Assembly (NCBI GenBank): GCA_021778515.1
Contig: JAJYCJ010000027.1
Location: 1 to 32,670 of the forward strand
DNA: 32,670 nt
Origin: Acidobacteriota bacterium
Lineage (GTDB): Bacteria; Acidobacteriota; UBA4820; DSQY01
Direction: 5' to 3'
A program made the position numbers and the translations under genes. Below the pieces are notes generated by a model. That model saw only the letters and a program-made list of their open reading frames with translations. It was not told where the DNA came from and did not search any database. Below are positions 1 to 32,670 of this stretch, one piece after another (position 1 is the stretch's first letter; each line of letters opens with the position of its first letter).

Positions 1-411
1 GTGGGACGGCACGGGGAGTGCCCGGAGGCGAGGCTCCTCGTGCGCCTCCTCCACCTGGGAGGAAGGTCCGAGGCGGTGGAAAGTCTGGCGGCGGACCTCG
101 ATGCGGCCGGGGTCCTGGGCGCGTGGCGGGAGCTCCGGGCCCTCGCGGCCGCACTGGAGAAGGCCTTCCCCGGGCTGCCGGTGCGCCTCGACCCCACCGA
201 CGTGCGCCACTGGAGCTACTACACCGGCCTCACGCTCAAGGCCTTCACCCGGCGCCACCCCTTTGCCCTTCTCTCGGGCGGCCGCTACGATTCGCTCTAC
301 CCTGCCCTCGGACGCCCCTTCGGCGCCTGCGGCTTCGCCCTCCACCTGGACAGGCTGCTGGAGGTGGAGCGGGGCCGCCCGGCCGGGCCCGGCACGGAAG
401 GAGGGGTCTGA
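1..411 (+). CDS. hisZ: HisZ, ATP phosphoribosyltransferase regulatory subunit (5' truncated)
   Basis: This is the C-terminal 136 residues of a class II histidyl-tRNA-synthetase-like protein. The frame is open to the first base, and HisZ proteins normally exceed 300 residues, so the true start lies outside the window. The core shows a YYTG motif, then LLSGGRYDSL and a terminal GACGFALHLDRLL stretch, which correspond to the late catalytic-fold motifs of HisRS/HisZ. HisZ has no aminoacylation role; it forms a complex with short-form HisG to make the first enzyme of histidine synthesis. The next gene is exactly a short HisG, and its ATG overlaps this stop (TGATG), so HisZ is preferred over a true HisRS. 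The protein also ends soon after the catalytic fold, with no room for an anticodon-binding domain. Confidence 0.85.
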   Translation: MGRHGECPEARLLVRLLHLGGRSEAVESLAADLDAAGVLGAWRELRALAAALEKAFPGLPVRLDPTDVRHWSYYTGLTLKAFTRRHPFALLSGGRYDSLYPALGRPFGACGFALHLDRLLEVERGRPAGPGTEGGV

Positions 412-1034
412 TGCCCCGCATCGCGCTGACCAAGGGCCGCCTGCTGGAGCCCGCCCTGGCGTGGCTTTCGGAGAAGGGTTTCGCCCGACCCGACCTGGCC
501 GGCAGGGCGCTTTGCCTGCCCCTCGGGTGCGGCTGGGAGGCCGTGCTGCTCAAGGGCCCAGACGTGGCCGTCTTCGTCCAGAACGGCGCGGCGGACCTCG
601 GCATCGTGGGCTCGGACGTCCTGGAGGAGGACCGGCCCGACGTCTACGACCTGCGGGACCTCCCCTTCGGCCGCTGCCGCCTGAGCCTCGCCGCCCCGGT
701 GGGGAGCGAGGCCGCGCCCGGCCCGACGCCGCTGCGCGTGGCCACCAAGTACCCCCGCACCGCCGAGAGGCTCCTCGCCGCCCGGGGCCTCTGGGTGCGC
801 CTCATCCGGGTCACCTCCTCCGTGGAGCTGGCCCCACTCCTCGGTCTCTCGGACGCCATCGTTGACCTCGTGGACACGGGCGGCACCCTGCGCGAGAACG
901 GCCTTCTGGAACTGGGCGTCCTGCTTCCCGTCCAGTCCCACCTCATCGCCAACCGCGGCGCCTACCGGTTCCTCCAGGAGCCCTGGTGGGAAGAGGAGGC
1001 CGGCCCGCCCCCGGCCCAGCAGCACGGCGGCTGA
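411..1034 (+). CDS. hisG: ATP phosphoribosyltransferase catalytic subunit, short form
   Basis: This 207-residue protein catalyses the first committed step of histidine biosynthesis, condensing ATP with PRPP to phosphoribosyl-ATP in the cytoplasm. The N-terminus (RIALTKGRLLEPAL) and the GIVGSDVL segment match the HisG nucleotide-binding fold. ATKYPRTAERLL and the PRPP-loop motif DLVDTGGTLRENGL are diagnostic. It lacks the C-terminal regulatory ACT-like domain of long HisG, so it is the short form that depends on HisZ, encoded directly upstream with a one-base overlap. The usual Ser of the PRPP loop (often DIVSTG) is Asp here, a small variation. No other his gene follows, so this is the end of the his segment in the window. 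Confidence 0.93.
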   Translation: MPRIALTKGRLLEPALAWLSEKGFARPDLAGRALCLPLGCGWEAVLLKGPDVAVFVQNGAADLGIVGSDVLEEDRPDVYDLRDLPFGRCRLSLAAPVGSEAAPGPTPLRVATKYPRTAERLLAARGLWVRLIRVTSSVELAPLLGLSDAIVDLVDTGGTLRENGLLELGVLLPVQSHLIANRGAYRFLQEPWWEEEAGPPPAQQHGG

Positions 1035-1206
1035 CCGACCGCAGGAGGCCCCTCCAGAATCCGACTGGCGAGAACGCCTTGTCTGCGAGGCCCTAGAGGC
1101 CATTGCGCCCGAGCTAAAAGAGAGGCGTACCCCTCATCAGTGTCGGGACGCGCCTTCTTTTTCCGTGCTCCTTCGCCCTACCGGGCTGCCGACTCGTGGG
1201 CTTGCA

Positions 1207-1235
1207 TTGAACTCCGCGAGGACGCATCCTAGACA
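1207..1235 (+). promoter_or_regulatory. Possible sigma-70 promoter for the PilT-like gene
   Basis: TTGAAC (1207-1212) and TAGACA (1230-1235) are separated by 17 bases, 35 bases before the GTG start. The match is only partial (4 of 6 and 3 of 6). The surrounding 235-base gap between hisG and this gene shows no other gene or RNA that I can recognise. Confidence 0.3.
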
Positions 1236-1269
1236 TCAGGCCGTTGGGCCCAGGGATGGGGAGGAGCCG

Positions 1270-2526
1270 GTGTTCGATCAGATCAATCCGCTTCTGGAGT
1301 TCATGCTGGCGGTGTCGCCCCAGGTGAGCGACCTGAACTTCTCCGTGGGGCGGGCGCCGCAGGTGGAGATCAACGGCGAGCTGCGCGAGGTGCCGATCAA
1401 GGGGCTGAAGGCGCTCACGCCCTACCAGACCGAACAGATAGCCCTCCAGCTCCTGCGCGGCGACCGCCACCTCATCCGGAAGCTGCTGAAGCAGGGCTCG
1501 GCCGACCTCTCGCACTCCATCCCGGGCAAGACGCGCTTTAGGGTGAACATCTTCTCGCAGCGTGGCACCTACAGCATCGTGCTCCGGGTCATCCCCAACG
1601 GCGTTCCCACCATCGAGGAGCTGGGGCTCCCCCCCCAGCTCAACCAGGTGGCCGAGGAGCGCAACGGCATCGTCCTGCTGACGGGCCCCACGGGCAGCGG
1701 CAAGTCCACGACCCTCGCGGCGATCATCAACCGGATCAACATGGACAAGGCCTACCACATCGTCACCATCGAGGACCCCATCGAGTACCTGCACCGCCAC
1801 AAGCGCGCCACCATCAACCAGCGCGAGCTGGGCGCCGACGTGCCCTCCTTCGCGCTGGCCCTTCGAGCGGCCCTGCGGCAGGCCCCCAAGGTGATCCTCG
1901 TGGGCGAGATGCGGGACCTGGAGACCACGGAGATCGCGCTGGAGGCGGCCGAGACCGGCCACCTCGTGCTCTCCACGCTGCACACCATCGATGCGAGCAA
2001 GACCGTGGACCGGATCATCGGCATCTTCCCCAAGAACGAGGAGCAGCAGATCCGGACGCGCTTTTCGCAAACCTTCAAGTGGATCGTCAGCCAGCGGCTG
2101 GTGCCGAAGGCCGATGGATCGGGGCGCCTGGCCGTCTGCGAGGCCCTCCGCACGAGCGAGCGCACGAGGGACTACATCCAGCACGGCGAGTCGGAGATGG
2201 AGGGCAAGAGCCTTCTGGACGCCATGAACGACGGCGCGCTCGACGGCATGCAGACCTTCGACCATGAGCTGGAGCGGCTGTGGCGGGAGGGCCTGGTCAG
2301 CCGGGAGACGGCCATCTCCTTTGCGACCAACGCGCCGAACCTGGCGCTCAAGATGTCGGGAATCGCCGCCGCCGGGGCCGAGACAAGGCATCCGGCCGCC
2401 GGGGCCCTTGGAGCTGAGACCGTGCAGAAGGGACCCCAGGCGGCCAAGCCGGCCGGCGGGAAGCCGGCGGGCGCGCCGCCGCTCGGGCCCGATCTCGGGG
2501 TGAACATCAAGGACCTCATGGAGTAG
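1270..2526 (+). CDS. PilT/PilU-like type IV pilus retraction ATPase
   Basis: This 418-residue protein is a GspE/PilT-superfamily hexameric ATPase that would power retraction of type IV pili at the inner membrane. It has the PilT N-terminal PAS-like region (VSDLNFSVGRAPQVEINGEL), a Walker A GPTGSGKST at residues 139-147, the Asp-box region VTIEDPIEYLH, a Walker B ILVGEMRD near 209-216 and the His-box STLHT. The GTG at 1270 is chosen because GGGGAGGA lies just upstream; the open frame extends further 5' but those codons do not look like PilT. The family is usually 340-380 residues. The extra length is an Ala/Gly/Pro-rich tail ending in GVNIKDLME, which may be a partner-docking peptide. Which of PilT or PilU it represents cannot be told here. 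The downstream receiver-like protein starts four bases after the stop. Confidence 0.9.
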   Translation: MFDQINPLLEFMLAVSPQVSDLNFSVGRAPQVEINGELREVPIKGLKALTPYQTEQIALQLLRGDRHLIRKLLKQGSADLSHSIPGKTRFRVNIFSQRGTYSIVLRVIPNGVPTIEELGLPPQLNQVAEERNGIVLLTGPTGSGKSTTLAAIINRINMDKAYHIVTIEDPIEYLHRHKRATINQRELGADVPSFALALRAALRQAPKVILVGEMRDLETTEIALEAAETGHLVLSTLHTIDASKTVDRIIGIFPKNEEQQIRTRFSQTFKWIVSQRLVPKADGSGRLAVCEALRTSERTRDYIQHGESEMEGKSLLDAMNDGALDGMQTFDHELERLWREGLVSRETAISFATNAPNLALKMSGIAAAGAETRHPAAGALGAETVQKGPQAAKPAGGKPAGAPPLGPDLGVNIKDLME

Positions 2527-2529
2527 CTC

Positions 2530-3306
2530 ATGCAGATCGCCTGCCCAGCCTGCAAGAAGGTCCTGTCGGTCGACGACGCGAAGCTGCCGGCCAAGCCGGT
2601 GCTCGTGAAGTGCCCCGCGTGCGGATCGGGAATCTCCGTCGGGCCGCCGCCCCCCGGCGCGCAGTCCTCTGCTCCGCCTCCGGTCTCTTCGGAGCCCCCT
2701 GCCGGAGCTTCGGCGGAGGGCCCGGCCCAGCCGAATCATCCGGACATCACCCCGGGAAGCCCGCAGTGGGAGCGGCTGAAGCGGGAGGTGGCCGGCGAGG
2801 TCCTCCGCCAGCTCGGGCTGGCTCCCTCGAAGGCCTCCCTGAACGGCGAGGGCTGGGGGGAGGAGGAGCGCGAGAGGGCCGCCCTGATCTGCGAGGACGA
2901 GGCGCTGTTTCAGGTGGCCATATCGGAGTCGCTCCAGCAGCTGGGACTCCGGGTGGAGCTGGCCACGTCCAAGGCCGCCGCCCTCTCTGCCCTGGCCCGC
3001 CAGCACTACGACGTGGCCACCGTGGACAACCGCTTTCCGGACGACAGCGAGGGGGGATACCAGATCCTCCAGGCCATCAACGCCCTGGCCCCGGACGTGC
3101 GCCGGAAGATGTTCGTGGCCTTCGTCTCGGCGGACCTCTCCACCATGGACACGAGCTCGGCCTTCATCCTGGGGGCCAATCTGACGGTCAGCAAGAAGGA
3201 CGTCCGCCGCCTCGACAAGATCCTGGCGCAGGGGATCCGCGACCACGAGCGGGCCTACAGGGTCTTCTACCAGGTCGAGGAGGAGATCCAGAAGCAGGAG
3301 GGTTGA
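2530..3306 (+). CDS. MJ0042-type zinc-ribbon protein with receiver-like domain
   Basis: This 258-residue protein begins with a four-cysteine zinc ribbon (C5, C8, C28, C31) of the MJ0042 type. A Pro/Ala-rich linker (about 36-85) and a short charged helical segment follow, then a response-regulator receiver-like domain (about 116-235). The receiver keeps an acidic pair (E122, D123), a candidate phospho-acceptor D166 in VDNRFP, S200 at the Thr/Ser position and K222 at the conserved Lys position, so phosphorylation is possible. A GGAG (2520-2523) inside the PilT-like coding end serves as ribosome binding site six bases before the ATG. Tight spacing suggests co-transcription with the PilT-like ATPase and a role in controlling pilus or surface motility, but this is inferred from context only. 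There is no DNA-binding output domain. Confidence 0.75.
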   Translation: MQIACPACKKVLSVDDAKLPAKPVLVKCPACGSGISVGPPPPGAQSSAPPPVSSEPPAGASAEGPAQPNHPDITPGSPQWERLKREVAGEVLRQLGLAPSKASLNGEGWGEEERERAALICEDEALFQVAISESLQQLGLRVELATSKAAALSALARQHYDVATVDNRFPDDSEGGYQILQAINALAPDVRRKMFVAFVSADLSTMDTSSAFILGANLTVSKKDVRRLDKILAQGIRDHERAYRVFYQVEEEIQKQEG

Positions 3307-3433
3307 GGCCGGGGGATTTGCTTCACGGCCACGCTCCACCTGCGGGGCAGCCGCGCCGACGGCCGAGTCCGTCAGGCCGCGAGACCTCCGCCGGGCAGGC
3401 CTTGGGCCCCTGAAATTCCTACCGATCCGTTTC

Positions 3434-3462
3434 TTGACGCACCTCCGGGAACTTTATAGAAT
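3434..3462 (+). promoter_or_regulatory. Sigma-70 promoter of the EF-G-like gene
   Basis: TTGACG (3434-3439) and TAGAAT (3457-3462) are separated by 17 bases. The element lies 55 bases before the ATG and within a 211-base gene-free gap (3307-3517) that shows no other recognisable feature. Confidence 0.7.
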
Positions 3463-3517
3463 ACCCGCTGCGACTTCTGCACAACGCTCCGGATCTTGGC
3501 GCAGCGAAGGAGGGGTT

Positions 3518-5611
3518 ATGAAGGCCTACGGACCGCAGGACATCCGCAATGTTGCTCTCATCGGCCACGGGGGGACGGGGAAGACCAGCTTCGCCTCGGC
3601 CATGCTCCACACGGCGAAGGCGGTGAACCGCTTCGGCAAGGTGGAGGAGGGGACCGCTCCCACCGACTACGAAGAGGACGAGATCCAGCGGAAGCTGTCG
3701 ATCGCCTCGAGCCTCGCCTTCGTGGAGTGGGAGAAGGCCAAGATCAACATCCTGGACACACCCGGTTACGGCAGCTTCATCGCCGACTCCAGGGGCCCCA
3801 TCCGGGTTTCGGACTCGGCCCTCATCTTCGTGAGCGCGGTTTCGGGCGTGGAGGTGATGACGGGGAAGGCGTGGGAGTACGCCGAGGAGTTCAAGGTCCC
3901 CCGCATCCTGGTGATCAACAAGATGGACCGGGAAAACGCTTCCTTCGACCGCAGCCTGGCGAGCGTCCGCGAGAACTTCGGGCGCCTGGCCGTGCCCGTG
4001 TTCCTCCCGCTGGGGCAGGAGAAGGAGTTCGCCGGCGTCGTCGACCTGGTCAAGGGCAGGGCCCACCGGTACGCCCAGGACGAGTCCGGCAGCTACACCG
4101 AGGGGGAGGTTCCGGCCTCCATGGCCGAGGAGGCGGCCAAGGCCCGGGCCGAGCTCGTCGAGATGGTGGCCGAGCTCGATGAGAAGCTGATGGAGAAGTA
4201 CTTCGAGGCGGGCGACCTGACCCCGGAGGAGCTCTCCGCCGCCCTCAAGATCGGCATCGCCCAGGACAAGATCTTCCCCGTCCTCTGCGCCTCCGCCCTC
4301 CGTAACATCGGTGTGGCGGACATCATGAACTTCCTCGTGGAGTTCGCCCCCCCGGCCAACGCGCGCAGCTCCTTCCGGGCCACGCCCGTGGGCGGCGGCG
4401 AAGAATTCGATGTGCCGGCCGACGTGGACGCTCCCGCCAGCGCCTTCGTCTTCAAGACCATCTCCGATCCCGCCCAGGGCCGCATCACCATCTTCCGGGT
4501 GGTCTCGGGCCGGGTCCCCGCCGACGCCACCCTGATCAACCCCTCCAAGGACGCATCGGAGCGCATGGCGGGCCTTTTTCACCTCAGGGGAAAGGACCAC
4601 GTGAAATGCGAGGAAGCGCAGGCGGGCGATATCGCGGCCGTCATGAAGCTCAAGGAGACGGTCACGGGCAACACCCTCTGCGCCAAGGAGCGCATGCTGG
4701 TCTTCCCGCCGGTCAAGTACCCCATTCCCGCCATCTCCTTCGCCGTGGAACCCAAGTCCCGCGGGGACGAAGACAAGATCATGGCGGCCCTCCAGCGCAT
4801 GGTGGACGAGGATCCCAACCTCACCGTGAGCCGTGACCCGCAGACCCACGAGACGCTGGTGTCCGGGTCGGGCAGCCAGCACGTGGAGGTGGTCGCCGCC
4901 CGCGTGCAGCGCCGCTACGGCGTCGAGATGAACATCAAGCAGCCCAAGGTGCCCTACCGCGAGACCATCAAGGGGCGCGCCGAGGTCCACGCCCGGCACA
5001 AGAAGCAGACGGGCGGCCACGGGCAGTTCGCCGATATCCAGATCAAGATGGAGCCGCTGCCCCGCGGCGCCGGCTTCGAGTTCAAGGACGAGATCTTCGG
5101 CGGGGCCGTGCCGCGGAACTTCATCCCGGCGGTGGAGAAGGGGATGCTCGAATCCCTCGATCGCGGCGTCCTGGCGCGCTACCCCGTGGTGGACCTGAGG
5201 ATCACTCTCTTCGACGGCGGATTCCACCCGGTGGACTCCTCCGAAATGGCCTTCAAGATCGCGGCCCACATGGGCTTCAAGGAGGCCATGGAGAAGTGCA
5301 GGCCCACCCTTCTGGAGCCGGTGATGCTGGTGGAGGTGGTGGTTCCCGAGGAGAACATGGGCGACGTCATGGGAGACCTCAACAGCCGCCGGGGCCGCAT
5401 CCAGGGGATGTCCCAGAAGGGCGCCAACCAGATCATCAAGGCGCAGGTACCCCTCGCGGAGATGCTCACGTACGCCTCCACGCTGAAGTCGCTGACCGCG
5501 GGCCGGGGGACCTTCAGCATGGAGTTCGCCGCCTACGAGGAGGTCCCCGCCCAGACCCAACAGAAGATCGTGGAGGAGGCCAAGCAGGCCAAGGAGGCGG
5601 AGCAGGAATAG
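3518..5611 (+). CDS. Elongation factor G paralogue (EF-G2-like translational GTPase)
   Basis: This 697-residue five-domain translational GTPase has G1 GHGGTGKT (16-23), a G3 DTPGY at 80-84 and a G4 NKMD at 134-137. Domain IV/V sequence (for example HKKQTGGHGQFADI and NSRRGRIQGM) is typical of EF-G. Canonical EF-G has AHIDAGKT at G1. The GHGGTGKT form marks the EF-G-like paralogue group (EF-G2/FusA2 of several phyla), whose exact role varies. The ATG at 3518 follows a strong AAGGAGG and matches the family N-terminus; an in-frame upstream extension to 3434 overlaps the promoter and is rejected. It stands alone, without rpsL, rpsG or tuf, which also argues against it being the housekeeping copy. 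It has its own promoter and a hairpin terminator. Confidence 0.9.
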   Translation: MKAYGPQDIRNVALIGHGGTGKTSFASAMLHTAKAVNRFGKVEEGTAPTDYEEDEIQRKLSIASSLAFVEWEKAKINILDTPGYGSFIADSRGPIRVSDSALIFVSAVSGVEVMTGKAWEYAEEFKVPRILVINKMDRENASFDRSLASVRENFGRLAVPVFLPLGQEKEFAGVVDLVKGRAHRYAQDESGSYTEGEVPASMAEEAAKARAELVEMVAELDEKLMEKYFEAGDLTPEELSAALKIGIAQDKIFPVLCASALRNIGVADIMNFLVEFAPPANARSSFRATPVGGGEEFDVPADVDAPASAFVFKTISDPAQGRITIFRVVSGRVPADATLINPSKDASERMAGLFHLRGKDHVKCEEAQAGDIAAVMKLKETVTGNTLCAKERMLVFPPVKYPIPAISFAVEPKSRGDEDKIMAALQRMVDEDPNLTVSRDPQTHETLVSGSGSQHVEVVAARVQRRYGVEMNIKQPKVPYRETIKGRAEVHARHKKQTGGHGQFADIQIKMEPLPRGAGFEFKDEIFGGAVPRNFIPAVEKGMLESLDRGVLARYPVVDLRITLFDGGFHPVDSSEMAFKIAAHMGFKEAMEKCRPTLLEPVMLVEVVVPEENMGDVMGDLNSRRGRIQGMSQKGANQIIKAQVPLAEMLTYASTLKSLTAGRGTFSMEFAAYEEVPAQTQQKIVEEAKQAKEAEQE

Positions 5612-5644
5612 GGCCTTCGCGGCCAGGGCGGCAGGATGTCCCGG

Positions 5645-5670
5645 GAGGAGCGGGATCGCCCGCTCCTCTC
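5645..5670 (+). terminator. Hairpin terminator after the EF-G-like gene
   Basis: GAGGAGCGGG (5645-5654) pairs perfectly with CCCGCTCCTC (5659-5668) around the loop ATCG. The following tract (TCTTCATG) is only weakly T-rich, so termination may be partial or factor-assisted. Confidence 0.6.
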
Positions 5671-5726
5671 TTCATGTCCGCCGCCCGGCCACCCGAGCGC
5701 AGGGTAAAGATGGCCGGGAATAGAGG

Positions 5727-5756
5727 TTGACAGACTGGGCTTATACCCTGTAATAT
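5727..5756 (+). promoter_or_regulatory. Sigma-70 promoter of the rpsP operon
   Basis: A perfect TTGACA (5727-5732) and TAATAT (5751-5756) lie 18 bases apart. The -10 sits in an AT-rich run that contrasts sharply with the GC-rich surroundings. It lies 40 bases before the rpsP start and is expected to drive the six-gene ribosome-biogenesis operon. Confidence 0.75.
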
Positions 5757-5795
5757 ATATATTTGCTCCGTGTTGCGAGCAGCAAGGAGGTTGCA

Positions 5796-6044
5796 TTGCT
5801 GGCCATACGTCTCAAGAGGATCGGAAGGAAGCATCGGCCCTATTACCGCCTCGTCGTTTCCGACAGCAGGAACCGGCCGGGCGGCCAGAACGTGGACGAG
5901 GTGGGAGTGTACGACCCCCTGCCGAACCCTTCCGAGGTCAAGGTGAACCTGGAGCGGGTGGACTACTGGCTGAGCCGTGGCGCCAAGCCTTCGGCCAGCG
6001 TGGCCAAGCTCATCGCCATTTCCAGGCAGAGCGCGCAGGCCTGA
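5796..6044 (+). CDS. rpsP: 30S ribosomal protein S16
   Basis: This 82-residue protein of the small ribosomal subunit has the standard N-terminus LAIRLKRIGRKHRPYYRLVV and the internal EVGVYDPLPNP segment. The TTG at 5796 is taken as start because AAGGAGG (5784-5790) lies five bases upstream and the resulting protein matches the family from its first residues; a longer in-frame extension would overlap the ribosome binding site. It is the first gene of an rpsP-rimM-trmD-rplS block. The small KH-domain gene often found between rpsP and rimM is absent: only 71 bases separate the two genes. Confidence 0.95.
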   Translation: MLAIRLKRIGRKHRPYYRLVVSDSRNRPGGQNVDEVGVYDPLPNPSEVKVNLERVDYWLSRGAKPSASVAKLIAISRQSAQA

Positions 6045-6115
6045 TCGGCCGGCGCGGTGCCCCGTGCCGCGACGCCCCCGCGGGCGAGCGGCGCGAACCG
6101 AGGTCAACTGGTCCC

Positions 6116-6643
6116 ATGGCCCTTACCCCCGTGGCCCGGATCGTGAAGCCCAGAGGGTTCCGCGGACAGGTTTGGGTGACCCGCTACAGGCGAGGTTTCC
6201 CGCCTTTCGACCGTGGCAGTGCCGCCTGGATCGCCCTGCCGTCGGGCCCCGAGACCTTTACCGTCGGCGAGTTCTTTGAATACGCCAAGGGAGAGGTCCT
6301 GGCCCTCGTGGGAGTGGACAGTTTGGAGAAGGCCGAGGGGCTGTGCGGCATGGAGTTGTGCCTTCCGGCCGAGGCGGTGCCTCCCGATGCCGAGGAGACC
6401 TTCGATTCGGATGCCATCGTTGGCTTCGAGGTGGTGGACCGAACGAGGGGGATCATCGGGACCGTCGTAGCGGCGGTGGAGGGGCCGGCCTATTGGTCCT
6501 TTCTTTTACAGACCCCCGCCGGAGAGGTCGAAATACCGGCCGTCAAGGGTCTGGGCGTGGGGCTCGAGAAGGATCTCCGCCGGGTTCGGGTGGATCTGCC
6601 CGAGGGGTATCCTGGGTTACCGGGAGAAGACGATGAGGATTGA
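6116..6643 (+). CDS. rimM: Ribosome maturation factor RimM
   Basis: This 175-residue protein assists late maturation of the 30S head and binds S19. The N-terminal RimM barrel has the typical opening [16 protein letters not shown] and a segment ending in [15 protein letters not shown]. The C-terminal PRC-barrel domain carries [10 protein letters not shown] and a [10 protein letters not shown] segment corresponding to the family's ...IPxV motif. The gene ends in an acidic tail (EDDED) and overlaps the trmD start by 11 bases, indicating translational coupling. Its position between rpsP and trmD is the conserved bacterial arrangement. Confidence 0.93.
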
Positions 6644-7337
6644 CGTCCTGACCCTTTTTCCCGACATGTTCTCGGGCTTCCTGGGCGGGTCCATCGTCAA
6701 GCGGGCACTGGAGTCGGGCGTGGCCGACGTGCGCCTGCACAACTTCCGGCGCTTCGCGCAGGACCGGCACCACACTGTGGATGACGCTCCCTTCGGAGGG
6801 GGCCCGGGCATGGTCCTCATGGCCGACCCCATCTTCCGGTGCGTGGAGCACCTGCGGCAGGAGGTGCCCGGGGCGCCGCTGATCTACCTGAGCCCCAAGG
6901 GCGACGTGCTGACCCAGAGCCTGGCCGGGGAACTGGCGCTCATGCCTTCGCTGATGCTCCTCTGCGGCCGGTACGAGGGGGTGGACCAGCGGGTCGTGGA
7001 CCACCTGGTGCAGAGGGAGATCTCGGTGGGGGACTACGTCCTCTCGGGCGGCGAACCCGCGGCCATGATCCTGTTGGATGCGGTGGTCCGCCTGCTCCCG
7101 GGTGCCCTGGGAGACGAGGCCTCCACCCAGGAGGAGTCATTCAGCGAAGGCGTTCTGGAGTACCCGCAGTACACCCGTCCCGCCGAGTACAGGGGTTGGA
7201 GGGTGCCGGAGGTTCTCCTGTCCGGCAATCACGAGGTCATCCGGCGCTGGCGCCGAGAGTCGGCCCGGAGGGAGACGCAGTCGAAACGCCCCGACCTGTT
7301 CGGGGCTCAGGTCAGGATGGAGGCTTCTCATGAGTGA
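6633..7337 (+). CDS. trmD: tRNA (guanine-N1)-methyltransferase TrmD
   Basis: This 234-residue SPOUT-class enzyme methylates G37 of tRNAs using S-adenosylmethionine, which prevents +1 frameshifting. The N-terminus ([13 protein letters not shown]), the [11 protein letters not shown] motif, the knot segments [12 protein letters not shown] and [15 protein letters not shown], and the C-terminal substrate motif YTRP ([10 protein letters not shown]) are all present. The start lies inside the 3' end of rimM and the stop overlaps the rplS start by eight bases (ATGAGTGA), so the three genes are tightly coupled. Confidence 0.96.
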
Positions 7338-7680
7338 GAACATCAAGGCGATCGAGAAACAGGGGCAGCGCGAAGACATCCCCGTCTTCAAGGCGGGGGA
7401 CACGGTCCGCGTGCACGTCAAGGTGCGCGAGGGCGAAAAGGAGCGGCTCCAGGTCTTTCAGGGAGTGGTGATCGCCCGCAAGCACGGCGGCGTTCGAGAG
7501 ACCGTCACCGTCCGGAAAATCAGCGGCGGGATGGGCGTGGAACGCATCTTCCCCCTCCACAGCCCCATCATCGACAAGATCGAGGTGGTGTCCGAGGGCA
7601 AGATCCGCCGCGCCAAGCTCTACTACCTGCGCGAGCTGAAGGGAAAAAAGGCCCGCATCGAAGAGCTTCGAAGGGATTGA
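7330..7680 (+). CDS. rplS: 50S ribosomal protein L19
   Basis: This 116-residue protein sits at the 30S-50S interface. Family landmarks include [19 protein letters not shown], the [13 protein letters not shown] segment, TVRKIS and [10 protein letters not shown], followed by a basic C-terminus [18 protein letters not shown]. The ATG at 7330 falls within trmD and restores the expected N-terminus; the same frame is open further upstream but only as a shadow of trmD. Confidence 0.96.
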
Positions 7681-7700
7681 ACCGTTCCGGGGAGGCGTCA

Positions 7701-8309
7701 TTGGCCGACCTGCTCGGGTTCGAAAGGGCCCTGTGGGCCCGCGGTATCACCCGTGTGGCGGGCGTCGATGAGGCCGGCCGGGGAGCCCTTTTCGGCCCCG
7801 TCGTGGCCGCGGCCGTGATCCTGGACGCCGAGAGGGACCTCTCGCCTTACGTGGACTCCAAGCAGCTCTCCGAAACCCGCCGCGAGTCGGTTTTCGAGCA
7901 GTTGAAGGCCGACGGCCACCTCTACGCGGTGGGGACCGTTTCGGCCGAAGAGATAGATGCCACCGACATTCTGAGAGCCGCTCTGCGGGCCATGACCCTC
8001 GCCCTGGAGGGGCTTCCGCTGAGGCCCGAGCACGTGCTGGTAGACGGCCCCCACCTTCCTGTTTTACCCTGTGGCGGTGAAGCGGTGATCCACGGCGATG
8101 CGCTTTCGGCCAGCGTGGCGGCGGCCTCGGTTGTTGCCAAGGTGACCCGGGACCGGGTCATTCGCGCACTCGATGCTCGCTACCCCGGCTACGGGTTGCA
8201 CCGCAACAAGGGGTATGGCACGGTGGAACACCTGGGGGCGTTGCGGAGCCTCGGCCCGTCCCCGCTCCACCGCAGGAGTTTCCGGGGCGTAGTTTCGGGG
8301 GATGCCTGA
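7701..8309 (+). CDS. rnhB: Ribonuclease HII
   Basis: This 202-residue endonuclease removes ribonucleotides embedded in DNA and RNA primers. The signature GVDEAGRG places catalytic D23 and E24, and D115 (LVDG) and D133 (HGD) complete the four acidic metal ligands. SASVAAASVVAKVTRD and GYGLHRNKGYGT are also typical. The TTG at 7701 is preferred because GGGGAGG (7689-7695) sits five bases upstream. An in-frame TTG at 7677 overlapping the rplS stop is possible but has its purine tract too close. The stop overlaps the start of the TPR gene (TGATG). Confidence 0.95.
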   Translation: MADLLGFERALWARGITRVAGVDEAGRGALFGPVVAAAVILDAERDLSPYVDSKQLSETRRESVFEQLKADGHLYAVGTVSAEEIDATDILRAALRAMTLALEGLPLRPEHVLVDGPHLPVLPCGGEAVIHGDALSASVAAASVVAKVTRDRVIRALDARYPGYGLHRNKGYGTVEHLGALRSLGPSPLHRRSFRGVVSGDA

Positions 8310-11300
8310 TGCCTTTGGATCGGGCCAAGACCAGGGCCAACGCGGATAAGCTTCTCAGGGCCAACCGCGTCCAGGACGCCATCCGCGAGCTCCAGAAGCT
8401 GGCCGAGGACAACCCGAGGGACATCCAGACGCTGAACCAGATGGGCAACCTCTTCCTCCGCGTGGGAAACAAGGCGGCGGCGGTGCCCATGTTTCTGCGC
8501 GTGGCAGAGCTGTACAACAAGAGCGGCTTCGCGACGAAGGCCGTGGCCTCCCTGAAGATCGCCACCCGCGAACAGCCCGATCACCTGGAGGCCTGGGAAA
8601 TGCTCGCCAGCCTCTCGGAGCAGCAGGGATTCACCCGGGAAGCCAGGCTCGCCTTCGAGCGCGTGGCCCAGCTGGTGGCCCAGAGCGGAAACGCGGAGGC
8701 CACGGTTCGCGTCCAGAAGAAGATCCTGGAGATCGAGCCCGAGAACCTGAAGGTCCGGATTCAGGTGGGCGATAACCTGATCAAGCTCAACCGCACGGAG
8801 GAGGCGGTCAAGGAATACCTCAAGGCGGCCAATCTCTTCCTGGCCCAGGGTCTCGCCAAGGAGGCGGCGAGGCTGTACGAGCGGGCCCTCCAGATCAATC
8901 CTGACAACATCCGCCTGCTGGAGAGTTTTGTCAAAAACCTCCTGGCCCGGCACCAGGGGGACCAGGCCCTTCAGATCCTGGAACAGCTCCTTGAGCGCCA
9001 TCCGACCTCCGAGGGGTTCCTGCTCCTGAAGGCCGAAGTGCTCACGGAGAGGCAGGATTATCCGGCGGCCGAGGCCGTCTGCGACGCCATCCTGAGGAAC
9101 CACCCCGGCAGCGTCGCCGCCCGCGGCCGCCTGGTGAGGCTGTACGGCCTCCAGAAGCGGCCCGACGCCGCCGCGGACCTGCTGTCCGAATGGGGGCGCA
9201 CCTGCGAGCCCGAGCGCCTGCCCGATGTGGAGGCGCTCTACGAGGAGCTCCTCAGGTACCTGCCGGAGCACCTGCCCACCATGATGGGTTTCTGCGACCT
9301 GCTGAGGCGCAGCGGCGACCAGCCGAGGCTCCTGCGGGCGCTCGATTCCTACGTCCAGGCGGCGCACCAGGCGGGGGAGCTGGGCTCGGCCAGAGAGGCC
9401 CTGCTGGAGCTCGTCCGGCTCGAACCGGATTCGCCGGCTCACCGGGAGCGCCTCAAGATCGTGGAGACCAAGCTCGGAAGGCACGCCCCGACCCCCAGAG
9501 AAGAGCGGCCGGCACCTGTGCCAGCCCCCGCGCCCGAACAGGCGGCGGCCCCGGAAACGGTCGGGCCGCAGGGTGAAGCTCGGCCCGGAGAGGTGGCGCC
9601 GGAAGGGGCCGCGCCCGCCCCCGAGGAGACGGGAGAGCTGGAGATCGAGATTGACATGGAGGACCTCCAGATCCCCAAGGCGGAGGTGACCGCCTCCTTC
9701 GCCCACCCGGCGGGCCTCCCCGAGGCGGCACCGCCGAGCCCTCCCGCCGAAAGGGAACCGCTCAAACTGGACGTCGAGGAGTCGCCCCGCGTCGAGAAAG
9801 AGCCCCCCAAACCGGCCCTGGATGCCCGGGAGGCCGAGATCATCCGGGAACAGCTCACGGAGGCGGAGGTCTTCCTGAAGTACGGGCTGACGGAGAAGGC
9901 CATCGCGGAGCTCCAGTCCGTCCTGAAGAAGCTTCCGGACCACGTCCACGCACACCAGAAACTCATCGCCATCTACAAGAGCAAGAAGAACACCTCCAAG
10001 GCGGTGCGGCAAATCCTCAAACTCGCAGAGGTATTTCAGGACCAGGGGGACGGGGAGACTTGCGAGAACCTGGTGGAGGAGGCGCGCGCTCTGGATCCTA
10101 ATAACGAGGAGATCCAGCGATTCCTCGAAGGCGTCCGCCCCCGTCCCGCAGAGGTCGCCGGCATGGACGCCCTGGCCAGCCAGATCGAGGAAGCCGCACG
10201 GCCGAAGGTCACCAAGGAGAAGGCGGTACCCTCCTCCTTCCCGGAACTCGACCTGGAGCTTCTCGGGACCATCGAGGAGCCGTCCCATGAGCAGGCCGAG
10301 GTGGTCATCTCCCTGGATCAGCCGGCGCCACCACCCGGCCAGAGGGCGCCAGAGCTCATCCTGGAGGCCGAGCTTGAGGAGCCTTCCCCCGTGAGCACCG
10401 AAGCGCCTTTCGAGGGCGCCCTGGAGGCGGAAGAGCCGGTCCTGGATGGGAATGTCCAGCCGGTCCTGGAGGAGGCGATTCCAGCCGAGCTGGCGCCGGA
10501 ACCACCGGAAGAGGAGCCCACTGGGGCACTTCCCTCGGAGGAGACCACCGGCGCCCTCCTGCAGGAGGAGCCGACGGCGCCCCCCGTGGAGTCCATGGCT
10601 GTCCAGATCTCCGCCGAGGAGCTCCAGGACCGGTCCGACCTGGCGGAGCTGTTGGAGGAGGCCGAGTTCTACTACAGCCAGGAGCTCTTCGGAGAGGCCC
10701 AGCGGGCGCTGGAGGGACTGCAGGCGAGGTGGCCGCGCGATCCGAGGGTGCTTTCACTGGCCGACCGCCTGGGGATCTCCGCGCCCGCCGCACCCACGGA
10801 AGCCGAAGCAGCACCCGAAGGCCTTCCCCCGGAAGGGGCCATCTCCATCGAGGCGGGAGGGCTGGAGGAGGTGGCGCTCGAGGCGGAACCGGCAGCCCCC
10901 GAGGACACCGCGGAACCCGATGTCTCCCCGGAGCCCGCAGCCGAGGAGCCGATCGCCAGCCCCGAAGCCGAAGAGGTGTCGCTCTCCTCCGAGATGTCGA
11001 ACATCTTGAGCGCCGTCGGAGCCGCCGAGGAGGAGGGACGATCCCGTCCGGTCCAGGAGGCCAGCACGGGAGGTCGGGGGCGGACGAAGCTGAAGGTCTC
11101 GCTCCAGGAGGTCCTGCCGGAGGAGGTCATCGCCCAGGAGAAGGAGAGCTTCGCCGCCCAGGGCCCCAAGAAGGACGAATACTACGACCTCGCCTCCGAA
11201 CTCAGCGAGGCGCTCGAGGGGCTCGAGGCCGAGGAGGAATCCCTCTTCGACGAATCGTCCAAGTCTCCGGAGGAAATGTCCTTCGAGGAGGTCTTCGAGG

Positions 11301-11695
11301 AGTTCAAGAAGGGGGTGGAGCGAAAAGTCAGCGAGGAGGACTCCGCCACCCACTACAACCTGGGTATCGCCTACAAGGAGATGGAGCTCCTCGACGAGGC
11401 CATCGGAGAATTCCAGATCGCGGCCCGCTCCCCGCAGTACTTCGTGGAGTGCTGCTCCATGCTCGGCATCTGCTTCCGGCAGAAGGGCATGGTGGACCTC
11501 GCGGAGAAGTGGTACCGCAAGGGCATCGAAGCGCCCGGCTTCTCCGATGAGGCCTACATCGGCCTCAAATACGACCTGGCCGAGACCCTCCTGGAGCAGG
11601 GGCGGGCCCCAGAGGCGCAGGATCTCTTCCGCGAAGTCTACGCGGTCAACGCCCACTACCGGGACATCAAGGACCGGGTGAAGCCGATTTCCTAA
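8309..11695 (+). CDS. Large TPR protein (1128 aa) at the end of the rpsP operon
   Basis: The function is not recognised. An N-terminal block (about 1-385) consists of tetratricopeptide repeats, for example AIRELQKLAEDNPRDIQTLNQMGNL without break. Pro/Glu/Ala-rich acidic linkers separate a second TPR unit near 505-620 and a short helical hairpin near 775-820. A C-terminal TPR module (about 990-1128) contains THYNLGIAYKEMELLDEAI and ends in VKPIS. There is no signal peptide or membrane segment, so it is predicted to be a cytoplasmic scaffold. Similar multi-block TPR proteins occur in gliding or pilus-bearing bacteria, so a motility or assembly role is possible. The ATG overlaps the rnhB stop by one base, placing it in the ribosome-biogenesis operon. 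It converges with prmC; the two stop codons overlap by four bases. Confidence 0.85.
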   Translation: MPLDRAKTRANADKLLRANRVQDAIRELQKLAEDNPRDIQTLNQMGNLFLRVGNKAAAVPMFLRVAELYNKSGFATKAVASLKIATREQPDHLEAWEMLASLSEQQGFTREARLAFERVAQLVAQSGNAEATVRVQKKILEIEPENLKVRIQVGDNLIKLNRTEEAVKEYLKAANLFLAQGLAKEAARLYERALQINPDNIRLLESFVKNLLARHQGDQALQILEQLLERHPTSEGFLLLKAEVLTERQDYPAAEAVCDAILRNHPGSVAARGRLVRLYGLQKRPDAAADLLSEWGRTCEPERLPDVEALYEELLRYLPEHLPTMMGFCDLLRRSGDQPRLLRALDSYVQAAHQAGELGSAREALLELVRLEPDSPAHRERLKIVETKLGRHAPTPREERPAPVPAPAPEQAAAPETVGPQGEARPGEVAPEGAAPAPEETGELEIEIDMEDLQIPKAEVTASFAHPAGLPEAAPPSPPAEREPLKLDVEESPRVEKEPPKPALDAREAEIIREQLTEAEVFLKYGLTEKAIAELQSVLKKLPDHVHAHQKLIAIYKSKKNTSKAVRQILKLAEVFQDQGDGETCENLVEEARALDPNNEEIQRFLEGVRPRPAEVAGMDALASQIEEAARPKVTKEKAVPSSFPELDLELLGTIEEPSHEQAEVVISLDQPAPPPGQRAPELILEAELEEPSPVSTEAPFEGALEAEEPVLDGNVQPVLEEAIPAELAPEPPEEEPTGALPSEETTGALLQEEPTAPPVESMAVQISAEELQDRSDLAELLEEAEFYYSQELFGEAQRALEGLQARWPRDPRVLSLADRLGISAPAAPTEAEAAPEGLPPEGAISIEAGGLEEVALEAEPAAPEDTAEPDVSPEPAAEEPIASPEAEEVSLSSEMSNILSAVGAAEEEGRSRPVQEASTGGRGRTKLKVSLQEVLPEEVIAQEKESFAAQGPKKDEYYDLASELSEALEGLEAEEESLFDESSKSPEEMSFEEVFEEFKKGVERKVSEEDSATHYNLGIAYKEMELLDEAIGEFQIAARSPQYFVECCSMLGICFRQKGMVDLAEKWYRKGIEAPGFSDEAYIGLKYDLAETLLEQGRAPEAQDLFREVYAVNAHYRDIKDRVKPIS

Positions 11696-12540
11696 GCGGC
11701 TGGCTCCCGCCTCCAGATAGCCACCCTCAAGTGCCCCGCCAAGTCTCGCACGCCCCGGATCCACCGCAGCTCCAGATGGAGGCGCCTGAGAGCCGCCGCC
11801 CGCCTCGCCTGGGCCACCCCCAGTTCGCACAAGAGGAATCCTCCCGGGCGTAAGGCCCTGGAGGCCCAGAGGCCGGCCTCCCGGTAAGGCCGGAGTGGGT
11901 CCGCGCCGCAGCGCAGGGCCCCCTCCGGTTCGAAGCAGCGGACCTCCGGGAGCAGCCCGCTCCACTCCTCGTCGGTGATGTAAGGCGGGTTGCAGAGGAC
12001 TGCGTCCAGGCCCTCGATGGGCGGCTCCTGGGCCATGTCCCCGTGAAGCAGGCTCACGCCCGGCACGCCCGTCAGATTGAGCCGGCTCCACGCCAGCGCG
12101 CGCGGGTCCCTCTCCAGCCCGTAGAGCCTGGCCTCCGGACGTTCCGAGGCCAGGGCCAGGAGAACGCATCCCGAGCCCGTTCCGAGCTCCGCCACCCGCG
12201 GGCTCGCCTGGGATGCCACGAGTCGGAGGGCCTCCTCCACGAGGTGTTCGGTTTCGGGACGGGGGATCAGGCAGCCGGGCCCCACCTTCACCCTTCGGCC
12301 CCAGAACTCTTGAAATCCGCGGATGTACTGGAGGGGCTCCCGGCGCCTCCGCCGTTCCAGCGGCCCTCGGAGCCCGGCCGCTTCAGCCTCTGCCAGCGGG
12401 CGCTCCGGGTGGGCCAGGAGGTGCGCCTTGTCGCGTCCCAGCGCGTCGGACAGCAGGAGCAGGGCGTCCCTGGCCGGGTCGGGAACGCCGGCCGCTCGCA
12501 GGGAGGCTACCGCCTCCTGGAGCCACTCCCCGGTGGTCAC
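11692..12540 (-). CDS. prmC: Peptide chain release factor N5-glutamine methyltransferase
   Basis: This 282-residue SAM-dependent methyltransferase modifies the GGQ glutamine of release factors RF1 and RF2. The N-terminal helical domain includes the family's EPLQYIRGFQEFWG. The Rossmann domain has IPRPETEHLVE, the SAM motif VAELGTGSGCVLLALA and the catalytic NPPYI. The start is GTG, with GAGGGAGGG eight or so bases upstream on the minus strand; no ATG gives a better N-terminus. It lies downstream of the dCMP deaminase with a 103-base gap. prmC is often next to prfA, but no release factor is seen here. Confidence 0.94.
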   Translation of the reverse strand: MTTGEWLQEAVASLRAAGVPDPARDALLLLSDALGRDKAHLLAHPERPLAEAEAAGLRGPLERRRRREPLQYIRGFQEFWGRRVKVGPGCLIPRPETEHLVEEALRLVASQASPRVAELGTGSGCVLLALASERPEARLYGLERDPRALAWSRLNLTGVPGVSLLHGDMAQEPPIEGLDAVLCNPPYITDEEWSGLLPEVRCFEPEGALRCGADPLRPYREAGLWASRALRPGGFLLCELGVAQARRAAALRRLHLELRWIRGVRDLAGHLRVAIWRREPAA

Positions 12541-12609
12541 GATGCGGTCCCTCCCTCGGTGACGGAAAGCATCTGAAGACCGGCTCGCAAAGCGGGCCGT
12601 GAGCCAAGA

Positions 12610-12649
12610 AGCTGACCTGGTACGGGCTCCACGCGCTGCGAGGTCAGCT
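12610..12649. repeat. Inverted repeat at the 3' end of the dCMP deaminase gene
   Basis: AGCTGACCT (12610-12618) and AGGTCAGCT (12641-12649) form a perfect nine-base inverted repeat around a 22-base loop, overlapping the deaminase stop. No T-tract follows on the minus strand, so a terminator role is uncertain. Confidence 0.35.
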
Positions 12650-13069
12650 CCCCTTGGAGGCGTCTACCAGCTCGATATGCAGCACCTCGGCGGCCTCGAA
12701 GATCCGCTCGTCGCGGTAAAATTCGCCGAAGACGATCCGGCGGATGCCTGCGGAGGCCAGGAGCTTGAAACAGGCCCAGCAGGGGGAGGCCGTGATGTAG
12801 GCCGTGCAGCCGTCCGTGGAGACGCCGTGCTTGGCGGCCTGCACGATGGCGTTGGCCTCGGCGTGGCTGGTGCGCTCGCAGTGGCCGTTGACCATCATGT
12901 GCCCCGCCTCGTCGCAATGGGCAAGGCCCGCCACGGAGCCGTTGTAGCCCGTGGCGATCAGGTACTTGTCCTTGACCAGCACGCAGCCCACGTGCTTCCG
13001 GTCGCAGGTGGCCCGGCTCGCCACCTCCCTCGCGATGTCCATGAAGTAGGCGTCCCAGGACTTGCGCAT
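12644..13069 (-). CDS. dCMP deaminase family protein (ComEB-like)
   Basis: This 141-residue zinc-dependent deaminase would convert dCMP to dUMP for dTTP synthesis. The catalytic zinc motif is H69-A-E71, with C97 and C100 in SPCWAC. The N-terminus RKSWDAYFMDIAREVASRATCDRKHVGCVLV is the standard dCMP deaminase opening, read here as two shorter pieces around RATCDRKHVG. The ATG at 13069 is chosen because AGGGAGG lies just upstream; the frame stays open to 13186 but the extra residues are not family-like. It is divergent from the PHP phosphatase gene across a 208-base gap. ComEB-type proteins share this fold, and substrate preference is inferred. Confidence 0.92.
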   Translation of the reverse strand: MRKSWDAYFMDIAREVASRATCDRKHVGCVLVKDKYLIATGYNGSVAGLAHCDEAGHMMVNGHCERTSHAEANAIVQAAKHGVSTDGCTAYITASPCWACFKLLASAGIRRIVFGEFYRDERIFEAAEVLHIELVDASKGS

Positions 13070-13213
13070 GGAACCTCCCTCGTTGGGTGAAGGGTGGAGT
13101 GTGGAGGAAACGACGAGGCGTTCACGATAAGAGGTGGCGAACGGGCATCGTGCGCTCCTGGTGCCGAGTCGTCCATCCTCACTCACCCCCGGACTTTCCT
13201 GGCGGGAACTCCC

Positions 13214-13245
13214 TAGAATCCCGAGCGTTCATGCTACCATGAACG
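13214..13245 (+). promoter_or_regulatory. -10-like box and palindromic operator before the PHP phosphatase gene
   Basis: A TAGAAT at 13214-13219 is followed by a perfect palindrome, CGTTCATG (13226-13233), spacer CTAC, CATGAACG (13238-13245). The palindrome would sit at the start of transcription, where a dimeric repressor could block initiation. The -35 region is poor. A related half site GCGTTCACG lies at 13118-13126 in the same divergent gap. Confidence 0.45.
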
Positions 13246-13277
13246 ACCGGAATAGGGCCGAGCCGAGAGGAGAAGGC

Positions 13278-14036
13278 ATGTATGTGGACCTGCACTGTCA
13301 CCTTCTTCCCGGAGTGGATGACGGGGTGGGCGGCTGGGAGGAGTCGGCCCTCTGTCTGGAGGCGGCCCGCCACGAGAAGGTCTCCGCCCTCTGCGTCACC
13401 CCCCATATCGCGCCGCCTCGGTTCCCCAATACGCCGGCCGTCCTCAGAGAGGCCTTCGAGGCCTGGAGAGAACCGGCCGAAGCCATGGGCTTCACGGTGC
13501 ACCTGGGGAGCGAAATCGCCTTCCGCCCCCGCCTGGTCTCCGCCTACCGGGCCGGAGAGCTGATTCCCATGGGCGAGGCGGGCCGCTACGTCCTGGTGGA
13601 GCTCCCGCCCCTTCTGCGCCCTCCCGGGGTGGAGGAAACCTTCTTCGATCTGCGCATGGCGGGTGCGGAACCCATCCTGGCCCACCCCGAGCGGTATGCC
13701 TACGTGACCCGGGACCCCGGCTGTCTGGCATCCCTCGCGGCGGCCCGAATCCCCTTTCAGCTCACCACCCACAGCCTGGTGGGCTATTTCGGCCAGGCCA
13801 TCCGGCGCGCGGCGTGGGCGCTCATGGACAAGGGGTGGGTGCACCTGTTGGCCTCCGACGCCCACTCGGCCCGGGGACGGGCGCCCCTCTTCCGCGAGGC
13901 CGTCCGCATCGTGGCCCGCCGGTACGGCATCGAGGCGGCCCGCCGTCTCTGCATCGAGAACCCCAGGCGGGTCCTTGCCGGTGAGCCCCTCCTGGCGGTG
14001 GCGGGGCTCCGGACCCAGGGAGAGAGACGGCGTTGA
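13278..14036 (+). CDS. CpsB/CapC/YwqE-type PHP-domain protein-tyrosine phosphatase
   Basis: This 252-residue PHP-fold metal-dependent phosphatase belongs to the family that dephosphorylates bacterial tyrosine kinases controlling capsule or exopolysaccharide synthesis. Metal-binding motifs are visible: DLHCHLLPGVDDG at the N-terminus, CVTPHIAPPRF, the acidic HLGSEI segment, LAHPERY and the C-terminal LASDAHS. TTHSLVGYFGQAIRRAA is typical of the family. The ATG at 13278 follows GGAGAAGG, and an in-frame extension to 13134 runs through the promoter region. No tyrosine kinase or polysaccharide gene is next to it, so its partner is unknown. Its stop overlaps the TTG start of RNase R. Confidence 0.85.
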   Translation: MYVDLHCHLLPGVDDGVGGWEESALCLEAARHEKVSALCVTPHIAPPRFPNTPAVLREAFEAWREPAEAMGFTVHLGSEIAFRPRLVSAYRAGELIPMGEAGRYVLVELPPLLRPPGVEETFFDLRMAGAEPILAHPERYAYVTRDPGCLASLAAARIPFQLTTHSLVGYFGQAIRRAAWALMDKGWVHLLASDAHSARGRAPLFREAVRIVARRYGIEAARRLCIENPRRVLAGEPLLAVAGLRTQGERRR

Positions 14037-16162
14037 CCCTGCGCGAGAGGGTGCTCGATTTTCTCGCGGAGGCTCCGCAGCCCTGCACCAGGAGCCAGGT
14101 GGCGGGCGGGTTGGGCCTGTCGCCGCAGGAACGCAAGGCCCTCCCTGGGGTGCTGGAGGCCCTCCTGCGGGGAGGCGCGGTGGCGCTGGTGCACCGGAGG
14201 TACCGACTGGCGAGAGCCAGCGGCACCTTCACCGGCCTCTTCCACGCGGCCAGAGGAGGCTTCGGCTTCATCACCCCCGACCACTCCGGGGCCGAGGGCG
14301 ACCTCTTCGTGCCGTCGAGGGAAACAGGCGGCGCCCTGGAGGGGGACCGCGTGCTGGCCCAGGAAGTTCCAGGAAGGCCGAGAGGCGGGCGCGGCGCTCG
14401 TGGCCGGGAGGTCGGCGGTAGGCCGGAGGCCAGGGTCCTGGAGATCGTGGAGAGGAGCGCCCGGCCGGTGGTCGGCATCGTCCAGGGCGGCCTTCTCCTT
14501 CCCATGGGCAGCTCGCGGGCACCCATCGCGCTTCCTCGCGGCACCGGCGCAGAGGGCATGGTGGCGAGCGTGGAGCTGGAGTCCGGTGGAGCGGCCCTCT
14601 CCACGGGCCTGCGCGTCCTGGGGCCGCTGGATGATCCCCGCACGCCCGTCCTCGCGGCGGAGACGCGGTACGGCCTCGCCCAGACCTTCCCCGAGGCGGC
14701 CGAGCGGGAGGCCGCGGCCCTGCCGGATGATCCCCATCCTTCGGATCTTCAGGAGCGGAAGGACTTCCGCTCCCTTCCCACGGTCACCATCGATCCCGAG
14801 GACGCGAAGGATTTCGACGACGCCATCTCCGTGCGGCGGGAGAGCGGCGGCTGGCGGCTGTGGGTCCACATCGCCGACGTGGCCCACTACGTCAGGCCGG
14901 ATTCCGCCCTCGATGCCGAGGCCCGCCGCCGCGGGAACAGCACCTACCTGCCCGGAACCGTCTATCCCATGCTGCCCCACGCCCTCTCGAGCGGCCTGTG
15001 CTCCCTGAAACCGCAGCGGGATCGCCTGACCCTCACGGCGGAGCTGGAGCTGGACGAGGACTGCCGGGTGCGTCTGGCGCGGTTCCACCGGGGGGTCATC
15101 CGTTCCTCGGCGAGGCTCTCCTACGAACAGGCCCAGGCCGTCCTGGAGGGAAGGGAGAGTGCCCCACCCGAGGTGGCGGGCCTTCTGGACGCGGCGCTGG
15201 AGATATCCCGCCGGCTCTTCCAGCGGCGCCTGGCCTCGGGCACCCTGGACCTGGACCTGCCGGAGGCGGGCCTTCGATTCGGCCTCTCCGGGCGCGTGGA
15301 GGAGGTGCTCCCGTCGGTGCGGCTCACCTCCCACCGCATCGTGGAAGAGGCCATGCTCGCCTGCAACCGCGCCGTCGCGGCCGAGTGCCTGCGCCTGAAG
15401 ATCGCCATCCTCTTTAGGGTCCACGACGAGCCCAACGCGGAAAAGCTGGAGGCCCTCCGGCCCCTCCTGAACACGCTCGGGCTGGGAGAGGCTAGCCGGG
15501 GGGACCTCTCCGATCCCTTCACGCTCCAGCGCGTGCTCGCCAAGTCCGAGGGTCACAGGGCGGCCAAGCTGGTGGCCTACCTGATCCTGCGGGCCATGGC
15601 CCAGGCGCGCTATCACGCGGCGGTGCTGCCCCACTTCGGCCTGGGCTTCGCCCACTACTGCCACTTCACCTCTCCCATCCGCCGATACCCGGATCTGCTG
15701 GTGCACCGGAACTTGGCCGGGGCGCTCTGGGGCTCCCCGGCGCCGGGGGCGGACCTGGAGGCCCTCGCGGCCCATTGCTCCGCCACCGAACGGGCCTCGG
15801 ACCAAGCGGAGCGGGAGGTGGTGGCCTGGTTTCAGATGGCCTTCCTGGCGGACCGCCTGGGAGAGACCTTCGATGCGGTGGTGCTGGGTTTCACTCGCTT
15901 CGGCGCGCGAGTGGAGCTGGTGGACCACCTGATCGAAGGCATCTGTCCCTTCAACGCGGTGGAGGGAGACTTCATCACCGTGGACAGGGACGGCCTCTCG
16001 GCGAGGGGGCGCTACTCCGGAGCGGTTCTGACGGTGGGCGATGAGGTCTGCGTGCGGCTCATGCGGGTGGACAGGCTCATGGGCGAAGCCCATTTCCTGC
16101 TGGAGGGATGGCCCGCCGAAGGAGCGGGCCGGAGGAAGAAGAGAGCGGGGGGCAGGCGGTGA
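14033..16162 (+). CDS. rnr: Ribonuclease R
   Basis: This 709-residue 3'-5' exoribonuclease degrades structured RNA and takes part in RNA quality control. An N-terminal winged-helix-like region (LRERVLDFLAEAPQPCTRSQ) is followed by cold-shock domains (GGFGFITPD), the RNB catalytic domain and a C-terminal S1 domain. The active-site motif IDPEDAKDFDDAI gives the metal-binding aspartates D254, D260, D262 and D263. HFTSPIRRYPDLLVHR is also diagnostic of RNase II/R. The start is a TTG overlapping the upstream stop (TTGA), with GGGAGAGAGA before it. The basic tail (RRKKRAGGRR) is common in RNase R. The length is slightly short for the family. Confidence 0.95.
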   Translation: MTLRERVLDFLAEAPQPCTRSQVAGGLGLSPQERKALPGVLEALLRGGAVALVHRRYRLARASGTFTGLFHAARGGFGFITPDHSGAEGDLFVPSRETGGALEGDRVLAQEVPGRPRGGRGARGREVGGRPEARVLEIVERSARPVVGIVQGGLLLPMGSSRAPIALPRGTGAEGMVASVELESGGAALSTGLRVLGPLDDPRTPVLAAETRYGLAQTFPEAAEREAAALPDDPHPSDLQERKDFRSLPTVTIDPEDAKDFDDAISVRRESGGWRLWVHIADVAHYVRPDSALDAEARRRGNSTYLPGTVYPMLPHALSSGLCSLKPQRDRLTLTAELELDEDCRVRLARFHRGVIRSSARLSYEQAQAVLEGRESAPPEVAGLLDAALEISRRLFQRRLASGTLDLDLPEAGLRFGLSGRVEEVLPSVRLTSHRIVEEAMLACNRAVAAECLRLKIAILFRVHDEPNAEKLEALRPLLNTLGLGEASRGDLSDPFTLQRVLAKSEGHRAAKLVAYLILRAMAQARYHAAVLPHFGLGFAHYCHFTSPIRRYPDLLVHRNLAGALWGSPAPGADLEALAAHCSATERASDQAEREVVAWFQMAFLADRLGETFDAVVLGFTRFGARVELVDHLIEGICPFNAVEGDFITVDRDGLSARGRYSGAVLTVGDEVCVRLMRVDRLMGEAHFLLEGWPAEGAGRRKKRAGGRR

Positions 16163-16172
16163 GGCGAGGGGC

Positions 16173-16290
16173 GACTAAGGGATTAGGCCATTAGGCGATT
16201 AAGTTATTAAGCTATTAAGCTATAAGCGATTAAGCTATTGGGCTATTGAGCTATAAGCGATCAGGCGATTAGGGGTTTGGACCATCGGGC
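16173..16290. repeat. Degenerate octamer tandem array (consensus NATTARGC)
   Basis: About fifteen consecutive units with an 8-base period follow one another, for example GATTAGGC, CATTAGGC, TATTAAGC twice, GATTAAGC, TATTGGGC, TATTGAGC and GATCAGGC. Two units (16221-16227 and 16252-16258) are seven bases long (TATAAGC). The tract starts 10 bases after the rnr stop and ends about 70 bases before the -10 box of the AMP phosphorylase operon. Its AT richness is unlike the flanking genes. No coding potential is seen. Confidence 0.85.
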
Positions 16291-16358
16291 GAGGGGGTGA
16301 TCGTCTCGTGCCGTACGATTCCCGACCGGACCCAGGCGCACGGGCGGGGCGGCTTGTG

Positions 16359-16364
16359 TATAAT
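16359..16364 (+). promoter_or_regulatory. Consensus -10 box upstream of the AMP phosphorylase operon
   Basis: A perfect TATAAT lies 47 bases before the preferred ATG. No good -35 sequence is found 16-18 bases upstream, so an activator or an alternative recognition mode may be needed, or the promoter is weak. Confidence 0.45.
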
Positions 16365-16410
16365 TAAAAGGCATTCTATTGCAGGCATGCGGGGACCGGG
16401 CGGAGGGAAG

Positions 16411-17892
16411 ATGCGCATCAAGCGGCTGAAGATCGACACTTACCGCGAGTACATCCTCTACCTGCGGAGGGACTGCGATCTCTGCCGCGCCCAAGGGTTC
16501 GGCGCCCTCTCGAAGGTGGAGGTCATGGCGAACGGACGCGGCATCGTGGGAGTCCTGGACGTGGTGGACGAACCTTTCCTGGACTCCGACCAGATCGGCC
16601 TGTGCGAGTATGCCTACCAGAAGCTCGGCCTCCCCGAGGGCACGGAAGTGAACGTGCGCCATCCGGACCCCGTCCGCTCGGTGGAGCTCATCCGCAAGAA
16701 GATCCGCGGGGAGGTGCTCAGGCGGGAGGATTACCGGTACATCGTTCAGGACATCGTCTCGAACCGCTACTCCAAGGTCGAGCTGACGGCCTTCGTGGTC
16801 TCCACGGCCCAGGGGGCGATGGAGCGGGACGAGATCGTCTACCTCGCCGATGCCATGGCCGAAACCGGAGAGAGCCTGGAGTGGGGGCGCGAGATGGTGG
16901 TGGACAAGCACTGCATCGGCGGCGTCCCGGGCAACCGGACCACCATGGTGGTGGTGCCCATCGTGGCCGCCTACGGGCTCACGATTCCGAAGACCTCCTC
17001 CCGGGCCATCACCTCGCCTTCGGGCACGGCGGACACCATGGAGGCCCTGGCGGAGGTCTCCCTGAGCCTGGAGCGCCTGAAGGCCATCGTGGAACAGGAG
17101 AGCGGCTGCCTCGCGTGGGGCGGCTCCTTCGCCCTCTCCCCGGCCGACGACATCATCATCGGAGTGGAACGTCCGCTGAACATGGACGCGCCGGGGCAGA
17201 TGATCGCCTCCATCCTCTCCAAGAAGAAGGCCGCCGGTTCGACCCACGTGCTCATCGACATCCCCGTGGGGCCCACGGCGAAGGTGGCCAGCTTCACCCA
17301 GGCCGTCCAGCTCAGAAAGCTCTTCGAATACGTGGGGGACAGGATGGGCGTCCACGTCGAGGCCCTGCTCACGGACGGTTCCCAGCCCATCGGCCGGGGG
17401 GTGGGCCCCGCCCTGGAGGCCCGGGACGTGATGCAGGTGCTGCGGTGCGATCCCGATGCCCCCCAGGACCTGCTCGACAAGAGCCTGGATCTCGCCGGGC
17501 GAATCATCGAGTTCGATCCTGCCGTGCGCGGGGGGCGGGGCAGGGCCACGGCGGAGGAGATCCTGAGAAACGGCGCAGCCCACGAGAAGATGCTCCGCCT
17601 CATCGCCGCCCAGGGGGCCAGGGAACCCGTGCGCCCGGGGCCGCTCGTGAGGGAGGGCCTGGCGGCGCGGACGGGTACCGTGGCCTCTGTCGCCAACCAC
17701 CTGGTGGCCAAGTGCGCCAAGCTCGCCGGGGCGCCCGTGGACCTGGGAGCGGGGTTGGACCTCTTGAAGAAAGCGGGGGAGGCGGTGCGGGAGGGCGAAC
17801 CGCTCTTCCGCGTCCACGCCGAGCACGAGGCCGACCTCGGCTTCGCATGGGATTACTGGCAGCGGCACCCGGAAATGATCGTCATCCAGTAG
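16411..17892 (+). CDS. AMP phosphorylase (archaeal DeoA / TIGR02645-like family)
   Basis: This 493-residue protein belongs to the thymidine/AMP phosphorylase superfamily and would split AMP with phosphate into adenine and ribose-1,5-bisphosphate. It carries the extra N-terminal domain that plain thymidine phosphorylases lack. Key motifs are DKHCIGGVPGNRTT (165-178), where thymidine phosphorylase has DKHSTGG, and SSRAITSPSGTADTMEAL (196-213). Near-identical motifs also occur in a bacterial group annotated as putative thymidine phosphorylase, so the motif alone does not fix the substrate. The next two genes supply the following two steps of the AMP pathway, which favours AMP. The ATG at 16411 has CGGAGGG only three bases upstream; an in-frame ATG at 16387 is an alternative with a weaker site. 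The next start lies 12 bases after the stop. Confidence 0.88.
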   Translation: MRIKRLKIDTYREYILYLRRDCDLCRAQGFGALSKVEVMANGRGIVGVLDVVDEPFLDSDQIGLCEYAYQKLGLPEGTEVNVRHPDPVRSVELIRKKIRGEVLRREDYRYIVQDIVSNRYSKVELTAFVVSTAQGAMERDEIVYLADAMAETGESLEWGREMVVDKHCIGGVPGNRTTMVVVPIVAAYGLTIPKTSSRAITSPSGTADTMEALAEVSLSLERLKAIVEQESGCLAWGGSFALSPADDIIIGVERPLNMDAPGQMIASILSKKKAAGSTHVLIDIPVGPTAKVASFTQAVQLRKLFEYVGDRMGVHVEALLTDGSQPIGRGVGPALEARDVMQVLRCDPDAPQDLLDKSLDLAGRIIEFDPAVRGGRGRATAEEILRNGAAHEKMLRLIAAQGAREPVRPGPLVREGLAARTGTVASVANHLVAKCAKLAGAPVDLGAGLDLLKKAGEAVREGEPLFRVHAEHEADLGFAWDYWQRHPEMIVIQ

Positions 17893-17904
17893 GGAGGAGC
17901 GCCC

Positions 17905-18771
17905 GTGGGGCTCGTGGATACCACCGCCGCGCGTATTCGGAGCCTGGAGATCCAGGGCGCCAACGCCATCGCCAAGGCGGCGGTCGAGGCCCTGGCGGCG
18001 CAGCTGGCGGCGGAGCCCGGAGCGGACCGCCGCGCCCTGGCCGAACTCCTCGCCGGAGCCCGCCCCAACGAGCCCATGCTGAGAAATCTCCTCGAGCTCT
18101 TCCTGTCCGGCGCGGAGGGGGAGGATGTCATGGGCAAGCCGGCGGAGCGGGCCGGAGCGCTGCTGGAGCAGGTCCGCCGGGACGAAGAGACCCTGGCCCG
18201 CGTCGGCGCGGACCTGGTGAGCGACGGCATGACGGTCTTCACGCACTGCCACTCCTCCTCGGCGGTCTCGGTTCTCAAGGAGGCCCGGCGCCAGGGCAAG
18301 CGCTTCACGGTGCTGAACACGGAGACCCGACCCCGCTTCCAGGGGCGCATCACGGCCGCGGAGCTGGCGCGGGAGGGCATCGAGGTGAGACACATGGTGG
18401 ACGCGGCCGCCAAGTACGCGCTGGACGGGGCCGACCTCTTCCTCTTCGGTGCCGACGCCGTGCTTCCATCGGGATACCTCATCAACAAGGTGGGCACGGG
18501 CATCTTCTGCGTGGTGGCGAGCCGGTATGACGTGCCCACCTACTGCGCCACCCTCACGCTCAAGGTGGTTCGGGACCACATCGACGAGGCGGTGGAGCAG
18601 CGGGACCCGGCGGAGGTGTGGCCCGACGCGCCGGCAGGTGTCCTGGTCCTGAACCCGGCCTTCGACAAGGTGCACCTCAAGTACGTGACGGCTTTCATTA
18701 CCGAGAGGGGGCTCGTGAAGGATATCCTGGCCCTCTGCCCGCCCGCGCCCCCCGCGCGAGGGTGTTCATAG
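17905..18771 (+). CDS. Ribose-1,5-bisphosphate isomerase (eIF-2B alpha-like)
   Basis: This 288-residue eIF-2B/MtnA-superfamily protein would convert ribose-1,5-bisphosphate to ribulose-1,5-bisphosphate. The catalytic Cys motif THCHSSSAV gives C115 and the catalytic Asp motif LFGADAV gives D184, followed by INKVGT. These match the Cys and Asp known to be catalytic in the archaeal isomerase. The C-terminal NPAFDKVHLKYVTAFITERG is typical of the group. It is shorter than the roughly 320 residues usual in archaea. Methylthioribose-1-phosphate isomerase (MtnA) is a relative, but it is longer and has a different Cys motif. The GTG start follows AGGGAGGAG placed at the end of the upstream gene. The RuBisCO gene follows after ten bases. 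Confidence 0.87.
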   Translation: MGLVDTTAARIRSLEIQGANAIAKAAVEALAAQLAAEPGADRRALAELLAGARPNEPMLRNLLELFLSGAEGEDVMGKPAERAGALLEQVRRDEETLARVGADLVSDGMTVFTHCHSSSAVSVLKEARRQGKRFTVLNTETRPRFQGRITAAELAREGIEVRHMVDAAAKYALDGADLFLFGADAVLPSGYLINKVGTGIFCVVASRYDVPTYCATLTLKVVRDHIDEAVEQRDPAEVWPDAPAGVLVLNPAFDKVHLKYVTAFITERGLVKDILALCPPAPPARGCS

Positions 18772-18781
18772 GAGGACGGCG

Positions 18782-20059
18782 ATGCCCGGGGAAGCGCTTC
18801 CCTACCTGGAACTGGGCGGTGAGCCGCTGGAGGACGATCTGGTATGTCGGTTCCGCGTGGAGCCGGAGGCGGGCACCTCCCTGGAAAAGACCGCCAATGC
18901 CCTGGCCGCCGAGTCTTCCATCGGCACCTGGACCGATGTGGCGGCCCTCACTCCCGAGCTGAGGGAGAGGCTGAGGGCGCGTGTCCTCGCCGCGGACGAT
19001 CGGGGTGTGGTGATCGCCTACGGCGCGGTCCTCTTCGAGGGCGGCAACATGGCCCAGGTCTTCTCTTCCGTGGCAGGCAACATCTTTGGGATGAAGGAGG
19101 TGAGGAGGCTGCGCCTGGAGGCCGTGCGCTTCCCGAAAACCCTGGCCGCCTCCTTTCCGGGTCCGGCCAGGGGCATCCAGGGCATCCGGGAAGTCCTGGG
19201 CGTCACCGGCCGCCCCCTCGTCGGCACCATCGTGAAGCCGAAGATCGGCCTGGATCCCAAGGCCCAAGCCCAGGTGGTCTACGAGACCATGACGGCGGGC
19301 TGCGACGTGGTCAAGGACGACGAGAACCTCACCTCCCAGAGCTTCTGTCCCTTCGAGGAGCGGCTCCAGGCCTGCCTCGATGCGGCGAAGCGCGCGGAGG
19401 ATGTGACCGGCTCCGCCAAGGGGTACATCCCCAACGTCACGGCCCCCACGGAGGTCATGCTGAGGAGGACGGGGCTCGTGGCCCACCTCGGCGGCCGCTT
19501 CGCCATGGTCGACCTGGTGACGGCCGGCTGGTCGGGGGTCCAGAGCCTCCGCGGGGCCGGCATGGGATTGATCCTTCACGGGCACAGGGCCATGCACGCG
19601 GCCTTCACGCGCTTGCCCGAACACGGGATCGCCATGGAGGTGATCGCGCGCTCGGCCCGCCTCGCGGGCATCGACCAGCTTCACGTGGGAACGGCGGTGG
19701 GCAAGATGGAGGGGAGCCGGGAGGCGGTGCTGCGCTCGGCGCGCGCCCTGAGGGCCTGGCCCTCCGAGGATGGGACGATGGCCGACGGGCAGGACTGGCG
19801 CGGCGTCCTGCCCGCCATGCCCATCGCCTCGGGCGGCCTGCACCCAGGGCACGTTCCGGATCTGATGTCCCTGTTCGGGCAGGAGGTGATCCTCCAGTTC
19901 GGCGGCGGTATCCACGGCCATCCCGGCGGGAGCGCGGCGGGGACGAAGGCCGTCCGCCAGGCCGTGGAGGCGGTTCTCGCCGGACTGAACCTCGAACGCG
20001 CCTCCTCGTCGGCCCCCGAACTCCGGACGGCCCTTGCCTTCTGGAAAGGACAAGGATGA
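18782..20059 (+). CDS. RuBisCO large subunit, form III-like
   Basis: This 425-residue enzyme would carboxylate ribulose-1,5-bisphosphate to two 3-phosphoglycerates. Active-site residues are all visible (spinach numbering in brackets): E44 (E60), T49 (T65), N100 (N123), K152 (K175) and K154 (K177) in IVKPKIGL, carbamate K178 (K201), D180 (D203) and E181 (E204) in VVKDDEN, H268 (H294), R269 (R295), H301 (H327), K308 (K334), S350 (S379). This rules out the RuBisCO-like proteins of methionine salvage, which lack several of these. The C-terminal FGGGIHGHPGG resembles archaeal form III. No small subunit or phosphoribulokinase gene is in the window. AGGAGG at 18770-18775 precedes the ATG by six bases. 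The subform (III-a, III-b, II/III) cannot be settled without a tree. The stop overlaps the next start (ATGA). Confidence 0.93.
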   Translation: MPGEALPYLELGGEPLEDDLVCRFRVEPEAGTSLEKTANALAAESSIGTWTDVAALTPELRERLRARVLAADDRGVVIAYGAVLFEGGNMAQVFSSVAGNIFGMKEVRRLRLEAVRFPKTLAASFPGPARGIQGIREVLGVTGRPLVGTIVKPKIGLDPKAQAQVVYETMTAGCDVVKDDENLTSQSFCPFEERLQACLDAAKRAEDVTGSAKGYIPNVTAPTEVMLRRTGLVAHLGGRFAMVDLVTAGWSGVQSLRGAGMGLILHGHRAMHAAFTRLPEHGIAMEVIARSARLAGIDQLHVGTAVGKMEGSREAVLRSARALRAWPSEDGTMADGQDWRGVLPAMPIASGGLHPGHVPDLMSLFGQEVILQFGGGIHGHPGGSAAGTKAVRQAVEAVLAGLNLERASSSAPELRTALAFWKGQG

Positions 20060-21855
20060 ACACGCTTCTGGTTCTCACGCGCGATCCGGACCTCCTCAAG
20101 GTCCTCCGGGCGGCCCTTCCCAGGACCTGGGATCTCCAGGAGAGGGGCACGGTGGCACAGGCCATGGAGCTCCTGGCCGACTGCAAGCCGACGGCGATCG
20201 TGGCCGACATGACGCTGGCCGGTCAGTGGGACGGGCTGTCCTTCGTGAGGACAGCCAGGGGCCACTTTCCCGATCTTCCTCCCGTGGCCATCGTGGCGGC
20301 CGCCGGAGTGGGGGAAGAGCTGGAGTCCCGCGCTCGGGACGCCGGGGTGGCCGTCATTCTGCCTCGGCCCCTGGACGAGTCCTCGTGCCGGCCGGCCCTG
20401 GCCCGCCTCATGGCGGCAGTGGGCCCGGCGCGCATGAGCCTGATCGAGGCGCTGGGTGAAGGGTTCGTGGATTTCACCCACCGGAGGGTCGCCATCCAAA
20501 CGCAGGACGGTGAACTGCACCTCCTGTTCGGTGAGGGAAGGCTCTGGACGCTGGTCCATCCCCTCTACTGGGAGCGCTACCGGTCGGGCCTCCTGGGTGC
20601 CGGCCTGGAGTGCGGCGAACGGGGGGAGGACCTCCAGCTCTACCTGGCAGAGCTGGAGGAGAGGCTGGCTCGCTCGGTCCCCATGGCTCCCATCAAACAA
20701 CAGGCGACCCTCTCCCTGCTCGCGTCCCTGCCCCTGCATGCTCCCATGGCCTGCCGGTCAGAGCCGGTGGTCATACCGGAGGGGCTCCTGCCGATGGAGA
20801 TCCCCGCCCTCCTGGTGCAGTTGGTCGACCAGATTCCGGAGGAGGCGATGGCCGTGCTCAGGAGGCCGGGCGTCAAAGTCAGCAGGGTGGAGGAGGTGCT
20901 TCCTGAGGACCTGCCCATCCAGCCCCATCACGGCTACCTGTTGCAGCAGTGCCAGCAGCAGGTGGCGGTGTCGGATCTGCTCCAGACGGGAATTCTGCCT
21001 GGGCGGCAGCTCCTGAGCGGGGTGTACCTGCTCCTCCTGCTCGGCCTCCTCGCCAGCGAGCCGGCCGTGGAGCCGCCGTTCCGGCTGTCCGGCCTGGCGG
21101 TCCGCCTCGATGAGGAGACCGCCCTGATCCAGCGGCAGTCGGAGGCCATCCAGAACCTGGTCCGGGCGTTCAAGGTCCCCGGGATCAGCCCTTACAAGGT
21201 GCTCGGTGTGCCCCCGGGCAGCGCGCCGGCCGATGCGGTGAAGGCGCACGAAGCCCTGAAGGAACGCCTCAGCCCGGCCAATCTGCATCCGGAAGTGTTC
21301 AAGAGGCACCAGAAGGAACTCTTCTTTCTGACCGCCAAGATGGGAGAGTCCCTACTTCTCCTGCAGAACCGCTACCTCGAAGACCGCAAGGCCGAGGCAA
21401 GGGCCGAGAGTCCCGAGGCGGAGGGAGGCCCGAATCCGGTGGCCCAGGCCGACACGGCGCTCAGGCGGAACTCGGAGAACCGCCAGCAGGAGGCCCAGCT
21501 CAGCCTGCGACGGGCCCTCGACTGCATGGCCCAGGAGCAGTGGCACGATGCCTCCCAGCACCTGAGGCTGGCGCTTTTCCACAACGGTTTTTCGCCTCAG
21601 GCCCACTACCTGATGGCAAAAATCTACGAGAAGAACACCAACAGCCGGGCCAAGCACATGGCCGAGCGTGAATTCCAGCGGGCCATAGAGCTGGACCCCC
21701 GGGATATCGAGTTCCTTCTGGATCTGGCAGAATTTTACCTGAACAACGGGCTGTTCGCCCGGTGCCGGGCGTACCTGGACAAGGCCCAGGCCATCAGCCT
21801 GAGGGATCAGAGGGCCATCGCCATGCGCAAGAGGATCAAGGAGATAGACCGCTGA
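20056..21855 (+). CDS. Receiver / DUF4388-like / J-like / TPR protein coupled to RuBisCO
   Basis: This 599-residue multidomain protein has no assigned function. Residues 1-120 form a receiver-like domain with a possible phospho-acceptor D51 (VADMTL). It lacks the usual acidic pair, has Ala at the Thr/Ser position (VAIVAAAG) and Arg for the conserved Lys (LPRPL), so it is probably a pseudo-receiver. Residues about 125-370 resemble a DUF4388/PATAN-type module with a winged-helix-like end (LLSGVYLLLLLGLLA). About 377-435 is J-domain-like (PYKVLGVPPGSAPADAV) but has no HPD motif, so classical DnaK stimulation is unlikely. About 475-599 are TPR helices (DPRDIEFLLDLAEFYLNNG). The start overlaps the RuBisCO stop as ATGA, so translation is coupled. 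A role in RuBisCO assembly or regulation is speculation; such proteins also occur without RuBisCO. Confidence 0.8.
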   Translation: MNTLLVLTRDPDLLKVLRAALPRTWDLQERGTVAQAMELLADCKPTAIVADMTLAGQWDGLSFVRTARGHFPDLPPVAIVAAAGVGEELESRARDAGVAVILPRPLDESSCRPALARLMAAVGPARMSLIEALGEGFVDFTHRRVAIQTQDGELHLLFGEGRLWTLVHPLYWERYRSGLLGAGLECGERGEDLQLYLAELEERLARSVPMAPIKQQATLSLLASLPLHAPMACRSEPVVIPEGLLPMEIPALLVQLVDQIPEEAMAVLRRPGVKVSRVEEVLPEDLPIQPHHGYLLQQCQQQVAVSDLLQTGILPGRQLLSGVYLLLLLGLLASEPAVEPPFRLSGLAVRLDEETALIQRQSEAIQNLVRAFKVPGISPYKVLGVPPGSAPADAVKAHEALKERLSPANLHPEVFKRHQKELFFLTAKMGESLLLLQNRYLEDRKAEARAESPEAEGGPNPVAQADTALRRNSENRQQEAQLSLRRALDCMAQEQWHDASQHLRLALFHNGFSPQAHYLMAKIYEKNTNSRAKHMAEREFQRAIELDPRDIEFLLDLAEFYLNNGLFARCRAYLDKAQAISLRDQRAIAMRKRIKEIDR

Positions 21856-21950
21856 TGACGGGAAAGACGATCCGGCAGAGCAGGGGAACAGCCTCACGCG
21901 CCGGAAGGGTGAAAAACCTTAACTATTAGATTGGGTTTTAGACCAAACGC

Positions 21951-21979
21951 TTGACTTTTTTCTACCCGTTCAATACACT
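21951..21979 (+). promoter_or_regulatory. Sigma-70 promoter of the LysM protein gene
   Basis: TTGACT (21951-21956) and TACACT (21974-21979) are 17 bases apart in a locally AT-rich gap. Transcription would give a leader of about 35 bases before the ATG at 22020. Confidence 0.65.
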
Positions 21980-22019
21980 TAATTGGAGATTGGGTCTCGT
22001 GTGTGAGGGGAGAATAGCG

Positions 22020-23474
22020 ATGCGAATTCGGATGCCGTATTTCACGCTCATCCTACCCTTCGTGCTGGGACTTGGGTGGGGGGTGACCGCGGGCGCTCAG
22101 CAGGAGAAACCCTCCCAGCCACCCCAGAAGGCCGCCGAGAAGCCGGCCGCTCAGCCAGGGACGCCTGCCGTCTCTCCTGAGATGCTGGAGAAAGCCAAGA
22201 CCTACAAGGGATCACCGGTTCCCCCAAAACACCTGGTCAAGGAGGCGGACGGCCACTGGACCCCCTACACCCCTCCGGAAAAGCCTCCCGAAGGCGTCCA
22301 GGTATACACGATCCAGCCGGGCGATACGCTCTCCAAGATCGCCCAGGCCCAGCTGGGAACCTGGCAGCTGTGGCCCCAGATCTGGGACCAAAACCCTTAC
22401 ATCAAGGATGCTCACTGGATCTACCCCGGCGACCCTCTCTACATCAAGAAGCCGCAGGTCGTGAGCGAGCACGTCCCTCTCGAGCCCGAGCCTCTCCCGC
22501 CGAAACAGCCCGAGAAGCCCAAGACGGGGGGGATGGAGCTGGAGCAGGAGGCCCCCATGCCTCCGGTTTCCTCCGACGACGTCTACTGTTCGGGCTTCAT
22601 CACAAAGCACTTCAAGAGGCCGCACCTGACCATTCTCTCCGCGCCGGAGCGGGAGCGCGAATCCCTCGCCCAGGGAGACGTGGTCTACCTGAACGAGGGC
22701 AAGGACGAGGGGATGCAACCGGGCATGCTCTTCTCCATCCTCGAGCCGGGCCAGACCGTCAGCCACCCCATCACTGGCAGGAACCTCGGACGCTACGTCC
22801 GCCGGGTGGGCCAGGCCAAGGTGCTGGCCGTCCAGCCCCACGCCAGCATCGCGGAGATTTCACAGTCCTGCGACGAGATCCGTTATGGCGACGTGCTGGT
22901 TCCCTGGCAGGTCATCCCCATCCCCTGGGACATCAAGCGCAGCCCATCCATCCCGCTGGATCTGCCTCCCAGCACGAAGCCCCAGGGCCGGGTCGTCTGG
23001 TCGGAGGACCGGATCGAGAACATGGGCGACAGCCAGATCGTTTACATCGACCTGGGCTCCAGGGAGGGGCTCCTTCCCGGCGACAAGCTCTGGTTCTACC
23101 GCTTCCCCGGGCAGACAGGCACCTTCACGGACACCACCAGGGACCTCTTTCGCCAGCAGAGGATCAACGTAGGCCCGAAGGACCTCTACCGGATGCCGAA
23201 GGTGGGCAAGTACGAGGGCCATGAAGAGTCGATGGCCGAGGGCGGAACGGCACAAGCCGGCGTGGAGACGGAGACCAAGTCCGAAAAGGAGCGTCAGAGT
23301 GACCTCCTGGCCCGGGAAGATAAGCTGCGCAACAGCCAAAGCGGCGCGGTCAAAGCCCTCCGAATGTACCTGGGGGAGGGCGTTGTTTTGACGACGGAGG
23401 GCCGCACCGCCTGCGTCAAGATCATCTCCTCCAACTCCTCGATCACCTTCGGGGACAGGGTGCAAATGGAGTAG
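22020..23474 (+). CDS. Secreted LysM-domain envelope protein
   Basis: This 484-residue protein has a cleavable signal peptide (MRIRMPYFTLILPFVLGLGW, cleavage near AGAQ). A Pro/Gln-rich linker follows, then one LysM domain (about 98-145; YTIQPGDTLSKIAQAQLGTW and IYPGDPLYI), which binds peptidoglycan. The remaining part contains two related segments, VYLNEGKDEGMQPGMLFSI and VYIDLGSREGLLPGDKLWF, that look like an internal repeat of a beta-rich module. Comparable LysM proteins of similar size are known from delta-proteobacteria-like lineages, with unknown function. The ATG at 22020 follows GAGGGGAGAA; the frame extends upstream to 21951 through the promoter and is rejected. It has its own promoter and a strong terminator. 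Confidence 0.85.
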   Translation: MRIRMPYFTLILPFVLGLGWGVTAGAQQEKPSQPPQKAAEKPAAQPGTPAVSPEMLEKAKTYKGSPVPPKHLVKEADGHWTPYTPPEKPPEGVQVYTIQPGDTLSKIAQAQLGTWQLWPQIWDQNPYIKDAHWIYPGDPLYIKKPQVVSEHVPLEPEPLPPKQPEKPKTGGMELEQEAPMPPVSSDDVYCSGFITKHFKRPHLTILSAPERERESLAQGDVVYLNEGKDEGMQPGMLFSILEPGQTVSHPITGRNLGRYVRRVGQAKVLAVQPHASIAEISQSCDEIRYGDVLVPWQVIPIPWDIKRSPSIPLDLPPSTKPQGRVVWSEDRIENMGDSQIVYIDLGSREGLLPGDKLWFYRFPGQTGTFTDTTRDLFRQQRINVGPKDLYRMPKVGKYEGHEESMAEGGTAQAGVETETKSEKERQSDLLAREDKLRNSQSGAVKALRMYLGEGVVLTTEGRTACVKIISSNSSITFGDRVQME

Positions 23475-23502
23475 CTCGAAGAACTTTCATCGGGACGAAC
23501 CC

Positions 23503-23538
23503 GGGGGACGGCGCGCGAGCGCCGTCCCCCTTTCTTTT
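23503..23538 (+). terminator. Intrinsic terminator of the LysM protein gene
   Basis: A perfect 12-base stem, GGGGGACGGCGC with GCGCCGTCCCCC, closes on the tetraloop GCGA (23515-23518) and is followed by TTTCTTTT. It begins 29 bases after the stop codon. Confidence 0.92.
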
Positions 23539-23594
23539 GGCGGTTGCCACGGTATTTTCGGTGACGGGACATGCCACGCCCCGATCCGTGCCGC

Positions 23595-23610
23595 TGGTAC
23601 GACTTTTGCT
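23595..23610 (+). promoter_or_regulatory. Sigma-54-type (-24/-12) promoter of the beta-barrel gene
   Basis: TGGTACGACTTTTGCT matches the consensus TGGCACGN4TTGCW at every defined position except one (T for C at position 4). GG and GC are separated by exactly ten bases. Transcription would begin near 23622, leaving a leader of about 58 bases. A seven-base direct repeat TGCCACG at 23545-23551 and 23572-23578 lies just upstream and could be an activator site, though that is a guess. Confidence 0.7.
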
Positions 23611-23679
23611 AGCTCAAGGCCGTCGGTATTGGAGGATTCCCAACAACGGGTCGTACCAACACGAACGAGGAGGAACATG

Positions 23680-24234
23680 ATGAAGAAAGTGCTTCTGGTC
23701 GCCGCCTTCCTGACCTTCGGCTCCCTTCCCTTTTTCGCCCAGGCTCCCAGCAATCCCTGGTTCTGGGATCTCAACGCCGGCTACAACAACAGCAACAAGT
23801 GGATGGACGGCGGGTGGAACTATTCGACCCGCCTGGGCTACGCCTTCACGGACAACTTCAAGCTCAACTTCGATATGGGCTACCTCGAAGGGAAGGTAAA
23901 GGACTCCTCCGTCAAGGATCACATCTGGACCTTCATGCTGGCGCCCGAGTACGCCACTTCCTTGACGGACAGCGATCAGGTCTACGGTTTCATCGGCGCC
24001 GGATTCGCGCGCCGGGACTCCTTCTCCTATACGCTCAATGCCTTTCCCTCCCCGGGCCGCTTTGCCTTCGGCAGCGAGACCAAGTGGGCGGCAGAGGCAG
24101 GCGTCGGCTACCGTCACTTCTTCACCAAGAACGTGGGCATCAACCTGCAGGCGACCTATACCCACATGGGGTTCAACGATGTTGAGAAGATCAACACCGT
24201 GGACGGCCGGATCGGCCTCGCGGTGCGCTTCTAG
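23680..24234 (+). CDS. Small outer-membrane beta-barrel protein
   Basis: This 184-residue protein has a signal peptide (MKKVLLVAAFLTFGSLPFFAQA) followed by alternating aromatic strands such as WNYSTRLGYAFTDNFKLNFDMG and VGYRHFFTKNVGINLQATYT, here spanning about 30-180. It ends in GLAVRF; a C-terminal Phe in the last strand is the usual recognition signal for BAM-dependent insertion. An eight-stranded OmpA/OmpW-like porin fold is likely, but ligand and role are unknown. Two ATGs at 23677 and 23680 are possible; the second lies six bases from AGGAGG (23668-23673) and is preferred. A sigma-54-type promoter sits upstream and a hairpin follows, so it is a single-gene unit. Confidence 0.85.
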   Translation: MKKVLLVAAFLTFGSLPFFAQAPSNPWFWDLNAGYNNSNKWMDGGWNYSTRLGYAFTDNFKLNFDMGYLEGKVKDSSVKDHIWTFMLAPEYATSLTDSDQVYGFIGAGFARRDSFSYTLNAFPSPGRFAFGSETKWAAEAGVGYRHFFTKNVGINLQATYTHMGFNDVEKINTVDGRIGLAVRF

Positions 24235-24262
24235 AACGAAGCCAGGTTGCAGGTTGTGAAGA

Positions 24263-24294
24263 GGGGGGCCCGAAAGGGTCCCCCTGTTCGTTTG
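24263..24294 (+). terminator. Hairpin terminator after the beta-barrel gene
   Basis: GGGGGGCCC (24263-24271) pairs with GGGTCCCCC (24276-24284), with one G-T pair, around the loop GAAA. TGTTCGTTTG follows. It separates this gene from the convergent pgk gene. Confidence 0.75.
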
Positions 24295-24323
24295 AACGGA
24301 CGGGTGTCCAAGCCGAAGGACGC

Positions 24324-25511
24324 TCAGAGGCGGGAAAGAAATTCCAGCCCCGGGAGCTTTTCCCCGGCCACGAGCGCCAGGGAGGCGCCGCCTCCCGTGG
24401 AGATGTGGTCGATTGAGGAGGCCACGCCCGCCGCCTGGACGGCCGAGACCGAGTCTCCTCCTCCGATCACGCTCACTCCCTCGGATGCGGCGACGGCCTT
24501 GGCCAGTTCGAGGGTCCCGGCGGAGAAGAGGGGCCGCTCGAAGACCCCCATGGGGCCGTTCCAGAAGAGGGTCCGGCTGGCGAGCGCGACGTCGCTGAAC
24601 ACCCGGATGGTCCGGGGGCCGATGTCGAAAGCGGCCAATCCTTCGGGCAGGGCATCCGCGTCCACCACCTCGGCCTCCTTCGCCTCCAAGGCGGTGGCAG
24701 CCACGTGGTCCACGGGGAGGAGCAGATCGACCTGTTTTTCTCCGGCTCTGGTGAGGATGGCCTTGCAGACGGGGGCCAGATCGGGCTCGACGAGGCTTCT
24801 TCCCGTGGGATGCCCTTGAGCGGCGAGAAAGTTCAGTGCCATGGCGCCGCCCACGCAGAGAGAGTCCACCCGGTCGAGGAGCCGCTCCAGAATGGGGATC
24901 TTGTCCGAGACCTTGGCCCCTCCCAGGAAGGCGGCGTAGGGCCGCTCCGGGTCATTCAGCCGCCCTTCGATGTACTGGAGCTCCCTCTCCAGCAGCATCC
25001 CCGCCGCCGCCCGAGGAAAGAGCTTGGCTACGCCGTGGACGGAGACGTGCGCGCGGTGGCACGAGCCGAAGGCGTCATTCACGTAGAGATCGGCGAGGGA
25101 TCGGAGGGCCTCTGCGAAGGCCTCGTCTCCCTTCGTTTCACCGGGTTCGAAGCGCACGTTCTCCAGAAGGAGCAGTTGGCCCGGTTTGAGTCCCGCGGCC
25201 TTCGCCCTGGCGTCGGGCCCCACGACGTCTACGGCCGCGAGCACCGTCCTTTCGGGCAGGAGCTCCGCCAGCCGTCGGGCCACGGGGCCGAGCGAGAGGG
25301 CCGGTACCACGGCTCCCTTGGGGCGCCCCAGGTGGGAGCAGGCGATGACCGCCCCGCCCCGATCCAGGATGGAGGTCAGGGTCGGGAGGACGGACCTGAT
25401 CCGCGTCTCGTCCTGGATCACCCCCTCGCGGAGGGGGACGTTCAGGTCCACCCGCACCAGTACCTTCCTGTCCTGCACAGGCAGGTCGCGTACCGACAAA
25501 TACCTGTTCAT
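24324..25511 (-). CDS. pgk: Phosphoglycerate kinase
   Basis: This 395-residue glycolytic/gluconeogenic enzyme interconverts 3-phosphoglycerate plus ATP with 1,3-bisphosphoglycerate plus ADP. It has the signature KVLVRVDLNVPL near the N-terminus, IACSHLGRPKG, the hinge region and nucleotide-binding FWNGPMGVFE, and the C-terminal IGGGDSVSAV and HISTGGGASL. The length is normal. The ATG overlaps the gap stop by two bases, so gap and pgk are translated as a coupled pair. Its substrate 3-phosphoglycerate is the product of the RuBisCO encoded 4 kb away, but it is a housekeeping enzyme, so that link is only suggestive. Confidence 0.97.
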   Translation of the reverse strand: MNRYLSVRDLPVQDRKVLVRVDLNVPLREGVIQDETRIRSVLPTLTSILDRGGAVIACSHLGRPKGAVVPALSLGPVARRLAELLPERTVLAAVDVVGPDARAKAAGLKPGQLLLLENVRFEPGETKGDEAFAEALRSLADLYVNDAFGSCHRAHVSVHGVAKLFPRAAAGMLLERELQYIEGRLNDPERPYAAFLGGAKVSDKIPILERLLDRVDSLCVGGAMALNFLAAQGHPTGRSLVEPDLAPVCKAILTRAGEKQVDLLLPVDHVAATALEAKEAEVVDADALPEGLAAFDIGPRTIRVFSDVALASRTLFWNGPMGVFERPLFSAGTLELAKAVAASEGVSVIGGGDSVSAVQAAGVASSIDHISTGGGASLALVAGEKLPGLEFLSRL

Positions 25512-26491
25512 GGCTGCCTCCCCTCCAGGTAGGCCAGCAGGTCCACCAGCCGGTGGACGTACCCCCATTCGTTGTCGTACCAGGCGATGAGCCTCACGAG
25601 ATCCTCCTGAACCTGCAACAGGGGCAGGTCCACCGTCGAAGAGGCCGTGCTCGCCAGGAAATCCTGGGATACGAGCTCCTCCCGGGAGAGGGCGAGAATG
25701 CCCTTGAGGCCTCCGTCCGCCGCCTCTTGAAGGCAGTCGGTCACGGCCTCGGGGCTCGCCGTCCGCTCCACTTGGATGGTGATCTCGGTGAGGGAGACGG
25801 CCGGGGCCGGAACGCGCACCGCCATCCCGCGGATCCTGCCCTTGAGCTCGGGCAGGACGGCCTCGAGGGCCAGCGAGGCGCTTGTGGTGGTGGGGATGAT
25901 GTTCAGGGCGCCCGCGCGCGCCCGCCGAAGGTCCTTCTGGGGCGCGTCCACCAGGGTCTGGCCCACGTTGTAGCAGTGGACCGTGTTGAAGAGCACCGAA
26001 CGGGCCCCGAACCGCTCGTGGAGCGCCCACAGGGGTGGGACCACGCAGTGGGTGGTGCACGAAGTGGCCGACAGGAGGACTTCTCCAGGCCGGATCGATT
26101 CGTGATTCACACCGTACACGACCTGCCGGTCTGCCTCCTGGCTCGACGCCGTGAGCAGGACGTTGCAGCGGTGCCCTTCCAGCGCCCGGCGGCTCTTGAA
26201 CTTGCCGGTGGCCTCCACGACCCACTCAACCCCCCACTCCTCCCAGGGGATGTCGCTGGGCGAGGCGCAGTGGTAGAGCGGCATCGTGCGCCCCCCGACA
26301 CAGATGCCCTCGGGGACCGCCGTCACCGGGGTGTACCACGGGCCGTAGTAGGAGTCGTGGCGCAGGAGGTGGGCCAGGACCGCTCCCTCGGCCACGTCGT
26401 TCAGCGCGGTGACCTGAAGCCGGGGGTCTTCCCAGACGGTCTTCAGGAACCCCCGTCCGATCCTTCCGAGTCCGTTGATGCCGATTCGCAA
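25508..26491 (-). CDS. gap: Glyceraldehyde-3-phosphate dehydrogenase (divergent type I)
   Basis: This 327-residue NAD(P)-dependent dehydrogenase has the Rossmann motif INGLGRIGR, catalytic C145 and H172 (equivalents of C149 and H176, with the same spacing), RVPAPAVS and the C-terminal WYDNEWGY. Several usually invariant positions differ: SATSCTTHC where SNASCTTNC is standard, and IPTTTSASLA where IPTSTGAAKA is standard. Some segments, such as VVYGVNHESIRPGE, recall the erythrose-4-phosphate dehydrogenase branch, so substrate is not certain. The operon with pgk supports GAPDH. The start is TTG at 26491, which gives the expected first residues and has AAGGAGG five bases upstream. Confidence 0.9.
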   Translation of the reverse strand: MRIGINGLGRIGRGFLKTVWEDPRLQVTALNDVAEGAVLAHLLRHDSYYGPWYTPVTAVPEGICVGGRTMPLYHCASPSDIPWEEWGVEWVVEATGKFKSRRALEGHRCNVLLTASSQEADRQVVYGVNHESIRPGEVLLSATSCTTHCVVPPLWALHERFGARSVLFNTVHCYNVGQTLVDAPQKDLRRARAGALNIIPTTTSASLALEAVLPELKGRIRGMAVRVPAPAVSLTEITIQVERTASPEAVTDCLQEAADGGLKGILALSREELVSQDFLASTASSTVDLPLLQVQEDLVRLIAWYDNEWGYVHRLVDLLAYLEGRQP

Positions 26492-26529
26492 AGGGGCCTC
26501 CTTGGGTGGTCCCGGAAATGCGTGGTTGA

Positions 26530-26590
26530 AACCAGGGCTACGCCTTGCATTCGCCGGCCTCGCCGGCGGGGACGCCGGTGAACCCTGGTT
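26530..26590. repeat. Nested palindromic (REP-like) element
   Basis: An outer inverted repeat AACCAGGG (26530-26537) / CCCTGGTT (26583-26590) encloses an inner one, TTCGCCGGC (26550-26558) / GCCGGTGAA (26574-26582, one G-T pair). The heptamer TGGTTGA occurs at 26523-26529 and 26586-26592. The element lies between the Ig-like lipoprotein gene and gap, both on the minus strand. It could be a repetitive extragenic palindrome or a transcript-end hairpin; no T-tract follows. Confidence 0.55.
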
Positions 26591-26617
26591 GAGCTGTGGA
26601 CACCATGGTGAACGGAG

Positions 26618-27448
26618 CTAGCGGACCACCACCCGGATGGTGTTCTTGGCCGTCCCGGCGGCGATCGTCACCACGGCCGTCCCCCTGGCCACGCCCGTGG
26701 CCGTGCCCTTGGCGTCCACCTGCAGAACCTTCTCGTTGGACGAGGTGCAGGTGAGGGGGGCCGACTTCATGGGCCGGCCGAGGTCGGAAAGGACCGTAAA
26801 ATCGAGGGGGGAAGGTTCGCCCAGGCGCACCTCCTGCGTGGACTTGTCCACCTTGACTGCCGCCGGCACCTCGATTTGCACCTTCACCGGGAGGGTCGCC
26901 GTGGCCTTCCCGATGGTGGCCGTGATCACCGTGTCGCCCGTGGAGAGGAGCGTCAGGTCGCCCTTGCCGTCCACCGTGGCCACCTGGGGAACCGAGGAGC
27001 TGAAGGCGATCCCGTCCAGCTCCGCCTTCTCCCCCTGGTCATTTTTGCCCGAGACCACGAGGGGGACCACGGTGTCGGCGGGCCCGACGGAGCCCGAATC
27101 CGGAAGGGCGAGCTTGAGGGAGGAGACGATCTTCACGTCCACCTGGGCCGCCCCTGTGGCCTTGCCGCAAGTGGCGCTGATGATCGCCTCTCCGGAACTC
27201 TTGGCCTTGACGACTCCGGACGCATCCACCTCGGCCACGTCGGGGGCCGAGCTGGCGAAGGTGATCTTGGCCTTGTCCATGGGGCGGCCCTTCTGATCCA
27301 GAACCGTGACCAGGAGATTTTTCCTGCCGCCAGCCTCGCGGAGAATGACGTGGTCCGGCCTGACCTCGACCTTCGTCGGTCTGGAGCAACCGACGGCCGC
27401 CAAAACGACCACGGCCAGAGCCCAGCCTCCCCGAAACTTCCCCCTCAT
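26618..27448 (-). CDS. Lipoprotein with bacterial Ig-like (Big2-type) repeats
   Basis: This 276-residue protein starts with a hydrophobic signal ending in VLAAVGC, a likely lipobox with Cys at residue 21 (Ala rather than Leu at -3). The mature part holds three Ig-like repeats of about 85 residues. Each has the typical pattern of a D/N-rich turn and a VDxxGxxxxxxxGxAxI motif, for example VAEVDASGVVKAKSSG, VATVDGKGDLTLLSTG and VLQVDAKGTATGVARG. It is probably anchored in the outer membrane and exposed to the periplasm or surface; its ligand is unknown. The ATG at 27448 follows AAGGAGG. A good sigma-70 promoter precedes it. It is transcribed in the same direction as gap-pgk but separated by a palindromic element. 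Confidence 0.85.
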   Translation of the reverse strand: MRGKFRGGWALAVVVLAAVGCSRPTKVEVRPDHVILREAGGRKNLLVTVLDQKGRPMDKAKITFASSAPDVAEVDASGVVKAKSSGEAIISATCGKATGAAQVDVKIVSSLKLALPDSGSVGPADTVVPLVVSGKNDQGEKAELDGIAFSSSVPQVATVDGKGDLTLLSTGDTVITATIGKATATLPVKVQIEVPAAVKVDKSTQEVRLGEPSPLDFTVLSDLGRPMKSAPLTCTSSNEKVLQVDAKGTATGVARGTAVVTIAAGTAKNTIRVVVR

Positions 27449-27538
27449 CGCGATAACCTCCTTCGAAGGCGGGTACCGCCCCGTCAGCGTTTTCCGCGAC
27501 CGCCGCTCACGGGCAGCCGGGTGACCTTACCTCCTGAA

Positions 27539-27566
27539 ATTCTACGCGGATGAGCCGTCCTGTCAA
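27539..27566 (-). promoter_or_regulatory. Sigma-70 promoter of the Ig-like lipoprotein gene
   Basis: Read on the minus strand, TTGACA (27566-27561) and TAGAAT (27544-27539) are separated by 16 bases. Transcription would start near 27532, giving a leader of about 85 bases. Confidence 0.75.
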
Positions 27567-27729
27567 GGGTAGGAGGGTTCGGGCCACCGCGGAGCCGGGT
27601 TCCGCCATGAAGGTCGCGGGCCGGTTGTCGAGGGTGGGGTGTCAAGCAGGATAAGCAAAGGGGCCGCGGATAGGGGACAAGGGATAGAGAGGACCCACGG
27701 CGCGATTCTCCGGCCCTTCTTGGTTTCGC

Positions 27730-27761
27730 CTCATCACCTCATGACCTCGTCGTCTCATCCC
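27730..27761. repeat. Short octamer tandem repeat (CTCATCAC-type)
   Basis: Four consecutive 8-base units are seen: CTCATCAC, CTCATGAC, CTCGTCGT and CTCATCCC. The period equals that of the larger array at 16173-16290 but the sequence is different. Confidence 0.6.
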
Positions 27762-27843
27762 GAAATCCAGCGGGAGGCCCGAGGCAAAAGGCGCTGCGGC
27801 AAAAGCTCCATCCCCGTTCATGGCCGGCTCGTGGCCGCTTTGG

Positions 27844-27849
27844 TACAAT
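27844..27849 (+). promoter_or_regulatory. Possible -10 box for kdsB
   Basis: TACAAT lies 17 bases before the kdsB ATG. No convincing -35 sequence is present at the right distance, so this is a weak call. Confidence 0.3.
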
Positions 27850-27866
27850 GAAATACAGGAGGAAGC

Positions 27867-28610
27867 ATGCGCACCGTCGCCGTCATCCCGGCACGCTACG
27901 GTTCCACGCGGTTCCCGGGAAAACCCCTGGCCCCCATCCTCGGCCGGCCCATGATCCGGTGGGTCTGGGAGCGGGCCTCGCGGGCGCGGGGCCTGGACAG
28001 GCTGGTGGTGGCCACCGACGACGAGCGCATCGCACGGGAGGTGAGGGGCTTCGGTGGCGAGGCCGTAATGACCCCGGCGGATTGTCCCACGGGCTCCGAC
28101 CGGGTCCAAGCCGCGGTCTGCGAAATGGAGTGCGACGTGGTCCTCAACCTCCAGGGCGACGAGCCCACCCTCGATCACTCGGCCCTGGAAGCGCTGCTGG
28201 CGCTCATGTCCCGGGATCCCTCACTGCTTATGGGCACGCTCGTGGCGCCGGTCCGGAGCCGGGAGGAATTTGACAACCCCAACGTGGTCAAGGCGGCGTT
28301 GGGCGAGGAGGGCCGCTGCCTCTACTTCTCCCGCAGCCCCGTGCCCTTCTGTCGCGAAGTGGCCTTCGGGTTGGCGCCGCTCTGGCGGCACGTGGGCATC
28401 TACGCCTTCCGGAAGGAGTTCCTGGCGGCCTTTACGAGCTGGCCCCGCGGCACTCTCGAGCGCACGGAGAGCCTCGAACAGCTCAGGGCGCTGGAGAGGG
28501 GCGTGGTCATCCGGGCCGCCCGGGTCCAGTGGCCGGGTTGCGCCGTGGACTCGCCCGAGGACATCCAGGCCGCCGAGGCCTTCCTCCGCGCGGCGAACCC
28601 GGATGATTGA
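27867..28610 (+). CDS. kdsB: 3-deoxy-manno-octulosonate cytidylyltransferase (CMP-KDO synthetase)
   Basis: This 247-residue enzyme activates KDO with CTP for addition to lipid A, a step specific to Gram-negative outer membranes. The N-terminal nucleotide-binding motif IPARYGSTRFPGKPL, the ATDDERIA segment, NLQGDEP and the C-terminal DSPEDIQAAE are typical. The length is normal for the family. AGGAGGAAG precedes the ATG at 27867. The neighbouring genes (Nif3-like, adenine deaminase, MFS) are not lipopolysaccharide genes, so kdsB is isolated from the rest of its pathway. Confidence 0.94.
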   Translation: MRTVAVIPARYGSTRFPGKPLAPILGRPMIRWVWERASRARGLDRLVVATDDERIAREVRGFGGEAVMTPADCPTGSDRVQAAVCEMECDVVLNLQGDEPTLDHSALEALLALMSRDPSLLMGTLVAPVRSREEFDNPNVVKAALGEEGRCLYFSRSPVPFCREVAFGLAPLWRHVGIYAFRKEFLAAFTSWPRGTLERTESLEQLRALERGVVIRAARVQWPGCAVDSPEDIQAAEAFLRAANPDD

Positions 28611-28637
28611 CCTTCGGGACTTCCGACGGGAGGGGGC

Positions 28638-29396
28638 ATGAAGCGGTCCGAACTGGAACGTTACCTGGCGAGCTACCTCAAGGTGGAGCTCTACGATGAC
28701 GCCTCCTTGAACGGGCTCCAGGTGGAGGGGCGGGAGGAGGTGCGCCGCTCGGCCTTCGCGGTCTCCGCCTGCTCGGAGGCCTTCGAGCGGGCGGCCCGGG
28801 GCGGTGCCGACGCCCTCGTGGTCCACCACGGCCTCCTCTGGAAAGGCGACGGCGTCAGGCCCGTCGTGGGGCTCCTCCGCCGGCGGCTGGGGCTCCTCTT
28901 CAACGCCGAACTCAACCTCCTCGCCTACCACCTGCCCCTGGACGCCCACCCGGAGGTGGGCAACAACGCCGTGGCGGCGCGGGAGCTGGGGCTTCGGGAG
29001 ATCGCCCCCTTCTGCGACTACAAGGGCTCGGCCATCGGCGTCCGAGGGTCCCTGCCGAATCCCGAGCCATGGGACGCCTTCCTGGCCCGTCTGGAGGGCT
29101 ATTACGGGCACAGGGCCCTGGCCATCCCCCCGCCGCGGGGCGAGGTCGAGACCGTGGGCATCGTTTCGGGCGCCGCCGCCCGGGAGGCGGAGCAGGCGGT
29201 GGCGGAGGGGCTAGACGCCTACGTCACGGGCGAGCCCTCCGAGCCGGTCACCTATCTCTGCCGGGAGGAGGGCCTCGGCTTCGCGGCTCTCGGCCACTAC
29301 GCCACCGAGAGGGTGGGCATCCGCGCGCTCGCCGCGCACCTGGAAAGAGAGTTGGGCCTCGAGGCGTTCTTCATTGAGGTGGAGAACGAGGCGTAG
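28638..29396 (+). CDS. Nif3-like dinuclear-metal hexameric protein
   Basis: This 252-residue protein belongs to the Nif3/YbgI family (DUF34), often annotated as GTP cyclohydrolase 1 type 2; its true function is not settled. Metal-binding motifs are LVVHHGLLW, AYHLPLDAHPEVGNN and the C-terminal GHYATERVG. The N-terminus (ELERYLASYL...NGLQVEG) is typical. It lacks the PII-like insert found in longer members. It follows kdsB by 27 bases and precedes ade by 73 bases, so the three may be co-transcribed. Confidence 0.9.
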   Translation: MKRSELERYLASYLKVELYDDASLNGLQVEGREEVRRSAFAVSACSEAFERAARGGADALVVHHGLLWKGDGVRPVVGLLRRRLGLLFNAELNLLAYHLPLDAHPEVGNNAVAARELGLREIAPFCDYKGSAIGVRGSLPNPEPWDAFLARLEGYYGHRALAIPPPRGEVETVGIVSGAAAREAEQAVAEGLDAYVTGEPSEPVTYLCREEGLGFAALGHYATERVGIRALAAHLERELGLEAFFIEVENEA

Positions 29397-29469
29397 GCCT
29401 CCAGTCGGCAGGGCGGCGGCACCTCCAAGAGAAACCCCGCTCCATGAACACCGAGGCTGGGAGGAGCAG

Positions 29470-31197
29470 ATGACAGCGGAAACGGGGATCGGGTCCCTCT
29501 CGAAACGGATTCGCGTGGCCCGGGGCGAGGAGCCGGCCGACCTTCTCTTCGTGAACGGCCGGGTGGTCTCCACCTTCACCGGAGAGATCCTGGAGACCAC
29601 CGTGTCGGTGGCCGAGGGCAGGGTGTGCGCCCTCGGGGGCGGGGAGCGCTCCGCGCGGGAGGTGGTGGACCTGGGCGGGGCCTACCTGGCTCCGGCCTTC
29701 ACCGACCCGCATATCCACGTGGAATCCTCCATGCTCACGCCGGAGGGCTTCGCCGAGGCAGTGGTGCCGCACGGGACCGGGGCCACCGTGAGCGACCCGC
29801 ACGAGATCGTGAACGTTCTGGGGCTCGACGGCTACGCCTACATGAGGAGGGCTGCCGAGGGCCTTCCCGTGGACCTCTTCTTCACCCTTCCCTCCTGCGT
29901 GCCGGCGACCCACATGGAGACGGCCGGCGCGTCGCTGGAGGCGGCCGACCTGGACGGCGCCATGGGGGCCTACCCGGACGTGGTGGCCCTCTCGGAGATG
30001 ATGAATTTCCCCGGAGTGATCTACGGGGTCCCCGAAGTTCTCCGCAAGGTCCTCGCGGCCCAGCGCCGCGGCCTCATCGTGGACGGCCACTCCCCCGGCC
30101 TGCAGGGGCGCGACCTGGATGCCTACCTGAACGCGGCGATCCTGACGGACCACGAGTGCGGGAGCGCCGAGGAGGCCCTCGCCAAGCTCAGGAGGGGCAT
30201 GTGGGTGCTCATGCGCGAGGGCTCCGCGGCGAAGAACCTGGCCTCCCTGACCCCCGCAGTCACAGCCGGAAACCTCCACCGGGTCTGCATCGCCTCCGAC
30301 GATCGCCATCCCGACGACCTGGTGCGCGAGGGGCACCTGGACCACGCCCTCCGGGTGGCCGTGAAGGCCGGGCTGGACCCGCTCTGGGCCCTGCGCGCCG
30401 TCACGCTCAACCCCGCGACCCTCTACGGCTTCAGGGACCGCGGCGGCATCGGACCCGGTTACCGCGCTGATCTGGCAATCCTGCGGGACCTTCGGGATTT
30501 CGAGGTCCTCTCGGTCTACCACGACGGGCTCAAGGTGGCCGAGCGCGGCCGCCTGCTGGCCCCCATCGCCCGGAAGGAGGCCGCCGGGACCCTCTCTTCG
30601 GTCCACCTTCCGCCCGGCCTCGAAGAACGGCTGGGCCGCTTCCCCGCCTCGGGCCGCGTGAGGGTCATCGGCGTGGAACCGGCGCAGATCACCACGAGGA
30701 GCGAGACGGGCGACGCGGAGGAGGCCGGAGCCGGTAAGCTTCTCCAGTTCGCCGCCGTGATCGAGCGCCACCGCGGCACCGGCAACGTGGGGCTCGGCTT
30801 CGTCTCCGGCTTCGGCCTGAAGGCGGGCGCCTTCGCGAGCACCGTCAGCCACGACAGCCACAACTGCGTGACGGTAGGGGTTTCGCCCCGCGAGATGGCG
30901 CACGCCGCGAGCGTCGTGGCCGCCATGGGCGGCGGCTTCGCGGTGGTGTGCGAGGGGCGCGTGCTGGCCACCCTCTCCCTGCCCGTGGCGGGCCTCATGT
31001 CCAGCGCCGGGGCCGTCGAGGTGGCCCGCTCCCTCCAGCAGATCCACGAGGCGGCGCGCGAATGCGGCTGCCCGCTCCCCGCCCCCTTCATGACCCTGGC
31101 CTTCATCGCCCTTCCGGTGATCCCGAGTCTCAAGCTCACGGACAAGGGACTCGTGGACGTGGAGCGCTTCAGCCTCGTCCCCCTCGAAGCCCCGTGA
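29470..31197 (+). CDS. ade: Adenine deaminase
   Basis: This 575-residue amidohydrolase converts adenine to hypoxanthine and ammonia. Metal-site motifs include FTDPHIHVESSMLTP, VSDPHEIVNVLG, VDGHSPGLQG, LTDHECGS and IASDDRHPDDL. The C-terminal Ade-specific domain ends in KLTDKGLVDVERF. The length fits the Ade family and not the Add-like deaminases. The ATG at 29470 follows GAGGAGCAG; the frame extends into the end of the Nif3-like gene but without a plausible N-terminus. Adenine is the base that AMP phosphorylase would release, so this enzyme could drain that product toward guanine/hypoxanthine salvage. The two loci are 12 kb apart, so this is inference. Confidence 0.95.
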   Translation: MTAETGIGSLSKRIRVARGEEPADLLFVNGRVVSTFTGEILETTVSVAEGRVCALGGGERSAREVVDLGGAYLAPAFTDPHIHVESSMLTPEGFAEAVVPHGTGATVSDPHEIVNVLGLDGYAYMRRAAEGLPVDLFFTLPSCVPATHMETAGASLEAADLDGAMGAYPDVVALSEMMNFPGVIYGVPEVLRKVLAAQRRGLIVDGHSPGLQGRDLDAYLNAAILTDHECGSAEEALAKLRRGMWVLMREGSAAKNLASLTPAVTAGNLHRVCIASDDRHPDDLVREGHLDHALRVAVKAGLDPLWALRAVTLNPATLYGFRDRGGIGPGYRADLAILRDLRDFEVLSVYHDGLKVAERGRLLAPIARKEAAGTLSSVHLPPGLEERLGRFPASGRVRVIGVEPAQITTRSETGDAEEAGAGKLLQFAAVIERHRGTGNVGLGFVSGFGLKAGAFASTVSHDSHNCVTVGVSPREMAHAASVVAAMGGGFAVVCEGRVLATLSLPVAGLMSSAGAVEVARSLQQIHEAARECGCPLPAPFMTLAFIALPVIPSLKLTDKGLVDVERFSLVPLEAP

Positions 31198-31254
31198 ACG
31201 CACCCTGGCGCCCGCGCGGTCTCGCCAAGCTCTTCATCCTAGGAGACTGAACCC

Positions 31255-32478
31255 TTGAAAAAGCCCACCCTCCTGATCGTCTTCCTCGTGGTCTTCATCG
31301 ACCTGATGGGGTTCGGCATCGTGATCCCGCTGCTGCCGCTCTACGGCCAGAGGTACCATCCCAGCCCGGCCATGTTCGGCCTTCTCATGGCCGTCTACTC
31401 GCTCATGCAATTTCTCTTCGCCCCGGTTCTGGGCAGGCTCTCGGACCGTTTCGGCCGGCGGCCCATCCTGCTCCTCTCCCTCGTCGGGTCGGTCCTGGGC
31501 TACCTCCTCTTCGGGCTCCAGAACTCGCTCGCGCTCCTCTTCCTCTCGCGCATCGTGGCGGGCGCCATGGGGGCCAACGTCTCCACGGCGCAGGCGGTCA
31601 TCGCCGATGTCACGCCGCCGGAGAAGCGGGCCCGCGGCATGGGGCTGGTGGGGGCGGCCTTCGGCCTCGGTTTCATCCTGGGGCCGGCCATCGGAGGACT
31701 GGCGGTCCACTTCGGAGAGCGATGGCCTGGATTCTTCGCGGCGGGGCTCTCCTTCACGGCGCTGATCGTGGCGACCTTCTGGCTGCCCGAAACGTGGACC
31801 GTGGCCAGCAGGGCCGGCCGCGCCTCCCTGCCCAAGCGCGGCTGGTTTTCCACCAAGGCCCTGCGCGATGCCCTGAGCCACCCGCAGATCGGGCTGGTGC
31901 TCCTGATCTTCTTCCTCTCCACCTTCGCGTTCGCTAACTTCGAGTCCACCTTCGCGCTCTTCTTGAACCATCGGCTGGACCTGAGCATCACGCACGTCAC
32001 CTACCTTTTCGTCTTCATCGGCTTGCTGGCGGCCGTGGTGCAGGGCGGCCTGATCGGAAGGCTGACCAAGGCATTCGGCGAGCGGCGCCTGGTGGTGGCG
32101 GGCACGCTGATCCTGATCCCCTCCTACCTCCTCATGCTCGTGGCGCACTCGGTGCCCCTGCTCATGGTCTTCCTCATCCCTCTTGCCCTGGGCGCCGGGC
32201 TCGTGCAGCCCACCCTCTCCTCGCTGGTCTCCAGGCTCTCCTCGGCCAACGAGCAGGGAGGCGTTCTGGGCCTCTACCAGTCCATGTCCTCGCTGGCCCG
32301 AATCACGGGGCCGTTCTGGGGCGTCTACGCCTTCGAGAGCATCGGCATCCCGGCGCCCTATCTCACGGCCGCGGCGGTGGTGGCGGTCTCGTGGGTGCTG
32401 GCGCTCCTCATGCTGCGTCGCGCGCAGGTGGCCAAGAGGCAGGAGGCCGCGCAGGCCGCCGTGGCCGCTGAGGGATGA
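31255..32478 (+). CDS. MFS transporter, DHA1 (TetA-like) family
   Basis: This 407-residue inner-membrane protein has about twelve hydrophobic helices. The A-motif between helices 2 and 3 reads GRLSDRFGRRP, and the helix 5 region has the antiporter-type GPAIGG (LGFILGPAIGGL). This is the pattern of drug:H+ antiporters related to TetA, so it may export a small molecule; the substrate cannot be told. The start is TTG at 31255 with AGGAGA eight bases upstream, which gives a short cytoplasmic N-terminus (MKKPT) before helix 1. It follows ade by 57 bases, but whether it exports purines is pure speculation. Confidence 0.9.
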   Translation: MKKPTLLIVFLVVFIDLMGFGIVIPLLPLYGQRYHPSPAMFGLLMAVYSLMQFLFAPVLGRLSDRFGRRPILLLSLVGSVLGYLLFGLQNSLALLFLSRIVAGAMGANVSTAQAVIADVTPPEKRARGMGLVGAAFGLGFILGPAIGGLAVHFGERWPGFFAAGLSFTALIVATFWLPETWTVASRAGRASLPKRGWFSTKALRDALSHPQIGLVLLIFFLSTFAFANFESTFALFLNHRLDLSITHVTYLFVFIGLLAAVVQGGLIGRLTKAFGERRLVVAGTLILIPSYLLMLVAHSVPLLMVFLIPLALGAGLVQPTLSSLVSRLSSANEQGGVLGLYQSMSSLARITGPFWGVYAFESIGIPAPYLTAAAVVAVSWVLALLMLRRAQVAKRQEAAQAAVAAEG

Positions 32479-32551
32479 GGGGACGGCAGGGAGGGTAGCT
32501 GGGGGTCATTCCACCCGGGAACTTTGGCGCATACTCATACCATTTATACAT

Positions 32552-32670
32552 CTAAGATAGAGTACTGATCCAATCGAAATGGGTCATGGATCGGACCAGG
32601 TGGGGGTCGTTGCCCAGGTGGTGGAGACTGCGCTCGAGGATATCCATGACCTCGGTCATGCTCTGGCAGA
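32552..32670 (-). CDS. 3' end of an unidentified gene (truncated by the window)
   Basis: On the minus strand an open frame enters from the right edge and ends at a TAG at 32552-32554, leaving 38 residues that end in HFDWISTLS. Most codons end in G or C as in the neighbouring genes, except for the last few. No family is recognised. Transcription would converge on the MFS gene. Between the two stops (32479-32551) I see no clear terminator. Confidence 0.4.
   Translation of the reverse strand, partial: CQSMTEVMDILERSLHHLGNDPHLVRSMTHFDWISTLS

Follow-up and report, generated by a model that had tools for sequence, protein, structure and literature searches.

The conversion of nucleotides to phosphoglycerate by way of RuBisCO is known mainly from archaea and from bacteria with tiny genomes. 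The NMP shunt of Thermococcus kodakarensis consists of an NMP phosphorylase (TK0352), a ribose-1,5-bisphosphate (R15P) isomerase, and a form III RuBisCO (TK2290), and candidate-phyla bacteria have nucleotide-salvage form III and II/III RuBisCOs in the same pathway (PMC12628685; PMC9875498). Genes for the RuBisCO, isomerase, and phosphorylase also lie close together in clusters from DPANN and Bathyarchaeota, such as L053, L075, and L027. The literature that we searched contains no statement of a RuBisCO nucleotide-salvage pathway in Acidobacteria or Aminicenantes, a search that does not settle priority.

Within a 32,670-nucleotide stretch of DNA (the window) from an Acidobacteriota metagenome-assembled genome (MAG; 3.34 Mb, 97% complete, 0.65% contamination) are three genes of the same three families, with the same reaction sequence, as those of T. 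kodakarensis, and we interpret them, with a probability of about 0.8, as encoding a carboxylating NMP shunt (pentose bisphosphate pathway). The two systems share a full-length AMPpase architecture, the R15P isomerase ligands, and a form III RuBisCO, but several differences emerge. First, the genes here form one operon in reaction order and are in an Acidobacteriota bacterium. Secondly, the phosphorylase is of a bacterial branch, and the isomerase is short and lacks the AMP-activation site. Thirdly, a transketolase and a transaldolase coexist with the operon. The host also departs from the candidate-phyla bacteria in having a 3.3 Mb genome with a cytochrome oxidase, and the best 80 matches include no CPR records. 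The DPANN and Bathyarchaeota clusters differ in gene order, being either isomerase-RuBisCO-phosphorylase with larger gaps or on divergent strands, although some DPANN isomerases resemble this one in being short and in missing much of the AMP site. The operon is most likely a variant of the known pathway; it is kept throughout a bacterial order, with a bacterial first enzyme and an isomerase devoid of the archaeal AMP site.

In the proposed pathway the phosphorylase would use phosphate to split a nucleoside 5'-monophosphate into free base and R15P, the isomerase would convert R15P to ribulose-1,5-bisphosphate (RuBP), and the form III RuBisCO would add CO2 to give two 3-phosphoglycerates that enter glycolysis. 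This would constitute salvage of nucleotide ribose with CO2 fixation. It would not be an autotrophic cycle, since the genome has no known enzyme that makes RuBP from ribulose-5-phosphate.

Organization and conservation of the locus

The three genes are intact open reading frames on the forward strand, with no internal stops and a GGAGG-type ribosome site before each: the phosphorylase gene (16411..17892; ATG start, 493 aa), the isomerase gene (17905..18771; GTG start, 288 aa), and the RuBisCO gene (18782..20059; ATG start, 425 aa). Exactly 12 nt lie between the first two genes and 10 nt between the second and third, confirming the coordinates and the 10–12 base spacing of the original prediction. 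A TATAAT hexamer about 46 nt upstream of the first start codon (16359..16364, forward strand) may be the −10 element of the promoter, and TATAAT- or TATACT-like hexamers are similarly placed in most relatives; a consensus scan for an operon promoter found no full sigma-70 site. The ATG of a forward-strand downstream reading frame (20056..21855) overlaps the RuBisCO stop (ATGA), and the two are possibly co-transcribed. By eye, the N-terminal part of its product is receiver-domain-like and the C-terminal part contains TPR repeats; this gene adjoins the RuBisCO gene in the family of the window and in locus L149, but not in L150.

The same gene order is present in all nine of the other genomes of the taxonomic order in which a contig spans the cluster, one of them with deletions. 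The carriers include both GC-rich and AT-rich genomes, the latter with other neighbours and ATGA overlaps. Because the cluster is kept across the order, its arrangement is not attributable to chance, and the original prediction is borne out that a single bacterial operon outside the small-genome candidate phyla holds the complete set, arranged in reaction order. With it, the RuBisCO route from nucleotides to phosphoglycerate would reach an order of Acidobacteriota with ordinary-sized genomes, and the three genes make a compact set for which expression at moderate temperature could be feasible.

The cluster could instead be a relic or in decay, or the MAG could be contaminated with archaeal DNA, and a sister genome (G002) does contain in-frame deletions that remove phosphorylase residues ~280–477 and isomerase residues ~105–178 while leaving the RuBisCO intact; these reflect either decay or misassembly. 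However, the three frames in the window are intact, dN/dS values of 0.05–0.24 (well below 1) indicate purifying selection on the cluster genes, and the contamination estimate for the MAG is low. Bacterial housekeeping genes flank the cluster (EF-G, TrmD, RNase HII, PrmC, RNase R, and KdsB) and are syntenic in other MAGs of the family, on which grounds an archaeal contig is rejected. We therefore regard decay or contamination as an extremely improbable account of the locus.

The phosphorylase

The phosphorylase scores 669 bits against NF003338 (cut-off 434) and 588 against TIGR02645 (cut-off 435). The matches are full-length, spanning positions 4–494 of 502 in NF003338 and 3–490 of 500 in TIGR03327 (AMP_phos), and include the extra N-terminal AMPpase-family domain that is absent from thymidine phosphorylase, whose models begin only at residue 89–92. 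Because the TIGR03327 score of 499.6 is below the cut-off of 535, the profile scores place the protein in the wider AMPpase-like family but outside that equivalog. In a phosphorylase tree that leaves out one outgroup row, whose sequence has an internal stop and whose branch was very long, it groups with bacterial 'thymidine phosphorylase family' proteins. The original description of an AMP phosphorylase-type enzyme is thus upheld at the level of the family, whereas AMP itself is a predicted substrate; the family membership, operon partners, and full-length AMPpase architecture point to an NMP. The label 'NMP' is safer than 'AMP' given this branch, and since the characterised Thermococcus enzyme accepts AMP, CMP, and UMP (PMC9700705).

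The nearest relatives outside the order share 53–55% identity and are usually located beside a ribose-phosphate diphosphokinase (PRPP synthetase) gene on plasmids, in a cassette that also includes an MBL-fold hydrolase; in the neighbourhoods that were read, neither an R15P isomerase nor a RuBisCO is annotated. The bacterial phosphorylase thereby ties the operon to a widespread plasmid cassette. Among plasmid matches to the isomerase, all fall short of 80% query coverage and those with names are MtnA or eIF-2B-like; for the RuBisCO all are below 60% identity and the named ones are form I.

These relationships also bear on the source of R15P or RuBP, either of which could arise from PRPP breakdown or a ribose-1-phosphate kinase, with the phosphorylase acting mainly in reverse or on nucleosides and supplying nucleotides instead of breaking them down. 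R15P is a node in Thermococcus, whose NMP phosphorylase is capable of forming NMPs (PMC9700705), and the neighbours of the plasmid-borne relatives favour such a source. Against this, the operon contains no PRPP synthetase, and the gene order with the isomerase and RuBisCO would pull R15P forward, carboxylation of RuBP being practically irreversible. We consider a separate source of R15P or RuBP unlikely. The placement of the phosphorylase nearest to the PRPP synthetase-linked branch, along with the failure of both it and the isomerase to reach curated equivalog cut-offs, counts against the NMP shunt.

The isomerase

The best-scoring family for the isomerase is TIGR00511 (R15P isomerase) at 189.9, compared to 101 for the MtnA family TIGR00512. 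The TIGR00511 score is below the equivalog cut-off of 314.1 and is not discriminating by itself, as the MtnA encoded elsewhere in the same genome scores 199.9; since that cut-off is missed, the assignment rests on residues and fold. The catalytic C115 and D184 correspond to C135 and D204 of the Pyrococcus horikoshii enzyme, and the ligand residues are R53, S117, Q146, N194, K195, and K220. The 5-phosphate side-chain ligands of P. horikoshii, S137 and K240, are kept as S117 and K220, and three of the four 1-phosphate side-chain ligands (R22, R65, Q166, and K215) are retained, R22 being replaced by Q17, as holds for most of the archaeal R15P isomerase homologues sampled. Against the PDB, an AlphaFold model (pLDDT 88.9) has R15P isomerases as its top matches (E 1.3e-25), at all of Foldseek ranks 1–13, with MtnA behind. 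The retained catalytic residues and 5-phosphate ligands, along with the fold and the profile, thus support the prediction that 17905..18771 encodes an R15P isomerase.

The PF01008 and RuBisCO folds are common to MtnA and MtnW, and the catalytic Cys/Asp pair is the same in MtnA, so that the pair noted in the original prediction is present but is not identifying alone; it is S117 and K220 that identify an R15P isomerase. The isomerase and RuBisCO might accordingly be viewed as acting in methionine salvage, as an MtnA and a RuBisCO-like enolase. However, the genome's separate MtnA (TIGR00512, 400 bits; cut-off 279, which the operon isomerase does not reach) has A and T at the 5-phosphate positions, the operon isomerase lacks the MtnA insertion, and the RuBisCO shows every carboxylase motif and scores as form III. 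Methionine salvage is disfavoured by the separate MtnA and by the restriction of the 5-phosphate ligands to the operon isomerase, and we consider it very unlikely.

Eight residues make up the AMP-activation site in the Pyrococcus enzyme, and the isomerase has kept none of them. Many archaeal homologues have likewise lost this site or have only part of it, so that it does not define all such enzymes. With the whole site lost, AMP probably does not activate this enzyme, unlike the Thermococcales version, and control of flux would then fall to phosphorylase supply or to transcription. The missing site offers a clean test of whether the pathway essentially requires AMP gating.

The RuBisCO

The RuBisCO scores 501.8 against TIGR03326 (type III), above the curated cut-off of 497.45, and the full active site of the original prediction is there: E44/T49/W50, N100, T149, K152, K154, K178/D180/E181, H268/R269, H301, K308, S350-G352, and G374/G375, which we take to be the equivalents of active-site positions in spinach numbering. 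This intact site supports the prediction that the protein carboxylates RuBP. In a quick tree that sampled no CPR sequences, a branch with support of 100 splits the Acidobacteriota order and archaea from form I, and the order forms its own clade (support 99) beside archaeal form III. No RuBisCO relatives were found among viral contigs, and viral carriage is rejected.

Central metabolism

Form III RuBisCO occurring with phosphoribulokinase has been reported in bacteria (PMC12542636; PMC12999727), and the RuBisCO could operate in a Calvin-Benson cycle as proposed for WOR-3 and Thermodesulfobium, with the other two genes as bystanders; the genome does encode a transketolase. However, both of those genes are conserved with the RuBisCO, and a search for PF00485 kinases yielded no phosphoribulokinase in any of the 13 genomes of the order, compared to matches in 11 of 14 controls. 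With the kinase absent throughout, the Calvin-Benson cycle is disfavoured and highly improbable here. Other Acidobacteriota with a form I-like RuBisCO have kinase-like and transketolase-like genes adjoining it. For the archaeal-style pathway originally proposed, the isomerase and RuBisCO hold up in residue, profile, tree, or fold comparisons, and the absence of phosphoribulokinase agrees, whereas the phosphorylase falls on a bacterial branch.

A family-level search of the host genome identified transketolase, transaldolase, and cytochrome oxidase genes, so that the NMP shunt would be a parallel salvage route; with the first two present, ribose catabolism has no obvious need of it, raising the question of why a second ribose route is kept in a bacterium. 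The original prediction mentioned neither these coexisting genes nor the spread of the operon across the order, nor the loss of the AMP-activation site. We suggest, tentatively and at somewhat under even odds, that a mosaic, ungated NMP shunt was assembled in a bacterial lineage from a bacterial phosphorylase of an often plasmid-borne branch, an archaeal-type isomerase free of AMP control, and a deep, separately branching form III RuBisCO, and that it runs alongside transketolase and transaldolase in a bacterium with the means for oxygen respiration.

Outside the operon, the window contains an adenine deaminase gene (29374..31197, forward strand; TIGR01178 545.7, cut-off 472.5), whose product could consume adenine released by the operon; matches are present in all 13 genomes of the order and are above the cut-off in 11.

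The operon and its genomic setting

Three consecutive open reading frames, each with a ribosome site and no internal stops, lie on the forward strand 12 and 10 nt apart, matching the 10–12 bases of the original prediction. Pfam and NCBIfam place them in the pyrimidine-phosphorylase (AMPpase branch; 16411–17892), IF-2B (17905–18771; R15P isomerase being the best NCBIfam model) and RuBisCO (18782–20059; above the NCBIfam type III cut-off) families. We put at about 80% the probability that this operon encodes the NMP shunt, in which ribose-1,5-bisphosphate (R15P) and RuBP would be the intermediates. The three genes are presumably cotranscribed; TATAAT/TATACT-like hexamers lie shortly upstream of the first gene in most relatives, and a consensus scan found no full promoter. 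An AT-rich 8-base tandem repeat (ATTAAGCT, ~10 copies; 16170–16269) separates the RNase R stop from the candidate operon promoter; the sister species has a related, shorter array, and none was seen in other relatives.

The contig (C56) belongs to a 3.34 Mb MAG (97.15% complete, 0.65% contamination), and because EF-G, TrmD, RNase HII, PrmC, RNase R and KdsB are encoded in its flanks, the locus is bacterial, as had been proposed. The NMP pathway is known in archaea and has been reported in candidate-phyla bacteria; no paper stating it for Acidobacteriota was found in the literature searched, whose coverage was incomplete. What appears to be new here is the Acidobacteriota host group, the operon in reaction order, the bacterial phosphorylase, and an isomerase without an AMP site.

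Distribution and conservation

Across 396 Acidobacteriota genomes, no RuBisCO of at least 57% identity lies outside the window's order, and 12 of that order's 13 genomes have one; the exception is a genome that is 67% complete. The next RuBisCOs in the phylum (~42% identity) group with form I and adjoin kinase-like and transketolase-like genes. The predicted correspondence of gene and reaction order (phosphorylase, isomerase, RuBisCO) extends to all nine other genomes spanning the cluster, on one strand with gaps of −4 to 76 nt. At two loci of the order, L150 and L151, third-position GC is ~0.3, the phosphorylase gene runs 4 nt into the isomerase gene, and none of the window's flanking genes was found near the cluster. 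Because the genes stay together while composition and context change, this conservation is good evidence for selection on the cluster; pairwise dN/dS is 0.05–0.24. The sister species (G002, one of the nine; L002:6446–7981, also L142) carries in-frame deletions of ~198 phosphorylase residues and ~74 isomerase residues, including the catalytic Cys, beside an intact RuBisCO (96% identity); with a short GACCT match at the second junction, these reflect either real decay or misassembly. We note that L009 (DYJZ01000056.1), titled Thermoanaerobaculum aquaticum, belongs to the window's order, with third-position GC of ~0.3 like L150, and its species name is probably wrong.

The three enzymes

The phosphorylase carries the AMPpase N-terminal domain and falls within a bacterial branch (99/100), sister (99/97) to plasmid proteins of Novosphingobium, Sphingobium, Azospirillum and Niveispirillum. 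Forcing it together with the archaeal enzymes came at a cost of 20 log units, and that grouping is modestly rejected (AU p 0.04). A ribose-phosphate diphosphokinase gene usually adjoins the plasmid relatives, two Azospirillaceae records excepted; in view of this neighbour and the bacterial placement, NMP remains a putative substrate. Human thymidine phosphorylase residues S217 and K221 do not discriminate, as the window protein shares them with the Thermococcus enzyme. A "thymidine phosphorylase family" protein and the diphosphokinase recur together as a bacterial cassette on plasmids (L178, L181–L187) and in Acidobacteriota (L157–L160, from G172, G332, G148 and G114); an MBL-fold hydrolase or an ATP-cone protein often accompanies them. 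Plasmid copies adjoin metal-efflux, stress or ATP synthase genes; the cassette may convert NMP to R15P and PRPP. Bradyrhizobium bll3115–3117 are listed with altered expression under microoxia (PMC6515984).

The Cys/Asp motifs by which the isomerase was originally identified are present, but the pair is common to MtnA and not diagnostic. Aligned with the P. horikoshii isomerase, whose ligands are given in PMC5789824, the window protein retains the Cys, Asp, Asn and Lys and both 5-phosphate side-chain ligands, S117 and K220; R22 is replaced by Q, as in most sampled archaeal homologues. In the separate MtnA of this genome (TIGR00512, 400 bits against a cut-off of 279), the 5-phosphate positions are occupied by A and T, and an insertion follows the Cys motif; this comparison is the discriminating test, and it points to an R15P isomerase. 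The best matches of the AlphaFold model (pLDDT 88.9) are likewise R15P isomerases.

Thermococcales isomerases are strongly activated by AMP (PMC5789824). The window protein has none of the eight residues of their AMP-binding activation site, and these are also absent from the other order members covering those positions (L145, a locus of the order, has one further letter change); some are kept in Bathyarchaeota and few in short DPANN isomerases. By inspection, most of these positions fall in gap-free alignment stretches next to conserved motifs, and the enzyme would probably lack AMP gating. In the isomerase tree the order groups with the short DPANN forms on a long stem.

The RuBisCO has every carboxylase motif, bearing out the full active site first proposed. 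A tree of 91 rows recovers the order as a single clade (SH-aLRT 99) beside archaeal form III, and a long starred branch sets form I apart; this is a quick tree without CPR sequences, whose archaeal rows were selected for their similarity to the query. A further ORF (20056–21855), which contains TPR repeats and whose N-terminus looks receiver-like by eye, overlaps the RuBisCO stop by ATGA; it evolves fast (28–46% outside the genus) yet stays beside RuBisCO across the window's family.

Metabolic context

Phosphoribulokinase is absent from all 13 genomes of the order, so that RuBP has no known source except the isomerase, and we therefore infer a salvage route rather than autotrophy. Transketolase is encoded in 12 of 13 genomes (seemingly split into separate halves in the second family), and transaldolase in the window's genome and patchily across the order. 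Whereas in Thermococcus the pathway substitutes for an absent pentose phosphate pathway (PMC9700705), here the shunt would run beside a putative one, known from these two enzymes. Cytochrome oxidase subunit I is present in the window's family, and none was found in the second. Adenine deaminase matches occur in all 13 genomes (window, 29374–31197). The neighboring MFS transporter gene (31255–32478) best matches Tet(A)/(B)/(C)-type tetracycline efflux families, far under their cut-offs (243.5 vs 475), and on this evidence encodes an ordinary MFS exporter.
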